From positions 1 to 64,000 of the forward strand of contig CABVRW010000005.1 of NCBI GenBank assembly GCA_902500785.1: a stretch of DNA of 64,000 bases. The letters are read 5' to 3'. The notes under the pieces are model-generated. The model made no database searches. It saw only the letters and a program-made list of their open reading frames with translations, and was not told the origin of the DNA. The stretch is from an uncultured Nitrospira sp. (GTDB taxonomy: Bacteria > Nitrospirota > Nitrospiria > Nitrospirales > Nitrospiraceae). This document shows, piece after piece, positions 1 to 64,000 of the stretch (its first letter is position 1; the number at the start of each line of letters is the position of its first letter). The translations under genes were made by a program, and so were the position numbers.

Positions 1-29
1 ATCAGGCCTCATCCAGAAGGAGGATGCAG

Positions 30-1103
30 ATGGGGCTGTTTAAGCGCAACAAAGTATGGTGGATGACGTTCACGTATCAGGGACAACAAATCCGGCGTAG
101 CACCGGCAGCACGGACAAAAGAATAGCAGAAAACATTCTGTCCAAGGTTAAAGTCCAAATTGTAGAAGGGCAATTCTTTGAGCGCCGTGAGGACCAAGAT
201 CGGACGTTTGGAGAGATGATGGACCGGTACATGAAAGAGCGCGCGGTCTTAAAGGCTCCGAAAAGTCGCCTTCGTGATCACGCGGCCGTGACCCATCTTT
301 TGCCTCTCTACAAAGATAAGGTGCTGGCAGCCATCACACCCAAACTCATGGCTGGGTATAAAACACAGCGGCGAATCGAGCGAGCGGCTCCAGCCACCAT
401 CAATAAGGAACTCCAACTCGTCCGGCATGCGTTCAACATTGCCATGCGCGAGTGGGAATGGTGCCGAGAGAATCCCATGCACCGGGTATCCATGGAACAG
501 GTGCGCAATGAAGTGGATCGATGGTTGAGTGCCGAGGAGGAGGAACGGCTCATGGCCGCATCCTCTCCCTGGCTCAGAGAGATCATGGTCTTTGCACTCA
601 ATACGGGCATGCGTCAGGGCGAAATTCTGAACCTGCAATGGCAGGACGTGGATTTTGCCCGCGGCACGCTGATCGTGATGAAAAGCAAAAACGGCACGCG
701 CCGGACCATTCCGTTGAATACGAAGGTGTTCGATCTCCTGGCGGCCAAACAATCAACCTCAGAGACTTCACGAGGCCTGGTCTTCAAGACGCCGCTCGGG
801 AATGAGCTCCAAGTGAGATATCTGGTGCGAGAGTTCTGCGAGGCTCGCAATCGAGCCGGAATTCCAGACTTTCGTTTCCACGATATGCGGCACACCTTCG
901 CCACGCGACTCGTGCAGCGGGGAGTCGATTTGTACAAGGTGCAACGGCTTCTCGGTCATAAGACGAGCACGATGACGCAACGCTATGCGCATCATTCGCC
1001 GGAGAGCTTGAGAGAGGGTGTGAACGTGTTGGATGAGTGCCGACCCGAGCGGGTTAGCACAAATTTAGCACAAGGGGCGGTTTTTGAAGATTTTCGAGAT
1101 TAG
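30..1103 (+). CDS. Tyrosine recombinase (phage/island integrase)
   Basis: Site-specific recombinase of the tyrosine integrase family, 357 aa, cutting and joining DNA at att sites. The C-terminal catalytic domain shows Arg195 in GMRQGE, a likely beta-hairpin Lys near 220 (KSKNG), His284/Arg287 in HDMRH, His310 in LLGHK and nucleophile Tyr319 in QRYAHH, so the full catalytic set is present. The N-terminal part (about 1-160) matches the usual arm-binding and core-binding SAM-like region. An AAGGAGG ribosome site at 17-23 is 6 nt from the ATG at 30, which is preferred over the in-frame ATG at 24 that touches it. Its stop lies 27 nt from the 3' end of a convergent tRNA-Lys gene, the classic position of an island integrase. 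The rest of the element would lie left of the window. Confidence 0.93.
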   Translation: MGLFKRNKVWWMTFTYQGQQIRRSTGSTDKRIAENILSKVKVQIVEGQFFERREDQDRTFGEMMDRYMKERAVLKAPKSRLRDHAAVTHLLPLYKDKVLAAITPKLMAGYKTQRRIERAAPATINKELQLVRHAFNIAMREWEWCRENPMHRVSMEQVRNEVDRWLSAEEEERLMAASSPWLREIMVFALNTGMRQGEILNLQWQDVDFARGTLIVMKSKNGTRRTIPLNTKVFDLLAAKQSTSETSRGLVFKTPLGNELQVRYLVREFCEARNRAGIPDFRFHDMRHTFATRLVQRGVDLYKVQRLLGHKTSTMTQRYAHHSPESLREGVNVLDECRPERVSTNLAQGAVFEDFRD

Positions 1104-1130
1104 AATGTCTCGTAAGTCTTTGATTTTATG

Positions 1131-1206
1131 TGGTGAGTCGGCTGGGATTCGAACCCAGGACCCTCGCCTTAAAAGGGCGATGCTCTACCAGCTGAGCTAC
1201 CGACTC
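1131..1206 (-). tRNA. tRNA-Lys (anticodon UUU)
   Basis: On the minus strand the sequence folds as a full cloverleaf. The acceptor stem is GAGTCGG/CCGACTC, the D arm GCTC/GAGC, and the anticodon stem TCGCC/GGCGA holds loop CTTTTAA, giving anticodon TTT. The T arm is CTGGG-TTCGAAT-CCCAG. The 3' CCA is encoded (1131-1133 on the plus strand). Its 3' half faces the integrase stop codon, making it the probable attachment gene for the element at the left edge. Confidence 0.97.
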
Positions 1207-1321
1207 TCCTGAACACAGAGGCTGCACATCGTCACGCATGGAGCGTCACGGAGGGGGATCATACCACTGACACGTGATGGTTCGCTACGGTGAGTGAGGT
1301 GCTCCACGAATAACCAGCCAC

Positions 1322-2833
<1,512 letters not shown>

Positions 2834-2948
2834 TTAGGTGCGCCCCCCTCTTTCCTTCACGGCAGGTGTCCAACGAACCTTGTTGTCCTGTGCGCGGCAC
2901 GAGCGAGAAGGATGCACTGGGGGGGTCCTGCCTCTCATCACCCTTTCC

Positions 2949-2978
2949 TTGACTGACAAAAACCGCCCATGCTAGATT
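2949..2978 (+). promoter_or_regulatory. Possible promoter upstream of tRNA-Ala
   Basis: TTGACT (2949-2954), an 18-nt spacer and TAGATT (2973-2978). It would give a leader of about 60 nt before the tRNA. It competes with a perfect TATAAT much nearer the gene. Confidence 0.35.
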
Positions 2979-3026
2979 GCAGAGTTACGTCTGCAGTCGG
3001 TGTCCTTTGTTCCGTACCTGTGCACA

Positions 3027-3032
3027 TATAAT
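3027..3032 (+). promoter_or_regulatory. Perfect -10 box just before tRNA-Ala
   Basis: TATAAT at 3027-3032 predicts a start near 3039, 7 nt before the mature tRNA 5' end, which is typical spacing for a tRNA gene. No good -35 box is visible at 16-18 nt. Confidence 0.5.
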
Positions 3033-3045
3033 TGCAAGCTTGCGT

Positions 3046-3121
3046 GGGGCTGTGGCGCAGTTGGGAGCGCGCGTGAATGGCATTCACGAGGTCGCCGGTT
3101 CAATCCCGGCCAGCTCCACCA
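3046..3121 (+). tRNA. tRNA-Ala (anticodon GGC)
   Basis: Full cloverleaf. The acceptor stem is GGGGCTG/CAGCTCC, the D arm GCGC/GCGC, and the anticodon stem CGTGA/TCACG holds loop ATGGCAT, giving anticodon GGC. The T arm is GCCGG-TTCAATC-CCGGC and the CCA end is encoded (3119-3121). It stands alone between purA and the ABC-F gene. No integrase or repeat adjoins it. Confidence 0.96.
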
Positions 3122-3280
3122 AATAAAGCATATCCGACCCACGCGTCGAAGGTGTGCGGGGATATCCGAACTCGACGAGTCATACGCTTAGCCGGCTGCC
3201 GGTACAACCACGGACGCTGACACCCCGCAACGGGTCCCTCACCGAACGTTTCACTCCATAACACTGAGCCGTACTGCTCC

Positions 3281-5122
3281 ATGCTTCAGCTTGAATCCGT
3301 CCATAAGCAATTTGCAACCAAGGTGCTGCTCGACGGCGCGACCGCACACCTGCGCCCCGGCGCCCGCGTCGGTCTCGTTGGGCCGAACGGGGTCGGGAAA
3401 ACGACGCTCTTCCGGATGATCTTGGGCGAGGAATCTCCCGATGAAGGGACCATCCGTAAGCGCCCGCGACTGCGTATCGGGTACCTCCCGCAGGAGCTGG
3501 AAACGATTGTCGGTAAAACCGTTCTGGACGCCACGCACCGCGACCTGTATCCGGAACATGAAGCCGAACGGATTCTTTCCGGCCTGGGCTTTTCGGAAGC
3601 CGACTTTTCGCGATCGATCGAGAATCTCTCCGGCGGATACCGCATGCGGGTCGCCTTGGCGCACCTGCTGCTGTCGAACCCCGACGTCCTCATGTTGGAC
3701 GAGCCGACGAACCACCTGGATAAGCCGACCCAACGTTGGTTCGAACGATTTCTCCTCGACTCCAATCTCACGCTCCTCGTCATCTCTCACGACACAAAAT
3801 TCCTGGACGGCATCGCCACACATATCTGGGAACTCCGCGATCGCACCATTCAGGAGTTCCGCGGCAACTATACGAAGTTCCAGGAACTCCGCGCGGCTCG
3901 GGATGCCCAAATCGAATCGGCGGCCAACCGACAGAGCAAAGAAGTGGCCCGCGTTCAAAACTTCATCGATCGATTCCGCTACCAGGCGAACAAAGCCAAG
4001 CAGGTGCAATCGCGCATCAAGCAGCTGGATAAGGTCAAACTGATCGAGCGGCAACGCGATAACAAACGCGTGCGCTTCAAGTTCCCCCTTCCATCGGCAA
4101 GCGGCCGGCATGTCCTGGAGCTCAACGGGGTCGCGAAGAGCTACGGCGAGAAAGTGATTTACCGTTCTCTGGACTTTACGGTGGAACGGGGCCACCGGGT
4201 AGCCCTGGTAGGTGAAAATGGCGCCGGTAAAAGCACGCTGCTTAAAATCCTGGCCGGCGTGCTGCCGTTCGAAAAGGGAACGCGCCAGGTCGGGCACGGA
4301 GTCACGCTTCACTACTTTGCCCAACATCAGGCGGAATCGCTGGATCCGGACGACACGATTCTGGAGTCCTTGGCCGAGGTCTCCGCGCAGGCCGAAACCA
4401 ATTTTCTCCGTGGGATCGCCGGCGCCTTTTTGTTTTCCGGCGACGATCAGAAAAAACCGATCAAAGCCCTCAGCGGCGGCGAACGCAATCGCGTGGCCTT
4501 GGCCCGCATGCTGGTGGAACCGGCCAACACCCTGCTGCTCGACGAACCGACGAATCACCTCGACCCGGCTTCGGTGGATATGCTGACCGACGCCCTGACC
4601 GACTTTCCTGGGACGATCATTTTTATCTCCCACGATCCGACGTTCCTCACACGAGTCGCCACCCTGGTGGTTGAAGTGGACGAGGGCCATGCGAAGAATT
4701 ATCTCGGCGACTACGAGTACTTTTTGTGGAAGAAGGCTCAGGAGTTCGAATCGATCAAGGAAAGCAGCGCGGAACTCGGCGCCGCCCAAGCCGCCAAGTC
4801 AGCCGGCCCCACCAAGGCCATGGCCTCGCAGGCTCAACCAAAGTCGCAAGGCGGGGAGCGGCGAGATCTGAGCAAAACGCAGGCACGCCTTGAGAAACAA
4901 GTCTCGCGCGCAGAATCCGAGATCGCAGCGATGGAAACCAAAGTGAAAGCGCGGGAGCAGGAACTGGCCGATCCGGCGCTGTATCAAGAGCTTGGCCGGT
5001 GGAGCGAGTTGCAGCGGGAGCAGGAAAGCTGGAAGAAGGAACTGGAGCGGCTCACTGCGCGCTGGGAATCGTTGTCCGAAGAATTGCAGGGGGTGCGGGA
5101 AAAACTGACGGCAGCCGGTTAG
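3281..5122 (+). CDS. ABC-F family ATPase (Uup/YheS-like)
   Basis: Soluble duplicated ABC ATPase of the ABC-F class, 613 aa, without membrane segments. Family members bind ribosomes at or near the E site and act in translation or antibiotic protection. Domain 1 has Walker A GPNGVGKT (Lys40), signature LSGGY (116-120) and LDEPTNHLD. Domain 2 has GENGAGKS (311-318), signature LSGGE (397-401) and a second LDEPTNHLD. The linker of about 80 aa rich in Arg/Lys between them fits the P-site tRNA-interaction motif. The C-terminal 100 residues form a charged coiled coil like that of Uup. It converges on the PilZ gene with overlapping stop codons. The exact subfamily is not decided by sequence reading. 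Confidence 0.93.
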   Translation: MLQLESVHKQFATKVLLDGATAHLRPGARVGLVGPNGVGKTTLFRMILGEESPDEGTIRKRPRLRIGYLPQELETIVGKTVLDATHRDLYPEHEAERILSGLGFSEADFSRSIENLSGGYRMRVALAHLLLSNPDVLMLDEPTNHLDKPTQRWFERFLLDSNLTLLVISHDTKFLDGIATHIWELRDRTIQEFRGNYTKFQELRAARDAQIESAANRQSKEVARVQNFIDRFRYQANKAKQVQSRIKQLDKVKLIERQRDNKRVRFKFPLPSASGRHVLELNGVAKSYGEKVIYRSLDFTVERGHRVALVGENGAGKSTLLKILAGVLPFEKGTRQVGHGVTLHYFAQHQAESLDPDDTILESLAEVSAQAETNFLRGIAGAFLFSGDDQKKPIKALSGGERNRVALARMLVEPANTLLLDEPTNHLDPASVDMLTDALTDFPGTIIFISHDPTFLTRVATLVVEVDEGHAKNYLGDYEYFLWKKAQEFESIKESSAELGAAQAAKSAGPTKAMASQAQPKSQGGERRDLSKTQARLEKQVSRAESEIAAMETKVKAREQELADPALYQELGRWSELQREQESWKKELERLTARWESLSEELQGVREKLTAAG

Positions 5123-5496
5123 TTCGTCGACTTCAGCGTCTCTTCAAGATAGTAGTACAACCAGCGGTTCTTCTCCTTCGTCACCAGATCGTCCCACATC
5201 ACCCCGAGCAACATCCCCTTCTCCCACGGCTTCACCCATGCCACCGTGGCACTCAATTTCTCCTGTTGCTCGACGCGATCCGGATCCAAGAACGCCAACG
5301 ACACGGTAATCTTCGCCCCGATCGGCAAGGTCTCCTTGGAATGAAGCCCCGCGCCGATCGTATTCACGTTGTTCAGCACCGCCGTAAACCCCTTGGCTCC
5401 GCTTTGCGGCGACACCAGGGCCGACCCGACAAGGGTCGCCCGGACATATTTCCGGCGTTCGCTTACACTCTCCGCTGAACTGGATTGACGTGCCAT
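5119..5496 (-). CDS. PilZ domain protein
   Basis: A 125 aa single-domain protein, probably a cyclic-di-GMP receptor. Visible signatures are RRKYVR near the N-terminus (family RxxxR) and NNVNTIGAGLHS, which occupies the D/N-x-S-x-x-G position with Asn/Thr variants, so nucleotide binding is likely but not certain. The rest fits the six-strand beta barrel. Start: ATG at 5496 with GAGG 5 nt upstream is preferred over the in-frame GTG at 5502. It is tail-to-tail with the ABC-F gene (4-nt overlap) and separated from rarA by about 60 nt. The partner it controls is not evident from the neighbourhood. Confidence 0.75.
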   Translation of the reverse strand: MARQSSSAESVSERRKYVRATLVGSALVSPQSGAKGFTAVLNNVNTIGAGLHSKETLPIGAKITVSLAFLDPDRVEQQEKLSATVAWVKPWEKGMLLGVMWDDLVTKEKNRWLYYYLEETLKSTN

Positions 5497-5558
5497 GCAC
5501 ACCTCGGCCCCAAGTATAACCGTCTGTACAAGTTTGTCCAGCCCCTTTCTTCATCAAA

Positions 5559-6848
5559 TTAGGGGGTGCCGGGACGGTAATACCGCCTGCCGCGAAGCGG
5601 ATCCGGGAGGTGCCCCTGCTCGGTCTCGGCCGCAGGATCGTCATGCACATACCGATAGCCTTTGCCGTAGCCGATGCCTTTCATCAGCGAAGTCACGGCA
5701 TTGCGCAAATGCAGCGGGACACCGAGATTCCCATATTGGCGCGCATCTCGAACCGCCTCCTGGAGGCCCACATAGGAGGCGTTATCCTTGGGTCTGGAGG
5801 CGAGATACGTCGTCCCCTGCGCCAAGTTGATTTGCGCCTCTGGAAGCCCCACGAATTCCACCGCCTGCGCGACCGCGCTGGCCACCACCAGGGCCATCGG
5901 TTCGGCATTGCCGATATCCTCCGACGCAAAAATCACCATCCGTCGCGCGATGAACCTCGGATTCTCCCCGCCTTCCAACATACGCGCCAGCCAGTAGAGC
6001 GCACCGTCCGGATCGGAATCGCGTAGGCTCTTGATATAGGCCGACACGAGGTTGTAATGCTCTTCGCCCGACTTGTCGTAGCGAAGCGCCTTTCGGAGCA
6101 ACGCAGACTCCAGCACCTGTTCATCGATCGTTCGTGTTCCATCCTGGCTGATAGGCGCTTGTCCGGCCACAAACTCTAGCGTCGTCAGCAGGCTTCTCGC
6201 ATCACCGTTGCCGAAGGCAATCAATCGCTCGCGAGCAGCGGGAAGCATGGTTATGCGGAGAGAGCCCAGACCTCGCTCCGTATCACCGATCGCACGATCG
6301 AGAATCACACCGAGCGCCTCCTCGGTCAGCGGCTCTAAAACAACCACAAGTGAGCGAGAGAGCAGGGGAGCGATCAGTTCGAAAGATGGATTTTCCGTGG
6401 TCGCCCCGATGAGCACCACCGTCCCCCGCTCGACATGCGGCAAAAAGGCATCTTGCTGAGCTTTGTTGAACCGATGAATTTCGTCGACGAACAGCGTCGT
6501 CGCCCTACCCATGGCTCGTCGGTGCTCTGCGGCTTTAATGATCTCCCGCAGCTCTGGGATGCCGCCGGTGACGGCTGAAAACGGCACGAACTGGGACTTG
6601 GTATGCTGCGCCACGAGCCCGGCTAAGGTGGTTTTCCCGCAACCCGGAGGTCCCCAGAAGATAACGGACGAGAGCTGGTCCCGCTCAATGGCATTTCTCA
6701 GCGGACGTCCCACTCCCACCACCTCCTCCTGCCCGACGAGGTCATCGAAGCTTCGAGGACGCAGACGCTCGGCCAGCGGAACGTTTCCCGGATAAACGAC
6801 AGCCTGAGCCGGCGCGAACAGATCGCCTGTGGAATCATCAGAGGACAT
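5559..6848 (-). CDS. rarA: Replication-associated recombination protein A (MgsA/WRNIP1 family)
   Basis: AAA+ ATPase acting at stalled replication forks, with clamp-loader ancestry. It is 429 aa against 447 in E. coli. Walker A GPPGCGKTT (Lys72) follows an LVGQEE segment. Walker B plus the family signature VDEIHRFNKAQQD lies near 119-131, and sensor 1 ATTENPSFEL follows. The C-terminal half has the RarA-specific helical domain with KSLRDSDPDGALYWLARMLEGG and the FASEDIGNAEP motif. It is transcribed away from the hydrolase gene at 7002, with about 150 nt between them for divergent promoters. Confidence 0.96.
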   Translation of the reverse strand: MSSDDSTGDLFAPAQAVVYPGNVPLAERLRPRSFDDLVGQEEVVGVGRPLRNAIERDQLSSVIFWGPPGCGKTTLAGLVAQHTKSQFVPFSAVTGGIPELREIIKAAEHRRAMGRATTLFVDEIHRFNKAQQDAFLPHVERGTVVLIGATTENPSFELIAPLLSRSLVVVLEPLTEEALGVILDRAIGDTERGLGSLRITMLPAARERLIAFGNGDARSLLTTLEFVAGQAPISQDGTRTIDEQVLESALLRKALRYDKSGEEHYNLVSAYIKSLRDSDPDGALYWLARMLEGGENPRFIARRMVIFASEDIGNAEPMALVVASAVAQAVEFVGLPEAQINLAQGTTYLASRPKDNASYVGLQEAVRDARQYGNLGVPLHLRNAVTSLMKGIGYGKGYRYVHDDPAAETEQGHLPDPLRGRRYYRPGTP

Positions 6849-7001
6849 CGACTTGATCTACCTGAATAGCTTTCTGCATTTTAGCTGTCGCGAGGGAACC
6901 ATCGCAAACGGGTGCCGCCTCCACTCACCGACCCTCCCTCTTGATTCTCAGCGCTGGCAATGCTACCACCCACTCATCAGATACACGCCAAGGATGTACC
7001 A

Positions 7002-7793
7002 ATGTTTTGTGACGCGAACGGGATTCGATTGGCCTACGACGACCAGGGCTCGGGAGTGCCTCTCGTCTTCCTCCATGCCTTCCCGTTGAATCGTTCGATG
7101 TGGGCTCCGCAGATTGCCGCGCTCTCTGGCCAATGCAGGACGATTGCGCTCGATCTACGCGGACACGGCGAGTCGGACGCCCCACTCTGGAACTTTTCAC
7201 TCGACCAATACGCCGATGATGTCTGCGCACTGCTCGACCACCTTGCCATTCCGCAGGCGATCCTGGTGGGGTTATCGATGGGGGGTTATGTCAGCTTTGC
7301 ATTCTCCAGAAAATACGGACACCGACTGAAGGCCTTGGTGCTGGCTGATACTCGTGCGCAAGCGGATAGCCAGGACGGGCGAACGGGTCGATTCAATTTG
7401 GCCCAGACCGCCTATGGGAAAGGTACCGGGGCGCTCGCGGAAACCATGCTCCCCAAGCTGCTCGGACCTACGTCTCTGCAGCATAAACCTGAGCTGGCTG
7501 AATATGTTCGACACACAATCCAGCACATTGCGGTGAGCGGCATCCTCGTCGACCTGATGGCCATGGCAGATCGGCCGGATTCCGTCGCTCATCTTCATAC
7601 CATCACCTGCCCGACACTCGTGATCATCGGTCAGGAAGACCAGACCACGCCCCTCGCCGATGCACAATTGATGGCGAAAGAAATTCCTGGTGCCCGGCTG
7701 GCCATCGTTCCAGCAGCCGGGCACCTCAGTAATCTCGAACAACCTGATGGGTTCAACAAACTGCTGCGAGGCTTCGTCGAGGGGTTACGGTAG
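7002..7793 (+). CDS. Alpha/beta fold hydrolase
   Basis: A 263 aa hydrolase of the 3-oxoadipate enol-lactonase / haloperoxidase-like group. The triad is complete: Ser92 in GLSMGG, Asp213 in GQEDQTTP and His241 in AAGHLSNLEQP. The oxyanion-hole motif FLHAFPLN follows the first strands. Start: the ATG at 7002 has AAGGA 8 nt upstream (6989-6993). The frame opens at 6960, but the extra 14 residues carry no family similarity. The substrate cannot be told from sequence. No aromatic-degradation genes are nearby, so an enol-lactonase role is not implied. Confidence 0.88.
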   Translation: MFCDANGIRLAYDDQGSGVPLVFLHAFPLNRSMWAPQIAALSGQCRTIALDLRGHGESDAPLWNFSLDQYADDVCALLDHLAIPQAILVGLSMGGYVSFAFSRKYGHRLKALVLADTRAQADSQDGRTGRFNLAQTAYGKGTGALAETMLPKLLGPTSLQHKPELAEYVRHTIQHIAVSGILVDLMAMADRPDSVAHLHTITCPTLVIIGQEDQTTPLADAQLMAKEIPGARLAIVPAAGHLSNLEQPDGFNKLLRGFVEGLR

Positions 7794-7813
7794 GTGATCG
7801 AATCGGAAACCGA

Positions 7814-8449
7814 TTAGTTTCCGTCTCTGACACTGCTGCCCCGTATCAACTTCAAAAACTCTTCGCGGGTCTGTTGTTGCGTGCGAAACACGCCCAACAT
7901 GGAACTGCTCACGGCAACGGTGTTCTGTTTTTCCACCCCTCGCATCATCATGCAGAGATGTCGCGCTTCCATCACAACCGCCACACCATGCGCATTGAGC
8001 TTCTTCTTGAGCGTTTCGGCAATCTGAAGGGTCAATCGTTCCTGCACCTGCAAGCGCCGACTGAATGCATCCACCACCCGCGGAATCTTACTGAGTCCCA
8101 CCACTTTCTTGTTCGGCAGATACCCCACATGGCACTTTCCAAAAAACGGCAGCAAGTGATGCTCGCACATGCTGAAGAAATCGATATCCTTCACGATCAC
8201 CATTTCGTCATACTCAATCGGAAACAGGGCCCCATTTAGCAGATGATCGATATCCTGACGATAGCCCTGTGTCATAAAACGCATGGCCTTCGCGACACGC
8301 TTCGGCGTATTCACGAGCCCGTTGCGTGCGGGGGCCTCTCCCAATTCCACCAAGAGCTGAGACATCAGCCCTTCGATCGGGTCCTGGCCGGTCGGCGTCG
8401 AAGCGACACCCGACCGTCTGGCACGGGACCCGGAAACCACTTTAGCCAT
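7814..8449 (-). CDS. folE: GTP cyclohydrolase I
   Basis: Converts GTP to 7,8-dihydroneopterin triphosphate, the entry to folate, biopterin and related pterins. It is 211 aa, the usual size, with a variable N-terminus of about 25 aa. Zinc ligands are Cys95 and His98 in SMCEHHLLP and Cys166 in [10 protein letters not shown], identifying the zinc type IA enzyme. The conserved [17 protein letters not shown] stretch follows. Its start overlaps the end of the upstream PTPS gene by 8 nt, so the two are almost certainly co-transcribed and translationally coupled. The pairing suggests that both act consecutively on the same pterin. Confidence 0.97.
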
Positions 8450-8891
8450 GGCTCACTCCCTCTTCTCTCCGGTTGCTCTCCGCCGAGCCGGAATATTCGA
8501 AGTAGTTATCCCGCGTTTCGATCAGACCAACCTTCACTAATCGTCCCGATGGAAGCTGATCCACCAGCAGTTCCCAAAGAAACAGCACCAGATTCTCTCC
8601 GGTGGTGGTCTGGGCAGCAAACTCCGGATCTCGATTCAAATCCTGATGGTCGAAACGTCGTACGACTATCTGCTCGACGGCAGCGTCGAGTTGTGACACC
8701 TCGAGCACCTGGTGGGTAATCGGATCGATATCGCCCCTAACGGACACAAACACCACATAGTTATGCCCATGCCCATTCGGATTGTTACACTTGCCGAAGG
8801 TGGTCCGATTCTCTTCAGCCGACAGCTGATCGGTATGCAGCCGATGAGCGGCGCAGAAACGATAGCGTCGCGTGATAGTCGCCTGAGACAT
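8442..8891 (-). CDS. 6-pyruvoyl-tetrahydropterin synthase family protein (BH4-type)
   Basis: A 149 aa tunnelling-fold (T-fold) enzyme acting on dihydroneopterin triphosphate. Zinc ligands are His16 (CAAHRL), His41 and His43 (HGHNY). The catalytic Cys35 lies in [14 protein letters not shown], a segment that reads like the animal PTPS enzyme rather than QueD or the Glu-type PTPS-III. The catalytic Asp/His pair is at 81-82 (FDHQDLN) and the pterin-anchoring Glu at 125. It is first in a two-gene unit with folE. A role in tetrahydrobiopterin-like cofactor synthesis is inferred. QueD (queuosine) or a folate bypass remain possible. No sepiapterin reductase is recognisable beside it. Confidence 0.88.
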
Positions 8892-8925
8892 CGAGGTCGT
8901 TCTCCCTGCACATTGACAGAACGAA

Positions 8926-8970
8926 CAAGCCGGGAGGGCTACCCGCTAGAGAGGGAGCCATCCCGGCTTG
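8926..8970 (-). terminator. Long stem-loop between the erpA-like gene and PTPS
   Basis: CAAGCCGGGA (8926-8935) pairs perfectly with TCCCGGCTTG (8961-8970), and an inner GGCT-A-CCC / GGG-AGCC stem extends it. On the minus strand it is followed by the T-rich TTGTTCGTTCT. It probably ends the nuoF-fdx-erpA transcript before the pterin genes. The tail is interrupted by G and C, so termination may be partial. Confidence 0.6.
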
Positions 8971-9024
8971 CTGCTTCACTCAACGGAACATTCGCACTCC
9001 GGTTGTGTGCCAACCGGAACGCGC

Positions 9025-9345
9025 TTACGCACTGAAAGAACTGCCGCACCCGCAGGTCGTCTTCGCTTGCGGATTCTTGATCGAGAATCCGGACCCCTGC
9101 AAGCTGTCGACATAATCGACTTCCGCGCCCTGGAGCAGCGGTGCGCTCTGGGAGTCCATGATGACTTTCACGTTGCCTTTTTCGATGACCGTATCATCGT
9201 CGGCCATTTTGGACTCGAAGGCCATGCCGTATTGATAGCCGTGACAACCTCCGCCGCGAACATAAATTCGCAGACCGACCACGTCTTTTTCCTCGGTCAT
9301 GAGTTCGTTTATTTTCTGCTCCGCCAATTGCGTAATCGTTACCAT
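9025..9345 (-). CDS. erpA: A-type iron-sulfur cluster carrier (ErpA/IscA family)
   Basis: A 106 aa protein that delivers Fe-S clusters to apo-targets. The three conserved cysteines are Cys34 (GGGCHGYQYGM), Cys98 and Cys100 (TTCGCGSSF). The segment ending CGCGSSF is characteristic of the family. Start: ATG at 9345 with a strong AAGGAGG site 8 nt upstream. It is third in a run with a ferredoxin and NuoF, about 70 nt behind the ferredoxin, suggesting that it matures these cluster proteins. The ErpA versus IscA assignment is by resemblance only. Confidence 0.92.
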   Translation of the reverse strand: MVTITQLAEQKINELMTEEKDVVGLRIYVRGGGCHGYQYGMAFESKMADDDTVIEKGNVKVIMDSQSAPLLQGAEVDYVDSLQGSGFSIKNPQAKTTCGCGSSFSA

Positions 9346-9413
9346 CGTTGGTCCTCCTTCTGGTCTACGTGTTCGGCACGTTACATCGGCTTACTTTACC
9401 ATCTCACGGGAAC

Positions 9414-9770
9414 TTACGGAAGTCCTGGTCCCTTTTTTCCAACTTCGCCCGATGTCGCTGATTCGGGTTGCACCCACTTGGTTTCCGGCACGCGAACCAC
9501 GACATCGCCTAATACCCTCGCCTGACAACCAAGTCTATGCCAAGGTTCGGACAGGGCTTCACGATCCAACAAATCCTGTTCGTCGAAATCGATCTCGGAC
9601 AAATTGTCTTCCCCCATCTGCACTTCGACGCGACACGTGGTACACGACGCGTTCCCTCCACAATCGTGATTGAGCTCAAACCCGAGTGCCTTGGCCGCCT
9701 CCAGCAATGTGAGGTTGGGCTCGACCTCTCCGCTCCGACCCTCGGGATGTAGAAAACTCACACGCGGCAT
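9414..9770 (-). CDS. [2Fe-2S] plant-type ferredoxin
   Basis: A 118 aa electron carrier. The cluster ligands are Cys37, Cys43, Cys46 and Cys82 (C-x5-C-x2-C-x35-C), the spacing of adrenodoxin/Isc-type ferredoxins, with the typical HDCGGNASCTTC loop. The last 20 residues are a low-complexity tail. It starts 12 nt after the nuoF stop, so it is in the same transcript. The neighbours suggest that it exchanges electrons with the NuoF-like flavoprotein or serves Fe-S assembly with the A-type carrier. Confidence 0.93.
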   Translation of the reverse strand: MPRVSFLHPEGRSGEVEPNLTLLEAAKALGFELNHDCGGNASCTTCRVEVQMGEDNLSEIDFDEQDLLDREALSEPWHRLGCQARVLGDVVVRVPETKWVQPESATSGEVGKKGPGLP

Positions 9771-9782
9771 TCGACATGTCCT

Positions 9783-11084
9783 CTAGGCGTTCGCGCCGGC
9801 CCCGGTTCGGACCGGTTGAAAGGGGCAGCGTTGCAGCCGAATATGCTCTTCAAATTCATGCCGGAATAATCGGAGACTGCTCTGCACCAGGACTGCCGCA
9901 CCGGTGATCAGAGTGCAATACCCGGTTCCTTTGACAAATCCGCACAGTTGGAGCAACGAATCAAGGTCTTTCTGGCTGCCCTCTCCGCGCTCGATCTTGT
10001 CCATCAAGGTTGCCAGATTGATCGTGCCCATCCGGCAGGGAGGACACTGTCCGCAACTTTCACCCTTGAAAAAGTTTGAATACTTGAGGGTCGCCGCCAC
10101 CATGCAGGTCGCATCGTCGATCACAATCGTCCCGGCAGATCCGAGTCCCGTCCCGGCCTTTTTCAGCGAATCAAAATCCATCGGCAAATCCAATTGATCC
10201 GCCGTGACCATTGAAAACGCAGGCCCGCCTGGAAATACGGCCTTGATCTTGCGTCCGTTCGGAACGCCTCCGCCACAGATCTCGATGAGATCCCGGATCG
10301 TCACCCCCATCGGCATTTCGTACACGCCGGGCCGGTTCACCGCTCCGCTGAGGGAGAAGAGCATGGTCCCGGGGCACTTTTCCGTTCCCACCTGAGTAAA
10401 CCACGCGGCGCCGTTTTTGAGAATTTGCGGAATATTACACAGCGTCTCGACGTTGTTCACCAAGGTCGGTTTCCCATACAGGCCGAAATCGGTCGGATAA
10501 AACGGCGGCTTTTGACGCGGCATCGCCGGACGGCCCTGCATCGACTCCAACATGGCCGTCTCTTCACCCGCGACATAGCTGCCATGACCGGAGAATACCT
10601 CGAGGTCAAGGTCCACTCCCGTTCCAAGAATGTTCTTCCCGAGTAGTCCTCGTTCCCTCGCTTGAGCAATGGCTTTCCTCAGATTGGCTTCTTCTTCCAC
10701 ATACTCGTGATTGACGTAGATATAGGAGGCTTTGGCATTCACCGTTCGAGAGGCAATGAGACACCCCTCAATCAGCTGATGCGGGATAAGCTTCAAGAGA
10801 TGGCGGTCCTTGAACGTACCCGGTTCATGCTCACCGGCGTTGCAGACAAAATAACGCTCCTGTACCCGATGGTTGAGAACCTTATCCCACTTGGTGCCGG
10901 TTGGAAAACCCGCGCCACCTCGCCCCCGCAGGCCCGCCTTCTTGATCTCTCCGACAATGTCATTCGGCGTGAGATCCTTGAGACACTTTCGCCAGGCTTC
11001 GTAGCCGCCGGTCTTAAGGTAGGGATCGATTTCCCAGGGAGCCCCTTCAAGCTTCTGCAATACCCTTGGTTGAGGTAGGGTCAC
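9783..11084 (-). CDS. nuoF: NADH dehydrogenase subunit F-like flavoprotein
   Basis: A 433 aa NuoF-family protein binding NADH, FMN and one [4Fe-4S] cluster. GRGGAGFPTG near the N-terminus forms the FMN/NADH site, followed by the family segment CNAGEHEPGTFKDR. Cluster ligands are in ESCGQCPPCRMG, with a further Cys about 40 residues on. The start is taken as GTG at 11084, with AAAGGGA just upstream. An in-frame GTG at 11108 would add 8 residues. No nuoE, nuoG or membrane subunits are beside it. It leads a unit with a ferredoxin and an ErpA-like protein, which points to a solitary NADH:ferredoxin-type module or a dispersed complex I subunit. Confidence 0.92.
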   Translation of the reverse strand: MTLPQPRVLQKLEGAPWEIDPYLKTGGYEAWRKCLKDLTPNDIVGEIKKAGLRGRGGAGFPTGTKWDKVLNHRVQERYFVCNAGEHEPGTFKDRHLLKLIPHQLIEGCLIASRTVNAKASYIYVNHEYVEEEANLRKAIAQARERGLLGKNILGTGVDLDLEVFSGHGSYVAGEETAMLESMQGRPAMPRQKPPFYPTDFGLYGKPTLVNNVETLCNIPQILKNGAAWFTQVGTEKCPGTMLFSLSGAVNRPGVYEMPMGVTIRDLIEICGGGVPNGRKIKAVFPGGPAFSMVTADQLDLPMDFDSLKKAGTGLGSAGTIVIDDATCMVAATLKYSNFFKGESCGQCPPCRMGTINLATLMDKIERGEGSQKDLDSLLQLCGFVKGTGYCTLITGAAVLVQSSLRLFRHEFEEHIRLQRCPFQPVRTGAGANA

Positions 11085-11195
11085 GTTATTCCCTTTCGGG
11101 GGTAACACCCCCAGGTTAGCAGCAATGTACTATACGGCTGCTCTTCGGGGGCCGTCAAGGCAAGTTCGCCCGATTAGGCCTGAATCTCAAGCAGT

Positions 11196-11212
11196 TAGGT
11201 CTGATAGACCTA
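11196..11212. repeat. Short inverted repeat upstream of nuoF
   Basis: TAGGTCT-GAT-AGACCTA, two perfect 7-nt arms with a 3-nt centre. It lies about 110 nt upstream of the nuoF start and between two minus-strand genes, so it could be an operator for the nuoF unit. No regulator is suggested by the sequence. Confidence 0.4.
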
Positions 11213-11274
11213 GAGCGAATCAGGCAAAAGACTCGCCGACATTCGATACCGGTTCCGAGACTCGATTGACACAA

Positions 11275-11314
11275 GAAAAAAGGGACTGGCCATCCTTCTC
11301 GGATGACCAATCCC
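11275..11314 (-). terminator. Intrinsic terminator after the PuuD-like gene
   Basis: Minus strand: GGGATTGGTCATCC (11301-11314) pairs with GGATGGCCAGTCCC (two G-U pairs) around GAGAA, and a T run follows (11275-11281). It lies 24 nt downstream of the stop at 11338. Confidence 0.85.
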
Positions 11315-11337
11315 CCTCATTCTGCTCACCCGGCCTT

Positions 11338-11925
11338 CTACTTCAAATGACTCCCCGCCCCCATGAAGAACAACATGGGAATAGACAGCAAAAAATTGAT
11401 CCGCGAGGCGATCAGAGCCGTTCTTCCCCACTGCGCCATCTCCGGCGGAGGAGGCGTGCCCTGCGCCGCGGCAGCCACCGCCGCAATGATCTTCTTTTGC
11501 TTGGGCCAAATGATCCCATGAACATTCCCCATCATGATGATGCCGAGCAACCCGCCGATCCCTAGCGCAAGTGCACCGGTTCCTCCCTTTGAATAGAGGT
11601 AGCCGTAGAGCACGACCCCCGCAAGGACCGTGACCGTGGCGCCATGGCGAAACCAATTCAAGGCAGCCGGCATCAGCTTGGGGATGACGATGTTCTTCGT
11701 CGGCCCGTCCAGGCTCTTCAGAAAGCCCGCGTTGATAAGGTTAAAGAAGTACAATATCCCGATCCAGGTAATGCCGGCCAGGAAATGGATCCAGCGCACG
11801 ATCAACCCGAACCAATCGACATCGCCCGCCCCCACTCCTGCCATACTCAGATAGACGACTATCAATCCGACAGCGAGCGCAAAGCCTGCGCCCAAAGTCT
11901 GATATGGATCCTCCAAAAATTTCAT
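11338..11925 (-). CDS. PuuD-like integral membrane protein (urate oxidase N-terminal domain family)
   Basis: A 195 aa protein with about five hydrophobic segments (roughly 12-30, 40-64, 92-110, 118-136 and 172-190). Conserved histidines sit in RWIHFLAGITWIG (His47), NWFRHGA (His94) and NVHGIIWP (His136), the pattern of the membrane part of PuuD-type proteins, where such His may bind haem. The C-terminal cytochrome c domain of true PuuD urate hydroxylases is absent, so urate oxidation should not be assumed. A terminator follows 24 nt downstream and the gene appears monocistronic. Confidence 0.7.
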   Translation of the reverse strand: MKFLEDPYQTLGAGFALAVGLIVVYLSMAGVGAGDVDWFGLIVRWIHFLAGITWIGILYFFNLINAGFLKSLDGPTKNIVIPKLMPAALNWFRHGATVTVLAGVVLYGYLYSKGGTGALALGIGGLLGIIMMGNVHGIIWPKQKKIIAAVAAAAQGTPPPPEMAQWGRTALIASRINFLLSIPMLFFMGAGSHLK

Positions 11926-12032
11926 ACGCCCCCCAACTGTAACGGTTTAGTGCCAACCACGTTCTCTACTGCAGGCCGCTCAGGCTTGTCAAGCAAGCAA
12001 CCTGCCTCTCAGGCCATCCCCGAGTCGGCCGG

Positions 12033-12974
12033 CTAGGCAGTCAGCAGGCGATCGACGACCGCGCATAAGTCTCGCACCGCATCGGCAGAAGCCTGCAGAG
12101 CCGTTCGCTCCTGGGCCGTCAGATCATACTCAACGATGGATTCACCTCCGCCGCGCCCCAACGTTACGGGCACGCCGACAATCACATCCTTCAACCCGTA
12201 CTCCCCTTCGCAGAGCATGGCGCAGGGGACCACACGCTTTTGATCGTTCATGATCGCGTCGACCATATCCACCGCAGAGGCGGACGGCGCGTAAAACGCG
12301 CTGCCGGTCTTGAGCAAGCCCACGATCTCAGCCCCGCCGTCCTGCGTACGTTTAATCAAGGCGCTCAGCCGCTCCGGAGACAGCCGCTCCGTAATCGGTT
12401 TACCGGCGACGGTCGTCTGACGAACCAACGGCACCATCGTGTCTCCGTGGCCGCCTAACACCATCGCCTGCACATCCGTGCCAGGCACGCGCAACTCTTC
12501 TGCGACAAACGACCGCAACCTCGCTGTATCCAGCACGCCGGCCATGCCCAACACCCGAGATTTCGGCAGTCCGCTGACTTTCCGCGCCACATGCACCATG
12601 GCATCCAATGGATTCGTCACCAGAATCAGAATGATGTTCGGCGAACGCGATACCAACTCCCGCACCACTGTTTGCACGATTTTCGCGTTCGTCGCCAGGA
12701 GTTCATCACGGCTCATGCCCGGCTTCCGGGGAATTCCAGAGGTGATGACGGCGATGGATGACCCTGCGGTTTCGTCGTAGCCATTCGTGCCGACGACGCG
12801 AGTACTGTACCCGCACACCGGACCGGCTTGAGTGATATCCAAGGCCTTGCCTTGCGGAATCCCCGGCACGATATCGACCAGGACGACATCATATGCATTC
12901 TTTTCCGCCAACCGCTGCGCGACCGTCCCGCCGACATTCCCCGCGCCCACTATCGTAATCTTAGGTCGTCCCAT
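12033..12974 (-). CDS. mdh: Malate dehydrogenase (LDH-like type)
   Basis: NAD-dependent interconversion of malate and oxaloacetate, 313 aa. The Rossmann motif GAGNVGG (10-16) and Asp34 at the end of strand 2 indicate NAD rather than NADP preference. Substrate Arg83 and Arg89 lie in [10 protein letters not shown], Asp149/Arg152 in LDTARLR and catalytic His176 in GGHGD. An Arg in the specificity loop fits malate rather than lactate. The second of two tandem ATGs (12974) is preferred because GAGGTGA is 5 nt upstream of it. In an organism using the reductive TCA cycle it would work in the carbon-fixing direction, but that is inferred. Confidence 0.95.
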
Positions 12975-12984
12975 CATCTCACCT

Positions 12985-13008
12985 CGTGAAGCGTAAAACG
13001 TGAAGCGT
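12985..13008. repeat. Tandem CGTGAAGCGT repeat
   Basis: CGTGAAGCGT occurs twice (12985-12994 and 12999-13008) separated by AAAA, in the short gap between mdh and the hypothetical gene at 13046. A related sequence is at 31321-31337. Confidence 0.55.
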
Positions 13009-13045
13009 CCAGTGCACAGACTGCCCTACACTGACCTGTTACCCT

Positions 13046-13456
13046 TCACGCGTGTTCGTGGCCCGTCCAGCCGCCGACCTTGAAATTGATCGTGCAGACA
13101 AAATTATCGCCGTCATAGAAATTCACTTTGATCTTCTTTTTCCCGTAATGTGCCCCGAGAAAATCTTCGGGCGCCTCAACCAATCCCTGGTACCCACCCG
13201 CAGGGTACTCACCCAGTTCGTGAAACACCACGATCATGCCGGCTTTGACTTCCTGCAAAATTTTGGCGGTACACCGTGGATAAATTTCCCAAAATTTGGC
13301 GTCGATCTCTTCTCGCGTCGGTTCCGGTCGATCCTCGCCCGGTTTGGTGTTCCGATTGGCGAACTTGGCCTGGCGTCGCACATAGGGATATTGATGGCCG
13401 GTAAATAGCTTGTAGAGCCAAGGTGGCACAGTCGGTCGTGGTGGCTGCTCAATCAT
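13046..13456 (-). CDS. Conserved-looking protein of unknown function downstream of norD
   Basis: A 136 aa soluble protein with no signal peptide or membrane segment and no motif I recognise. It is rich in aromatic and charged residues (PWLYKLFTGHQYPYVRR near the start, KKKIKVNFYDGDNF near the end), and the C-terminal half looks like a small beta-rich domain. Start: ATG at 13456 with GGAG 9 nt upstream, preferred over an in-frame TTG at 13480. It lies 43 nt after the norD-like stop on the same strand, so it is probably the next gene of that transcript and may be an accessory of the NorQ/NorD system. Confidence 0.7.
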   Translation of the reverse strand: MIEQPPRPTVPPWLYKLFTGHQYPYVRRQAKFANRNTKPGEDRPEPTREEIDAKFWEIYPRCTAKILQEVKAGMIVVFHELGEYPAGGYQGLVEAPEDFLGAHYGKKKIKVNFYDGDNFVCTINFKVGGWTGHEHA

Positions 13457-13499
13457 CGTTGATATGCTCCAATGCTGCAAAGGCCTCGTGCACGACCAT

Positions 13500-16400
13500 T
13501 CAGGCCGTCAGCCGATGGTAAATCCTCGGGAGCTTCTCCGGCAACCCCTCCACACGATCAATTACCACATAGCGCACGTCTCCATACATCCGACGCAGAT
13601 AGGGGTCGGCCTGCTTGTCGATCGTAATACAGACCGGTTCGATGCCGCTGGCGCGGGCTTCCCGCAAAGCCATGCGCGTATCTTCCAGTGAGTAGTCGTC
13701 CTTGTACCCGTCGTCCAACGGACGGCCGTCGCTGATGACCACCAGAATCCGCGTCTTCGCTCGGCGAGCGAGCAGCTTGCTCGTCGCATGTCGGATGGCC
13801 GCGCCATCCCGATTCTGTTGCAGCGGGACGATTCCTCCCAACTTGGCCCCCGCGCGCCCGGTCACGAGTTCATCGAACCCCTTCACGACCACAAAATCCA
13901 CCTGGTGCCGTCCCTGCCCTGAATAGCCATACACGGCAAATTGATCGCCGATCGCCGCAAGCGCTTCACACAGGAGCACTAAACCCTGCTTCTCAATATC
14001 GATAATCCGCCGCCCCTGCTCGACCTGCCGACTGGTCGATCCGCTGAGATCAACCAGAAATGCGGCGGCCACCTCGCGATCCCGTTTTTCACGCCGCACA
14101 TAGATCCGCTCCGACGGCTCGATGCCCGCCGACAAATCAGCCACCCGACCGATCACGGCATCCATATCCAAGTCTTCTCCGTCCAGCTGGCCCGGAATGC
14201 GCCGGAGCCCGGGGGGACGCAGACTCTCGAAGTAGCGACGCAAGAGTCTGACCGTTCCCCGCTGGGCCGCCAAGGTCTCCTCCACAAAGTCCGATGCCCC
14301 TTCAACCGCCTCGCGCTCAACCACGCGGCACCAATGCATCCGATAGTCCTGAATGGCGGCATCCCACTCATGGTAGCGAACCGCCTGGGCCGCCCCGATC
14401 GTCTCGTCATCCGGCCTGACCCCCTCGCCCTCGACGGCCAGGACCTCTTCCACCAGTGAGGGCTGCCGACGGCCGGGCACCAAGACATCTTGCGACAGTT
14501 GCTGCGAGCGCACCGTACCGGCTCCCGCCGATCCACTGGAATCCCCAGCCAAACCCGCACCGGCCTCACTGTCGCCTCGGCCGGACGCCGGAGTCTGTTC
14601 AGGTGAAGATTCAGTACGGTCGCGCACCAAGTTGGGATCCATGGCGCCGCGATAATCCCAATTGTCCATCGGCCGGTACGTGTCGGACAGATCCTCCGAC
14701 GACTTGGGAGCAGGGATCGATTGTTCCGGAGCCTCCGCCTCATCGGGGCTGGGAAGGGCCTCTCGACGAACGGCCAACAGCTCGTCCATACGCACATAGA
14801 GTCGGTCGGCCAGCCGCACCGCCTCCTCGGCTGTCGCCTCCGGAGTGAACATCGCCTGACAGAGCTGCCAGAGTTCATTGACTTCGCGCTGTACGGCGTC
14901 GGGAACCGGTACCGACCCCGCCTCCGCGGTCGAGAGGAGCAGGAGTTGATCGACGACCAGTTCGCGTACCGTCATACCGTGGGCGAGACTTCGGATGGTG
15001 ACGGCATCTTTGGCGACGAGTGCGAGGTCGCGGCTCAGGCCGGGATATTCGGCCCGCAACAAATATTCGACTCGGGCATCCTCCACCAGGGCCCAGAGAT
15101 CGCGAATCAGGCCGGGCTGAGGATAACGCGCAAATACATCTCCCAATGTCCGGGATTTCTGTGACGTGGAGCGTCCATATCGCCGCCCGAGATCCTCAAC
15201 TAGGTCCTGAAGCCTGGCGACGGGTAAGTCGAACGTGCCGAACTCCAGGTGTCCGGCCTCATGCGCGGCCATTACCATATAGAGGCGCACGTTTTCGTCG
15301 TAGGTGGGATACCGCCGGACGATTGAAGGCAATCCGATGCTCCGCCCATCGTCACTCACGGTTGCGCGCGCCATCGGCTGGGCCGATTCGAGCGAGTACG
15401 GCAGGTCGTGAATGCGCAGATCGCGACCGCAGAGCGCTTGAGCGAACAACTTGACGCGCCGGGCGATCTGCCGGAGCGGCACGCCGCTCAGGGCCTGAGA
15501 CACGGCGCCCAAGGCCTTCTCCGTTTCCATGGCAAAGTAGGCTCGTCCCCCGTCCAGACTGTACTCCAGCACCTCCATGCCGGAAGCAAACCAGGAATCG
15601 AACTTCTCCTGCGCCCCTTCACCGGATCCGATCAATGCGATCAATTCAGGACAGCGTCGAATATAGGCCAATGCCGTGTCGGCATCACGTTCAGCGATCA
15701 GCAATCCGTAACGAAGAACTCGCGTCCGCCATTCCTCAGAAGGAAGCCGCCGGAGGATCGCGGGCGCCTCTGCCAGTACCGCGATACCAGCCTCCGGCGA
15801 GCGTTCCGCCATCTGCGCTCCGATACCGATCACCTGGTTGCGGTACCCCTGCCCGGGAATATCCTCCAAAATGGCGGCACTCGTTCGGAAAAATTCCAAT
15901 ACACCCAAATAATCCGGTTTGCCGAGGCTGTTCTCAACGATGAGCTTCATCCCGAACTGCACCCAAGTACGAACCGCATCGAGCGACAAGACGCGAGCGA
16001 TCGAAGGAATCTGCCGGATATATTCCACGGCCAAGGCAAAATCGGTGTCCGCCAGTTCACAGGCCAGATCCATCCAAACGGGCCAATCCGCCGGGGATAA
16101 GACGCCGACGGCCTCCGGCGAAATCCGGATAAATTCCACCGCCACATTGGCCTGTCGGTCTGCGAGCTCCAACGCGGCGTTCAACACAACGGCTCGCGTA
16201 GCGGGATCGAGAAGACCGAGCAGCAACGGACTCTCCTTAAAAAATCTCAACGCCAAGGCGCCTGAATCTGCCGCGATGGCCACCCCAAGGTCGAGCCAAG
16301 GAAGGACCTCGGCCAGCAGGCCTCGACGCTGCATGTCGGCCAACGCATCGATGGCGCCCTTGGCAGCTTTCGGCGCCTCCTCGATCAGCTCGCCCAGCAG

Positions 16401-16535
16401 CACCAGCACACCATCCAGGGTATCCGGCCTGGTGGTTGAATCGGCGATGGCCGTCACCACGACTCGCGCGAGATCAAGGCCCAGTTGGTCGGCCAGCAGG
16501 TCAAGAAGTTGTTCAGATGAGCGCCCAGACGCCAT
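13500..16535 (-). CDS. Giant NorD/CbbO-like VWA protein with helical repeats and a zincin-like motif
   Basis: A 1011 aa protein. NorD/CbbO partners of MoxR-type AAA+ ATPases help activate metalloenzymes (nitric oxide reductase) or Rubisco. The C-terminal VWA domain has a MIDAS motif DLSGS (Asp829), then a conserved Thr/Asp set ending in VISDGRPLD. Residues about 75-330 contain roughly seven degenerate helical repeats of 37 residues, recognisable by a recurring pattern of A-hydrophobic-E/Y-F/Y-I-R followed by P. Between them and the VWA lies HEAGH (425-429), with EDARVE at 485-490, the spacing of a gluzincin metal site. Residues about 590-690 are an acidic, low-complexity linker. NorD proteins are usually about 600-800 aa, so this is long. 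The matching NorQ-type ATPase is at 19312-20151 on the same strand. Confidence 0.85.
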   Translation of the reverse strand: MASGRSSEQLLDLLADQLGLDLARVVVTAIADSTTRPDTLDGVLVLLGELIEEAPKAAKGAIDALADMQRRGLLAEVLPWLDLGVAIAADSGALALRFFKESPLLLGLLDPATRAVVLNAALELADRQANVAVEFIRISPEAVGVLSPADWPVWMDLACELADTDFALAVEYIRQIPSIARVLSLDAVRTWVQFGMKLIVENSLGKPDYLGVLEFFRTSAAILEDIPGQGYRNQVIGIGAQMAERSPEAGIAVLAEAPAILRRLPSEEWRTRVLRYGLLIAERDADTALAYIRRCPELIALIGSGEGAQEKFDSWFASGMEVLEYSLDGGRAYFAMETEKALGAVSQALSGVPLRQIARRVKLFAQALCGRDLRIHDLPYSLESAQPMARATVSDDGRSIGLPSIVRRYPTYDENVRLYMVMAAHEAGHLEFGTFDLPVARLQDLVEDLGRRYGRSTSQKSRTLGDVFARYPQPGLIRDLWALVEDARVEYLLRAEYPGLSRDLALVAKDAVTIRSLAHGMTVRELVVDQLLLLSTAEAGSVPVPDAVQREVNELWQLCQAMFTPEATAEEAVRLADRLYVRMDELLAVRREALPSPDEAEAPEQSIPAPKSSEDLSDTYRPMDNWDYRGAMDPNLVRDRTESSPEQTPASGRGDSEAGAGLAGDSSGSAGAGTVRSQQLSQDVLVPGRRQPSLVEEVLAVEGEGVRPDDETIGAAQAVRYHEWDAAIQDYRMHWCRVVEREAVEGASDFVEETLAAQRGTVRLLRRYFESLRPPGLRRIPGQLDGEDLDMDAVIGRVADLSAGIEPSERIYVRREKRDREVAAAFLVDLSGSTSRQVEQGRRIIDIEKQGLVLLCEALAAIGDQFAVYGYSGQGRHQVDFVVVKGFDELVTGRAGAKLGGIVPLQQNRDGAAIRHATSKLLARRAKTRILVVISDGRPLDDGYKDDYSLEDTRMALREARASGIEPVCITIDKQADPYLRRMYGDVRYVVIDRVEGLPEKLPRIYHRLTA

Positions 16536-16573
16536 AGTTCAAGAGTCCGCTTTGAGGGAAGTTGTGGATTGTA

Positions 16574-16606
16574 AAGGACACAATTTCGCTTGTAAACTGT
16601 GTCCTT
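16574..16606. promoter_or_regulatory. Perfect inverted repeat in the divergent norD / ftr promoter region
   Basis: AAGGACACA (16574-16582) and TGTGTCCTT (16598-16606) are perfect reverse complements separated by 15 nt, and imperfect symmetry continues inward (AATT/AACT). It lies between the starts of two divergent genes (norD at 16535 and the FTR-like gene at 16674) and has no T run. It therefore reads as a regulator-binding site rather than a terminator. I do not recognise the motif. Confidence 0.55.
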
Positions 16607-16673
16607 GCGGCGGACAGACACGCATCGCACCTAGACCAACGATTCACTGAGCGGTTGTCACGCGGGGGACGGA

Positions 16674-17120
16674 ATGGCTGAACCGAGTAAAGCGAGTCTC
16701 GACAAAATGTGGAAGTATGTGAAGGGCTTCGCCGAGAAGAGCGGGACAGCCATGCACCCGAATGAGGCCGTCACGAATGCGGTGGTACTCGGCCTCGCGG
16801 CCCACGTCGACGAGTTGGGCAAACCGTTATGCCCCTGCAACTTTTACCCTGACAAGCAGGCTGAAGCCAAGCTCCGGCGATGGATGTGCGCCTGCGACGA
16901 GATGCAGATCTACAAATATTGCCACTGCCTGCTCTTCGTCCGTGAGGACGGCATGCCGATTACCGAATATCTACCGGAAGACCATGAAGGCCGCCAGTGT
17001 TATGGCCTCATCACCGATCCGACTCCGGAAAAAGGTCGGGCGCTCCGGCACAAAGCGCTGCCCATGGCGCCGAAAGAAGCCGTTCCACCGACCGACGCGG
17101 ATCCCCCCACGCAGCCGTGA
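16674..17120 (+). CDS. Ferredoxin:thioredoxin reductase catalytic subunit-like protein
   Basis: A 148 aa protein of the FTR beta family, which uses a [4Fe-4S] cluster beside a redox disulfide to pass electrons from ferredoxin to thioredoxin. The cysteine pattern is C53-P-C55, 16 residues, C72-A-C74, 8 residues, C83-H-C85. This matches the family spacing exactly, with Ala replacing Pro in the middle motif. All cluster and disulfide cysteines are kept. No variable (alpha) subunit is nearby. The last 25 residues are a Pro-rich tail. Its stop overlaps the GTG start of the peptidase gene (GTGA), so the two are translationally coupled. The gene is divergent from norD across an inverted repeat. Confidence 0.9.
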   Translation: MAEPSKASLDKMWKYVKGFAEKSGTAMHPNEAVTNAVVLGLAAHVDELGKPLCPCNFYPDKQAEAKLRRWMCACDEMQIYKYCHCLLFVREDGMPITEYLPEDHEGRQCYGLITDPTPEKGRALRHKALPMAPKEAVPPTDADPPTQP

Positions 17121-18364
17121 ACGCGCAAATTTGGCCTGGTCTGAACCCTGTTGTTGCCCCGCTGCTCTCCGCCCTGTCTCTTCTGCTCTGCTTCGCCGCA
17201 ACCGGTTGTCTACGGACGATGGAGGCCATTGATCCGAGGTTCTTGCCGATCACGACGACCTCCGGCCAACGTTTGCACGGTCACGTGTCATTCCTGGCAA
17301 GTCCCGCACTCTCAGGACGACAACCCGGTTCACCGGGCAATCGCCAGGCAGCCCACTATATCGAAGAACAGTTTCGGGCAGTCGGACTCCACCCGCTCCC
17401 GTCGCTCGGCGGCTACCGGCAGGTTATTTCGCCGAAGATCGGCGACAACCTCCTCGGCTTCATCCCACCGACGACCGACACGGGGGCCGCACGATGGATT
17501 GTGATCGGCGCCCATTTTGATCATCTTGGGTACCCCTTCCTCGGCGCGGACGACAACGCCTCCTCCGTGGCCATCCTGATTGAAACCGCGCGGCACATGG
17601 CAGCCCTCACTCATCACGGGATCCTCTTTGTGGCCTTCAACAGTGAAGAATCTCCTTATTTCGGCACGGCTGAGATGGGATCGCAGTTTCTCTTTCATCA
17701 CCTGCCGCCGGAACTGGGCGGCGCGGCCAATCTTCAGGCCGTGATCATCATGGACCTCATGGGTGGCGTACACTGGGCGGCGGCCAAGGATGCGATTTTT
17801 GCCATCGGGGCGGAGAAAAGCCCTGCTCTGTACCGGCGACTCAAACAGACGTCCGCCTCTTCCCTGAAGGTCTTCCCTGTGGGGATTCACCTGGTCGAAG
17901 AAATTCCTGGAATCGGCCATAAAGCCTTCAGCGACTATGACGTCTTTCGCAACCATGGTCTCCCGTTTTTGTTTCTCTCAGCCGGACGCACCCCGCGCTA
18001 CCATACCGCAGGAGACGTCGCCAGCACCCTGCATTACGAACGCATGGCCGCAGCCGTGGAATGGCTTCGGACCCTCACCGTCCTGATCGATCAGGACGAA
18101 GCGCCGTACGGATTTCATGCCGAGCGTGTGGAGTTGGCCGATGAGGTGGCCTCGTTCCGCGAGATCGTCGACCACGCGACGCAGGATGGGACGATTATTC
18201 CCGGCACGTCGCGATGGTCATTACATAAATTGAGGCAGGATGCGGAATGGCTGAGGAACGTCGACACCGCAGTACCGACGCCGGAGACACTTGATCGGCT
18301 CGAGCGGATTTCGATTCGCGTGCAATGCTTGATGGCCGATTATTCGGGATGCTTCACGTTTTGA
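17117..18364 (+). CDS. M28-family zinc aminopeptidase, lipoprotein
   Basis: A 415 aa exported metallopeptidase. The first 31 residues form a lipoprotein signal ending FAATGC (lipid Cys31). Di-zinc ligands are visible in family order: His in GAHFDHLG, the bridging Asp in ADDNAS, the Glu pair in NSEES, Asp in IMDLMG and His in RYHTAGD. The start is the GTG at 17117, whose GTGA overlaps the FTR-like stop. The open frame extends upstream to 16997 but would overlap that gene in full. The C-terminal 100 residues beyond the peptidase fold are helical and of unknown role. The natural substrate is unknown. The link to the FTR-like gene is positional only. Confidence 0.88.
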   Translation: MNAQIWPGLNPVVAPLLSALSLLLCFAATGCLRTMEAIDPRFLPITTTSGQRLHGHVSFLASPALSGRQPGSPGNRQAAHYIEEQFRAVGLHPLPSLGGYRQVISPKIGDNLLGFIPPTTDTGAARWIVIGAHFDHLGYPFLGADDNASSVAILIETARHMAALTHHGILFVAFNSEESPYFGTAEMGSQFLFHHLPPELGGAANLQAVIIMDLMGGVHWAAAKDAIFAIGAEKSPALYRRLKQTSASSLKVFPVGIHLVEEIPGIGHKAFSDYDVFRNHGLPFLFLSAGRTPRYHTAGDVASTLHYERMAAAVEWLRTLTVLIDQDEAPYGFHAERVELADEVASFREIVDHATQDGTIIPGTSRWSLHKLRQDAEWLRNVDTAVPTPETLDRLERISIRVQCLMADYSGCFTF

Positions 18365-18403
18365 TCGACCCAACCGCCGTAGCGCAATCACCCCGGCACT
18401 TCG

Positions 18404-18859
18404 TCATTGCCAGCCCGCGGTCTCATAACCCTTTTCCTTGAGACACCGTTCAACGAAGGCAGTATAGTCCGGCTGCGGCTGCAATGGCTTGTAGATTCCT
18501 GCCAGCAGACCCAGCACCCCGCCGACCGCGCTCCCTGCTGCCGCTCCGATGGCGATTCCCGTAGGCCCTCCGACGAACCCGGCGGACGCGCCCACCGCGG
18601 CCCCGCCGATAAATCCCAGCGTGGCGCCGGCACCGGCATTCCCGCTCCGATTGGTTCCATGCTGCACACCGGCACGTTCCGCTTTCTGTCCACACAAAGC
18701 CGCTTCACGTTCCGCCAGGTCCTTTCCATACAGCTGTACCTTGGTGGTGGATCTGAGAATCGGCTCAGGCCCGGCACAGGCGACCAAGCCGATGACGCTC
18801 AACGACACCATGACAGTGACACATCCGGACAGTCTCACGCGGACGCCGCTACTCGCCAT
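18404..18859 (-). CDS. Glycine-zipper lipoprotein
   Basis: A 151 aa outer-membrane-type lipoprotein. The signal ends with lipobox LVAC (Cys28). Residues about 75-125 form two Gly/Ala-rich glycine-zipper hairpins (GAGATLGFIGGAAVGASAG and GAAAGSAVGGVLGLLAG) that can insert in membranes, as in Rickettsia 17-kDa antigen-like and YmgG-like proteins. The C-terminus is soluble with one Cys (VERCLKEKG). Start: ATG at 18859, since the longer frame to 18898 adds residues before the signal. It lies tail-to-tail with the M28 peptidase gene (about 40 nt between stops). Confidence 0.8.
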   Translation of the reverse strand: MASSGVRVRLSGCVTVMVSLSVIGLVACAGPEPILRSTTKVQLYGKDLAEREAALCGQKAERAGVQHGTNRSGNAGAGATLGFIGGAAVGASAGFVGGPTGIAIGAAAGSAVGGVLGLLAGIYKPLQPQPDYTAFVERCLKEKGYETAGWQ

Positions 18860-18928
18860 TCCATCACCCTGCATCCTTTGCCCACCCCCACACCCCAACG
18901 ATCGCAGGACCCATGCTCTGTCGGCCGC

Positions 18929-19264
18929 CTATTCAAGCGCAAGTCGCTTGCGTACCTGTTCCGCGGTTCGCCCCTTCACCAACAGGCGTTTCTGGCGGCT
19001 TCCCGGCCCGCTCAGGATGTGGACCGCACTCAAGGGCACATCACAGCGGCGGGCAAGGAATCGGCACAACTCGTCGTTGGCCGCGCCGTCGGCCGGCGGT
19101 GCCGCGACACGAATCTTCACCGCCTCACCATGCAAGCCTGCACATTCGGTACGAGACGCTCTCGGCTGGACATGCACCGACAAGACTGCGCCCTCGGGGG
19201 TGGTGCGGACGGCCTGTTCCCCTACAGGAGCCTGGCTCTGTCGCATGGGGTTGCGGCTGGTCAC
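18929..19264 (-). CDS. DUF167 (YggU family) protein
   Basis: A 111 aa small protein. The family signature is clear: VHVQPRASR, then IRVAAPPADGAANDEL, then SGPGSRQKRLLVKG. The function of this widespread family is unknown. The start is taken as GTG at 19264 with AGGA 6 nt upstream. An in-frame ATG at 19246 has no ribosome site. It lies 47 nt behind the NorQ-type gene on the same strand and may be co-transcribed with it. Confidence 0.88.
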   Translation of the reverse strand: MTSRNPMRQSQAPVGEQAVRTTPEGAVLSVHVQPRASRTECAGLHGEAVKIRVAAPPADGAANDELCRFLARRCDVPLSAVHILSGPGSRQKRLLVKGRTAEQVRKRLALE

Positions 19265-19311
19265 CGGATTCCTGCCGACACCGTATCACCGCGTCGGAAT
19301 AGATGCGCGCG

Positions 19312-20151
19312 TCAGAAGATCGCCTTCACGACTTCGATGATGCTGCGCAACATGTCCGGGTCATCGGTGATCGGACGGGCGATGGCGACGTCACAGGCTC
19401 GATCGGCCGGCACGCCTTGCTTGATCAACGTCGCCGCATAGATCAGGAGTCTGGTGCTCACGCCTTCTTCCAGTCCATGATTCTTGAGATTGCGAACTTT
19501 CTCGGCGATCTTGACGAGTCGCTGCGCGATCTCGGGGCTCACGCCGGCTTCCTGCGCCACGACCCGGCTCTCGATGTCCGGCGAGGGGTAGTCGAATTCG
19601 ATCGCCATGAACCGCTGCTTGGTGCTCTGCTTGAGATCTTTGAGGATACTTTGGTATCCGGGGTTGTAGGAAATCACCAGCATGAAGTCATCGACCGCTT
19701 CAATCACCTGCCCCTTTTTCTCGATCGGCAGCAGGCGCCGGTCATCACTCAAGGGATGGATAATGACGGTGGTGTCTTTTCTCGCCTCGACGATCTCGTC
19801 CAGGTAGACGATGGCCCCCTGCTTGACTCCGAGGGTCAGCGGCCCGTCCATCCAAACCGTCTCCTGCCCCTTTAAGAGGTACCGGCCGACGAGGTCGGAG
19901 GCGGTGAGATCTTCGTGGCACGCGACGGTAATGAGGGGGCGACCCAGGCGATAGGCCATGTGCTGGACGAACCGCGTTTTCCCACAACCTGTCGGCCCCT
20001 TCAGCATCACCGGCATGCGGCGCTGCGCCGCGATCGTAAAGAGCCCGACCTCGCCCCGCACTTCGGCATAAAACGGCTCACGCGCGATTCGGTATCGATC
20101 GATCTCTTGTTCCTGCCCTTTCGGCGCCGAAGCCGCTCGCCCCTCGTTCAT
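19312..20151 (-). CDS. NorQ/CbbQ/NirQ-type AAA+ ATPase
   Basis: A 279 aa MoxR-related ATPase that forms hexamers and remodels target enzymes with a VWA partner. Walker A is GPTGCGKT (Lys58), Walker B VYLDEI (Asp118, Glu119), followed by [12 protein letters not shown] and the C-terminal CbbQ_C-type helical domain. Start: ATG at 20151. The longer frame to 20196 adds residues not typical of the family. The partner NorD-like gene is on the same strand 3 kb downstream, separated by two same-strand genes and two opposite-strand genes. No nitric oxide reductase or Rubisco gene is in the window, so the client is unknown. Confidence 0.92.
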
Positions 20152-20274
20152 TCCGACACCCCTACATTGAATTGAATAACGTGCATGGTGCGCCACGATA
20201 AACGGAAACGAGCCGGAAGTTCAAGCGGCAGGCTGGAGACGAACAACCGCCATCGCCGTTGCGAGAGACATCTC

Positions 20275-23200
20275 TCAGGCGACTTTCGACCCATCGAGCA
20301 CTTCTCGAACCTTCTGCGCAAGCGTCGTGGGCGTGAAGGGTTTTTGCAAGAAGGAATGCTCGGTATCAATCCCCCCTTTGGAAAAAGCCGGATGATCCGG
20401 ATAGCCGGACATGTACAGCACTTTGACCTCCGGACGAACCGTCGCGAGCTTTTCAGCGACTTCCGGTCCGCTCATCTGCGGCATGACCACATCCGTGAGC
20501 AACAAATGGATCGGGCCGGCATGTTTGGCGCCGGTCAGCAACGCTTCAATCCCGTGCCGGGCTTCCAGCACTGTATAGCCGTGCAAGCGGAGCGTTTCAT
20601 TGACCAACCGCCGGACGCCCGGTTCATCCTCCACCAACAAGACCGTCTCGCGTCCTCTGACCGAGTCGCCCCCGACCGCGATGGATTCGGCCTCTGTCGT
20701 GACGGCCTCCACGCGCGGAAAAAAGATCTTAAAGGTCGCCCCGCGTCCCGGCTTGCTCTCCACCTCGATACAACCACCGCTTTGCTTGACGATGCCATAG
20801 ACCGTCGACAGACCGAGCCCGGTCCCCTTACCTTTTTCCTTCGTGGTGAAAAACGGCTCGAAGACATGCGACTGCGTATCCTCATCCATGCCATGGCCGG
20901 TATCGCGCACGATCAGGGCAACATAGAAACCGGGCTCAGCACCCATCGGCGGACGGTTTCTGCGCGGCCCGAACTGCACATTGCTGGTTTCCACCGTCAG
21001 GCGGCCCCCGCTCGGCATGGCGTCACGGGCATTCACGGCGAGGTTCATAATGACCTGCTCCACCTGACCGGGATCCGCCTTCAACGGCCCCAGCGCCGGA
21101 TCCAGCACCGTGCAGAGCTCCACGATGTCCTCGCCCAGCAACCGCCGCAACATCCCTTCCATATTGTGGATCACCGCATTCAGATCCAACACCTTCGGCG
21201 CGATAAATTGCCGGCGACTGAACGCCAAGAGTTGACCGGTGAGGCCGGAAGCGCGATCTGCGGCCTTCTTCACTTCCTCCAGTTCCTTCCGGAACCCATC
21301 CGTCGGCGCCAGACGGCTCAACACCAGTTCGCTGTATCCTCGAATCACCGTCAGCATATTGTTGAAATCGTGCGCCACTCCGCCGGCCAGCCGTCCGACG
21401 GCCTCCATTTTCTGTGATTGCTGCAGCTGCGCTTCCGTGCGCCGAAGCGCATCTTCGGCTCGGGCGCGTTCACCGAACTGGCCGATTTTGAGTCCGACGT
21501 CGGCCACCATTTTCAACAACTGCTCGTCCGGCTGCTTGATCTCACGCCGGAACAACTCGATCACACCCTCCACTTCGGTGCCCACCCGCACCGGAAATCC
21601 GAATGCGCCGTGCAGCCCGACCCGAGCGGCCGCATCGCCCCGAGGGAAATTGACTTCTTTCACCACGTCCTTGATCCAGGTCGGCTGCCCGGCCTGCCAA
21701 ATCCGTCCAGGGAGTCCCTTGCCGAGTGGAAAGGTATGTTGCCAGGTGGCGAGCACAAACTCTTCGACATTCAAGGCGGGCGACTGCCAGACATCCAGGC
21801 AACGCAACACACTTCCCTGCCGGTCCAGTCGCCAAAATACTCCCAACTCCCATTCAAGACTTTCGCAGATGGCCTGCAGGATCTTCGGACCCGCTTCCTC
21901 CAGGGTCCGCGACTCCGCCAAGACGCGCGTCACGGCATATTGAGACGAGAGCTGGCGCTCGGTCCGTTTCCGCGCGGTGATATCTCGGATGAACGCGCTG
22001 AAAATATAGGCATCGCCCAGTCTGGCCGGGGAGATGGTGATTTCGACGGGAAACTCATGCCCATGGCGATGGCACCCCATCATCTCGATCCGTCGATTGA
22101 GGAGTGCGCCCTGCCCGGTATCCAGAAAATGGCGTAACCCGCGCTCATGGGCTTCCCGATCGCGAAGAGGAATCACCGTCTCGGACACTCGGCGACCAAG
22201 CGCCTCTTCCCGTTCCCACCCGAAAATATTGACCGCCTGGGCATTCCAATCCGTGATGATGCCGCCCGCATCCATGGAAATCACGGCGTCCAGCGCCGTA
22301 TCGACGATGACCCGATTGCGTTCCTGGCTCTGCAGCAATGCGGCTTCCGCCGCGCGCGCCCATTCACTCTCCTGCTGCGCCTGCCGGTGCTGCTCTCGCA
22401 ATCGTCCGGTGGCCCATAGCAACAGGCCGACCATCGGAAACCAGACGACCACGCCGGCCATGCCGAGCTTCCACATCATGGCTCGGATGGGACGCAAGAT
22501 GACGTCACGATCCATCTGCACGAGAATGGTCCATTGCAGACCTGGATAGTCGCTATACCCTTTGGTCTGGGCATAGCCGGTCACTGCCGAGACGCGCCGA
22601 CGCACATGCTCTTCCTCGACATAGCCCGGCTTTCCGGACTCGCTCAGTGCCACTGAGGGCACACCGACCTGTTTCAGATTGACCAGGTCGGTCTCAGGGA
22701 AAGCGGAGTCCACAAACACCACACCCTCTTTGGTCAAAAACTGGTATTCGAAACGTCCCGCCGACTCTTCATCTCGTTGAATCTTGCGAATGGTTTCGAT
22801 GAGCACATTTTCAAGCATCGGCAGGCCGACGCGGGTCGTCACGACACCGAGGAATTGGCCCTTCGCATCGACGATGGGCGACGTAAACGCGATCGAATCG
22901 ATTGTATGATCCGGCTCGAGAGTCTTGACTTCATCGACCCGCACCGTGCCCGTCTGCCGGACCCCTTCGAACCATCCCGTTCGACCATAATCCTGTCCGA
23001 CAAGCGTCGGGTCGGTCGCGGCAATCATATGGCCTTGGCTGTCTGCCACCCCCATCCACAAATAGACAGACGGGTAGGTCTCCTGCATCCAATGCAGGTA
23101 GTCATTCAGATATTTCTTGTCGAAGGGACGACCCGAAAGCGCGCGGGCCATCATACGGACATCGCCGTGCCGTTCGAAGAGCAGCCGATCCAGCTTGTCC

Positions 23201-23376
23201 GCGATCTCAGATGCCGCAAGCGTGAGGTTCTCGCCCGTTGCTTCTACCAGGCGCACTTCGATCGATCGCAACATGACGAGGCCGATCACAAACGCCACCA
23301 TCGTCATGCCGACGATCAGGACCGGCAACCAAGGATAGGACCGGCGTGAGGAACCGGCTGATAGCGAGGTGGCCAT
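20275..23376 (-). CDS. Hybrid sensor histidine kinase (dCache-PAS-GAF-HisKA-HATPase-REC)
   Basis: A 1033 aa membrane receptor kinase. TM1 is about 14-36, then a periplasmic dCache-like region (about 45-310, with YPSVYLWMGVADSQG and the D-x-x-x-x-G-Q-x-Y pattern) and TM2 about 312-332. A cytoplasmic PAS domain follows (about 370-490), then GAF (about 500-650), HisKA with phospho-acceptor His669 in GGVAHDFNN, HATPase with GHGMDED and [11 protein letters not shown], and a C-terminal receiver with Asp962 in LLTDVVMP. Start: ATG at 23376, just 2 nt after the stop of the YkgJ-DUF2156 gene, so the two form an operon. The receiver has no output domain, so signal probably passes to another regulator. 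Confidence 0.93.
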   Translation of the reverse strand: MATSLSAGSSRRSYPWLPVLIVGMTMVAFVIGLVMLRSIEVRLVEATGENLTLAASEIADKLDRLLFERHGDVRMMARALSGRPFDKKYLNDYLHWMQETYPSVYLWMGVADSQGHMIAATDPTLVGQDYGRTGWFEGVRQTGTVRVDEVKTLEPDHTIDSIAFTSPIVDAKGQFLGVVTTRVGLPMLENVLIETIRKIQRDEESAGRFEYQFLTKEGVVFVDSAFPETDLVNLKQVGVPSVALSESGKPGYVEEEHVRRRVSAVTGYAQTKGYSDYPGLQWTILVQMDRDVILRPIRAMMWKLGMAGVVVWFPMVGLLLWATGRLREQHRQAQQESEWARAAEAALLQSQERNRVIVDTALDAVISMDAGGIITDWNAQAVNIFGWEREEALGRRVSETVIPLRDREAHERGLRHFLDTGQGALLNRRIEMMGCHRHGHEFPVEITISPARLGDAYIFSAFIRDITARKRTERQLSSQYAVTRVLAESRTLEEAGPKILQAICESLEWELGVFWRLDRQGSVLRCLDVWQSPALNVEEFVLATWQHTFPLGKGLPGRIWQAGQPTWIKDVVKEVNFPRGDAAARVGLHGAFGFPVRVGTEVEGVIELFRREIKQPDEQLLKMVADVGLKIGQFGERARAEDALRRTEAQLQQSQKMEAVGRLAGGVAHDFNNMLTVIRGYSELVLSRLAPTDGFRKELEEVKKAADRASGLTGQLLAFSRRQFIAPKVLDLNAVIHNMEGMLRRLLGEDIVELCTVLDPALGPLKADPGQVEQVIMNLAVNARDAMPSGGRLTVETSNVQFGPRRNRPPMGAEPGFYVALIVRDTGHGMDEDTQSHVFEPFFTTKEKGKGTGLGLSTVYGIVKQSGGCIEVESKPGRGATFKIFFPRVEAVTTEAESIAVGGDSVRGRETVLLVEDEPGVRRLVNETLRLHGYTVLEARHGIEALLTGAKHAGPIHLLLTDVVMPQMSGPEVAEKLATVRPEVKVLYMSGYPDHPAFSKGGIDTEHSFLQKPFTPTTLAQKVREVLDGSKVA

Positions 23377-23378
23377 AG

Positions 23379-24896
23379 TCAGGACTCCGTCACAATAGAG
23401 TTCGGCAACAATCGCGCAGGATGATACCACTGCTTGGAGCGAGCCAAACTCGGCAGGCCGGAATCATCCATGGTATTGATCCACCATGCCCCTTTGGCAC
23501 GTGCCTGGCGACAGAATTCACGAAAGACAAACGGCCCCAAGCCTATAATCTCCCGATCCGCCACTTCCAGCAGCACGCAGAACACCGACGGGTAGAGCCA
23601 CAGACCCAGGGTATAGGCCCGAATGCGGCCCGCCACTCGAACCACCGCTCCAGTCAGTCCGAGCTCCAGCGCGGCTGACAACGCCGTCTCATGCGCACCT
23701 GCGGCATCCTCCAGCAACGCCCAGGCCCAGTCGTCGGCCCCGGCCCCCTGCTTCTGTTCGCGCCACTCATGAAACAAACTGACACAGGCCCTGTTGTCCC
23801 GATGCTCGTAGGGCTCGATCACCCCGCCCCATTCCCGCACAAACCGATTACACGCCGCACGCGGGGATTTAAAAGACTCACCGGACAGGTCGGCCAGATC
23901 CGATGCGTAATACAGATAGTCGGGCTCTTTGGCGGTCACACGGTAGCCCAATGCGCGCACCTCATCGACACAGGCCTCCGATACATTCTCGATCCGCGTC
24001 ACCGGCGAACTGCCGTTCCGCTCCCGCATGAAACGAAAGGCGGCCGCAAGCGGCTGCGCGAGAGGACCGGCCCCGAGCGGAGGCAGGACCATGAAGACAC
24101 CATCGGGCGATTCGGCAAACAGGCAAATATGGTCGTGGAAATCGGCCCAGAAATAGGTCAGTCGATGCCGCCAGATATAATGGTAGGCAAAGGAGGCGGC
24201 CGCAAGCGGCGTGCTCTGGTAACCAGCGCTGACAGCGAGCGCGGCTTCGATACGTGCTCGATCCTGAGGCATGAGGGCCCGCGTGGCTACCCATGCCTTT
24301 CCCTGCTGCAGCCGCTTACTCACTCGCGGCAGGGTCCGTAAGACGATCACGTCGTCTTGAAATCGTCCAATGAGCCGAGGATACCTCGCCAGGGTCTCTG
24401 CCCTCGCATCCTGTTCGATCCATTGAGCGATGTCGTCCGCCGCCTGATTCACCAGCGGAGAGGACAGGTCTCGCAGATACGGGCACTTGGTATCCCATCC
24501 GAGCACGACCTGCGCATGCGTGGCGTCCCACATCAAGGCAAAGGGGTAGAGCCGACAGTCCAGGGGACGGACGTCATAGATGCGACACTGGGAGGTGGCG
24601 CTATCGAAGGCCGGGCAGACATACCCCTCCCCCGTTGGATTCGGCACCAAGTCGATTTGTGCGCCATCGGGGGATGAGAACCGTTCAGGACCAAGACCAG
24701 CCGCGATCGCCGTCTTGATTTCATCGGCTGTAAAGAAGGGCCGCAGGAAGCTGTCCCGCTCGGGAAACCGGCAACACACATCGCAACGGAGACAGGCCGC
24801 GCTCGGCACGATCTGCAGGAGAGTATCACCTACGGACCGCGAGGGAATCGTCGGAGAAACTGGAACGAATGGGCTCGTCATGAGATGTGGCCGCAT
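23379..24896 (-). CDS. YkgJ-type cysteine cluster domain fused to a DUF2156 (GNAT-like) domain
   Basis: A 505 aa soluble protein of two parts. Residues about 30-200 carry a YkgJ-like metal site: CLRCDVCC (Cys35, 38, 41, 42), then Cys94, Cys104 in QCRIYDVRP and Cys114 in DCRLYPF, binding zinc or an Fe-S cluster. Residues about 220-500 match DUF2156, the fold of the C-terminal domain of phosphatidylglycerol lysyltransferases, with ALELGLTGAVVRVAGRI and a C-terminal DDSGLPSLARSKQWYHP segment. Start at 24896 (GAGGG about 11 nt upstream), or possibly the ATG at 24881. It is coupled to a sensor kinase 2 nt downstream. The reaction is unknown. Aminoacyl transfer is only a fold-based guess. Confidence 0.82.
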   Translation of the reverse strand: MRPHLMTSPFVPVSPTIPSRSVGDTLLQIVPSAACLRCDVCCRFPERDSFLRPFFTADEIKTAIAAGLGPERFSSPDGAQIDLVPNPTGEGYVCPAFDSATSQCRIYDVRPLDCRLYPFALMWDATHAQVVLGWDTKCPYLRDLSSPLVNQAADDIAQWIEQDARAETLARYPRLIGRFQDDVIVLRTLPRVSKRLQQGKAWVATRALMPQDRARIEAALAVSAGYQSTPLAAASFAYHYIWRHRLTYFWADFHDHICLFAESPDGVFMVLPPLGAGPLAQPLAAAFRFMRERNGSSPVTRIENVSEACVDEVRALGYRVTAKEPDYLYYASDLADLSGESFKSPRAACNRFVREWGGVIEPYEHRDNRACVSLFHEWREQKQGAGADDWAWALLEDAAGAHETALSAALELGLTGAVVRVAGRIRAYTLGLWLYPSVFCVLLEVADREIIGLGPFVFREFCRQARAKGAWWINTMDDSGLPSLARSKQWYHPARLLPNSIVTES

Positions 24897-24941
24897 TGTA
24901 GCACTAACCCTCGCAGGGTCCTACTATTCGGAACTTTTCAC

Positions 24942-26621
24942 ATGGCTGTACGCATTCCACCTCGCGACAACAACCTGCGGCCGAGGGCCTCTCGGTGCCC
25001 CGCTGACTTGTACCGATGCAAGAGGCCATGGTACGATTTGCTCCACCTCGAATCCAACCGCGAGTGCGAGGCACGCGATTGCGCTGCGAGTATCGAGGAT
25101 ATTGCATTGGCACTGGCACAACATTCACGTGAGCCATTGAACTCCGACGAAGCCCGCCGACGTTGTCTCGCAATCCGTGATGCTCTCGTTCGTGCCGGAG
25201 TGTATGGCACGACCGAAATCGGCGACGGTGGGGCGACGACCGGCTCTACAATTCCGTCGCCACGGTTCCGGCTGGCTCCGACCCCCTTTCCGCTTTCCCC
25301 GTCAGATGTGACATTTTTCCAGCATCTTGGGCAGGACCTCCTGTCCTTCTATCGGGCGCTGAACCGCCTTTATCAGGACAGCATCCGCGGAACCCAGCCC
25401 GCATGGGTCGCGGCCTATCTCGACCAAGGCAAACCGGAATCACTGATCACGTATAGCCGGATGAACCGTTTTCGCAGCCTCATTCCCGGCATCATCAGGC
25501 CCGACGTGATCCCGACCACCGACGGGATGGTGATCACGGAGCTCGATTCCGTACCAGGCGGAATCGGCCTGACGGGATGCTTGACTCGCACCTATGACGA
25601 TCAGCTCGCACTCGACCACCCGGCTCCCGGCTTGCCGTCCGAACGTTCCCCTCTGATCGCCGGACGTGACGGCATGCTGCAAGGATTTGCCGCCATGCTG
25701 CGCGCCCAACAAGGCGACCAGGAGGGGTGCCTCGCAATCGTCGTCTCGGACGAGGCCAAAGAATACCGGCCCGAGATGGAATGGATGGCCCAATGCCTGC
25801 GCGAGATCGGCTGCGAGGCCTTTTGCGTCGAACCCCGGGCGGTTCATTTCTCGGAAGATGGTCTGTTCCTCCACCATGAGACCGGACCACGAGCCATCGG
25901 CCTCCTCTATCGATTTTTCGAGCTCTTCGATCTGAAGAACATCCCCAAGTCTGAACTCATGATGTATGCGGCCAAGAAGGGTCAGGTGACCGTCACGCCG
26001 CCCTACAAGCCCGCGCTTGAAGAAAAGCTGGCATTCGGCCTGTTTCACCATCCGGAGCTGGCCCCATTTTGGGAACAGGCGCTGAGTCCCGAGACGACCC
26101 TCAATTTGCGACGATTGCTGCCGAGAACCTGGATCCTTGACCCACAGCCGGTGCCTCCCACGGCCGTCATCCCGCATCTCACGATCGGCGGACGAGCCCT
26201 GTCGGACTTCCGTCGCTTGGCCAAGACCACCCAAAAGGAACGCCAACTGGTGCTCAAACCCTCGGGGTTCTCGGAACTGGCCTGGGGCAGCCGGGGCGTG
26301 TCCATCGGGCATGATTTGCCCCAAGTCGAATGGGCCGCTGCGTTAGAGCAGGCGCTTCACGCCTTCCCGACGACCCCCTATGTCCTTCAAGAATTTCACA
26401 AGGGCCGCCTAGTCGAGTCCTCCTATTTTGATGACCGAAGCGACACGGTGGTGCCGATGTCCGGACGAGTCCGCTTGTCGCCCTATTACTTTGTCGTGGG
26501 CGACAAAGCCGAGCTCGGCGGGATTCTCGCGACGCTCTGTCCCGCGAACAAGAAAATCATCCATGGCATGGTCGATGCGATCATGGGGCCCTGTGCGCTC
26601 GCGCCGAACATCACGTCGTAA
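24942..26621 (+). CDS. Probable circularly permuted ATP-grasp protein
   Basis: A 559 aa soluble protein. Recognisable blocks fit the CP-ATP-grasp type: VITELDSVPGGIGLTG, LLYRFFELFDLKNIP, VTPPYKPALEEKLAFGLFHHPEL, LLPRTWILDP, VLKPSGFSELAWGSRGVSIG and YVLQEFHKGRLVE. The VLKP...WGSRGV stretch would be the nucleotide-binding loop. Family members ligate amines to carboxylates (glutathionylspermidine synthase-like and peptide ligases). Residues 1-120 are unlike the family. Start: ATG at 24942. The frame opens earlier (24885), but that would overlap the divergent gene. A glutaredoxin-like gene follows 73 nt on. The substrate is unknown, and the assignment rests on motif reading. Confidence 0.6.
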   Translation: MAVRIPPRDNNLRPRASRCPADLYRCKRPWYDLLHLESNRECEARDCAASIEDIALALAQHSREPLNSDEARRRCLAIRDALVRAGVYGTTEIGDGGATTGSTIPSPRFRLAPTPFPLSPSDVTFFQHLGQDLLSFYRALNRLYQDSIRGTQPAWVAAYLDQGKPESLITYSRMNRFRSLIPGIIRPDVIPTTDGMVITELDSVPGGIGLTGCLTRTYDDQLALDHPAPGLPSERSPLIAGRDGMLQGFAAMLRAQQGDQEGCLAIVVSDEAKEYRPEMEWMAQCLREIGCEAFCVEPRAVHFSEDGLFLHHETGPRAIGLLYRFFELFDLKNIPKSELMMYAAKKGQVTVTPPYKPALEEKLAFGLFHHPELAPFWEQALSPETTLNLRRLLPRTWILDPQPVPPTAVIPHLTIGGRALSDFRRLAKTTQKERQLVLKPSGFSELAWGSRGVSIGHDLPQVEWAAALEQALHAFPTTPYVLQEFHKGRLVESSYFDDRSDTVVPMSGRVRLSPYYFVVGDKAELGGILATLCPANKKIIHGMVDAIMGPCALAPNITS

Positions 26622-26694
26622 GGGTGACCGCATGACCGCTGCAATACAGGTTCCTGTGCACATGCATCCTCAACCTCTTTCATCATAGGCACTC

Positions 26695-26940
26695 ATGGCC
26701 CTCACGTTCTATCATGTCCAATGGTGCCCGGATTGTGCGATCGTTCGGGACCGTCTCGATGAACTGAAACTCTCCTACGACGATGTGGTGGTTCCGGATT
26801 TTCGTCCGATGCGCACCCAAGTCTACGAGGTATCCGGTCAGTACTATGTGCCCGTCCTGAAAGACGGAGACACGATTCTGACGGAAACCCACGACATTCT
26901 CGCTCACCTGCAGACCCACTACGACAAGGCACACCCGTGA
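26695..26940 (+). CDS. Glutaredoxin-like / GST N-terminal domain protein
   Basis: An 81 aa single thioredoxin-fold protein. The redox motif is CPDC (11-14) after the first strand, with cis-Pro in YYVPVLKDGD and a final DILAHL helix typical of the GST N-terminal domain and glutaredoxins. The size is that of a minimal glutaredoxin. It lies between the ATP-grasp-like gene and kamA on the same strand. It may reduce a disulfide in a neighbour's product, but this is positional inference only. Confidence 0.8.
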   Translation: MALTFYHVQWCPDCAIVRDRLDELKLSYDDVVVPDFRPMRTQVYEVSGQYYVPVLKDGDTILTETHDILAHLQTHYDKAHP

Positions 26941-27057
26941 GGACTTCGCTCGGACCTGCACCACGAGCGTCGGTCAAGGACGGACCTCGATGCCACAGGC
27001 AGGCGCCGGCCTGCATGGCTCGACCAACTAGACCAGTATTACCGAAAGGATAGAGAC

Positions 27058-28191
27058 GTGGAGGATTGGAGACGTATCCTGGCTCAGAGCGTGGTCAAGC
27101 CGAAGGATTTGGCTGATCGGCTCGGTGTCGACCCGAAGGAAATCGAAGACATCGTGGGGGACTACCCCATGCGGATCACGCCGACCGTGCTGGCCACCAT
27201 CAAGGAAAAGGGCGACGCGATTTGGAAACAAGTCGTGCCTGATCGCGCCGAAATGGCTGATGCCGATGCGGAGGACGACCCGCTCGAAGAGGACCTGATG
27301 AGTCCCGTGCCTCACCTGGTTCATCGCTACCCCGACCGCGTCTTGCTGATGGTCACGAATCAGTGCCCGATTTATTGCCGGTTTTGCACTCGGAAACGGC
27401 TGGTGGGCAAACCGGGCTTTCTCAAGAAAGGAGAACTGGACCGGGCCATCGCGTACCTGCGCGAACATCAGGAAGTGCGGGATGTGATTTTGTCGGGAGG
27501 AGATCCGCTCCTATTGCCGGATCACCTGTTGGAACGGATACTCAAATCCCTGCGGACGATTCCCCATTTAGAACTGATCCGGATCGGCACGCGAGTGCCG
27601 GGCAGCCTGCCCGAGCGCATCACACCGAAACTCTGCGAGATCATCAAGAAATATCACCCGTTCTATATGAACCTGCACTTCAACCACCCTGACGAACTGA
27701 CCCCGGAGGTCAAACGCGCCTGCGGAATGCTGGCCGATGCCGGGGTTCCCCTCGGCGCACAGACTGTGTTACTCAAAGGAGTCAATGACGACCCTGAGAT
27801 CATGAAACGTCTGATGCATCAACTATTGCTGGCACGCGTGAAACCGTATTACCTGTATCAAGCCGACCTAACGAAGGGGACGAATCATTTCCGGACCTCG
27901 GTGGAGACCGGGCTCAGGATCATCAAGGCGCTGCAAGGCCACACCAGTGGCATGGCGGTTCCGCACTTCGTGATCGATGCTCCCGGCGGCGGAGGAAAAA
28001 TTCCGCTGCTTCCCGCCGAATACCTGGTCAACCTGGATGAAGATAGCGCGGTGTTGAGAAATTACGAAAACAAGACCTTCCACTACCCCCAGCCGGGATC
28101 CGCCCAAGGACGCGAATTGCCGATGGTCGGCGCCCATCCTTCCTGGAACACGACCGGCAACGGCTGCGACGGAGGGAGTGAGCACCTGTGA
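27058..28191 (+). CDS. KamA-family radical SAM lysine 2,3-aminomutase
   Basis: A 377 aa enzyme using S-adenosylmethionine, a [4Fe-4S] cluster and PLP to move the alpha-amino group of lysine to the beta position. The cluster motif is C103-x3-C107-x2-C110 in CPIYCRFCTRKR, the SAM-binding GGDP in ILSGGDPLLL, and the PLP Lys314 in APGGGGK. Start: GTG at 27058 with AAAGGA about 7 nt upstream. It could be EpmB (modifying elongation factor P) or make beta-lysine as a solute or precursor. It is longer than EpmB, and neither epmA nor efp is in the window. Its TGA overlaps the GTG of the deaminase gene (GTGA). Confidence 0.9.
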   Translation: MEDWRRILAQSVVKPKDLADRLGVDPKEIEDIVGDYPMRITPTVLATIKEKGDAIWKQVVPDRAEMADADAEDDPLEEDLMSPVPHLVHRYPDRVLLMVTNQCPIYCRFCTRKRLVGKPGFLKKGELDRAIAYLREHQEVRDVILSGGDPLLLPDHLLERILKSLRTIPHLELIRIGTRVPGSLPERITPKLCEIIKKYHPFYMNLHFNHPDELTPEVKRACGMLADAGVPLGAQTVLLKGVNDDPEIMKRLMHQLLLARVKPYYLYQADLTKGTNHFRTSVETGLRIIKALQGHTSGMAVPHFVIDAPGGGGKIPLLPAEYLVNLDEDSAVLRNYENKTFHYPQPGSAQGRELPMVGAHPSWNTTGNGCDGGSEHL

Positions 28192-29339
28192 CCCGTGCCG
28201 GTTCGTCAAAGGGGATTCTGCCGTATCAGCATATCGCCCAACTGATCGTCCGCAAGGCCATCGCGTCGGATCATCCGATTGAGGATCGGCAGATCCAGCC
28301 GGCCAGCCTGGACTTGCGGCTCGGCAAGAAGGCGTACCGGCTGATCAGCAGCTTCCTGCCGGAATTGTCGGCCATCAGCAGCCGCCTCAATGTGCTCGAC
28401 TTTTATCAGTCCGACCTCGTGATGTACGAGATGGACCTCACGCAGGGCGCCATTCTCGAAAAAGGCCATGTCTATCTGGTCCCGCTCCTGGAGCAGCTGC
28501 ACCTGCCGGCCACGCTTCGCGCCCGCGCCAATCCCAAAAGCACCACCGGACGGCTGGATGTCTTCACCCGCGTCGTAACCGATCTGAATGCCGGCTTCGA
28601 TGAGATCCGAGCCGGCTATCGAGGTCCACTCTACCTGGAAGTCGTGCCACGCTCCTTCGCCATTAAAGTACGCACGGGCGACTCCCTGAATCAGATTCGT
28701 TTCGTGCGCGGAGATGCGACGGTATCCGATGCCGCCCTCCAGAAGCTGCACGGTACCGATCCGCTGCTCTTCCACAATGCCACACCCCCGAAACCGCTTC
28801 CACAGAAGGAGTTCCGCACGGAGCGAGGCCTCTTCCTGCGAATCGATCTCACCGGAAGTGCACGGGAAGATGCGGTGATCGGCTATCGGGCCAAGAAAAA
28901 CAGCCATGTCATCGACCTGGCCAAGATCGGCCATTATGCGGCCTTAGACTTCTGGGAACCCCTGAAACGGCACCGACAGGATAGCCTGCTCCTGGAGCCG
29001 GAAGAATTTTATATCCTGGCGTCCAAGGAGCGCATTCGGGTGCCGTCGGGCTATGCCGCCGAGATGGTGGCCTATGAGGCGGCCTGCGGCGAACTGCGCA
29101 CACACTATGCCGGATTCTTCGACCCGGGATTCGGGTATGGAGACGGGAAGATGCGAGGGACCCAGGTCGTTCTGGAAGTCCGCCCGCACGATGTGCCGTT
29201 CCTCATCCATGACGGGCAAACCTTCTTTAAAGTAGTGTATGATCACATGTTCACAAAGCCGACCCAGGTATACGGTTCGGCGCTCGGCTCGTCTTACCAA
29301 CGACAGGCCCTCACCCTGAGCAAACATTTTAAGGCCTAA
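28188..29339 (+). CDS. dcd: Long-form dCTP deaminase / dUTPase-fold protein (tandem)
   Basis: A 383 aa protein with two dUTPase-like folds in tandem, the bacterial long-form 2'-deoxycytidine 5'-triphosphate deaminase class. The N-terminal half has IQPASLDLRLG, then RANPKSTTGRLDVFTRVV with the Ser/Arg-containing motif and GYRGPLYLEVVP. The C-terminal half repeats the pattern with ERIRVPSGYAAEMVAYEA, FFDPGFGY and GTQVVLEVRPHDVPFLIHDGQ. It makes dUTP (or dUMP) for thymidylate synthesis. Start: GTG at 28188 overlapping the kamA stop, with GGAGGGAG upstream. The next gene starts 2 nt after its stop. Confidence 0.85.
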   Translation: MTRAGSSKGILPYQHIAQLIVRKAIASDHPIEDRQIQPASLDLRLGKKAYRLISSFLPELSAISSRLNVLDFYQSDLVMYEMDLTQGAILEKGHVYLVPLLEQLHLPATLRARANPKSTTGRLDVFTRVVTDLNAGFDEIRAGYRGPLYLEVVPRSFAIKVRTGDSLNQIRFVRGDATVSDAALQKLHGTDPLLFHNATPPKPLPQKEFRTERGLFLRIDLTGSAREDAVIGYRAKKNSHVIDLAKIGHYAALDFWEPLKRHRQDSLLLEPEEFYILASKERIRVPSGYAAEMVAYEAACGELRTHYAGFFDPGFGYGDGKMRGTQVVLEVRPHDVPFLIHDGQTFFKVVYDHMFTKPTQVYGSALGSSYQRQALTLSKHFKA

Positions 29340-29341
29340 CG

Positions 29342-29749
29342 ATGGCACCTCCCAGCGACCTACCAGATCCTTCCACTCGTCCATCCAGGCACTCGTCTCA
29401 CCGCCCGGATGACGAAAGCAACCTGGACCGCCAGACGCATGTGGTCGGGATGATGATCGGCACGGCGTTAATGTTCATCGGCTTTTTGGACGTATTTCTC
29501 TCCATCAGCGGTGGATTCGAGATCAACGTGGTTCCGCTGCTGATCTACTTCAGCGGCATCGCCGTATGGGCCAATGCCGTGGTCGAAAATCCGACCATTC
29601 GTTATTCGTTGATGGCAGGATCCGTCCTAATCAGTTTGGCGTTTTTTCACTATGGGGAAGTCTTGTTCTGGCATAAGCAGGTGGTATTCTGGTCCACCGT
29701 CGTTGTGGTCATGTACTTCATGTTCAAGGAACCCAAGCCGGCCGCGTGA
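29342..29749 (+). CDS. Small four-helix membrane protein
   Basis: A 135 aa protein with a hydrophilic N-terminus of about 32 residues and four hydrophobic segments (about 35-55, 62-80, 88-106 and 111-128). No family motif is recognised. It starts 2 nt after the deaminase stop, so it is translated from the same transcript. It may be a general membrane protein with no link to nucleotide metabolism. Confidence 0.75.
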   Translation: MAPPSDLPDPSTRPSRHSSHRPDDESNLDRQTHVVGMMIGTALMFIGFLDVFLSISGGFEINVVPLLIYFSGIAVWANAVVENPTIRYSLMAGSVLISLAFFHYGEVLFWHKQVVFWSTVVVVMYFMFKEPKPAA

Positions 29750-29794
29750 ATCCACACATATCACGCGAACCATTGCCCTCGACTTCAAGTCTCG

Positions 29795-30523
29795 ATGACC
29801 ATTGCCGTCGTCATCCCCGTCCTAAATGAAGCCCGTTGCATCGGCCAGACGCTCTCGCACACGGCCACGCTGGGATTCGACGACCTCATCGTCGTCGACG
29901 GCGGTAGCTCCGATCAGACCTGCGCGATTGTGGAATCGTGCACCGATCGCCTAGGCGCCTCCCCACATTCCGGTCCTTCGCCGGCCCCCCCTCCCATTCG
30001 TCTCCTCACGTCTCCGCCGGGCCGCGCGCGACAGCTGAACGCAGGCGCAGCCGCCAGCCGATGCGATGTTCTGCTGTTCCTTCACGCGGATACGCACCTC
30101 CCCTTGAATGCCCGACAGGCCGTCACCACCGCCCTGTCCGTCAATGCCTACGTCGGGGGACGATTCAACGTCCGCTTCGATTCCCCATCCCCGCTGGCTC
30201 GTCTCGTCGGCCGCATGATGAACCTGCGCTCCCGTTGGAGCGGCATCGCCACCGGTGACCAGGCCCTGTTCGTGCGCCGCGACGTCTTCGAGCGGATCGG
30301 ACGCTTTGCGGACATGCCCCTGATGGAAGATATTGAATTCACACGCCGCCTCAAACGAGCCGGACACCTCGCACCGCTGCCGGACCACGTCGTCACCGCG
30401 TTCCGTCGATGGGAGCAGAAAGGCCCTCTCCGCACAATTCTGTTGATGTGGACCCTCCGCTTCCTGTACTGGATCGGAGTCAGCCCGCATCGACTACAAC
30501 ATTTTTACGGCACGGTGAGATGA
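29795..30523 (+). CDS. GT2 glycosyltransferase (TIGR04283 family)
   Basis: A 242 aa GT-A fold transferase. Signatures are VVIPVLNEARCIGQTL, VVDGGSSDQT, RARQLNAGA and LLFLHADT (the DxD-equivalent HADT), then GRFNVRFD, TGDQALFVRR and MPLMEDIEFTRRLKRAG. This pattern defines the TIGR04283 family, named from arsenosugar clusters. A hydrophobic segment near the C-terminus (LLMWTLRFLYWIGV) may tether it to the membrane. It is paired with the DUF2064 gene 4 nt downstream, the usual partner. No arsenic methyltransferase is nearby, so arsenosugar synthesis should not be assumed. Confidence 0.87.
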   Translation: MTIAVVIPVLNEARCIGQTLSHTATLGFDDLIVVDGGSSDQTCAIVESCTDRLGASPHSGPSPAPPPIRLLTSPPGRARQLNAGAAASRCDVLLFLHADTHLPLNARQAVTTALSVNAYVGGRFNVRFDSPSPLARLVGRMMNLRSRWSGIATGDQALFVRRDVFERIGRFADMPLMEDIEFTRRLKRAGHLAPLPDHVVTAFRRWEQKGPLRTILLMWTLRFLYWIGVSPHRLQHFYGTVR

Positions 30524-30527
30524 ACCC

Positions 30528-31280
30528 ATGCGCGCGCAATCGTCGGACCGCAAACAGCCCGCCTCGACAGCCCTGGTGATCTTCGCCAAAGCTCCGATTC
30601 CAGGGCAGGTCAAAACACGTCTTTGCTCGGCCTTGACCGAAGACGAAGCCGCGACCCTGCACGGAAGCTTCGTCCTCGACACACTCGAACGCGCCAAAGC
30701 GGCGGTGAACAAATTCACGCTTCCTGTCGATCGATTCTTGGCCTGCGCGCCGTCAAGCGCCCATGTCTTTTTCAGAATCATGGAAGCGCGCCACGGGGTC
30801 ACGCTTCTTGACCAGCAAGGCGACGACCTCGGCGACAGGATGACACACGCCTTCGACACCCTCTTTGCCCGCGGCTACCGGCAGGTGTGCCTAGTGGGCA
30901 CCGACGTCCCGTCGCTGCCGCTGACTCATTATCGTGACGCGGTCGAATCGCTCACCCGGCATGATCTGATCCTCGGGCCGGCCGCAGACGGTGGGTACTA
31001 CCTGATCGGCATGACGATGCCTCGCCCCGACCTGTTCGCAGGCATTCCCTGGTCGACGGATCAAGTGATGGCACTGACACAACAAAAAGCGGCGGCGGCA
31101 GGATTGAAGACTGCGTTCCTGCCGGTATGGAACGATGTGGATACCCTCGACAATCTCCAGGCATTGATCGACGACTGCGCGGCGGACAAGAAACGCCCGA
31201 AGCAAGAACGGGTGTTCTCCATGCGCACGGCGGGCACACTGGAATTGCTCGCGAAACGACTTCGAACCCGCCATGTGTAG
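30528..31280 (+). CDS. DUF2064 / TIGR04282 nucleotidyl- or glycosyltransferase-like protein
   Basis: A 250 aa GT-A-like fold protein. Signatures are LVIFAKAPIPGQVKTRL, GDDLGDRMTHAF, LVGTDVPSLP and ILGPAADGGYYLIG, matching the TIGR04282 family. It begins 4 nt after the TIGR04283 stop, and the two families usually occur together. The fold resembles CMP-sugar or MobA-type nucleotidyltransferases. The donor and acceptor are unknown. Confidence 0.87.
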   Translation: MRAQSSDRKQPASTALVIFAKAPIPGQVKTRLCSALTEDEAATLHGSFVLDTLERAKAAVNKFTLPVDRFLACAPSSAHVFFRIMEARHGVTLLDQQGDDLGDRMTHAFDTLFARGYRQVCLVGTDVPSLPLTHYRDAVESLTRHDLILGPAADGGYYLIGMTMPRPDLFAGIPWSTDQVMALTQQKAAAAGLKTAFLPVWNDVDTLDNLQALIDDCAADKKRPKQERVFSMRTAGTLELLAKRLRTRHV

Positions 31281-31320
31281 CAGGATGCGGAACACGTCCG
31301 CTCGCGGCGTGCTCGAACTC

Positions 31321-31337
31321 CGTGAATCGTGAAACGT
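31321..31337. repeat. Copy of the CGTGAA..CGT..AAACGT intergenic repeat
   Basis: CGTGAATCGTGAAACGT matches the repeat at 12985-13008 with two substitutions over the 17 shared positions. It lies in the non-coding gap after the DUF2064 gene. Confidence 0.45.
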
Positions 31338-31463
31338 ATCTCGTCAGGGACTGCAGCCGGGCCGTACCGAGAGACGAACGACGGACGAAGATGACGGCCT
31401 TTTTGCGCATTCTGCGGGCTCTTCTGATCCGACGCGGGACATGAACTGATCGTCACGTCTTGA

Positions 31464-31492
31464 GCAGCCATCGAGTTTTTCCGCAGCTTGCT
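31464..31492. repeat. Dispersed repeat, copy A
   Basis: A 29-nt unit with core CATCGAG-TTTTTCCGCAGC followed by TTGCTA, just upstream of the SDR start. It matches 57603-57631 at 25 of 29 positions. A weaker relative (CTTTTTGCGCATTCTGC) lies about 65 nt before it. Confidence 0.6.
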
Positions 31493-31506
31493 AGGGGGGA
31501 GTTTGC

Positions 31507-32241
31507 ATGTCGAACAACGTGGCCCTCATTACCGGCGGAGCAAAAGGAATCGGCCGCGCTATCGCGCTTGATCTCGCCGCGAAACAATGGTCCGTGGCCA
31601 TTTGCTACCGCACCAGCGCGGCGGCCGCGGAGGAGACCAGCGCCGCCATCATGGCACGTGGCGGACAAGCCTTTGCCCTGCAGTGCGACGTATCAGATCC
31701 GGAGGCCGCCACCAACTTCGTCGCAGAGGTCGAAAGCCGGTGGGGCAAGATCGACGCGTTGATCAATGGCGCCGGCCCTTACCACCGCGTGAATCTCTTC
31801 GACGAGACACCCGCCGGTTGGCGTGAAATGTTCGACGGAAACTTACACCCGATTTTTTATCTTGGGCAGGCGGTCGCGCCAGGAATGAAGGCACGGAAGC
31901 ATGGGCGCATCATCAACTTCAGTATGGCCAATGCGGACCAGATGGTGGCCCAGCCGGAGGTGACGGGACATTATATCGCCAAGGCCGGAGTGTTGATGCT
32001 CACCAGAACGCTGGCAAAACTGCTCGCCCCCTACGGCATTACCGTCAACGCGATTTCGCCGGGTTTCATCGATTCTGGCAGCGCGCCCCCGGAGGAACTG
32101 GCAGGCGTAGTGAAGCGAATTCCCGCAGGATACGTCGGCAGCGTCGCGGACACCGTGGCAGCCGTGCGATATTTATTGAGCGAGGATGCCCGCTACGTCA
32201 ACGGCGCCAACCTGCATCTCAGCGGCGGATGGGGAATTTAG
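31507..32241 (+). CDS. SDR-family protein with an atypical active site
   Basis: A 244 aa classical short-chain dehydrogenase/reductase fold with the cofactor motif TGGAKGIGR (9-17), DVSD (61-64), NGAG (87-90) and a VNAISPGF C-terminal segment. The active-site tetrad deviates: the sequence is GHYIAKAG, so Tyr156 and Lys159 are only three apart instead of four. Aligned on Lys, the Tyr position is His155 and the Ser position is Asn142. The protein may be a non-standard or inactive member, or use a different acid. GGGGGGA gives the ribosome site 6 nt from the ATG. It stands alone, preceded by a dispersed repeat. Confidence 0.85.
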   Translation: MSNNVALITGGAKGIGRAIALDLAAKQWSVAICYRTSAAAAEETSAAIMARGGQAFALQCDVSDPEAATNFVAEVESRWGKIDALINGAGPYHRVNLFDETPAGWREMFDGNLHPIFYLGQAVAPGMKARKHGRIINFSMANADQMVAQPEVTGHYIAKAGVLMLTRTLAKLLAPYGITVNAISPGFIDSGSAPPEELAGVVKRIPAGYVGSVADTVAAVRYLLSEDARYVNGANLHLSGGWGI

Positions 32242-32246
32242 GCTGC

Positions 32247-33683
32247 TCACTTGGCAAGAACGACGATGAGTCCGATCAGCGCCGCCACGATATAACTCTT
32301 GGGATCCCGCACCGCAAACACCACCGGATCGTCATCCATTCGGTTGCGATAGGCTAACATCCACACCCTGGTGATCCAGTACAGCATCACCGGGCAGATC
32401 AGCCATAAGAGCTCCGAATGCGTATACAACAGCAGCACTTCCTTGCTGCTGATATAGAGCGCCAGGACCAATACCGCCACCAGCCCACTCGAAGAACCGA
32501 TACTGGCGATGTGTTCGATATCCGTGACCCAATAGCCCCGCCCATGCACTTCCTTCTCGTCGGAACGGCTCAAGAGCCGCAATTCCGTATAGCGTTTCAC
32601 CAGTGCAAGGCTCAGGAACAGAAACAGGGAAAATGTCAGCAACCAATGGGACGGTACGATGCCGGTGGCCGCTCCTCCGGCATAGATTCGCAGCGTGTAC
32701 AGTTGGGCCAATGCGATCACGTCTACCATGACGAACTGCTTCAAATAAAACGTGTATGCGGTCGTCAGGACCAGATAGCCGCCTAGCACGAGCATGAACA
32801 ACGGTGGAAGCATCAGCGCCAGCAGGATTCCACCCGACAGGGCCCCGATGGCCATCAAGAGCCCAAACGGAATGGACAGTTGCCCCGAGGCAAAGGGACG
32901 ATTTTTTTTCCTGGGATGCTGGCGATCGGAAGACAGGTCCAGGCAGTCATTGAGAATATAGACCGAAGAGGCCGACAGGCTGAAGGATGCAAACGCCAAT
33001 CCTGCCTGCAGCACCAAGGACTTGTCTGTAATCTGGTGCGAAGCCAGGACCGGAGTCAACACCAGCACATTTTTCGCCCACTGATGTAGGCGCAACGCCT
33101 TCGCAAGCACCGCCAGCCAGCGCACGGGCTCACCGAATACCTGACTCACCGTGGTCAGGGCCTGTGCGCGCTTCACCAATGGAGCGGGCGCATTGACCAG
33201 AATCGCCTCGTTGGCCTCAGCCCACACCGGCAAATCAGCCGTCGAGTTGCCCGCATAGGCGAACCGGCGCGCCCCATACCGCTCGACCAAGACCGCGACC
33301 TTGCGCGCGCCTTTCAGATTGACCTCGGCATCGCTCCCGAACACCCGATCGTCAAACAGGCCGATATGTTCCGCCACCGCCCGCGCAAACGTGACATGAC
33401 TGGCCGTGGCCAACACCAGTTTCCGTCCGGCCTGACGTTCTTTAGTCAGAAACTCGACCAGGTCTTTCTGGTAGGGAAGGGTGGCGACGTCGAGCGTCAC
33501 CCGGCGGGCAATCTCATGCTTGAAATGGGCTTTGCCGTTCAGCAACCAGAACGGCAGGAGAAAGAGTGTCAGCGGATTCTGCTTGAGCAACGCCAGGAGC
33601 GATTCCCACAGCAGGTCGGTCTTGATGAGGGTCCCATCAAGGTCGACGCAAAGCGGACTTTTTCCTTGGAGGTCCTCACCCAT
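32247..33683 (-). CDS. HAD phosphatase-UbiA prenyltransferase fusion
   Basis: A 478 aa protein. Residues 1-200 are a HAD hydrolase (DLDGTL, Asp14/Asp16; LVLATAS; GNSTADLPVWAEA). Residues about 205-478 are a UbiA-type membrane prenyltransferase with about eight or nine helices and the first Asp-rich motif NDCLDLSSDRQHPRKKNRP. The second half resembles decaprenyl-phosphate phosphoribosyltransferase of arabinan precursor synthesis, and this fusion is known in several phyla. It would make a polyprenyl-phosphate pentose, with the HAD domain removing a phosphate. It is convergent with the SDR gene, 5 nt between stops. Confidence 0.87.
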   Translation of the reverse strand: MGEDLQGKSPLCVDLDGTLIKTDLLWESLLALLKQNPLTLFLLPFWLLNGKAHFKHEIARRVTLDVATLPYQKDLVEFLTKERQAGRKLVLATASHVTFARAVAEHIGLFDDRVFGSDAEVNLKGARKVAVLVERYGARRFAYAGNSTADLPVWAEANEAILVNAPAPLVKRAQALTTVSQVFGEPVRWLAVLAKALRLHQWAKNVLVLTPVLASHQITDKSLVLQAGLAFASFSLSASSVYILNDCLDLSSDRQHPRKKNRPFASGQLSIPFGLLMAIGALSGGILLALMLPPLFMLVLGGYLVLTTAYTFYLKQFVMVDVIALAQLYTLRIYAGGAATGIVPSHWLLTFSLFLFLSLALVKRYTELRLLSRSDEKEVHGRGYWVTDIEHIASIGSSSGLVAVLVLALYISSKEVLLLYTHSELLWLICPVMLYWITRVWMLAYRNRMDDDPVVFAVRDPKSYIVAALIGLIVVLAK

Positions 33684-33772
33684 GGGTCGCAGGGGATTCT
33701 ATCGGCAAGGGAGAAGTCGCGCAAGAATTTACACGGAATTTCGTCCGGTCGAAGATTTCGGTAGCGAGAGAC

Positions 33773-33788
33773 AGGGCGAATCCGCCCT
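33773..33788 (-). other. Short hairpin downstream of grxD
   Basis: AGGGCG-AATC-CGCCCT, a perfect 6-bp stem with a 4-nt loop, about 55 nt after the GrxD stop. No T run follows, so a terminator role is weak. Confidence 0.3.
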
Positions 33789-33842
33789 CCGAATGCACCG
33801 TCCGCCTAGCGGTGGAGATGAATCGGTGCCTGTTGGCTGCCG

Positions 33843-34169
33843 CTACTCCGCTCCGAACGCCTTCTTCAGGAGCGGCACCACTTCGCCTTTGGCTTCCATG
33901 GGGTCCAGAATGTCCGTGTCGCCGTAAAACTGCCCGTCGATGAATACCTTCGGCAGAGTCGGCCAATTCGTCAACTTGGTCAATGCATCCCGTTTGGCCG
34001 GCTGAGACAACACGTCGATGAGTTCGTAGGGATACCCGTATTTCTCAAAAAAGTGGATGGTCTCCCTGGTGAACCCGCACATCGGCATGGCTTTGGTGCC
34101 CTTGCCGTAAATCAGAATTTTGTTCGCTTTGATTTCTTGCTGAATCTGTTCTTCGATCGGGTCAGCCAT
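33843..34169 (-). CDS. grxD: Monothiol glutaredoxin (Grx4/GrxD family)
   Basis: A 108 aa CGFS-class glutaredoxin that carries a glutathione-ligated [2Fe-2S] cluster. The active site reads MCGFT (Cys31), with Thr in place of the usual Ser. The glutathione-binding WPTLPKVFIDGQFYG and the C-terminal GGSDI-like segment, here YGDTDIL, follow. It starts 11 nt after the BolA stop. The pair is the well-known Grx-BolA complex of iron and Fe-S homeostasis, so the two products very likely bind each other. Confidence 0.94.
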   Translation of the reverse strand: MADPIEEQIQQEIKANKILIYGKGTKAMPMCGFTRETIHFFEKYGYPYELIDVLSQPAKRDALTKLTNWPTLPKVFIDGQFYGDTDILDPMEAKGEVVPLLKKAFGAE

Positions 34170-34180
34170 CTGTCCCTCCT

Positions 34181-34426
34181 CTATGTTTTTGCTTCATCCG
34201 GTGTCGTGGCCGTAATCTCCAAGGCATGAATACGCCCGTCTTTCATCGGAACGGCCAAGGCCTGATACACCATTCGATGTCGGTCCAGGAGATTCTTGCC
34301 GAGAAACCCACCTGACGTCACCCGCACGATTAAATGGTCCTGTGTCCCGGTCTTATCGATCACGGTCACGGCAGCATCAGGAAACATCTGACGAATGTAG
34401 GTGGTTAGGGTATCGGCGGTAATCAT
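34181..34426 (-). CDS. BolA family protein
   Basis: An 81 aa single-domain protein. Visible family features are FPDAAVTVIDKTG, then DHLIVRVTSGGFLGKNLLDRHRMVYQAL (with the conserved R-H and a possible His ligand) and a DGRIHALEI end. It lies 11 nt upstream of grxD in one transcript and probably forms a cluster-bridged heterodimer with it. Confidence 0.93.
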   Translation of the reverse strand: MITADTLTTYIRQMFPDAAVTVIDKTGTQDHLIVRVTSGGFLGKNLLDRHRMVYQALAVPMKDGRIHALEITATTPDEAKT

Positions 34427-35059
34427 TAGTCAGGAGGATAACGCATCCGAGAAGCCGAAGGCAATCTGAACCGAAGGTAATTTAATCATTGAGACAGAAG
34501 CTGACGCGCCTCGGACGAATGGCGATTGGAATGGCAGACCGCTGCACGACGTCATTGCGTGAACCACTTCATGCCGCTCGCGCACAGCAGATGAAAGAAG
34601 ATTGCTGGCCCGGACTCTCCATGACTAGTCCGGGAGGGGTCCAGCCGAATTCGAGTCACCTCGTTTCCTTGCCTGGCACGAATCATTCTCTGTTGATCGT
34701 CTTCAGGAGCCGGACGACCTTGACGATGTCGATGGCCGAGAAGGACCGACATTTCTTCTCGAACTGTCGATCAAGTCACTTCTCATTTTCCCGCAGGATC
34801 AGATCTCGACCGACCCATCCAGCAATCCCGATCGACATCTTGAACTGGCCCGGTGTTCTGATCGGTTGAGATATCGGTGGTGGATTTCATCCGGCCTGGT
34901 GGATCCCAACCACCAACTAGGAAGACCTCTTCACTACTTTTTTCTAACAGACTGAAATCACGCGCTTCCTATGGTTTCCTCCATTGGCATGTGTGTTGCT
35001 CTCTCTCAACAGCAAGGACAACATGTGCAACCAACGACACAACCATCGAGGAGGGGATC
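34427..35059. other. Long non-coding gap before the sensory operon
   Basis: About 630 nt without a gene that I can support. It appears richer in A/T than the surrounding genes. It contains a perfect 8-bp hairpin CCCGGACT/AGTCCGGG (34609-34634, 10-nt loop) and no clear promoter match. Open frames across it (34489-34869 plus, 34552-34752 minus) show no family motif. It may hold a decayed gene and the promoter of the operon starting at 35060. Confidence 0.5.
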
Positions 35060-35494
35060 ATGGGAGAATTCAAATCGGGCTTCTTTATGAGCGAGTCAGC
35101 ATGCAATGGTCGGGTGCTCGTGGTCGATGATGAGCCGGATATTCGGAAGGTTGTCCGAATGACCTTGCAGAAGGCCGGGTATGAGGTCATTGAAGCGGAG
35201 AACGGTGAAAAAGCCATCGAGGCTATCAATACCGGAGAAAACCGGCTGCTGCTTGATGTGCTCATCTGCGACATCCGCATGCCGAAGATCAACGGGGTTG
35301 AGGCCATTGCCTACTTTCAGCAGGAATGGCCACGTGTCCCAATCATTGTGCTGACCGGTTTCCCCGACACCGACATGGCCACTTCGTTCTTACGGAGCGG
35401 CGTCGTCGACTACCTGGTGAAACCCGTAGAGGGGGAAAAGCTTCGCGCGGCCGTGGCCAGAGCCATGGAACAGCGAGAGCTTGCCCAACTCTAG
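35060..35494 (+). CDS. Single-domain response regulator (CheY-like)
   Basis: A 144 aa receiver without an output domain. Acidic pair Asp23/Asp24 (VVDDEPD), phospho-acceptor Asp71 in LICDIRMPKINGVE, Thr in VLTGFP and Lys in YLVKP are all present. Start: ATG at 35060 with GAGGAGGGG upstream. The frame extends back to 34877 without similarity. It is the first gene of a four-gene operon with two histidine kinases and a DUF3365 haem protein, so it is the likely phosphotransfer partner of those kinases. Confidence 0.93.
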   Translation: MGEFKSGFFMSESACNGRVLVVDDEPDIRKVVRMTLQKAGYEVIEAENGEKAIEAINTGENRLLLDVLICDIRMPKINGVEAIAYFQQEWPRVPIIVLTGFPDTDMATSFLRSGVVDYLVKPVEGEKLRAAVARAMEQRELAQL

Positions 35495-35626
35495 TGACAC
35501 CCAGGCCGATAGGCAGCTCCGCACCATCCGCGTCGGGGAGGTCCCTCGGGCCTCTCCGACGACAAGGTGCGACCAGGTGAGGGCCATCATCGGCCCAGGC
35601 TTCATGAGACATCACGGAATGCGGCC

Positions 35627-36676
35627 ATGAAACTCTGTGCGACGAAAATTGCCATTATCGGCGCCGGGAAAGGAGGGACCGCACTCCTGGAGCTCCTCCA
35701 TCAAATCCCGGACGTGGAAATCGTCGGGATCACCGACAAGGATCCTGCGGCTCCGGGACTCAAGCGAGCGCGGGATCTGAATGTGCTGGTGGCGCCACGC
35801 GTGCAGGATCTTATCCAAAATCATGGCGTCAATCTCATTATGGATGTCACCGGCGATCCCGCCATGGAACCGCTCATCCACGCCATGAAACGTCCCGGCT
35901 CCGAGGTCCTGAGCGGAGCCGCCACCAGGCTGCTGTGGAAACTGGTCCAGCACCAGTCGAAATTGGAAGCCGAACTGTTCCAGGCCGACAAACTGGCGGG
36001 ATTGGGCTCCTTCGCCGCCGGCATCGCGCACGACATCAACAACCCCCTGCAACTGATTCTCGGACTCGCCGAAAACCTGGAAGAAGAGCAGGACATCACG
36101 GTCGTCCGTGAACAGGCTCGCGACATCACCGAAGCCGTCAAACGCACCAGCGCGATCTGCCGCGACCTGACTCGATACGCGAGGCGCAACGGCGCTCGGG
36201 AAGAGGTCCTGGTCAATCTCAACACAAAACTGGACGAGGCGCTACGAATCGCCCGTTATGCCGTGACGCTCCAGGACGTCACCGTCGTGAAACGTTATGC
36301 CGAAGAGACAATCGTAATGGGGAACCCCGATGAACTTCTTCACGTCTTCGTCAATCTCATCACGAACGCGGTCCAAGCCATCAACGATCGCGGCACCTTG
36401 ACGCTCCAAACCACTGTCGGGCCGGATGGATTGGTCACCGCGTCGGTCAGCGACACGGGATGCGGCATTCCCAAGGAGGCATTCTCGAAAATCTTTGAAC
36501 CGCTCTACACCACCAAGCCACCCGGGAAAGGCACGGGGTTGGGATTGTACAATGTGATGTCCGTGATCTCGAAAATGGAAGGTCACATTTGTGTCGAAAG
36601 CGACGTCGGCGTCGGCACGACCTTCCGCATCGAATTCCCAGAGGTTCAGCCGACCATATCATGCGCGCCCCTATGA
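35627..36676 (+). CDS. Histidine kinase with an N-terminal Rossmann (NAD(P)-binding-like) domain
   Basis: A 349 aa soluble protein. Residues 1-105 read as a dinucleotide-binding fold: KIAIIGAGKGGTALLELL (GxGxxG at 12-17), GITDKDP after strand 2 and IMDVTGDP. This resembles dehydrogenase or CoA-binding modules. Residues about 120-345 are a kinase core: HisKA with phospho-acceptor His135 in GIAHDINNPLQ, N box NLITNAVQAI, DTGCGIP and GKGTGLGLYNVM. There is no membrane segment or PAS domain, so the Rossmann domain is the evident sensor, possibly of NAD(H)/NADP(H) redox state. The start ATG at 35627 begins the fold. Its TGA overlaps the ATG of the next kinase (ATGA). Confidence 0.85.
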   Translation: MKLCATKIAIIGAGKGGTALLELLHQIPDVEIVGITDKDPAAPGLKRARDLNVLVAPRVQDLIQNHGVNLIMDVTGDPAMEPLIHAMKRPGSEVLSGAATRLLWKLVQHQSKLEAELFQADKLAGLGSFAAGIAHDINNPLQLILGLAENLEEEQDITVVREQARDITEAVKRTSAICRDLTRYARRNGAREEVLVNLNTKLDEALRIARYAVTLQDVTVVKRYAEETIVMGNPDELLHVFVNLITNAVQAINDRGTLTLQTTVGPDGLVTASVSDTGCGIPKEAFSKIFEPLYTTKPPGKGTGLGLYNVMSVISKMEGHICVESDVGVGTTFRIEFPEVQPTISCAPL

Positions 36677-39153
36677 CGAGCACATCGCACCCCGTCTCCA
36701 ATGCCCTCGGATGGGGGCTGAAGCGCAAGCTCATCGTGTCCATGCTCATGGTCGGCGTCATCCCTCTCTTGCTCGGACTCGGCATGGCCTTCCTGCAGGG
36801 CTCGAAAGAAATCCAGGTCGTCAGCGGCGAAAGCTTTCAGGCCCTGGCCACGGAAGCAGCCCGCAAATTGGACCTCCTCGTGGCGGAGGAGGTGGCCAGA
36901 ACCTCTCGCATCGCGGTCCACCCCGACATTGTGCGAGCGCTCGAACACCGTCGCGATGCGCTTCACACCTCCGGCAAGAACGCGGCGCAGCCTGCTCTGG
37001 TCCAAGAACGGGCACGCTGGGCCGCGCGAGACCCGGCGGCGGTCAAAGCAATCACGGAGAATCCCACCGCGCTGCTCTTGCAGGGCTTTTACGCCGGCTC
37101 ACAGAGCGAACCTGACCAGCTCCTGCCGCAAGTGGTGCGCGCGGCCACCAAGAAACTGTTCGTGACGGATGTGCAGGGAAACCTCTTTGCCACCCTGACG
37201 ACCACACCCAACTTCGCCCATGCCGACAGTATCTGGTGGAAAGGCGCGTTCAATAAAGGAGTCGGCCAACTCTATATCGAAGACCTGCACTTCGATGAAC
37301 AGGCCAATGCCTATGTCTTCAGCATTTCCCTCCCCATCATGGACAGCCTCCGGTATGAAGTGGTCGGTGTGCTCCATCGGGTCATCGACGCCAAAGAGTT
37401 CTTTTCGCCCTCGACCCACCCCATTCGGTTCGGCAAGACCGGCCATGTGATGCTGGTCGACAGTCGAGGGACGGTCCTCAGCTGCCCCATTCTTCCGACC
37501 GGCGTGCGGCTCTCAGACCTCTCGCTGATCCCACAGGTGACGGCGAGGGAACCGGGCTGGGTGACCGCCGACAGTGACGGGCACGGCGGCCAAGGGACCG
37601 CCATCATCGGATTCGCGCCCCTTCCCGAAACCAGCCGTGCCACGAACGGCGCGCTGGAACAGGGCGGGTGGCACACGTTCGTCTGGCAATCCTCCGACGA
37701 GCTGTTCGCTCCGATCCGGCATCTCATGATGTGGATGCTGATTCTCGCTACCATCGCACTCGGCTTGCTCGCCACCCTGGGCTATTTCGCCGCCAGTCGG
37801 ATCGTAACGCCGGTCCGGCGACTGCAGGAAGCCGCCCGCCTCATCGGGCGAGGAGAATTGCAGGAACCGATCCAGATTCACACGGGAGATGAATTGGAGG
37901 ATCTGGCCATCGAATTCAATCGTATGAATACGCAGCTGGAAGCCGCCTTTGCCGGATTGAACACCCAGGTTGAAGAAAAAACACAGGAAGTGCAGTACCT
38001 CCAAAAATCCACTGATCAGGTGCTCGACGCCGTCCCGACTCCGATCATCATGATCGACCAGAAGGGCCTCATCCAATACATGAATCGCGCGTCACAGGAA
38101 GCCCTCCAGACACAGGACCACAGCTGGTCGGGCCGGCCGCTCTTCGATGTGCTGCCCCTCGATGAGGATCATCTCCAAGCCTTGCGGCGCGACCTGCGGC
38201 TCGTTGAAGGACACAGGCCGGCTGCGCACCCCAACCTCGATCAGGAACCCGCCCAGAAGGAGGCGCGCGACCCGCTCAACCAGACACACATCCAGGCATC
38301 CTCCTCCGCTCGGCCCGAATTGCGGATCGGTTCGCATCTGTATCACTACGAGTGGTTCCCGCTGGAAAGCCGCAGCGGCGCGGGAAAGCGGTTCGGCCTC
38401 GTGCTGCGTGACACCACCGATGAAACCCGGCTGCAAGATCAACTGATCCAAGCCGAAAAATCCGGCAGCCTTGATGTGCTGACCGCCGGCATCGGCCACG
38501 AACTCAACAACCCGCTGTTTGGAATTCTCGGCCTTGGCGAGGCGATCCAGGAAGAGGAAGACCTGGCCCGCGCCAAAGGCTATGCGCAAGATATCGTCGG
38601 GCATGGACGAAAGATGGCGGCCATTATTCGGGACTTCACCGGAGTCGCGACTCGCGAATCGAAGAACCAGCGCGTCCCGGTGGATGTCACCGCCCAATTG
38701 GATCAAGCCCTGGCCATCGTGCAGACCTCGCACGACTGCCTTGGGCTCAACGTCCAGAAACACTACGTGGCGGTGTCGCCGGTGACGGCGCTTCCAGACC
38801 AACTGCGGCTGGCGTTTATCAATGTCCTGACCAATGCCATTCAAGCTATGAGCGGGCGAGGCGACCTGTGGCTGACCACCGACGAACAGGACGACCTGAT
38901 CACCATCAAGATCCGGGACAACGGACCCGGCATTCCCAAGCAACATCTCGGCAAAGTCTTCGATCCGTTCTATACCACCAAGGGACAGGGAGAAGGATCG
39001 GGACTCGGGCTCACCGTCTCGCAGCGGCTGATCAAGAAATTCGGCGGCGAGATTCGGCTGGAGAGTCCGGATGGCCAGGGCACGACCTGCGTCATCACCT
39101 TACCCGCGGACAAGGCCGGGGTACGAAAGGAGGAGCCATGCGTCCCATCCTGA
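36673..39153 (+). CDS. Membrane sensor histidine kinase (Cache-HAMP-PAS-HisKA-HATPase)
   Basis: An 826 aa kinase. TM1 is about 18-40, a large periplasmic Cache-like domain about 45-345 (with FVTDVQGNLFATLTTTPNF and HVMLVDSRGTVL), and TM2 about 352-375, followed by HAMP. A PAS domain follows (about 455-600, TPIIMIDQKGLIQYMNRAS). The kinase core has His609 in GIGHELNNPLFG, NVLTNAIQAM, DNGPGIP and GSGLGLTVSQRL. No receiver domain is attached. Start: ATG at 36673 overlapping the upstream stop. The final codons overlap the start of the DUF3365 gene by 16 nt, so all four operon genes are tightly coupled. Confidence 0.93.
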   Translation: MTSTSHPVSNALGWGLKRKLIVSMLMVGVIPLLLGLGMAFLQGSKEIQVVSGESFQALATEAARKLDLLVAEEVARTSRIAVHPDIVRALEHRRDALHTSGKNAAQPALVQERARWAARDPAAVKAITENPTALLLQGFYAGSQSEPDQLLPQVVRAATKKLFVTDVQGNLFATLTTTPNFAHADSIWWKGAFNKGVGQLYIEDLHFDEQANAYVFSISLPIMDSLRYEVVGVLHRVIDAKEFFSPSTHPIRFGKTGHVMLVDSRGTVLSCPILPTGVRLSDLSLIPQVTAREPGWVTADSDGHGGQGTAIIGFAPLPETSRATNGALEQGGWHTFVWQSSDELFAPIRHLMMWMLILATIALGLLATLGYFAASRIVTPVRRLQEAARLIGRGELQEPIQIHTGDELEDLAIEFNRMNTQLEAAFAGLNTQVEEKTQEVQYLQKSTDQVLDAVPTPIIMIDQKGLIQYMNRASQEALQTQDHSWSGRPLFDVLPLDEDHLQALRRDLRLVEGHRPAAHPNLDQEPAQKEARDPLNQTHIQASSSARPELRIGSHLYHYEWFPLESRSGAGKRFGLVLRDTTDETRLQDQLIQAEKSGSLDVLTAGIGHELNNPLFGILGLGEAIQEEEDLARAKGYAQDIVGHGRKMAAIIRDFTGVATRESKNQRVPVDVTAQLDQALAIVQTSHDCLGLNVQKHYVAVSPVTALPDQLRLAFINVLTNAIQAMSGRGDLWLTTDEQDDLITIKIRDNGPGIPKQHLGKVFDPFYTTKGQGEGSGLGLTVSQRLIKKFGGEIRLESPDGQGTTCVITLPADKAGVRKEEPCVPS

Positions 39154-39731
39154 CATTCGTGCAAGCACGGTCACTGTGGCTCGCGCTGGCCCTGGCCTGC
39201 GCCTCGACCTATTCATCGCAAGCGAAGGATGTCGCACCGCCCACAGGCATTCCTCCGGATAAGGTCGCAGATTTCGTACACGCAGTGCTGGATGCCGACC
39301 GGACGATCTATACGAATCAGGTCGTCAACCGGATGCAGGCTAAAGGGATCGTGTCCGCCACGGAGCATTGGGAACACGAAAATGCCTTGCCGCTTCCCGC
39401 GCAATTTCTTCAACATTCCGGCAAACTCGTCGCCGAATCCGGACGAGGCATTCGTTACCGCCTCATCAGCCTCTGGCCCATCTACCAGCGCAATGCCCCC
39501 GCCACCGACTTAGAACGCAAGGCGCTGGAAAGTTTTGCGCAAACGCCCGATCGTCCCTTCACCGGCATCGTGACCAGCGGCCGCAAACAATACTTTCAGG
39601 CCGTATATTCCGATCGGGCCATATCCGCCGCCTGCGTGAAATGTCACAACAGCCACCCCTTGAGCCCCAAACGAGACTTCGCCCTTCACGACGTGATGGG
39701 CGGGATGACCATTACCATTCCCCTCGACTGA
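39138..39731 (+). CDS. Periplasmic DUF3365 (Tll0287-like) haem protein
   Basis: A 197 aa exported protein. The signal peptide is about 1-29 (hydrophobic WLALALACAS, cleavage near SQA). The mature part is a DUF3365 domain with a PAS-like haem fold and a single c-type haem motif CVKCH (166-170), followed by NSHPLSPKRDF. Family members are proposed redox or gas sensors. Start: ATG at 39138 with AAAGGAGG upstream, 16 nt inside the kinase gene. As the last gene of the operon it is a good candidate for the signal-sensing partner of the periplasmic Cache domain. Confidence 0.88.
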   Translation: MRPILTFVQARSLWLALALACASTYSSQAKDVAPPTGIPPDKVADFVHAVLDADRTIYTNQVVNRMQAKGIVSATEHWEHENALPLPAQFLQHSGKLVAESGRGIRYRLISLWPIYQRNAPATDLERKALESFAQTPDRPFTGIVTSGRKQYFQAVYSDRAISAACVKCHNSHPLSPKRDFALHDVMGGMTITIPLD

Positions 39732-39845
39732 CCGGAATCGCGACCGAGCACCGGAATACGATGTGGTCGGCCCTGTACTCGATTCAGACCAATGGCGGGT
39801 CGGCACGTTGCAGCCGTTTGAGAGGAGAACTCGCCCAGGATGGCA

Positions 39846-39869
39846 CGCGCCGGTCGTGCGGCCGGCGCG
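39846..39869. other. GC-rich hairpin between convergent genes
   Basis: CGCGCCGG (39846-39853) and CCGGCGCG (39862-39869) pair perfectly around an 8-nt loop, in the 230-nt gap between the DUF3365 and bactofilin stops. No T run is present. It may help end transcription from both sides or protect 3' ends. Confidence 0.45.
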
Positions 39870-39963
39870 CCTGCACCGAGTACTGCCGTCTGGAGTGGGA
39901 TGAGGAAGAACGAAGCCGATCGGCACAGAGGATCGGCAGCCTTGAATCGAGAGACGTGTCCGG

Positions 39964-40404
39964 TCAGGCGTTGTCGCCGAGCACGGCAACCGCCTTAGGA
40001 CGCTGCGAGGAAATATCCCGCACATTGCCGGGAAGCTTTTGAGCGTCATCCCCCCACGAAGCGACACCCATATCCGACAGACCCTGAAACTTGGCCCCGT
40101 CTTCCATGGAGAACGCCGGTGCGTGGACTTCGCCGACGAGGAGACCGGTCTTCAACAATTGAAGCCGTTCCGTGGCCCGCACCGTGGCCTTGATTTTTCC
40201 GCTGCTGATGATGGTCCCGGCCGTGATCGTCCCCTGCACGATACCGTCCTCGCCGATCACGACGGTCCCCGTGGTATGAAGGTCCCCTTCCAGCCGCCCA
40301 TCGATACGCACCGTTCCTTCAACCCGAATCTCGCCCCTGAGCAACACTCCTTTGGCCAACAGGGTGATATTGTCGCTTTCCACAAAGCCGGACTTCTTCA
40401 TCAT
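39964..40404 (-). CDS. Bactofilin family cytoskeletal protein
   Basis: A 146 aa polymer-forming protein (DUF583). The core (about 12-115) is the repetitive right-handed beta-helix pattern: LLAKGVLLRGEIRVEGTVRI, DGRLEGDLHTTGTVVIGEDG and GTITAGTIISSGKIKATV. Start: ATG at 40404, because AAGGAG lies 6 nt upstream. The longer frame to 40458 adds an Ser-rich stretch without a ribosome site. The gene is 86 nt downstream of the PBP1b stop on the same strand, consistent with a shared role in cell-wall shape. Confidence 0.92.
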   Translation of the reverse strand: MMKKSGFVESDNITLLAKGVLLRGEIRVEGTVRIDGRLEGDLHTTGTVVIGEDGIVQGTITAGTIISSGKIKATVRATERLQLLKTGLLVGEVHAPAFSMEDGAKFQGLSDMGVASWGDDAQKLPGNVRDISSQRPKAVAVLGDNA

Positions 40405-40490
40405 CACGCGCTCCTTCTCCCAGGCAGTGGCCGATGAACTGGAGGACCATCCCAACATGAGCCGAGCCTACACCAGCTTTTCGATCGCAC

Positions 40491-42794
40491 CTAGGAAAAA
40501 CCAAAACTGCGCTTCACCCGTTCCCAGAATCCACTGCCGTGGACTTCACAGAATATCGAGGGCTCCGTACCTTCGATAAACAGCTCCGTCGACCGCTGCG
40601 GACATTTCGAGGTCGCCAACTGGGCCGACTGGGGATCGATGTCGCGCGCCACCACGGCAGGCGGCTGCGGAAAGTCACGCGATGAGGCCGGTACAATGCG
40701 GCGCACGAACTCCACCCACATCGGCAATGCCGCCTGCGCTCCGGTCAGCTGCAACGCCTCTTCGTCGTCGAATCCCACCCACACCCCGACGACCACGTCC
40801 GGTGTATAGCCGACGAACCACGCATCGCGATACCCATCCGTCGTCCCTGTTTTCCCTGCCACAATGGCGCGAAGCCCCATCCCCTTCGCCTTCGCCGCGG
40901 TACCGCGCTCGACGACGCCCTTGAGCAACGAGGTCATGATATAGGCCGCTTGTGGCGAGACCGCCTGGCGACGCGCGGGCGTATGACGCCATAAGGGATC
41001 CCCTTCCGGAGTCACCACGGCCCGCAGCGCGGTCGGAGCCACGAACAGCCCTTCTTGCGCCAAGGCCCCGAACGCCGACGTCATCTCCAGCAGCGAAACG
41101 CCCGAGGTCCCCAACGCGATGGAGAGATTGTCGGCCAGCGGGCTACGAATCCCCAGCTTCTCAGCCGTCTGCAGAATGCGCTTCGTTCCGACGGCCTGTG
41201 CGATCTTCACGGCGGGAATATTCAACGATTGTTCCAGCGCCGTCCGCACCGACACCGCCCCATGGAACCGATGGTCGTAATTCTGCGGCGCCCATTTGCC
41301 CGCGCCCGACTCAAATGTCACCGGTTCGTCGATGATGGAGGTGGCCGCCGTAATCGGTTGTCCCCCCGCCAATTCCCGACGAGCTTCCAACGCCGCGAGA
41401 TAGACCAGCGGCTTAAAGAGGGAGCCGGGCTGGCGCTTCGCCTGCACGGCCCGGTTGAACTGGCTCGCGCGGTAGTCACGACTCCCCACCATCGCAAGAA
41501 TGCCGCCGGTCGCAGGATCGAGCGCCACCAGTGCGCCTTGCACCGCCTGGGTGTGGCGCGTCAACGCCGGATGCGCCGCTTCCAGTTTGGTCAGCTCACT
41601 CTCCAACGTCTGGGTCGCCAGCCGTTGCAGCACGGGATCCAGCGTCGTATACGCCCTGACTCCGTCAGGAAGCGGCGCACCGGTCGTCTCCTCCACCTGT
41701 CTCAGCAGGTGGTCGACAAAGAAGGGCGCGTCGGCCAATGTGTCCTGCGGCGGCATCACCAGGACCGGCGTCATCACGGCCTGCCTCCACACGTCGTCGC
41801 TGACAAGCCCCTGTTCGTGCAGTCGCCCCAGAACGACATCGCGCCGCTGCTTGGCCAGCGCCGGATTTCTCAAAGGCGAATAGGTATTCGGCCCCTTGAT
41901 CATGCCCACCAGCATGGCCGTTTCCTCCACACTCAGCGCATCCACGCGTTTGCCGAAATACCGATGGGCCGCCTCCCCCACCCCGTAGATCGACACCGAC
42001 CCGACCTGCCCGAGATAAATCTCGTTCGCATAACTTTCGAGAATGGCTTGTTTGCGGTATTTCGTCTCCAGGACGAGCGCGGCGATCGACTCTTTCAGTT
42101 TCCGTCCGAACGTGCGCTGCGGAGAATAAAACAGATTCTTCGCCAACTGCTGCGTGATCGTGCTGCCGCCCTGAATGACCGTTCCCCGGGTCACATTCGT
42201 CCAGACGGCGCGGGCCACGGCGATTGGATCGATCCCCGGATGGCTGAAGAAGCGGCGATCTTCGATGGCCAGCAGCACATCGAGAAACCGAGCCGATAGG
42301 TCGTCATACGATACCCATTCCCGCACCTGCCGCGACGCGCCGCGCAGGCCGCTGATCAACTGCGGCTCCAAATACAGGGGGAACAACTCGTCGTCGCCCT
42401 GAATCGACAGCACCTTCACCACACGCCCCTGATCGAGGACCAGACGAGCCGGCACCGGTTGCAGATGAAAATCGGCAAACTCGTGCAGATAAATATCGAT
42501 CTCGGCAGGTGCGACACGATACTCGCCGGGCGCACGAACGGCTGTCTCGACCGCGTGATAGCCGAGCCGGTTCAGACGTTCGATCAGATGCGAGGAAGCA
42601 ATGTCCAAATCCGGCTTCAATAGAAACGGCGCGCCGTAGATCAGGCGGGGAGGATGCTCGTCGCCCGTCGGCAACGCCAGACTCGCCGAGAGGTAGAGTC
42701 CGTAGGCCAGGGCGCTGCCTGCGGCAAGGACCACGACGCCGGCCAAGGCGAAAAGCCCTCGTGCGAACCAGCGTCGGACGACCATCACCGCCAC
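40491..42794 (-). CDS. mrcB: Bifunctional penicillin-binding protein 1b
   Basis: A 767 aa class A PBP that polymerises and crosslinks peptidoglycan. Order: N-terminal membrane anchor (about 10-32), UB2H-like domain (about 47-140, PPRLIYGAPFLLKPDL...RLNRLGY), then transglycosylase GT51 with catalytic Glu in AIEDRRFFSHPGIDP and GGSTITQQLAKNLFY. The transpeptidase follows with Ser458/Lys461 in GSLFKP, the SLN motif in LEQSLNIP and KTGTT. The UB2H domain marks it as PBP1b-like, as in proteins activated by LpoB-type lipoproteins. It is divergent from the FadL-type gene. Confidence 0.95.
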   Translation of the reverse strand: MAVMVVRRWFARGLFALAGVVVLAAGSALAYGLYLSASLALPTGDEHPPRLIYGAPFLLKPDLDIASSHLIERLNRLGYHAVETAVRAPGEYRVAPAEIDIYLHEFADFHLQPVPARLVLDQGRVVKVLSIQGDDELFPLYLEPQLISGLRGASRQVREWVSYDDLSARFLDVLLAIEDRRFFSHPGIDPIAVARAVWTNVTRGTVIQGGSTITQQLAKNLFYSPQRTFGRKLKESIAALVLETKYRKQAILESYANEIYLGQVGSVSIYGVGEAAHRYFGKRVDALSVEETAMLVGMIKGPNTYSPLRNPALAKQRRDVVLGRLHEQGLVSDDVWRQAVMTPVLVMPPQDTLADAPFFVDHLLRQVEETTGAPLPDGVRAYTTLDPVLQRLATQTLESELTKLEAAHPALTRHTQAVQGALVALDPATGGILAMVGSRDYRASQFNRAVQAKRQPGSLFKPLVYLAALEARRELAGGQPITAATSIIDEPVTFESGAGKWAPQNYDHRFHGAVSVRTALEQSLNIPAVKIAQAVGTKRILQTAEKLGIRSPLADNLSIALGTSGVSLLEMTSAFGALAQEGLFVAPTALRAVVTPEGDPLWRHTPARRQAVSPQAAYIMTSLLKGVVERGTAAKAKGMGLRAIVAGKTGTTDGYRDAWFVGYTPDVVVGVWVGFDDEEALQLTGAQAALPMWVEFVRRIVPASSRDFPQPPAVVARDIDPQSAQLATSKCPQRSTELFIEGTEPSIFCEVHGSGFWERVKRSFGFS

Positions 42795-42881
42795 ATCCCC
42801 ATGTCGTCGAGCATACGCGATCCCGCGGACGAAATCACATGCATGCAGACCGTTCGGGCAGGATCCCGCCGGAGCTCAAGC

Positions 42882-42910
42882 TTGACAAAGGGCCGGACGT
42901 TCTCTTAGAT
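42882..42910 (+). promoter_or_regulatory. Possible promoter of the FadL-type gene
   Basis: Perfect TTGACA (42882-42887), a 17-nt spacer and a poor -10 TTAGAT (42905-42910), 168 nt before the start codon. It is the only -35 consensus I see in the 283-nt divergent gap. Confidence 0.4.
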
Positions 42911-43077
42911 GAGCGCCACATTGACGTGCCTCTAGGCCCTTGTACCTATCCACACGTCCGACCTATGCGTCCGCTGCCGGTGTGCCGCCCACGAGTCGTC
43001 GCAGACGAACGGCGCAGGTCCGACAATGCAAGGATGGTTGATTCGTCGACAGACTCATTCATACGAGGTAACTGACC

Positions 43078-44565
43078 GTGAGCATGCTACGCGTTCTTGA
43101 GACCGGTGATTCACACGAGATCCGCCTGTCTGCGGCACTTCAGCCGCACCACGATCGACAGCGCCGGGGACTCCGGTGGAATCATCGCGGGTACGCATCC
43201 GCGCGAACCCTCATAGCCTGTTGCGCTCTTGTCACGGCGATCACCGTCGGCGCCCCCCCGGCAACCTGGGCGGGCAGTTTTCGTATCTACGATCACAGCG
43301 CTTCGGCGACCGGTCAGGCATCGGCATTCACGGCTCAGGCCGACGATGCCTCAACCGGGTACTATAACCCGGCCGGCATGACGCAGCTCCGCGGTGTTCA
43401 GCTGTCGGCCGGCACCACGCTCATCGGTGGAGGCTTCTCGTTTCAGAGTCCCGCGGGCACCCAGGCGAACGGGGACCTCCGCGGCAGTGTGGCGATTCCG
43501 CCTCCGTCGAATCTATACCTGACGGCCAATCTCAAAGACCTTGGAATCGGCTCCTCCGAGAGCACCGCCGTCGGGTTGGCCGTCTTCAGCCCGTTCGGCA
43601 CCTTGACCCGCTGGCCGGACAGCAGTCCGTTTTCCACGGCCACCACCAAAGCCGCCTTCGAGTTGATCGACATTCGACCCTCCATCGCCTTCAGACCCTT
43701 GCCGGATCTGGCGATCGGGTTAGGGGCCGACATTTACACCTTTTCAGGAGCTTTCGGAGAAGGCCAAGTCGAACGCCAATTTCGCTGGCCGGGCGGACTC
43801 GGCATCCCCGCCGGTACCGGTATGGAATTGAATGGACGCGACACGGCCGCAGGCTTCAATGCCAGCTTGCTCTATACCCCGCTGAGAAATGAAGACGGTC
43901 GGCCGCTCGTCAATATCGGCCTCATCTATCGCAGCCAGGCCACGCTGCATCTCGACGGACAACTGCTCGCTGGCGGCGCCCGTGTCGCGGACGCCCGCAC
44001 GACCTTCGTGGTGCCGCAGGTCCTCACCGGCGGCATCGCCCTCTGGCCCGTCCGGGATCAAGCGCGGGAGTGGAAACTGGAATTGGACGTGGACTACACC
44101 GGCTGGAAATCGGTCCGCAATTTGGATTCGTCTCTGTCGAACGGGCTCACCATTGCCACACCCGCCAATTGGATCAGCGGCTACACCGTCATGGTCGGGA
44201 CGGAGTACAAGTGGCTCAATCCCAAGCCCCTTCCGGATTGGGACATTGCCTTACGCGCGGGCTACTGGCATTCCCAAAAAGCGATTCCGGATCAGACCTT
44301 CAACCCCGCCATTCCGGACGGCGACAACCACGCCCTGTCCACCGGCATCGGATTCACCTGCCGGAAGAAGGGCCGGTTCCTCGGGATCATCCCCTGCGGA
44401 GGATCGGACCACACCCTCAGTCCCAAAGGCTTCGGGATCGATCTGGCCTACCAGGCCATTGTATACGAAAGCAGAACGGTCGCAGGCAACGTGAATCCTA
44501 CCGTCAACGGCACGTATCACACAACATTACATGTCGGTTCCGTGAATCTCCGCGTGAATTTTTGA
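43078..44565 (+). CDS. OmpP1/FadL-family outer membrane transport protein
   Basis: A 495 aa beta-barrel porin for hydrophobic compounds. The mature start GSFRIYDHSASATGQASAFTAQADDASTGYYNPAGM is the FadL hatch signature (the NPA motif near residue 100), and the C-terminus ends in a strand with Phe (VNLRVNF). The predicted signal peptide is unusually far inside (about 44-65, CALVTAITVG...TWAG), after about 43 charged residues. No closer in-frame start exists, so either the leader is extended or translation starts at a rare codon. The start is GTG at 43078 or ATG at 43084. The natural ligand is unknown. Confidence 0.88.
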   Translation: MSMLRVLETGDSHEIRLSAALQPHHDRQRRGLRWNHRGYASARTLIACCALVTAITVGAPPATWAGSFRIYDHSASATGQASAFTAQADDASTGYYNPAGMTQLRGVQLSAGTTLIGGGFSFQSPAGTQANGDLRGSVAIPPPSNLYLTANLKDLGIGSSESTAVGLAVFSPFGTLTRWPDSSPFSTATTKAAFELIDIRPSIAFRPLPDLAIGLGADIYTFSGAFGEGQVERQFRWPGGLGIPAGTGMELNGRDTAAGFNASLLYTPLRNEDGRPLVNIGLIYRSQATLHLDGQLLAGGARVADARTTFVVPQVLTGGIALWPVRDQAREWKLELDVDYTGWKSVRNLDSSLSNGLTIATPANWISGYTVMVGTEYKWLNPKPLPDWDIALRAGYWHSQKAIPDQTFNPAIPDGDNHALSTGIGFTCRKKGRFLGIIPCGGSDHTLSPKGFGIDLAYQAIVYESRTVAGNVNPTVNGTYHTTLHVGSVNLRVNF

Positions 44566-44681
44566 TGCTCGACATTCGATCGATCATGATAAAGTAGGCG
44601 TACGTATGAGACACGCGCGCATCGTGACGCTGTCACCGGTGCCTTGTATTCGGTGAACCTGCTTTCGAGCGAGGCCGTCGA

Positions 44682-47060
44682 ATGGATCCTCCGTCCCGCA
44701 CCGATCCGACCTCGGATCTTCACACCCAACAAGTCCATGTGCTCTATCGCAACATGCCGACCGGCGTGCTGGCGAGCGCCCTCAATGCCGCCATCCTCGC
44801 GGCGCTAGAATGGCCCGTCGTTCCTCATACGCCGCTGCTCCTCTGGCTCGTCGGTCTCTGGCTCGTCGCGGGGTCTCGCGCGCTCCTGATCCTCAATTAT
44901 CGACGCGCGAGTCCGGCCTCCTGGCGGAGCGCCGACTGGCACCGCTGGATGCTGGTGACCACCAGCATGGCTGGCTTCGGGTGGGGCAGCAGCGTGTATT
45001 TTCTCACGCCCGAGATTCCTCTCCCGTATGAATTAATCCAGCTATTCGTGCTGGGCGGCATGGCGGTAGGGGCGGTGTCTGTCCTGTCGGTCTCCTTTCC
45101 CCTGTTTTTGTGGTACGTCGTCCCGGCGACACTCCCCACCCTTGGACATCTTTTGCTCAGCGGCTATGAATTTCATTTGATCATGGGGAGCATGAGCGTT
45201 TTGTTTCTCTTCGCCACGATACACTCCGCATGGAACTTCAACCGCATCCTGCTCTCCTCGATGCGCCTGCAACAGGAGAAGCTCGCCCTCGTGGGGTCGT
45301 TGACCACCCGCACTGAGGCGGTGGAACGGCTGAATCAGGAAATCACCAAAGAAATTCATGATCGTCGCGCCATCGAAGAGCAATTACGAACCGCGCAGAG
45401 CGACCTGGAACGACGTATCGCCGAACGCACGGCCGACCTCGCCCAGGCAAACGCGCGACTGCAGGACGAAGTCCAAGAACACCGGCGAACCGAAGGCGCG
45501 CGACTCTCGAGCGAAAAACGGTTCAACTATCTCACCGACAACCTGAACCAGGGCGTGTGGTTTGCCCAGGCGAATCCGCCGCAGGTGCTCTATGTCAATC
45601 CGGCCTTTGAACGGATCTGGGGGCTGCCGGCCGCACGCTTCTACGAGAATCCCAAGCTCTGGCGGGACTATCTCCACCCCGACCATCGACAGCTTGTCGC
45701 CGATGTCTACGATGCGGAGATTGCCAATCCGACCGGACACGACCTGCAACTGCTGTATCGGATCGTCCGGCCGGACGGACAGGTCCGATGGATTCACGAC
45801 CGGATGGTCATCCACCATACCTCCGCCGGAGAGGTCGACAGTCTGAGCGGCATCACCGAGGACATCACGGAAGCTCGCGAACTGGAAGACCAGTTGCGAC
45901 AGGCGCAAAAAATGGAAGCCGTCGGACGATTGGCCGGAGGTGTGGCGCATGACTTCAACAACGTCATGACTGTGATCCTCGGCTATAGCGCGGTACTGCT
46001 TCAGGAATTGAGCCAGAACTCCTCGGCCCGATACTTCGTGCAGGAAATTCAGCGCGCCGGAGAACGTTGTGCGGCGCTCACCGGCCAGTTACTCGCTTTC
46101 AGCCGCAAGCAAATGCTCCACCCCGTCTCACTGGATCTCCACCGAGTGATTCGGGACCTCATGACGCTCCTGAAAAGCCTGATCGGCGAGCACATCACGA
46201 TCGTGCTGCAACTCGACCCCTTGCCTCGCTGGGTCAAGGCCGACGCCGTCCAACTCGAACAGGTGTTGCTCAACCTGGCCGTCAATGCCCGCGATGCCAT
46301 GCCGCATGGCGGCACGTTGACCATCGATACCCACCAGGTCTTTTCGGAAGAGGTCTGGGGTCCCGGCCATGACACACGCACCACTTGCACCTATGTGCGT
46401 CTGCGGGTGCACGATACGGGAACCGGCATCGATCCCGCCACGAAAGCCAAAATTTTCGAACCGTTCTTCACCACCAAACCCCCGGGGAGAGGGACCGGTC
46501 TCGGTCTCTCCACCGTGTACGGCATCGTGCACCAAAGCGGAGGGACGATCACGGTCGAGAGCGCAGTGAGTCAGGGCACCACGATGACGGTATTTCTCCC
46601 GGAAGTCGCTCCTCCGCACGCCGCCCTTCCGCCGGTTCAATCTGAGCCGGAGGACAAAACGGGGTCGGAAATCATCCTACTCGTGGAGGATGAACCCTCG
46701 GTGCGTCTGCTGACTCAACATATTCTCAGAACACATGGCTATACCGTGCATGAGGCGGAGAACGGCTTCCAGGCGCTGGACCTGATTCGCCGAAACGCGT
46801 TGCACATCGACTTGCTGCTGACCGATCTCGTGATGCCGGGGATGAACGGCAAAGAGTTAGCCATGCGTCTTCGAGGCCATTTCATGGACCTGAAAGTGCT
46901 CTACATGTCGGGGTACAGCGACAACCCGCCCGTCACAGGAGACGAAGCCCAGGGCTACACGACATTCCTGCAGAAGCCCTTCTCGCCCGAGGACTTGATC
47001 CGCCTGGTGCGCGAGACGCTTCACTCGGTCTCTCCCGCGCAATTCATTCCGCCGGCGTGA
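44682..47060 (+). CDS. Hybrid sensor histidine kinase with multi-TM sensor (7TM-like, PAS, REC)
   Basis: A 792 aa kinase. Residues about 25-195 contain about six membrane helices (MASE-like integral sensor). A coiled coil (about 205-280) and a PAS-PAC domain (about 285-405) follow. The kinase core has His423 in [30 protein letters not shown] and [15 protein letters not shown]-terminal receiver has Asp715 in [12 protein letters not shown]. Start: ATG at 44682 with GAGG 7 nt upstream. The catalytic part closely resembles that of the kinase at 20275, so the two look like paralogues with exchanged sensors. The final residues overlap a convergent symporter remnant by 17 nt. Confidence 0.92.
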
Positions 47061-47565
47061 TAACCGACTGGTGCCCCGCCGAGCCTCCCGGTCCGGGCGG
47101 ACGCGCAATCCATTGAGGCAGCAGAGACCCCGCCACCATACCGACGGCGGCAACCAGGACCCCCAGGAGCTGTGGAGGCCAGCTCCACCGCCAGCCAGGA
47201 TCCCAGCCCCATGACAACGGCGACCATCCCCCTTGCGTGGTGGCCCTCGGCCAATACAATCCGGCTACCAACGGCACGAAAGCCGCCACCAGCGTGACCT
47301 TGTAGGCGCCCTCGACCATTTTAAAAATGCTGGCGTCCGAATGAAGGGCGACCAGCAACACGATGGCGGCAAACCCGACCAAGACCGTTCGCATAACCCG
47401 TAACAGTCCGCGATCGCTGATCCTTGGGGCACAGGCCTTGACGATATTCTCACTGAATAGAACCGAGGGCGCGAGCAACGTGGCGGACGAGCAGCTCATG
47501 ATCGCGGACAGCAGCGCACCGAAAAAAATGATCTGCGCTGCGATCGGTGTGTGCTGGACGATCAT
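47044..47565 (-). pseudogene. Truncated, double-frameshifted sodium:solute symporter remnant
   Basis: A 173 aa C-terminal piece of an SSS-family transporter (normally about 480-550 aa). FFGALLSAIMSCSSATLLAPSV is the conserved core of the sodium-binding region, and the N-terminal two thirds are missing. After WPRATTQGG the open frame turns into a Trp-rich run (WSPLSWGWDPGWRWSW). The other frame at 47180-47240 reads GMVAVVMGLGSWLAVELAS, exactly the expected helix, before the original frame resumes at LLGVLVAAVGMVAG. Two compensating indels are therefore likely. Together with the N-terminal deletion this marks a decayed gene. Confidence 0.78.
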
Positions 47566-47711
47566 GCACGTGCAATGCGATGAGAAACAGGGCAGGCTCG
47601 AGGTCGGTCGGCCGACGGACCACCTCTTACGGAGCGCCTTGCGCGTCAGGAACAGACGGCAAAGACTGATCGTTTCGTTGACATCTCCTGTCGCTATGGT
47701 ACGAATAGGTC

Positions 47712-47942
47712 ATGCGATATTCATTTTATTTCGCATGGGTCGTGGCCGTCCTTTCCATCTGCGTCTTGACGACGCTCGCCTCGTTTCCGGCGCTCGTGAA
47801 CGGCGAGCGGCCTCCGGAGCCGAGAATCACGGCGGGGACGGAGAAACTTCGGACGATCAAAATCCACCGCTTGCGCTGTAATCCGTTTACATCCTCGTGC
47901 CATCTCTCCAGGCAAAAACCGCCACACAAAGCTCCGGCTTAG
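47712..47942 (+). CDS. Possible small exported protein
   Basis: A 76 aa open frame with a signal-peptide-like start (MRYSF then a hydrophobic stretch to about residue 27, cleavage near LVNG) and a basic, Cys-containing tail. TTGACA (47678-47683), a 16-nt spacer and TACGAA (47700-47705) predict transcription starting almost at its ATG, so it could be leaderless. No homology is recognised. It could also be chance coding in the gap beside a pseudogene. Confidence 0.35.
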   Translation: MRYSFYFAWVVAVLSICVLTTLASFPALVNGERPPEPRITAGTEKLRTIKIHRLRCNPFTSSCHLSRQKPPHKAPA

Positions 47943-47957
47943 CCACCAAGAGCTTGG

Positions 47958-48908
47958 CTAGGACAACGGAATCTGATTCTTGTTCACCTCCAACCACTGC
48001 GCGAATGTCTGCAAGCTGGGATTCAGCGTCCGGGCGATCACCGGATTGCGCGCGCCGCAGAACGCCGCATTGAAGTCACGTTTGAACTGAAACATGTTGC
48101 CCAGATCATCGGCTCCAGGAAATCCGAACGTCCGATACACCTCCGGCGACACCGCGTTGTAGCGCACCTCCCGGCCGAACGCCTTGGTCAACGCAACAGC
48201 CATTTGTGATCCGGTGAGATGCTCCCCTGCGATGCCGACGGTCTTCCCCAGATAGGCGTCCCGTTTTTTCAACAGTCCCAACGCGCACTTCCCGATATCC
48301 TCCGCCGCGATACCCGGTAACCTCGCTTCACCCATGGGAAGGGTGAACGCCAGCGTGCCGTCCGGCCCCTGCTTCGGACCCATGCCGAAGTGAATGAGAT
48401 TGTCCCAGTAGAACGACGTCAATAAGTAGGTCGTCGGGACTCCGAGCCGCTTGAATACCTGATCCGCTTCGCCCTTGGCATCAAAATGCGGCACCTTGTA
48501 CTTCCCCAGCAGCGTCGGCATCCGAGTATCCGAGAGCGGAACCCAGCGGCGCGTGTCTTCGAGGGTCGACCAGATCACATGCTGAACCCCTGCCGATTTG
48601 GCGGCCTGAGCCATCGCCTCGGCTTCGGCAAATTCCTTCTCGGGAGAACAATGCGCCCAGAAAAAGGTCACACAAAACACCCCGGCGGCGCCCGCAAACG
48701 CCCGTGTGAGACTTTCCACGTCGTGCACATCAGCCGCCACCACTTCCGCCCCGAGTCGAGCCAGCCCCCTGGCCTTGTCCGAATTCACATCCCTGGTCAA
48801 GGCGCGCACCGTCATGCCGCTGCTTGGATCGGCCAGAATCGCCCGCACCAACCCGCCGCCCTGCATGCCGGTCGCCCCGACAACCGCAATGACCTGCCGT
48901 TGTCCCAT
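47958..48908 (-). CDS. NmrA-like NAD(P)-binding protein
   Basis: A 316 aa atypical SDR of the NmrA/HSCARG group. The dinucleotide motif is VVGATGMQGG (9-18), with RALTRD after strand 2 and VVAADVHD. The usual SDR catalytic Tyr/Lys motif is absent, as in this family, whose members often sense NADP(H) levels or regulate partners. The C-terminal half contains TTYLLTSFYWDNLIHFG, typical of NmrA homologues. It stands alone. The substrate or partner is unknown. Confidence 0.85.
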   Translation of the reverse strand: MGQRQVIAVVGATGMQGGGLVRAILADPSSGMTVRALTRDVNSDKARGLARLGAEVVAADVHDVESLTRAFAGAAGVFCVTFFWAHCSPEKEFAEAEAMAQAAKSAGVQHVIWSTLEDTRRWVPLSDTRMPTLLGKYKVPHFDAKGEADQVFKRLGVPTTYLLTSFYWDNLIHFGMGPKQGPDGTLAFTLPMGEARLPGIAAEDIGKCALGLLKKRDAYLGKTVGIAGEHLTGSQMAVALTKAFGREVRYNAVSPEVYRTFGFPGADDLGNMFQFKRDFNAAFCGARNPVIARTLNPSLQTFAQWLEVNKNQIPLS

Positions 48909-49043
48909 TTCTCCGTCTCCTTTCCCTGCATGTCGGTGTCGTCACCGCCTCCTGTCCTCGCAACCCAATGTCAACCAATCAACCGTTGGTTCGTTCCATC
49001 AGATGAGACCGAGACCTAGTCTTCGCCGACGAGGCCATGATAC

Positions 49044-49055
49044 GCTGTATACAGC
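49044..49055. promoter_or_regulatory. Perfect 12-nt palindrome before the coiled-coil gene
   Basis: GCTGTATACAGC at 49044-49055, 18 nt before the start codon and just upstream of the ribosome site (AGGGAGGA). It could be an operator or a transcript hairpin. The half-site TGTAT recurs at 49824-49841. Confidence 0.35.
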
Positions 49056-49073
49056 TAGCCAGGGAGGAAGATC

Positions 49074-49568
49074 ATGGTACACCTCACGACTGATCGATTG
49101 GAATCTCCTCGGCAATGGTTCATCTCAATCGCATTCGGGCTCAGCGCCCTCCTCGTCGCCCTTCCGGTTCAGGCCGCCGAATCTTCGAGCCCGTGGGAAT
49201 GTTCGAACTACACCGGAGACGCTCACACCCGATGCCTCCAGGCGTTGATCGAGATCCAGCGTGAAAAAATTTCGAAGCTGGAAGCAGAAACCCGCCTCCA
49301 ACAAAGCACGGTCGGCCAGTTAAAAGACCAGGCTGATCGACAAAGCGCCATGACCGCCGACCTGCAGCGTCAAATGGCCGATCAATCTTCTTCGGTATCG
49401 ACCTACAACTCTATTGCGCCTGGATTGCGATATGGATATCCGTCCGTGGGCTTTGGCCTGTACCTTGGACGTCCGTGGCTCTATGGTTCACCGTTCTATG
49501 GTCGACCTTACGCCTGGGGGCCGCGTTACTATCGGCCCTACTATGGTCGATGGCATCGACGGTGGTAA
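49074..49568 (+). CDS. Exported coiled-coil protein with Gly/Tyr/Arg-rich tail
   Basis: A 164 aa protein with a signal peptide (about 1-34, hydrophobic FGLSALLVALP, cleavage at VQAAE). A helical coiled coil follows (about 58-105), and the C-terminal 45 residues are rich in Gly, Tyr, Pro and Arg with repeated Y-G-R-P/W units (SPFYGRPYAWGPRYYRPYYGRW). Two Cys (43 and 54) frame a short SNYTGDAHTR segment. AGGGAGGA gives a strong ribosome site. No family is recognised. It is probably periplasmic or surface-associated. Confidence 0.75.
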   Translation: MVHLTTDRLESPRQWFISIAFGLSALLVALPVQAAESSSPWECSNYTGDAHTRCLQALIEIQREKISKLEAETRLQQSTVGQLKDQADRQSAMTADLQRQMADQSSSVSTYNSIAPGLRYGYPSVGFGLYLGRPWLYGSPFYGRPYAWGPRYYRPYYGRWHRRW

Positions 49569-49879
49569 GCACCGGGCGATAGACACCCGCATTGTCTTAT
49601 CCCGACATTGAGCCCTCATCCCTCGCTTCGCGGTAGGGCCAGGATTGGTCTTGCGCACTCCTGGCATAGGACCTGCCCTCCCTGCCATTCGCACACCCGC
49701 TGAATACCTGACCGGACACAATGTCTCGCCCCGCAGGATCGTTCCTTCACGACGGGATACACCGCTTCAATGTTCGAATCATGTCGACCCCGGACTGAAA
49801 ACTCAGGTGACGCCAGCAGGAACTGTATGATAAACCATACACCGCCTCAGAACCTTTTGATTTACCTTGTTGGGGACCC
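49569..49879. other. Non-coding gap with a short inverted repeat
   Basis: Of 311 nt, the only structure seen is TGTATG-ATAAAC-CATACA (49824-49841), about 40 nt before the ankyrin gene start. It may be an operator. No gene or terminator is supported. Confidence 0.4.
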
Positions 49880-51994
49880 GTGTTTCGCTTGCACCACAGC
49901 ACCGGCGTTACCTGCGCTACTGTTCTCTTGTTTCTCGGACTCCTGTCCACCAGCGAGGCTCGCTCAGTCGAGCCGCCGGCTAAGCCAGCCGCATCAGCAG
50001 CCCGTTCGGAACAATCGATCCACAGAGCGCTCACCGAGGGAGCACCAGATCAAGCCAAACGGCTGATCGAGCAGGGGGCGAATATTGAGGCACGAAATGC
50101 CGAGGGCGCAACGCCACTGATCACGGCGTCAGGACGGGGTGACCTGGCACTCGTCACGCTGCTGGTACAGCAACAGGCCCGGGTTGACGCGACGGATCGA
50201 TCCGGCAATACGGCCCTGCATGAAGCCAGTTTTTATGGCTGGCCGCAGTGCGTCGAGGCACTCCTGGCCGCGGGCGCACAGACCTCAACGCGTAATGCCC
50301 TCGCCTTCACCCCGCTACATCAAGCAGTCAGGCGATTTTGGGAAATATCCGGGGAATCTCGGACGGAACGACTGGCTCGACAAGCCAACGTGATCGACGT
50401 GCTCCTCCACCACGGAGCCGACCCTAACCAGAGAGACGCCAGCGGAAGAACTCCGGTCGTCCTGGCTGTCGAGAGCAGCAATGGTTGGCTGCGGCAAGCA
50501 TTCGCCCGACCACCCGCTCAGACCACACCCGCGGCCGAAACACCGATGACAACCCGTTCCCCGGAAGCCACCCCCGACGCGTCACAGGAAGTTCCTCTTA
50601 CGTCTGGCCTTGGTCAAGGCGCAGCCTCCAGCGGTATCCCGACCGACCGACCAGCGTCGTCCTCACAGCTTGACGGCCCTCAGACAGGGCCGTCGCCGCC
50701 ATCAGATATTTCAGAGCCCGAAGACATCCGAGCGGAGGCACGCCTCATGCCCGCACCACCTATGGAATCATCCGCCGCTCCAACCGCAGCCGAATCCCTG
50801 CCGCCCGCACATAACAGCCCTCCCGCAGTTACCAACCTGCCTGACGCCACTCCTCTCCCGCAGCTCACACCTCCGACCCCAGCGCCGATCACGCCTCCCC
50901 CTACGACGACGACCAGCCCTCTCCCGTCGATACCACCACAGCCACTGCCCGCTCAACCTCCACCACCTGCTGCCGCGTTGGAGCAAGTACCCCCTCAGGC
51001 GTCGGACACACCCCCGGCTTCGCAGACTCCTGCCACCCCGGACATGGCGATGCCGGATGTCCATCACACTTCGCCCACGAAACCGAACACACAGGCGCTT
51101 GCCTCGGAACCGGTGTCACCCCATCAACCGATACATCCGGACGTCACCTCATCCACATCACCGACACCCACGCCGACTCCACCGATCGCCGCAATCAACA
51201 CCCAACCCGCGACGAAGCCCACGCCGCCGCCTTCTTCGTTGGACGAACCGCGCCATAGCGTCGCGCTCATGAACGAGTCTGCCGAGGAGATACGAACACC
51301 TCGACAACCGCCCCCATTCCTGACGTCCAGCGAATCGACGCCGCCCCACGCCTCTCCCTCTCCGGCCTCAACCGACGCCTCCGTTCCGGCATCTTCAACT
51401 CCGCAGGCGGAGCCCATAGATTCACCGACTGCTCGTCTACCGGTGCCGCCGCGGGCGCCCGTCCCTGATCGGACCGAGGTTCCAACGGCGACGGACGATC
51501 GACGGCCATGGATCGTTCAGAGCCTCGGATTTGGGCTCGGCTTGGGATGGACGCACAACCTGGGCCCGCGACGAGTCGATTCGGTCACCGTTGTGAACCG
51601 CATCGTGCGCATCGATAACGAACGGAATGACCTGGTGCGCTTCATGCCGGAATTGCACTTCTGGATCGACCGATGGGACGAGCAGCGATGGAGTTGGGGA
51701 CCGTTTCTGACTGTCGCTCCGGGCTCGCGAATCATTGATGCCGTGGGGTTCGGCCTGATGATGGGGTACCGGCCGCATCAACGCGATCAATATAGTTTCA
51801 ACCTCGGAATCGGCGGCACGCTCGATTTGGATGCCCGAGTCCTGGGCGACGGACTCATTGCCAACGAACCCTTGCCTCCGCGGGAAAACACGGCTCGGAC
51901 AAAGTACACCACCGCCGCCGGGCTTCTCATTCTCTTTTCCATCGGATGGGACCTCTCAGCGCCTCACCACCCGACGCAGATCGATCGGCACTAA
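49880..51994 (+). CDS. Exported ankyrin-repeat protein with long Pro-rich linker and putative beta-barrel end
   Basis: A 704 aa protein. A signal peptide (about 1-28, cleavage near SEA) is followed by four or five ankyrin repeats (about 45-205: GANIEARNAEGATPLITAS, DRSGNTALHEASFYGW, GADPNQRDASGRTPVVLA). Residues about 210-540 are a low-complexity Pro/Thr/Ser/Ala linker. The C-terminal 160 residues alternate hydrophobic and polar residues (LGFGLGLGWTHNL, LHFWIDRW, VGFGLMMGYRP, YSFNLGIGGTLDLDA), suggesting outer-membrane beta strands. Start: GTG at 49880. The design suggests an outer-membrane anchor presenting ankyrin repeats on a long spacer. The function is unknown. Confidence 0.75.
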   Translation: MFRLHHSTGVTCATVLLFLGLLSTSEARSVEPPAKPAASAARSEQSIHRALTEGAPDQAKRLIEQGANIEARNAEGATPLITASGRGDLALVTLLVQQQARVDATDRSGNTALHEASFYGWPQCVEALLAAGAQTSTRNALAFTPLHQAVRRFWEISGESRTERLARQANVIDVLLHHGADPNQRDASGRTPVVLAVESSNGWLRQAFARPPAQTTPAAETPMTTRSPEATPDASQEVPLTSGLGQGAASSGIPTDRPASSSQLDGPQTGPSPPSDISEPEDIRAEARLMPAPPMESSAAPTAAESLPPAHNSPPAVTNLPDATPLPQLTPPTPAPITPPPTTTTSPLPSIPPQPLPAQPPPPAAALEQVPPQASDTPPASQTPATPDMAMPDVHHTSPTKPNTQALASEPVSPHQPIHPDVTSSTSPTPTPTPPIAAINTQPATKPTPPPSSLDEPRHSVALMNESAEEIRTPRQPPPFLTSSESTPPHASPSPASTDASVPASSTPQAEPIDSPTARLPVPPRAPVPDRTEVPTATDDRRPWIVQSLGFGLGLGWTHNLGPRRVDSVTVVNRIVRIDNERNDLVRFMPELHFWIDRWDEQRWSWGPFLTVAPGSRIIDAVGFGLMMGYRPHQRDQYSFNLGIGGTLDLDARVLGDGLIANEPLPPRENTARTKYTTAAGLLILFSIGWDLSAPHHPTQIDRH

Positions 51995-52096
51995 TTCTCT
52001 GCCCGAATGCCTGTCCGCATCTATCGTTCCCGCCGGCGATTGACGACGTCCATCGTTTCTGACTAAGGTGGAACGCTCTAGGAGGGTCATTCAACG

Positions 52097-53038
52097 ATGG
52101 GACAACCGCAGTTTCCAAGCGAACAGACCGACACCGGTGAATTCAAACGACAAAGCGACGCGTTTCGCCACTGGGTGACGGAGGACGGCCGCTCCGGATA
52201 CCCTGCAGCAGCAGGACGGTATCATCTCTACGTGTCCCTCGCCTGCCCCTGGGCGCATCGCACGATCATCGTCCGCGCTCTCAAGGGGCTCACCGCCGTC
52301 ATCGGCCTGACGGTCGTCGATCCGATCCGAGACGAACGGGGATGGGCCTTTCGCGACGGTCCCGGCCATTCGCGTGATTCGATCAACGGGTTTCACTTCC
52401 TCGGCGAAGCCTATCTCGCCACCGACCCCAACTACCGCGGACGCGTCACCGTTCCCCTGCTGTGGGATACCCTCACAGGTCGAATCGTGACCAATTCCGA
52501 TGATGACCTCATGCGCATCTTCAACAGCGAATTCAATCGCTTCACCTCCGGCTCGTTGGATTTGTACCCGGCAGGGCTCCGCCCGCAGATCGATGAGATG
52601 AACGACTTCTTATATGAGCGCGTCAACGACGGTGTGTACCGCGCAGGATTCGCGACCTCCCAGCGCGCGTATGAACGCGCAGCTCGCTCGGTCTTTGGCG
52701 CGCTGGATCAACTCGAGACGAGGCTCGGCGACCGGCGCTACCTCTTCGGAGCGCAATTCGTCGAATCCGATTGGCGATTGTTCGTGACCCTGCTCCGGTT
52801 CGATGCCGTCTATCACGGTCATTTCAAATGTAATCTTCGACGCATCGTCGATTATCCCCACCTCTATGGTTACCTCAAAGACCTCTACCAGGTGGAAGGG
52901 ATCGCGGAGACCGTCGATTTCGACCACATCAAACGGCACTACTACATGACCCATGACGACATCAACCCGACCCGCATCGTTCCTCTCGGACCACATCTGG
53001 ATCTGCACAGCGCGCACGGACGAGCTGCACTCTCCTGA
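52097..53038 (+). CDS. yqjG: Glutathionyl-hydroquinone reductase (Xi-class GST)
   Basis: A 313 aa omega/Xi-like GST that reduces glutathionyl-hydroquinones. The active site is ACPWAHR (catalytic Cys50), followed by GWAF and the conserved VPLLWDTLTGRIVTNSDDDLMRIFN. The C-terminal domain has ESDWRLFVTLLRFDAVYHGHFKCN, PHLYGYLKDLYQ and HYYMTHDDINPTRIVPLGP, all hallmark segments. It acts in the cytoplasm on quinone adducts and would require glutathione or a related thiol. A ribosome site (AGGAGG) is upstream. It is not obviously in an operon. Confidence 0.94.
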   Translation: MGQPQFPSEQTDTGEFKRQSDAFRHWVTEDGRSGYPAAAGRYHLYVSLACPWAHRTIIVRALKGLTAVIGLTVVDPIRDERGWAFRDGPGHSRDSINGFHFLGEAYLATDPNYRGRVTVPLLWDTLTGRIVTNSDDDLMRIFNSEFNRFTSGSLDLYPAGLRPQIDEMNDFLYERVNDGVYRAGFATSQRAYERAARSVFGALDQLETRLGDRRYLFGAQFVESDWRLFVTLLRFDAVYHGHFKCNLRRIVDYPHLYGYLKDLYQVEGIAETVDFDHIKRHYYMTHDDINPTRIVPLGPHLDLHSAHGRAALS

Positions 53039-53338
53039 CCGCATCTCTCCTTAGGTAGCCGGAATAGACGACGTTCTGACTCATCCTGCGCGTCGGATAG
53101 TCTTTTCCACGGGCACGGCCGAACGTTGCGCCGCGAGTCATGCGTGATGTTCCCACCCACTCGATTTCGAGTCTGTCGGAACCCACTCGTTCTCCCAGGG
53201 TACGTCGCAACGAGGGGCGGGACTGAACACGGCGGCCGCTTGCATGTTCAACAATCTGCGCCAAGAATTTTCTTGAGCCGCACGGGCTCCCTGGCATATG
53301 GTGGGTCTAGTCATGCTTTTCATCAGAAAGGATCCTCT
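53039..53338. other. Gap between yqjG and the FKBP gene
   Basis: About 300 nt with no gene, terminator or repeat that I can support. The open frame of the FKBP gene extends back to 53126 but lacks any similarity before its signal peptide. Confidence 0.4.
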
Positions 53339-54016
53339 ATGCGTCATGTGACCGGTGCCGTCTCCGCCGTGGTCCTCCTCATGTCGTCGCTCACCTGGGC
53401 CGCCGCCCCTGAGCCGGCCAACGACGAGCAGAAAACGTTGTATGCCCTCGGTGCGGCCATCAGCCAATCACTTGGTCCGTTTACCTTGAACGAATCCGAA
53501 CTCGAATTCGTCAAAGCCGGTCTGGTCGATGGCGTGTTGAAGCGACCCCAGAAGGTCGACCTACAAGTGTACGGACCGAAGATTCAACAGATGCAGCAAG
53601 TACGCTCAACCGCGCTGGCTGATGTCGAGAAGAAAGCCGGGGCAGGGTTCCTGGCCAAGGCCGCGGCAGAACCGGGTGCGAAGAAAACGGAATCGGGCGC
53701 CATTGTCACCGTGATCAAAGAAGGCAAAGGAGCCACCCCGAAGCCCACCGATACGGTGAAGGTCCATTACCACGGAACACTGACCGATGGAACGGTCTTC
53801 GACAGCTCCGTCAAGCGCGGCGAACCGGCGACTTTTCCGCTAAACCAAGTCATCAAATGTTGGACCGAAGCGGTGCAGCTGATCAAGGTCGGCGGCAAGA
53901 GCCGGCTGGTCTGTCCGTCGGGAATCGCCTATGGCGACCGTGGATCACCCCCGGTCATCAAGCCGGGCGCCACATTGATCTTCGAAGTGGAATTGCTGGA
54001 CATCGTCAAGCAGTAG
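53339..54016 (+). CDS. FKBP-type peptidyl-prolyl isomerase, exported
   Basis: A 225 aa protein of the Mip/FkpA type that catalyses proline cis-trans isomerisation in the periplasm. The signal peptide is about 1-21 (cleavage at TWAAA). The N-terminal helical domain (about 25-110) resembles the FKBP_N dimerisation region (TLYALGAAISQSLGPF, then VKAGLVDGVL). The catalytic domain (about 115-225) shows VKVHYHGTLTDGTVFDSSVKRGEPATFPLNQVIKCW, GIAYGDRG and LIFEVELLDI. Start: ATG at 53339 with AAAGGA upstream. Confidence 0.94.
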   Translation: MRHVTGAVSAVVLLMSSLTWAAAPEPANDEQKTLYALGAAISQSLGPFTLNESELEFVKAGLVDGVLKRPQKVDLQVYGPKIQQMQQVRSTALADVEKKAGAGFLAKAAAEPGAKKTESGAIVTVIKEGKGATPKPTDTVKVHYHGTLTDGTVFDSSVKRGEPATFPLNQVIKCWTEAVQLIKVGGKSRLVCPSGIAYGDRGSPPVIKPGATLIFEVELLDIVKQ

Positions 54017-54118
54017 TCTGCTCCATGAGGAGGATTCCGCTGGATAAGCACACCGGCGGAGTCCCCCTCAGCTAGACGTTCCCCCCTCCCACAACGACCG
54101 AGCCATCCATGAAACGAT

Positions 54119-55519
54119 TCACCGAATCGTCACATGCGACACCGCATACCACCGATCCGACCGTTTGCCCTCAATCGCCAACTCGACGTAGGGGGAGCGG
54201 GCATCCTCGGAAAGAATCGCGACATCAAGGACATAGGAGCCGGACGGCACGGTCTCCGGCACCAGCACCGTATCCACCACCCGGCGCGTCGGACCAGGCA
54301 ACCACTCCTTGAGCTCGGTCGGGCTGGTCCATTGTGCCACGACCTGATCCGAGTTTGATCGTAACCGGTAGGCCAGCGGCCAGGCGTGATAGATCGGCGC
54401 CACCCCCTTGTTCTCCCACTGCGACTGGAGGACGAGCCGCTCACCGGGACGGCCCTCCGAGGAATGCGTCATCTCTCGCAGCACGAATCGGTACCCGATC
54501 TTCTTCAGAAATTCATTGAAGCGAGGTCGCCAAGCGGGAGGTACCGGCTTCGATTTCGCATTCAGCACGGAGAGGTGCCAGGCGAGCCCCTGCTCCAGAA
54601 TACGGTTGAGATCAAACCCTCGATCGTACCACTCCTGGATGTAGCCGCAGACCTCCATCTGAACCGGCCCGCGCTTCCACGCATTCGCAATCACCGGGTC
54701 CTCGAGCACCGGAGGATAGGCATGCTCCATATGGTTCCAGTCGGGGCCGAAATATCCGTAGTCGCCGAAACAGTCTCCTCGCCAGCCCGCCCCTTGCGAT
54801 GCCGCATACTTCAGTTGCCCGCCGTGGAGCATCACCAATGGGGTGCCTGCAAAATATTTGAGATACCAGTCCGTAATAGCGATCTGATTCGCCTCACTCG
54901 GAAAGAACGCCTTGCACTGGACGTCGACGCCTTCGCAGCAAGCCGTATTCCATTCGCCCCAACAGCCCACGGAGCCGATATCCACGTGATCGATATCGAG
55001 CGACCGGCCGTACCGCTGACCGAACGCGCGAATCAGCCGTTCATGGTAGTCGAGAAAAATGGGGTGGTTGTAGTCGGGGAAAATTCCGTCGGACTCCTTT
55101 ACGCTCCCGACCCCCTTGTCGAGCAACCATTGCGGCGTACCGGTCTTGTACTCGGATACGATCCGCAGGGCGAGCGTTTCCCCCTTCGCTTTGGCCAGTT
55201 CGATCACGCGGTCGACGAGCGCGAAGTTGTACTGCCCTTCCGCCGGTTCAAGCTCAGCCCACGGCCAGCGAAAGTAGGCCACGGTGGCGTGAGGATACTC
55301 TTCAGCTGAGGGCGGATGCCCGAAACCGAAATGGAAATCGGCCACACCCATTCCGGGGTTGTACAACACCTCGTCGATTTCGCGAGGCTGCACGGTGACG
55401 GTCCGCTCAGTCAGGTTCGCAACTGCAGGGCCCGATGAACCAATCATCGTATCGGCACAACCGGCGGCACCCAGCAACATCATCACCAACGCCCCGCCGT
55501 TCCATGTTCGCCTCCGCAT
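54119..55519 (-). CDS. DUF4832 lipoprotein (glycoside hydrolase-like TIM barrel)
   Basis: A 466 aa exported protein. The signal ends LGAAGC (lipid Cys21). NPGMGVADFHFGFG, then AYFRWPWAELEPAEGQYNFALVDRVIELAKAKGETLALRI is the start of a GH-A-like barrel as in DUF4832/DUF4874 proteins. Acidic positions follow in VDIGSVGCWGEWNT, where the Glu of GEWN could be the acid/base. The C-terminal part (about 350-466) looks like a beta-sandwich. It may act on envelope or extracellular polysaccharide. No substrate is assignable. It is divergent from an SDR gene. Confidence 0.78.
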   Translation of the reverse strand: MRRRTWNGGALVMMLLGAAGCADTMIGSSGPAVANLTERTVTVQPREIDEVLYNPGMGVADFHFGFGHPPSAEEYPHATVAYFRWPWAELEPAEGQYNFALVDRVIELAKAKGETLALRIVSEYKTGTPQWLLDKGVGSVKESDGIFPDYNHPIFLDYHERLIRAFGQRYGRSLDIDHVDIGSVGCWGEWNTACCEGVDVQCKAFFPSEANQIAITDWYLKYFAGTPLVMLHGGQLKYAASQGAGWRGDCFGDYGYFGPDWNHMEHAYPPVLEDPVIANAWKRGPVQMEVCGYIQEWYDRGFDLNRILEQGLAWHLSVLNAKSKPVPPAWRPRFNEFLKKIGYRFVLREMTHSSEGRPGERLVLQSQWENKGVAPIYHAWPLAYRLRSNSDQVVAQWTSPTELKEWLPGPTRRVVDTVLVPETVPSGSYVLDVAILSEDARSPYVELAIEGKRSDRWYAVSHVTIR

Positions 55520-55716
55520 GTCTCCATCCTTTCATGGATGCCGCTCTGACAGCTCACGTGCCTGCCTGATGCCATCCCGCTCGGCTTGTCGATTCAGCTT
55601 CCTGACATCACACGAAGCGATAACTCCCGACCACCATTCACCGGATGAAAGCGGGGGTAGGGTCGCGTCGCAAATTATGGTAGGGTACGCGCCCAGCTGG
55701 GAGGAACGCCCTCGAT

Positions 55717-56601
55717 ATGCCGAATTGGTTCTCACAGTCTCCTCAATCAGACTCAGTCGTCATCACCGGAGCCTCCACCGGCATTGGGGCGGCTTGCGCG
55801 CTGGCCCTCGACAAGCTGGGATACCGCGTCTTCGCAGGCGTGCGCAACCCCCTGGACGGTGAACGGCTCCAGCAGCAAGCCGGACCGCGCCTCATGCCGA
55901 TTCGCCTCGACGTCACCGATCCCGCCTCGATTTCAGCAGCCAGTCATACCGTCGCAGCCATGGTGGGGGAATACGGCCTCGCCGGCCTACTGAACAATGC
56001 CGGGATCGGCGTCGCCGGACCGATCGAACTCTTGCCCTTGGCCGACTGGCGGCGGCAATTCGAGGTGAACGTGATCGGTCTCATCGCAGTCACCCAAACG
56101 TTTCTCCCGTTGATCCGTAAGGGGCGAGGACGCATCATCAACATGGGGTCCATTGCCGGACGAGCCTCCATGCCGTTCATGGCCCCCTATGCCGCGTCGA
56201 AACACGCGCTCGAAGCGATCACCGATGCCCTGCGCCTCGAACTCCAACCCTGGAGCATCCGTGTCTCGCTCATCACACCCGGCGCCATCGCCACGCCGAT
56301 TTGGGGCAAGACCAGAAAAGAAGTCGACGCGTGGGACGCCGCCTGGGGGCAGGACTACAAAAGCATGTACCAAGACGGCTTCACCCGCATCAAGGACGCG
56401 GCCACCGCGGCGGGCGAGCAGGCACAACCGGCCAGCGTGGTGGCCGAAGCCGTGACACACGCGCTGCGATCGAGATGGCCGAAGACACGTTATCTCATTG
56501 GCTCGGACGCAGCTATCCGCGCCTACCTGGCGCTGCTCCTTCCAGATCGCCTCAACGATTGGCTGGTCACCCGAATCGTCAAGCTTCCCCCGCGCCGCTG
56601 A
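55717..56601 (+). CDS. Short-chain dehydrogenase/reductase
   Basis: A 294 aa classical SDR. The cofactor motif TGASTGIG (near 18-25), NNAGIG, the catalytic SIAGRASMPFMAPYAASK (Ser and Tyr-x3-Lys intact) and RVSLITPGAIATPIWGK are all present. The sequence resembles the retinol/17-beta-hydroxysteroid dehydrogenase-like group of bacterial SDRs with about 40 extra C-terminal residues. The substrate is unknown. It converges with the lipoprotein gene 6 nt downstream. Confidence 0.9.
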   Translation: MPNWFSQSPQSDSVVITGASTGIGAACALALDKLGYRVFAGVRNPLDGERLQQQAGPRLMPIRLDVTDPASISAASHTVAAMVGEYGLAGLLNNAGIGVAGPIELLPLADWRRQFEVNVIGLIAVTQTFLPLIRKGRGRIINMGSIAGRASMPFMAPYAASKHALEAITDALRLELQPWSIRVSLITPGAIATPIWGKTRKEVDAWDAAWGQDYKSMYQDGFTRIKDAATAAGEQAQPASVVAEAVTHALRSRWPKTRYLIGSDAAIRAYLALLLPDRLNDWLVTRIVKLPPRR

Positions 56602-56607
56602 CGCCCC

Positions 56608-57399
56608 TCAGCGTTCGTTCAATCTGACCATATCGATGACCTGTCCCTGCCCGTCGAGATAGACCGACACCAGGGCGTTCGGGTCCAGCTGTTCAATCGC
56701 CGGCTGAAGCAGCGGACGCACGGGAAAGGATTGAATATAATCGATCTTCATCCTGAGACGCATGCGCCCGTCACCGATGGTGACGAACGCGCCCTCCAGG
56801 CGACGCCGCGGCGCGCGCAGCGAAGACCCGACCGCCAACTCACGTGGTTTGCCCAACGAAAACACATCGACGAGCAGATACGCTCGATCGACGGCAAAAT
56901 CGGCGGCTTCTCCGACCTCGAGTTTGGCGAGCTTCTCCATGGCCACCGTGCGCGCATAGAACCCCACATCCCGTCCCGTATCAAGGCGGATCGTCACCCG
57001 TTCCTTCTGAGGGTTGAACGATTTCCCCAGTGAACCCCGAAAAATTTTCGTGGGGGACATGATGGCCGGTCGCTGATAGGTCACAATTTCGTCGCGATCA
57101 TTCACCATGATCTCCACCGCCCCACCCACCTGCAGGCCACGGGCTTCATCCCCGCCGGCTTCAAGCGAAAGATAGCGCGGCGCCCGCTCCCCGGTGTCGA
57201 CCTGCACCCGATCGCCGGAGATGCGGCTGATGGTGCCCTTCACAAGCCGAGCGCTCGGCAGGATGCCCGGCACCGGTTTCAACTCCTCAATGCTGAGCCC
57301 ATGGATGAGCATGGCAGAGCTGCCGCACCCGGCAACAACCCACCCCATGAGAATCGCACCGATCAGAACAGAATGTTTCCTGTGTTTCGCGCGCATCAT
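56608..57399 (-). CDS. Lipoprotein of unknown function with three beta-rich repeats
   Basis: A 263 aa lipoprotein. The signal ends GWVVAGC (lipid Cys25). The mature part contains short beta-barrel-like units (VKGTISRISGDRVQVDTGERAPRYLSL; then KERVTIRLDTGRDVGFYARTV; then VYLDGQGQVIDMVRL), each resembling a small OB or SH3-like sheet. No catalytic motif is seen. Start: ATG at 57399 with GGAG 7 nt upstream, preferred over the longer frame to 57426. I do not recognise the family. Confidence 0.75.
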   Translation of the reverse strand: MMRAKHRKHSVLIGAILMGWVVAGCGSSAMLIHGLSIEELKPVPGILPSARLVKGTISRISGDRVQVDTGERAPRYLSLEAGGDEARGLQVGGAVEIMVNDRDEIVTYQRPAIMSPTKIFRGSLGKSFNPQKERVTIRLDTGRDVGFYARTVAMEKLAKLEVGEAADFAVDRAYLLVDVFSLGKPRELAVGSSLRAPRRRLEGAFVTIGDGRMRLRMKIDYIQSFPVRPLLQPAIEQLDPNALVSVYLDGQGQVIDMVRLNER

Positions 57400-57602
57400 G
57401 CCCGTGCTCCATACTGACGACGCCAATCATAGAACAAAACGGGTTCAGGAGGCGAGGTTCGACGGTTGGAGGACGAGGACTGTTCCTGGTTCATTCGGAA
57501 ACTTGATCGCCATCGGACATCCTTGTACCATCACCACTCATAGCCAAGGCTGCGGGCCGCTTTAATACCGACACATCGTGTGAATTGATCGCGGCGGATG
57601 GT

Positions 57603-57631
57603 GCAACCATCGAGTTATTCCGCAGCCTGTT
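57603..57631. repeat. Dispersed repeat, copy B
   Basis: Matches 31464-31492 at 25 of 29 positions (core CATCGAGTT-TTCCGCAGC). It lies at the 5' end of the open frame of the next gene, arguing that the true start codon is downstream of it. Confidence 0.6.
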
Positions 57632-57663
57632 ACGGATTCTCACCCGCAATCGAACGGTCACTC

Positions 57664-58782
57664 ATGTCATCCTCTGAGGCCTCCCCACTGTCGATCGAAG
57701 AGGGGACCTGTTATGCCCTGTTCGCCTACGACATTGGATTGGCCATCAACCTCGATGAGGCGGAACGGCACGTCACGGCGATCAAGGAGCGCGGGCGTAT
57801 CCGCCACAAGGCGCGGGCCCCGCACTATTTCGACTATCGTCCCCCGCCGCTGCGACTGACGCAGGACACCGTCGCGCTGACCTTCGGCGAGTACCGATCG
57901 AGCGGAGCCGTGGAGGTGATGCTGTACGACTTCGGCGCGGTCACCGTCATTTATCGCATTCCGATCAACGGCTCGTTTGAAAGCCTCTTGAGCTTGAGTG
58001 AATCGCTCTACGAAAACGAGACGCTGCTGGCGGAATCGCGCCACCGCCTGGATCAACTGGTGCGCGACATCCGTCCGGCGATCGACCGGGCATCCACCTC
58101 GCGTGAGGTCGAGGACTATCTGATTTTTTCCGTCGAACGGTGCGCGCCGTCGGTCATCCAAACCTTCGAAGCGTCCTATGATCCGCTGTTTGCCCACGTC
58201 CTTCGGAGCGAACGCACGAGGCTCTCCGACCAGGAAATTCACGAAGCGACCTCGTGCCGCATCTCTTTCAGCCGGGATGATATGACCCTGATCGACTGGA
58301 ATGCCGCACTCGTCTTCGGGCAGGACATGGACGACGTGCGGGCGGTGCTGGAATTTGTGAACGTGGAGCTACTCGAAATGCGCGCCCTGGATGAGCAGCT
58401 CGATATGGCACTCGACCAGGGCTATGAAGCGCTGACTCGGAAAACCGGCGTGACCTCATGGCTGCCCGGTTCACATGAAGTCGCGCTGACGCATATCGGA
58501 CAATTGCAGGTCGACAGCGCCGTGCTTTTCGAACGCGTGACCAACACGCTCAAGCTGCTCGGCGATCAATACCTGGCTCGCGTCTATCGATCCGCCTCTC
58601 AGCGCTTTCACCTGGAAGCCTGGGACGCCAGCATCATCAGGAAACTGCAGACCCTGGAGAGCATCTACGGGAAAATGACCGACCGGGCGACGACTCAACG
58701 GATGGAAGTGCTCGAATGGATCATCATCGTGTTAATTGCCATTTCCATCGCCATTTCGTTTCTACCCATGGCCGGCCATTGA
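57664..58782 (+). CDS. RMD1/YagE-like (DUF155) family protein
   Basis: A 372 aa protein. The N-terminal half is soluble with CYALFAYDIG and LYDFGAVTVIYRIPI. The central part has YLIFSVERC and WNAALVFG. The C-terminal third is helical (LDQLVRD, QYLARVYRSASQRFHLEAWDASIIRKLQTLESIYGKMTD) and ends in the family hallmark LEWIIIVLIAISIAISF, a single C-terminal membrane anchor. The yeast relatives act in sporulation and meiotic division or mitochondrial translation. The bacterial role is unknown. The frame opens at 57598, but its first residues would translate a dispersed repeat, so ATG 57664 is preferred even though no good ribosome site precedes it. Confidence 0.65.
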   Translation: MSSSEASPLSIEEGTCYALFAYDIGLAINLDEAERHVTAIKERGRIRHKARAPHYFDYRPPPLRLTQDTVALTFGEYRSSGAVEVMLYDFGAVTVIYRIPINGSFESLLSLSESLYENETLLAESRHRLDQLVRDIRPAIDRASTSREVEDYLIFSVERCAPSVIQTFEASYDPLFAHVLRSERTRLSDQEIHEATSCRISFSRDDMTLIDWNAALVFGQDMDDVRAVLEFVNVELLEMRALDEQLDMALDQGYEALTRKTGVTSWLPGSHEVALTHIGQLQVDSAVLFERVTNTLKLLGDQYLARVYRSASQRFHLEAWDASIIRKLQTLESIYGKMTDRATTQRMEVLEWIIIVLIAISIAISFLPMAGH

Positions 58783-58910
58783 TCGCTGTCCATCGTCCTA
58801 CCGAAGGGCCCGTTGAGAGGACCCTCCCGTCCGATCGGCTCGGACTAGGCATCCAGGAACAGGTGTGCTAGAACGCTCTGCTGCTGAACGCGACCGTCTG
58901 CTCCAAACCG

Positions 58911-60110
58911 ATGCATCATTCGCTCATGACCAGATTGTTCCGCCGCGGGATCGGCATCCTCTTCGTCCTGAGCCTCACCGGCTGCCTGTCTCCCCCCACG
59001 CTGAACCGCGCGGTTCTCGCTTATGACGACGCCATTAACGACGCGATCTCAAAACAACTGTTGATCAATATCGCCAGGGCTCACCATCACGAACCCATTC
59101 ACTTCACCGGGGTGGCCAACGTGGCAGCCACCTTCGATTTTCGCATCAGCGCCGGCGCCACACCCGCGCTGACCGGCGAGCATGGCCGTACGCTGGTCCC
59201 CCTGTTCGGAGGATCGATCGCCGAGAATCCCACCATCAGCATCACGCCGATCGAGGGCGAAGAATTCACCAAACGCCTCCTGGCGCCGTTCCAGGAAAGC
59301 AAACTCACCCTCCTGCTCCGGCAAGGCGTCGACATCGATCTCCTGCTGCGGCTCATGGCCAAAGAAGTCCGTCTGAAGACCAAGGGCGAAGAAGTCGCTT
59401 ATCGCAACAGCCCGTCCGACAAAGACGGCTATGACATGTTTCGCAAGGTCGTGCTGCACCTCTCGGCGATTCAGGATGCCAACCGCCTATACGCAGAAGT
59501 CTTGACGTTCGAACGTACCTGGACCATTCCGGCCGAGGCGGTGACGGCGGAAGGATTCCTCGCCCTGGAACAGCAGTACCTGATTGCGTACGATTCCGTC
59601 CGTCGCACCTACACGCTGCGAAAACCAATGTCCGGACGGGTCCTGATCACGAACTACGATCCCGCCACACTCCCGGAGACGGAACGAATCCGTTTACACG
59701 AAACGGCGGATCAACGGCCGGTCAACGATGTCTCGTTCGACATTCGAGCCGGGCGCTATGGCGGAGACTGGCCCTTGCAGGGGGATTTCAGGCTGCGAAG
59801 CTTCAACGCCATGTTGAATTTCTTGGGACTGTCGGTCGACGAGGACAAAGAGTACGTGGTGGAGAAGGACCCGCGCACACCACCCGTTGCTGAGAATCCG
59901 GTGAAAACCATGGACCTGCTCCTTCTGGACCGGGGTCCCGACGAGGGGGACATGGCCGCGAAATCCCACGGTCGCTACTATGCGGTCAACTCACAGGGAC
60001 CTCAGGCGCGTTGGAACCGCGAAGCCTTCAAGCTGCTCTCCCAACTGTTTCAGATGACGGTCACCGACATCCCGCGAACCGGCGTGCCCAGCATTACGAT
60101 CGCGAAATAA
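58911..60110 (+). CDS. Large lipoprotein of unknown function
   Basis: A 399 aa lipoprotein. The signal ends LSLTGC (lipid Cys25). Residues 30-60 are helical (AVLAYDDAINDAISKQLLINIARAHHHEPIHFTGVANVAATFDF), and the remainder is mixed alpha/beta with no catalytic motif. It is followed 155 nt later by a DUF481 outer membrane protein on the same strand, so both may belong to an envelope assembly. I do not recognise the family. An alternative start is at 58926. Confidence 0.75.
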   Translation: MHHSLMTRLFRRGIGILFVLSLTGCLSPPTLNRAVLAYDDAINDAISKQLLINIARAHHHEPIHFTGVANVAATFDFRISAGATPALTGEHGRTLVPLFGGSIAENPTISITPIEGEEFTKRLLAPFQESKLTLLLRQGVDIDLLLRLMAKEVRLKTKGEEVAYRNSPSDKDGYDMFRKVVLHLSAIQDANRLYAEVLTFERTWTIPAEAVTAEGFLALEQQYLIAYDSVRRTYTLRKPMSGRVLITNYDPATLPETERIRLHETADQRPVNDVSFDIRAGRYGGDWPLQGDFRLRSFNAMLNFLGLSVDEDKEYVVEKDPRTPPVAENPVKTMDLLLLDRGPDEGDMAAKSHGRYYAVNSQGPQARWNREAFKLLSQLFQMTVTDIPRTGVPSITIAK

Positions 60111-60265
60111 TCCGCTCCTCGCAGGACTCCCCCTCGCGTCATTTTTCCCGGCTCCGTCCCTTGCAACTCCACGGCGATTTCAATTAGGGTGGGCTTGCTC
60201 AAACAGATCGCGGCAACCAGCCCCATGTCGCAGTTGCAAGCCTATCTGTATTCCGATTCATATCC

Positions 60266-61291
60266 ATGCGGCGCCATCGTCTCCACCAATCCCTGCCCTG
60301 GCAGTGGATCACGCTTACCCTCACCATCTGGCTCTCGACGCCTTGCTGGGCGGACGAGGTGTTTATGCTCAACGGCGACCGCCTCACCGGCAGGATCGAA
60401 AAAGTAGAAGAAAATATTCTGACGCTGCAGACGGACTACGGCAACACCATCAGGATCGACTGGACCAAGGTGAAACGAGTGACCTCCGACAGCTCCCTGA
60501 ATGTGCTGGTGCCGGACCAATCTCGGGATGTGATCCGCGATTTCTTCTACGGCGCGAACGGCATCAAGCAGGTCACCGAATTGGGACCGGATACTCCGAT
60601 ACCCCTGGCGGACGTTACCGCCATCAATCTCGAACCGATCAGGCTGGCGGGCACAGTCACGGTCGGAGGAAACAGCACTTCCGGCAACAGCAGCACCAAG
60701 GCCTTCAACGGCGCCACGCTCTTTACCGTGTATGCCTACCGGCAGCGGCTGTTAGTCGAAGGCAAATACAATTATGGGCAAGCCGGGGATCAGGTCACGG
60801 CCAGAAACTCATTGGCAAGTCTGAAACACCATTACTTTTTGAGCAAGCAAATATTTGTTGAAACGTTCGGCCTGCTCGAAAAGGACACCTTGCAACAGTT
60901 GCAACTCCGCACCACAATCGGCAGCGGCTTGGGCTATCAGTTTTATGAAAGTCCCCGCACAATCCTCTCGCTCTCCGTCGGTCTGGCCTATGTGAGCACA
61001 CATTTCACTACCGCGCCGAACATCCAGACCCCTTCCGGACGCTGGGGCCTTCGGTGGGAACATACGCTTTTGCCTGATCGAGTCAAGTTCTTCCATCGGC
61101 ACGAAGGGTTCTGGGACGTCTATGCCGGAAATGCATTCCGCATCAACGCCGACCAGGGAATTCGCATCACGGTCTACAAGAATCTGTTCTTCAACGTGGA
61201 ATATGATCTTCGACTGAACACGCAACCGGCGCCGGGACGGCAAAAGCTTGATGAAGCCATCATTTTTGGCGTGGGCTATGAACTCAAGTAA
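60266..61291 (+). CDS. DUF481 outer membrane protein
   Basis: A 341 aa exported protein. The signal peptide is about 1-29 (cleavage at CWA). Residues about 30-130 form a small beta domain (EVFMLNGDRLTGRIEKVEENILTLQTDYGNTIRIDW), as seen before many DUF481 barrels. The DUF481 barrel follows (about 135-341: GNSTSGNSSTKAFNG, then amphipathic strands ending GVGYELK). It resembles salt-induced YdiY-like proteins. The function is unknown. It converges with the flavoprotein gene 18 nt on. Confidence 0.85.
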   Translation: MRRHRLHQSLPWQWITLTLTIWLSTPCWADEVFMLNGDRLTGRIEKVEENILTLQTDYGNTIRIDWTKVKRVTSDSSLNVLVPDQSRDVIRDFFYGANGIKQVTELGPDTPIPLADVTAINLEPIRLAGTVTVGGNSTSGNSSTKAFNGATLFTVYAYRQRLLVEGKYNYGQAGDQVTARNSLASLKHHYFLSKQIFVETFGLLEKDTLQQLQLRTTIGSGLGYQFYESPRTILSLSVGLAYVSTHFTTAPNIQTPSGRWGLRWEHTLLPDRVKFFHRHEGFWDVYAGNAFRINADQGIRITVYKNLFFNVEYDLRLNTQPAPGRQKLDEAIIFGVGYELK

Positions 61292-61309
61292 CCGCGTGGC
61301 CCCGGCCGG

Positions 61310-62593
61310 TCATGTCACACTCGACGCCGCGGCACGGCCTGCCACCAGGCCGGTCGCCCAGGCCCATTGAAAATTGAACCCGCCGATCCGCCCGTCGCAA
61401 TCGAGGGCCTCCCCCACCACATACAGACCGGGCACAACCTTCGATTCCATCGTGCGGAAGTTGATCTCTTCCAGGGGAATCCCTCCGGCCGTCACTTCAG
61501 CAAAGTTCCACCCTCGATCGCGCACGACAGGAAATCGAAACCGGGTGAGGACTGTCAGGAGACGATCACGGTCGGCGCGCGACACCTGCGCACCCGCCTG
61601 CTGAGGATCGCTTTCCGCCCGGCGGCAGAACGCCTCGGCGCATCGCTCGGGGAGTATCTCCGTGAGCAGCTTCAACAGCGACCGCCGCGGGCTCTTGGCA
61701 ACCTGGGCAAGAAACCACTCGCGCGCCTGATCCGTCGTTCGGCCAGGCAGAAAATTCCCATACACCTCGACCGACTCACCTCGCTCCCTGGCCACAGTCC
61801 AGAACCGACTCGCATCCATCACCACCGGCCCGCTAATTCCGAAATGCGTCCAGAGCAGACTGCCCGTCCGCCGATCGACCGACCGGCCCTCCACCATCGT
61901 CTGTACTTCCACCTCCTGAGACAGCCCGGAGAGGCCCGTATGAACACAGCCGTCGTCGAGGACCAGGGCGACCAGCGCCGGAACGGTCGGGGTTACCCGA
62001 TGTCCTAGGCGGCGCGCAAGTCCATAGCCTGATCCGTCGCTCCCCGTGCGCGGCAACGACTGTCCGCCGGTGGCCAGAATGAGGCGTTTCGCAAGGGTCT
62101 CGCCCTGTTGATGGCGTATGAGAAATCTGGCCGTCCCGCTGGTGTCCGGTGCATCTGCGCAGTCTATGCGGACAATATCCGAGACACGATGGCTCGGGCG
62201 GAGCACCACGCCGAGCTCCAAGCTGCGAGCGAGCAACGCATCGAGCACCGTCCGTGCCGTATCGGTTACGGGAAACAGTTTACCGGTCTCCTCACGCTTG
62301 AGCTCGACACCGAGCGATGCAAACCATCGGACGGTCGCCTCCACAGGAAAAGCCGCCAACACGTTGCGGACGAGATGGCGGACACCGAAAAAATCATCCG
62401 GCGTCACCACATGATGGGTCACATTGCAGCGGCCTCCGCCGGAGACCAGGATTTTAGCCCCGATGGTCTTCGCTCCATCCAGCAACTCAATGGTGAGATG
62501 CCGTCCGTGCTCTGCTGAAAAAATCGCAGCGGCAAGACCGGCGGCCCCGGCACCCACGATGCAAAGATCGACTGTTACAGAACGTCCCGACAC
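61310..62593 (-). CDS. FAD-dependent HI0933/BaiN-like oxidoreductase
   Basis: A 427 aa flavoprotein. The N-terminal dinucleotide motif is VGAGAAGLAAAIF (12-24), with SGGGRCNVT typical of HI0933-like proteins. The second motif is LILATGGQSLPRTGSDGSGYGLARRLGH, and the C-terminal FAD segment is VPGLYVVGEALDCDGRIGGFNFQWAWATG. Its relatives reduce bile-acid or unsaturated substrates, but the physiological reaction is unknown. A distant paralogue of the same superfamily begins 0.9 kb upstream (63451-64000). The 310 nt after its start contain no gene. Confidence 0.9.
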   Translation of the reverse strand: MSGRSVTVDLCIVGAGAAGLAAAIFSAEHGRHLTIELLDGAKTIGAKILVSGGGRCNVTHHVVTPDDFFGVRHLVRNVLAAFPVEATVRWFASLGVELKREETGKLFPVTDTARTVLDALLARSLELGVVLRPSHRVSDIVRIDCADAPDTSGTARFLIRHQQGETLAKRLILATGGQSLPRTGSDGSGYGLARRLGHRVTPTVPALVALVLDDGCVHTGLSGLSQEVEVQTMVEGRSVDRRTGSLLWTHFGISGPVVMDASRFWTVARERGESVEVYGNFLPGRTTDQAREWFLAQVAKSPRRSLLKLLTEILPERCAEAFCRRAESDPQQAGAQVSRADRDRLLTVLTRFRFPVVRDRGWNFAEVTAGGIPLEEINFRTMESKVVPGLYVVGEALDCDGRIGGFNFQWAWATGLVAGRAAASSVT

Positions 62594-62903
62594 GACTCAC
62601 CCGTTTGAAGACGATCCACCATCGTTCGCGCCGCAAGAAGGTACCATGATGCCGCCCACACTCCTCCTCGACACAGGATGACCGCACCGATTCTCTCTGT
62701 CCTCGGAACGGTCCACCATCGGCATCCTTGATCGGGATTTGAGTACAGGGACGCTCGCCTCGTCACCCTATCGGCGCATCCAGCTGTAGCCACAGGCGCG
62801 TGACGCGTGTGTGGTAATTGACGTATCTCGTGAACGGTGACGCGCCTCTCGTCGAGCCGAGATGCCGCCTCATGAGATGCGAACAAGGGGATACGAGAGC
62901 GTG
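62594..62903. other. Gap between the flavoprotein and RBBP9 genes
   Basis: About 310 nt. I see no gene, terminator or repeat. Open frames here on both strands lack any recognisable similarity. Confidence 0.4.
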
Positions 62904-63464
62904 TCATACCGACTTCAGAAGACCTTCGAGGAGCGCGAGACCGGCAGGCCAGTCGCCGAGACCGCTGCTCGCATTGATGTGGCCGACTGCGCCCGCCTCC
63001 GCGAAGGCACTGCCCCAGTCGGTCGCGCAACGCCGCGCATATGGAACAGACCCGAACGGATCATCGCTGCTGGCGACGACCACACTGGGAAAGCGAAGCC
63101 TGTCGGAAGGAACCGGCTGAAACCCTTGTGCGGCCGTCGGAAACAGGGGTCCTGCCGGATCGGGGACTGCTACCAGAAAGGCAGCGCGCACGGGAACTTG
63201 GGTGCGCTGCGCCCAGTGGACGACCAGCAGACAGCCCATGCTATGGGCGATCAGGACAGGCGGTGCGGAGAGACGGGCCATGGCGGCATCAAGGCCCTGC
63301 AACCATTCCTCACAGATCGGACGATCCCAATCACGCTGCCGCACCCGCTGCCAACGGAGATGCCGCTGCTCCCACAAGGTTTGCCAATGATCAGGTCCGG
63401 AATTGCCGATGCCCGGAACCACCAGGGCCACAACCCCATTGGTTGTCGAGCTACGACCTGACAC
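62904..63464 (-). CDS. RBBP9/YdeN-family serine hydrolase
   Basis: A 186 aa small alpha/beta hydrolase. The triad is Ser75 in IAHSMGC, Asp134 or Asp135 in SSDDPFG and His162 in GHINASSGLGDWP, the last being the family fingerprint. VVPGIGNSGPDHWQTLWE is the usual N-terminal segment. Start: the GTG at 63464 has AAGGAG about 10 nt upstream and gives the family length. The frame to 63605 would add 47 residues. It overlaps the upstream flavoprotein stop by 14 nt, so both are co-transcribed. The substrate is unknown. Confidence 0.9.
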   Translation of the reverse strand: MSGRSSTTNGVVALVVPGIGNSGPDHWQTLWEQRHLRWQRVRQRDWDRPICEEWLQGLDAAMARLSAPPVLIAHSMGCLLVVHWAQRTQVPVRAAFLVAVPDPAGPLFPTAAQGFQPVPSDRLRFPSVVVASSDDPFGSVPYARRCATDWGSAFAEAGAVGHINASSGLGDWPAGLALLEGLLKSV

Positions 63465-64000
63465 GTCCTGCACGCTCCTTGAACCAAGCGATCGCGCCGG
63501 CACCGGCAATGCGCCCGCTGGCGAAACAGGCCGTGAGCAGATATCCGCCCGTCGGCGCTTCCCAATCCAACATTTCTCCCGCGCAGAACAACCCCGGCAG
63601 GGCACGCACCATCAGCCGCTTGTCGAGGGCCTTAAACTCCACGCCGCCGGCTGTGCTGATCGCTTCCTCCAGGGGGCGAGGGGAAGCCAGCGTGAGCGGC
63701 AACGATTTAATCGACGCCGCCAGACGAGTCGGATCGGCGAAATCCTCTTTCGACACCAGCTCACGAAGCAGGCCGGATTTCACGCCTTCAATGTGCGCGC
63801 GCCGCTGCAGATGCGTCGCCATGGTCCGTTTCCCGCGCGGCTGGGACAGATCCTTGATGAGGCGCGGCAGTTCCCGGTCGGGCGCGAGATCCAATCGAAG
63901 CGTGCCACGGCCCGTGGCCTGAATCTCATCACGGAGACAGGACGCCACCGCGTAAATCACGCCGCCCTCGACGCCGGTCTCAGTGATCACGAATTCTCCC
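63451..64000 (-). CDS. FAD-dependent flavoprotein (TIGR03862-like), 5' end off window
   Basis: The C-terminal 182 residues of a protein whose start lies beyond 64000. The frame stays open to the window edge (GEF before VITETGVEGGVIYAVAS, an internal segment of the family). The C-terminus has the FAD-binding GLFCAGEMLDWEAPTGGYLLTACFASGRIAG, matching the HI0933/TIGR03862 flavoprotein superfamily, to which the gene at 61310 also belongs. Full length would be about 400 aa. It is translationally coupled to the RBBP9 gene through a 14-nt overlap. Confidence 0.85.
   Translation of the reverse strand, partial: GEFVITETGVEGGVIYAVASCLRDEIQATGRGTLRLDLAPDRELPRLIKDLSQPRGKRTMATHLQRRAHIEGVKSGLLRELVSKEDFADPTRLAASIKSLPLTLASPRPLEEAISTAGGVEFKALDKRLMVRALPGLFCAGEMLDWEAPTGGYLLTACFASGRIAGAGAIAWFKERAGRVRS

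Follow-up and report, generated by a model that had tools for sequence, protein, structure and literature searches.

A conserved HExxH motif in a giant NorD-like protein of Nitrospira suggests a motor-driven metalloprotease-like ancestor of NorD chaperones

Overview and architecture

The stretch of DNA analysed here, 64,000 nucleotides from an uncultured Nitrospira sp. (contig CABVRW010000005.1; hereafter the window), encodes a giant NorD-like protein, best understood as part of a NorQ-driven machine with a probably working zinc-hydrolase head. The protein carries the zincin/gluzincin signature, which consists of HExxH and a downstream acidic candidate third ligand. The motif is conserved among relatives and absent from well-studied NorD proteins, which suggests that the chaperones of this family descend from a motor-driven metalloprotease-like ancestor. 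Judged by sequence profiles, the N-domain is homologous to those of denitrifier NorD, in which the motif has been lost, and of phage CobT, in which it is mostly intact, while the link to bacterial CobT is weaker than both.

A preliminary description of this DNA had reported an open reading frame of 1011 amino acids (aa) at positions 13500-16535, HEAGH at residues 425-429 and, 60 residues further on, EDARVE at residues 485-490. All of these coordinates are exact; the gene lies on the minus strand and is single-copy, with one match in its own genome. The NorD-type VWA domain and the helical repeat arm proposed there are likewise well founded, and a NorQ gene lies on the same strand, but the claim of a new type of machine does not hold. 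A MoxR-partnered fusion of a metallopeptidase-like N-domain with a VWA domain has already been published for jumbo phages, according to the accessible part of that paper (PMC7824862), and it recurs in phage "CobT". Thus, the architecture is not wholly new. No paper was found that links the phage metallopeptidase-VWA architecture to NorD. The features are as follows:

13500..16535, minus strand: giant NorD-like gene, 1011 aa (open reading frame)
15630..16535, minus strand: N-terminal helical repeat arm, residues 1-302 (37-residue period and helix pairs in the model)
14721..15629, minus strand: zincin-like N-domain, residues 303-605 (hhalign to phage CobT and proteobacterial NorD N-domains)
15249..15263, minus strand: HEAGH, residues 425-429 (HExxH in 67/82 relatives)
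15066..15083, minus strand: EDARVE, residues 485-490, candidate for the third ligand and the second shell (acidic 485/486/490 in 67/67 intact proteins)
14388..14720, minus strand: low-complexity linker, residues 606-716 (pLDDT mostly <40; same place as the NorD linker)
13503..14387, minus strand: NorD-type VWA domain, residues 717-1011 (phmmer and Foldseek to NorD chains)
14037..14051, minus strand: DLSGS MIDAS motif, residues 829-833 (D829, S831 and S833 invariant, 82/82)
19312..20196, minus strand: NorQ/CbbQ-type MoxR AAA+ ATPase, presumed motor partner (CbbQ_C 4e-34, AAA_5 4.4e-33)
13046..13480, minus strand: hyp144, small conserved protein, possible third component (directly downstream; homologues in 66/83 loci)

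Conservation of the HExxH motif

Matches were obtained in 82 genomes; loci came from 61 of these (30 taken automatically, 31 fetched), and 21 were left out. The alignment comprises 82 rows, which are the window protein and 81 loci with near-duplicates included. Two loci do not form part of it: L001, which is the window's own locus, and L015, the gene of which lies in three frames. HExxH is retained in 67 of the 82 rows, every near relative included, and its conservation reaches down to 21% domain identity. Among representatives at 90% identity, 49 are intact and 15 have lost the motif, the lost class taking in proteins with one histidine, of which six keep the first and two the second. Disappearance of the motif from close homologues, named beforehand as the result that would speak against the proposed site, did not occur: in near homologues HExxH and the acidic residues at positions 485, 486 and 490 are strictly conserved, and these three positions are acidic in 67/67 intact proteins.

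Glu426 is present in all 67 proteins having both histidines and never occurs without both, a pattern that fits catalysis rather than metal storage. Position 486 is occupied by Asp or Glu in 67/67 intact proteins and by Asn, Gly, Ala or Ser in 15/15 that have lost the motif. Asp486, which the preliminary description had not named, disappears together with HExxH, whereas Glu485 is invariant in the intact members, yet retained in 14 of the 15 others. The coupling between HExxH and ED is not strict because phage ANB28 (L094) has kept EDxxxE and lost HExxH, and phage ICP2 (L087) has kept HExxH with VD instead of ED. On the tree, three changes of motif state suffice, and the independent events are therefore few. 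The motif has been lost more than once, and the domain and the VWA/NorQ context stayed. The named positions were scored in all 82 rows and the wide column scan in 19 hand-picked intact rows. Alignments A2, A3, A6 and A7 are also hand-picked subsets; A6 and A7 were picked for intact motifs, so that their invariant columns are partly a matter of choice. Across 18 bacterial and phage rows aligned together, which were selected for an intact motif, only the residues H, E and H, Glu485 and Gly499 are invariant.

Relationship of the N-domain to phage CobT, NorD and bacterial CobT

The hhalign comparison with phage CobT N-domains gave a probability of 97.8 (E 6.6e-13, 192 columns), HEAGH being aligned on HEVAH and EDARVE on EDTMIE. 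The match appeared again in our own hhalign run (6e-12), with intact proteins only (2e-11) and with the motif-lost proteins (9.5e-8); column-shuffled controls reached E 0.26-0.83 in five of five cases. Five proteobacterial NorD N-domains from a norCBQD context were matched at 2.4e-8 with the two norCBQD rows taken out of the query, and at 3e-14 once both rows joined the target; shuffles gave E 0.31 or worse (5/5). The proteobacterial NorD N-domains alone gave no direct profile match to the phage N-domains, so the link between NorD and phages passes via the Nitrospirota proteins. Solved CobT chains were matched by the domain profile at 0.0027 and 0.016 and by the full-length profile at 1.9e-7, over a stretch that includes the acidic linker. 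Moreover, Pfam CobT is matched by six of eight phage N-domains (best 1.3e-21).

The NorQ/NorD systems of denitrifiers such as Paracoccus denitrificans and Jhaorihella thermophila (PDB 9qh6-9qhg) share with the window protein the VWA domain, the linker, the homologous N-domain and the NorQ partner. However, in contrast to the window protein, none of the five proteobacterial NorD proteins and neither of the two norCBQD-type NorD of Nitrospirota possess HExxH. Denitrifier NorD also lacks the helical arm (arm length 0 in both norCBQD-type proteins of Nitrospirota) and serves cNOR, and the norCBQD-type rows have a Thr-type MIDAS. The phage CobT-like proteins (PHROG 459) share HExxH (present in 7/9), mostly EDxxxE, the acidic linker, the VWA domain and a nearby AAA+ partner gene (MoxR/CobS), and the window protein has this metallopeptidase-VWA layout of HExxH + EDxxxE N-domain, linker and VWA. 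They differ by sitting in phage genomes, by having no helical arm in those examined and by a shorter spacing between HExxH and ED (29 residues in RHEph10 versus 60). CobS is the MoxR partner of CobT. In the aerobic cobaltochelatase CobT (PDB 9uka, 21vu), the corresponding N-domain helix reads E-Q-A-R-V-E instead of E-D-A-R-V-E, with Gln at position 486, and the window protein falls far below the cut-off of the CobT equivalog of NCBIfam (24.8 versus 759 bits). DUF2201_N-VWA proteins also combine a putative HExxH metallopeptidase domain with a VWA-like domain, but no EDxxxE was found in two of them (L096, L097); DUF2201_N (PF13203) was set aside, having no match in the window's genome or among the domain members.

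In their accessible text, earlier papers state that NorD and CbbO have unrelated N-terminal domains and that N-domains lack conservation among MoxR-associated VWA proteins (both PMC9976466), and describe the peptidase label of cyanophage CobT as mistaken (PMC8651126).

Search for a zincin fold

Against the preferred reading stands that no zincin family reaches significance. No Pfam peptidase family matched the domain members, and the M48 alignment used as a zincin yardstick gave no match either. With the combined profile, the first three PDB rows were MJ1213, a minigluzincin and the nearest peptidase of solved structure, at E 0.017-0.039, below significance; strand, helix and HExxH are aligned, and the match drops to 0.82 with the bacterial proteins alone. 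The minigluzincins (MJ1213/selecase) are stand-alone proteins of 110 aa, unlike the window protein. The "peptidase" family phrog_459 was matched by 15 of 35 domain members (best 7.1e-5), mainly through the ED helix and not HExxH in individual proteins, and the window protein itself scores weakly against PHROG (0.124).

The AlphaFold models of the whole protein and of residues 303-605 reached mean pLDDT values of 59.1 and 60.3, respectively, with <50 around HExxH in both, from inputs of 21 and 22 too-similar sequences. Nothing above threshold was retrieved from the PDB with the domain model (Foldseek, VIA-align); a single VIA-align row (Z 5.2) is a transcriptional regulator, and Foldseek gave four weak selecase rows with this poor model. 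When viral models were searched, the nine top rows lay at E 0.0076-0.13, none below 0.001. They include five named VWA/CobT proteins and three unnamed rows, and the remaining one is an HHTV-2 protein, whose length of 355 fits the gene beside the HHTV-2 VWA gene.

NorQ, gene context and client

The NorQ gene lies 2.8 kb upstream of the NorD-like gene on the same strand and is the only CbbQ_C match in the window's genome. NorQ was found in 13/13 further genomes tested; in deeper lineages it stands directly upstream of NorD, and L057-L061 contain NorQ-NorD-hyp144 triads. No Pfam family was matched by hyp144. L062 has its NorQD genes next to a CobW/HypB-type GTPase and a CO dehydrogenase/corrinoid cluster. 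The conserved neighbours mdh and the Urate_ox_N-type and NuoF-type proteins point to no client.

The window's genome, which is 99.6% complete, gave no match to the COX1 family (PF00115) at E 1e-3, a search that was positive in 8/14 controls. Since no heme-copper oxidase/NOR gene was detected at this threshold, the client is very unlikely to be cNOR, and we call the protein NorD-like rather than a NOR maturase. At 1e-5, PF00115 was found by hand count in 3/12 sampled genomes of the genus and in 21/46 of the family, versus 46/46, likewise counted by hand, for the NorD-like gene. Activation of rubisco in the manner of CbbO was also considered; the one weak RuBisCO-family match (64.5 bits) lies on another contig. 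An anti-phage defence role was also set aside: the protein has no PADLOC match and NorQ only weak AAA+ matches. Scans of viral contigs by tblastn found no relative.

Proposed mechanism and alternative explanations

The reading that we prefer, and to which we give an even chance, is that the protein is a NorD-family MoxR cofactor whose N-domain is an HExxH-intact zincin-like member, with a putative zinc site that would serve client clipping or hydrolytic editing. The NorQ hexamer would grip the C-terminal VWA domain, as in published NorQD structures, and the helical arm would recruit the client, very probably something other than nitric oxide reductase. A single ion of zinc or a similar metal may be coordinated by His425, His429 and Glu485 or Asp486, and Glu426 would act as the general base. 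ATP cycles of NorQ could then pull on the linker and open the client or present it to the zinc site, and a client segment would be clipped or hydrolytically edited during metalloenzyme maturation. NorD and probably bacterial CobT would be chaperones that kept the domain body and lost the chemistry. Against this reading, metals are inserted by relatives (NorD, CobT) in which the motif is absent or incomplete, so that this task does not need it. The incomplete coupling of HExxH and ED, the small number of independent events, the missing direct match between NorD and phage N-domains and the published objection to the peptidase label of cyanophage CobT also count against it. A more tentative extension, which we would sooner doubt than endorse, is that NorD and CobT stem from an AAA+-coupled metallopeptidase, and that its ancestral form, a zinc peptidase powered by NorQ and equipped with a helical client-binding arm, is still at work in Nitrospira and its relatives, where it might process a metalloenzyme or hyp144 in assembly; denitrifier NorD would be its pseudoenzyme descendant.

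The site could also bind a metal without hydrolysis and hold or hand over the ion that NorQD inserts into its client, which we consider rather unlikely. CobST inserts cobalt, and the L062 neighbourhood would suit such a role. Iron is inserted by NorQD, a known MoxR-VWA machine of this family, as the accessible part of the source states (PMC13036017). However, NorD serves metal insertion without the motif and solved CobT has Gln at position 486, and Glu426, needless for storage, accompanies both histidines without exception. HExxH and EDxxxE might instead be structural remnants in a pseudoenzyme, the domain serving for docking alone, as it does in denitrifier NorD. The repeated loss of the motif within a persisting domain and VWA/NorQ context would agree with this, as would the cryo-EM finding, in the accessible part of the same paper, of the NorD N-domain docked on NorQ (PMC13036017). 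Nevertheless, we regard it as improbable, given that drift would not leave H, E and H invariant in 49 representatives at 90% identity and in seven of nine phage proteins.

That the protein is simply the organism's plain NorD, maturing a nitric oxide reductase, is suggested by a VWA domain closest to NorD and by the nearby NorQ, but is very improbable in view of the negative PF00115 search in a nearly complete genome and of a family distribution in which the gene far outnumbers PF00115. HExxH is short, and a meaningless occurrence is thus conceivable in principle; however, the protein's own composition predicts 0.006 occurrences where one was found, and the motif is kept in most relatives and, in the comparison with phages, falls on their HExxH. 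Its conservation already refutes chance, the probability of which we put close to nil.

If the N-domains of NorD and phage CobT are grouped as one family that bears a zinc-peptidase-like signature, they gain an origin in evolution and a hypothesis for their fold. The grouping also bears on the view, printed in the accessible text of PMC8651126, that phage CobT was "mistakenly" called a peptidase. Moreover, the nitrite oxidiser Nitrospira gains a NorQ-NorD machine that is conserved although no nitric oxide reductase could be detected, so that the machine would serve a client of another kind. Zinc binding and cleavage by NorD-like proteins that retain the motif become simple to test.

Helical arm, linker and VWA domain

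The proposed 37-residue helical repeats could be confirmed: the column profiles of residues 70-340 show their strongest self-similarity at lag 37 (z 7.5, 300 permutations), and lags 118, 74 and 38 also stand out. The arm is predicted as helix pairs, with block-mean pLDDT values of 70-94 up to residue 300. The linker described as acidic is only mildly so, with 25 Asp/Glu versus 11 Lys/Arg in residues 591-716. The window protein matches Pfam VWA (8.8e-7), and its VWA domain is also of the CobT_C type (3.3e-6). By phmmer, NorD chains are its best solved relatives (9qhd_G, 2.3e-48; another NorD chain, 4.9e-44), and rows 1-6 of the whole-model Foldseek search are all NorD chains, the whole-model Foldseek and VIA-align matches covering mainly the VWA part. 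Of the MIDAS reported for this domain, DxSxS and Asp936 are invariant in 82/82 rows, but the window protein departs from the canonical DxSxS-T-D in having Asn908 at what we take to be the usual Thr position, which is occupied by Asn in 69/82 rows and by Thr in 13/82.

Architecture of the giant NorD-like protein

The giant NorD-like gene is present in a single copy in its own genome (3.9-Mb assembly), and close copies of its product come from Nitrospira, including Candidatus Nitrospira defluvii. It is composed as follows:

13500-16535, minus strand: giant NorD-like gene, encoding 1011 residues
Residues 1-302: N-terminal helical arm with a 37-residue period (z 7.5)
After the arm: motif-bearing domain, about 300 residues long, with HEAGH (425-429) and EDARVE (485-490)
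Between motif domain and VWA domain: disordered, mildly acidic linker
Residues 717-1011: VWA domain; the nearest solved structures are NorD chains from a NorQD cryo-EM study

All parts named in the preliminary description, i.e. the helical arm, HEAGH/EDARVE, the acidic linker and the VWA domain, are present, and the arm is predicted with good confidence to consist of helix pairs. The DxSxS residues and Asp936 of the MIDAS are unchanged in all 82 aligned relatives. The usual MIDAS Thr position, which we take to be residue 908, is Asn in the window protein and in 69 of the 82 rows in total; the other 13, including the NorD of the norCBQD type, have Thr. By eye, some phage CobT proteins also carry Asn here.

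The interpretation offered in the preliminary description stands in part. As judged from its sequence, the protein is a NorD-type member from a cellular genome, and its metallopeptidase-like site is intact. However, it is not a new kind of machine because PMC7824862 describes a MoxR-vWA pair of jumbo phages, with a metallopeptidase domain at the N-terminus of the vWA protein. NorQD is described in PMC13036017 and PMC9976466, and neither 'zinc' nor 'HEXXH' occurs in the accessible parts of these papers. A literature search, with subscription journals mostly outside its reach, found no paper that reports a zincin-like domain for NorD.

Relation to phage CobT and NorD

The relatives of the window protein suggest where the NorD N-domain comes from. 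Thirty-five domains of the kind found in the window protein were aligned from the phylum. hhalign matched this alignment over 192 columns to eight N-domains that belong to phage proteins, named CobT or otherwise, with a probability of 97.8 and an E-value of 6.6e-13. In this pairing, HEAGH falls on HEVAH and EDARVE on EDTMIE. A repeat run gave an E-value of 6e-12, against 0.26-0.83 for five column-shuffled targets. Moreover, motif-less rows still match the phage N-domains (E 9.5e-8) and the score is therefore not carried by the motif alone. Profile comparison of the Nitrospirota domain with five proteobacterial NorD from norCBQD-type operons yielded an E-value of 2.4e-8, HEAGH lying opposite a motif-less run, and 3e-14 once the phylum's own two norCBQD-type NorD joined the target. 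Among solved structures, the domain profile matched the NorD N-domain (2.1e-5) and CobT (0.0027 and 0.016), and six of the eight phage N-domains matched Pfam CobT. These profile matches indicate that the N-domains of NorD and phage CobT are one family, to which bacterial CobT very probably belongs.

Seven of nine phage CobT-like proteins examined have HExxH (L086, L087, L089, L090, L091, L093 and L095) and two lack it (L092 and L094); a tenth viral protein, L088 of HHTV-2, is a split VWA half whose gene has no N-domain. Since the intact form is found in both phages and Nitrospirota, it is likely to be the ancestor of the family. As listed, 995 plasmid records (Klebsiella, Escherichia, Acinetobacter and others) match the CobT-like protein of RHEph10, and these may perhaps be phage-plasmids. 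Many of the plasmid proteins are labelled porphyrin/cobalamin biosynthesis, although the phage examples examined mostly have HExxH.

Conservation and nature of the motif

Of the 82 aligned proteins (the window protein and 81 loci, near-duplicates included), 67 retain HExxH and 15 have lost it, corresponding to 49 and 15 representatives at 90% identity. It is present in every fetched row of the window's family and of a second family of its order. Both His residues co-occur in 67 rows, each time with Glu426, which is never found elsewhere. The downstream acidic positions are as follows.

Residues at the acidic positions in intact and lost rows
Position 485: Glu in 67/67 intact and 14/15 lost rows
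Position 486: Asp/Glu in 67/67 intact rows; Asn, Gly, Ala or Ser in 15/15 lost rows
Position 490: Glu/Asp in 67/67 intact and 12/15 lost rows

In a tree of 47 rows, built from the last 300 residues with the motif columns excluded, three changes of the intact/lost label are needed, and well-supported branches force two or more of these; one loss (loci L058-L061 and L069) is nested within an otherwise intact class-level clade. An actinobacterial NorQ-NorD pair on a Miltoncostaea oceani plasmid (L084, 7344-10225) has HGAGR in place of HExxH, and its NorD stretch is annotated as two genes.

A putative zincin is suggested by the motif itself, by the invariant Glu426 and by the downstream acidic residues, and 15 of the 35 domain members match PHROG 459, which is labelled peptidase. 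MJ1213, a minigluzincin, is the top PDB row for the combined bacterial and phage profile, at an E-value short of significance (0.017); for the intact-only bacterial profile it ranks lower (0.82), with NorD (0.011) and CobT (0.072) at the top. A Pfam search of the domain members found no peptidase family, M48 did not match the domain, and both structure predictions of the window protein are poor precisely at the motif region. Because of the insignificant MJ1213 match, the negative Pfam and M48 results and these models, the zincin fold and ligand geometry are putative.

With the candidate site intact, the machine would be able to clip or hydrolyse whatever is bound to it. Alternatively, the site could hold a metal, but proven NorD proteins manage without the motif. 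The domain might also be a pseudoenzyme platform; against this speaks the strict conservation of the motif.

Gene neighbourhood and possible client

In the published NorQD structures, the VWA finger of NorD sits in the NorQ pore, the N-domain is docked on NorQ and the linker span differs between states (PMC13036017). By analogy, the NorQ motor may shift the putative zincin-like head, together with its helical arm, against the VWA domain. NorQ lies immediately upstream of the giant gene in most deeper lineages, and 2.8 kb upstream on the same strand in the window's genus, where it is visible in the fetched stretch of 16 of 22 loci; genomes without NorQ close by encode it elsewhere (13 of 13 tested). 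Two further features concern possible partners and clients:

13046-13480, minus strand: hyp144, 144 aa, adjoining the giant gene downstream
L062 4985-15469, and L067 in its corresponding part: NorQ-NorD near CO dehydrogenase/corrinoid/RACo/CobW-type cluster, HExxH intact

Homologues of hyp144, for which no Pfam family was found, occur in 66 of 83 loci. The gene order in five loci (L057-L061) is NorQ-NorD and then hyp144 as the next gene; in L059, some 570 bases lie between NorD and hyp144. It is possible that hyp144 is a third component or a substrate of the machine.

Loci L075 and L076, both of the lost form, are norCBQD operons, the former read by eye from translations and the latter assigned because it resembles L075 and has a COX1-family match roughly 1 kb away from NorQ. 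At L062 and L067 the intact NorQ-NorD pair stands beside CO dehydrogenase and corrinoid proteins, and L062 additionally has a RACo-type activator and a CobW/HypB-type GTPase (neighbours assigned by Pfam in L062 and by eye in L067). This cluster hints at a metal-cofactor client. A PF00115 search of the window's genome gave no match; thus, neither a nitric oxide reductase nor any other heme-copper oxidase detectable by this search is the client of the machine. A ferredoxin-thioredoxin reductase beta-type protein is encoded divergently from the giant gene (16674-17120, plus strand), and the two genes stand next to each other in the loci fetched for the window's family.

Follow-up and report, generated by a model that had tools for sequence, protein, structure and literature searches.

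A candidate Rex-like Rossmann module and a haem protein in a conserved four-gene two-component operon of Nitrospira

In the present study, four + strand genes at 35060-39731 of a 64,000-nt window from a Nitrospira genome, the closest named relatives of which include Ca. N. defluvii, were found by ORF and Pfam analyses to encode a lone receiver, a soluble histidine kinase with an N-terminal Rossmann domain, a Cache-HAMP-PAS histidine kinase, and a DUF3365 haem protein, which confirms the gene content described in an earlier note on this sequence. Our preferred reading, to which we assign a probability of approximately 0.6, is a branched two-component system with a Rex-like NAD(H) module inside, a haem/dCache pair outside, and a shared receiver, the module being reused on other outputs. 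On either side of the membrane, the operon would read the redox or nitrogen-oxide state. On the cytoplasmic side, the Rossmann module of the soluble kinase may bind NAD(H), and its last helix (97-124), predicted to run unbroken towards the DHp helices, would carry a ligand-dependent change that alters autokinase activity; the module would be a Rex-like sensor in which the moving C-terminal helix drives a kinase rather than DNA binding. On the outer side, the small c-type haem protein would signal to the second kinase through the dCache domain of the latter, and both kinases would act on the lone receiver, which presumably works via a partner protein. The same module appears to have been fused repeatedly to NarX-type kinases, sigma-54 activators, hybrid kinases, diguanylate cyclases, and a chemoreceptor.

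Organization and conservation of the operon

The first gene (35060-35494, + strand) encodes the receiver (144 aa; PF00072, E 8.8e-30), which keeps the acidic pair, phospho-Asp, and Lys of receivers in the VDDE, DIRMP, and KP motifs of the alignment and consists, according to Pfam, of a receiver domain only, with no DNA-binding or enzymatic output domain. The second (35627-36676, + strand) encodes the soluble kinase of 349 aa (HisKA 7.7e-11, HATPase_c 3.8e-24), the phospho-acceptor of which is His135 in GIAHDINNP; this residue is invariant in 15 homologues, as are N243/N247, D276xG278xG280, and G302/G304/G306 of the N, G1, and G2 boxes of HATPase_c. The third (36661-39153, + strand; the start may be 36673) was assigned by ORF and Pfam analyses to a membrane histidine kinase of 830 aa with the architecture dCache_1-HAMP-PAS-HisKA-HATPase_c, and both kinases of the operon exceed the Pfam cut-offs for HisKA and HATPase_c that define the HisKA type. 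The fourth (39138-39731, + strand) encodes a periplasmic sCache_heme/Tll0287-like (DUF3365) protein of 197 aa (PF11845, 4.3e-19), with a CVKCH motif at 39633-39647.

The ATGA and 16-nt overlaps by which the earlier note had coupled all four genes hold for the two kinase genes (ATGA, or 16 nt if the upstream ATG is used) and for the Cache kinase and haem protein genes (16 nt); an overlap of the receiver gene with its kinase gene is ruled out by a gap of 132 nt. This gap contains a GC-rich stem-loop with an 11-bp stem and no U-tract (35531-35561, + strand), the pairing of which is conserved: over 16 Nitrospira sequences, the stem is 95% paired, versus 43-59% in slid controls, and three pairs are changed on both sides in a compensatory manner. 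The hairpin matched no Rfam family, and terminator and promoter scans returned nothing above chance; a role in RNA processing or attenuation would fit.

The order of receiver, Rossmann kinase, Cache kinase, and haem protein is present in 15/15 Nitrospira loci free of truncation by contig ends, and BolA/glutaredoxin and bactofilin genes adjoin the Nitrospira operons as far as the contigs extend. Beyond the genus, where kinase identity is as low as about 48%, the complete set was found in 13 of the 15 loci with a HisKA-type kinase, which belong to other genera and families. The Cache kinase is present in order in 14 of these 15, and the two incomplete loci either lack the haem gene (L123) or consist of the receiver and Rossmann kinase only (L121). 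Because of its recurrence in both sets of loci, the four-gene order is conserved far beyond chance, as the earlier note had proposed to check. Of the four products, the receiver varies least, with 96-100% identity within the genus versus 84-97% for the kinases. Two Bacteroidota loci returned by the related-locus scan, which mostly reached the genus Nitrospira, were rejected as kinase-core matches with no module.

The Rossmann module and its predicted ligand

Regarding the N-terminal module of the soluble kinase (residues 1-107, 35627-35947, + strand; GAGKGG loop at 12-17, acidic D37), residues 1-105 match the Rossmann families DapB_N and GFO_IDH_MocA weakly in Pfam, which holds no family describing the module itself, and several other members exceed the cut-off for NAD_binding_3, DapB_N, or GFO_IDH_MocA. 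An AF2 domain model based on a 43-row alignment shows a Rossmann fold of the NAD-binding type (pLDDT 88.4, pTM 0.81); a structure prediction of residues 1-105 had been proposed in the earlier note. When the module profile was compared with the PDB, the best sequence match was Rex 5zz5 (E 1.9e-4), followed by NAD-dependent (acylating) acetaldehyde dehydrogenases. Foldseek returned NAD(P)-dependent enzymes with E values down to 2e-5 and also listed Rex 5zz5, and the VIA structure search returned NAD(P)-dependent enzymes with Z up to 12.4; Rex was not among the VIA matches listed, which says nothing against kinship. Both the fold and the glycine-rich loop place the module in the NAD(P)-binding Rossmann superfamily.

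Over 43 divergent copies, G12 is retained in 43, G14 in 41, G17 in 39, and W104 in 41, and position 37 is acidic in every one (39 D, 4 E), such that the loop and the acidic residue are near-invariant down to about 26% identity. Since the acidic residue with which strand 2 ends is conserved, the sequence favours NAD(H) rather than NADP(H) as the predicted ligand, and NADP(H) was set aside as the first choice; the idea in the earlier note of a sensor reading NAD(P)(H) is supported by the predicted fold and narrowed by this residue. The module shares with Rex (PDB 5zz5-7, PMC8836258) the Rossmann domain, the GAGxxG loop, and the equivalent of Asp115, with which D37 aligns in the profile-PDB alignment. 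In Rex, the ADP part of NAD is hydrogen-bonded by Asp115, which binds it together with Asn92, Ile93, and Lys120, and Tyr100 of the T. maritima protein stacks on the nicotinamide from the other subunit (PMC8836258). The predicted binding of NAD(H) by the module is well supported by the sequence and the predicted fold. Discrimination between NAD+ and NADH in the manner of Rex is not supported by the alignment, in which Tyr100 corresponds to Leu and Lys120 to Ala, and would therefore need another mechanism.

Another ligand may be considered, such as NADP(H), a CoA ester, a nucleotide sugar, or a substrate-type intermediate of aldehyde or sugar dehydrogenases. Domains of acylating acetaldehyde dehydrogenase and of Gfo/Idh/MocA sugar dehydrogenases are among the best matches, and one module member has a weak CoA_binding match. 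Moreover, position 15 of the module is presumably equivalent to the A12K site of an inositol dehydrogenase. It is Lys or Arg in 36/43 copies, which resembles A12K, described as NADP-favouring in structure entry titles. We nevertheless regard a different ligand as quite improbable, because D/E37 in 43/43 copies is the classic signature of NAD over NADP, and because the second, substrate-binding domain of acetaldehyde and sugar dehydrogenases is absent.

The NAD domains of Gfo/Idh/MocA proteins, DapB, and homoserine and acetaldehyde dehydrogenases resemble the module in fold and motif; unlike these enzymes, it carries no catalytic or substrate domain and is fused to signalling outputs. In the operon kinase, HisKA follows directly at about residue 127, with no catalytic C-terminal substrate domain in between, and a catalytic role was rejected on this basis. 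The same lack of a catalytic domain, together with the variation at K15 and the different residue at the Rex tyrosine position, might indicate a ligand-free, domesticated fold for dimerization or partner docking, in which case the kinase itself would be no sensor; a copy inserted within a receiver domain (L120, see below) also hints at protein-protein use. A fold without a ligand appears unlikely to us, however, given the near-invariance of the dinucleotide loop and acidic residue and the retention of the N-terminal input position on many unrelated outputs.

In the preferred reading of an NAD(H) sensor, the last helix of the module may be the signal linker, by analogy with Rex, the C-terminal helix of which is the part moving on NADH binding (PMC8836258). 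This helix spans residues 98-117 in the domain model and, at lower confidence, 97-124 in the full-length AF2 model, which is weak around residues 101-190 (block pLDDT 42-61) and was used for helix layout only; it leads towards the DHp helices. Unlike Rex, the kinase has no winged-helix DNA-binding domain (PF06971 absent in Pfam). KinA of B. subtilis is likewise a histidine kinase proposed as an NAD+/NADH sensor, but uses a PAS domain; its binding of NAD+ has been reported and disputed, and the effect of NAD(H) was not reproduced (PMC5552956). As far as we found, this disputed case is the only precedent for direct NAD sensing by a kinase, and the open-access literature (subscription journals were outside the scope) yielded no direct description of this module or of a Rossmann-type kinase sensor. 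The prediction of NAD(H) sensing is testable with soluble recombinant domains.

Distribution of the module among signalling proteins

Beyond what the earlier note had envisaged, the module is common to many signalling outputs. It occurs in 29/29 Nitrospira genomes searched, with two matches in 27 and one in 2 draft assemblies, the additional copy being a HisKA_3 (NarX-type) kinase that adjoins a NarL-type regulator gene. In the genome under study, this second Rossmann kinase (L028:3676-5455, - strand) overlaps the NarL-type regulator and lies beside nrdR and glyA. Across Nitrospirota, the module was detected in 246/396 genomes and 97/169 genera, with up to eight matches per genome. Each copy examined, where its frame could be traced, stands at the front of a signalling protein, whether a HisKA or HisKA_3 kinase, a sigma-54 activator with HTH_8, a GAF-PAS hybrid kinase, or a GAF-GGDEF or GAF-GGDEF-EAL protein. 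At least seven output types were distinguished. In this respect the module also differs from Rex, its outputs being a kinase, an AAA+ activator, a cyclase, or a chemoreceptor.

Outside the phylum, one of 99 Bacteroidota genomes carries the module, on a sigma-54 activator. A plasmid collection gave no match with the module of the operon kinase as the query and one true relative when a sigma-54-type module served as the query, namely, a 260-aa fusion to a soluble MCP signalling domain in Acetoanaerobium (Bacillota; L128:3998-4780), which in turn recovered no further relatives from that collection. The Acetoanaerobium record is 2.6 Mb in size and is filed as a plasmid. In a tree of 45 modules, grouping is largely by output, and the 9 output labels require 8 changes, which is the minimum; the fusions therefore appear, on this tree, to be few and old rather than continual. 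A different arrangement was noted at L120:4938-5810 (- strand), where a single ORF has, behind a membrane helix, the module inserted between the beta4 and beta5 regions of a receiver; the same Nitrospirota genome also has a complete operon (L119).

The Rex DNA-binding domain exceeded the cut-off in 3/396 Nitrospirota genomes and 0/60 Nitrospiraceae in a search that was positive for 7/14 control genomes; this scarcity fits, but does not prove, a role for the module as a substitute for Rex. Taken together, these results suggest a portable, general cytosolic input domain through which cells could monitor the redox state of their interior, and which is very frequent in Nitrospirota, a phylum with almost no Rex. 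The bolder proposition is that the module is an NAD(H)-sensing, kinase-linked counterpart of Rex feeding histidine kinases, sigma-54 activators, diguanylate cyclases, and chemoreceptors, that it is the main NAD redox sensor of the largely Rex-less Nitrospirota, and that it is joined here by an extracytoplasmic haem/Cache branch converging on one receiver; we give this slightly less than an even chance. Neither of the outcomes that the earlier note regarded as fatal, a Rossmann part with no usable pocket or genes that do not co-occur, was found, and its redox idea is strengthened and widened. If true, a broad class of metabolic sensor would be gained in the form of a dedicated Rossmann input domain common to kinases, enhancer-binding proteins, c-di-GMP enzymes, and a chemoreceptor. 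Such a domain would also be a candidate route coupling electron supply to regulation in nitrite-oxidizing Nitrospira, which matter for wastewater treatment and the nitrogen cycle.

The haem branch and the receiver

Under its present name, sCache_heme, the DUF3365/Tll0287 family is regarded as a Cache domain that carries c-type haem covalently; of its members, one associated with signalling binds NO tightly, and one that stands alone and has an axial Cys looks redox-like (PMC12889525). The product of the fourth gene belongs to this family by PF11845 and by its CXXCH motif, which is present in 17/17 orthologues, and resembles the stand-alone Cache-type haem proteins; it differs from them in the lack of the axial Cys and in being coupled within an operon to a dCache kinase. 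The mature proteins of the 17 aligned orthologues contain no Cys besides CXXCH and therefore do not fit the Cys/His axial ligation of the redox-type Tll0287 subgroup, such that the protein, stand-alone by architecture, is placed by its sequence outside that subgroup. A PDB sequence search with the haem protein alone returned nothing useful. The earlier note had proposed a reading of the haem redox state; the haem protein is borne out, and the redox reading is uncertain. The axial Cys of Tll0287 is missing, which makes a nitric oxide role no less plausible than a redox role, and either cue in the periplasm would be plausible for a nitrite oxidizer.

From the gene order, the most likely partner of the haem protein is the dCache kinase encoded by the overlapping gene. 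A considerable chance, short of even, must be given to a periplasmic electron carrier or NO scavenger that is not the sensor partner of this kinase, since redox roles have been assigned to stand-alone sCache_heme proteins (PMC12889525) and the family has 10 matches in this genome (e.g. L100-L107). The translational overlap with the kinase gene, which is kept in most loci, and the absence of the axial Cys found in the redox-type P. putida and Tll0287 proteins argue against such a role. One of the family matches adjoins another histidine kinase, on contig C58.

The DHp domains of the two operon kinases are 40% identical, whereas almost every other kinase compared from this genome has an identity of 30% or less to the Cache kinase in this domain; the exception, at 41%, is on contig C2. 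This similarity, the conserved operon, and the single receiver favour a shared partner, and both kinases probably act on the lone receiver. The two kinases may instead act on separate receivers, the operon being a chance-stable cluster of two systems, as might be supposed from the equal DHp similarity of the contig C2 kinase, the hairpin and gap between the receiver and kinase genes, and the locus retaining the receiver and Rossmann kinase only. We consider this rather unlikely because the four-gene order is kept with its overlaps across genera and families and because the cluster contains no second receiver. Convergence on the one receiver, as preferred here, admits cross-talk with a third kinase or wider partner sharing, in view of the DHp similarity of the contig C2 kinase (C2:107897-108607, L149). 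This is a multi-PAS/GAF kinase with a DHp domain that resembles those of both operon kinases about as much as these two resemble one another, and, judging from this resemblance, it is a possible third input to the same receiver.
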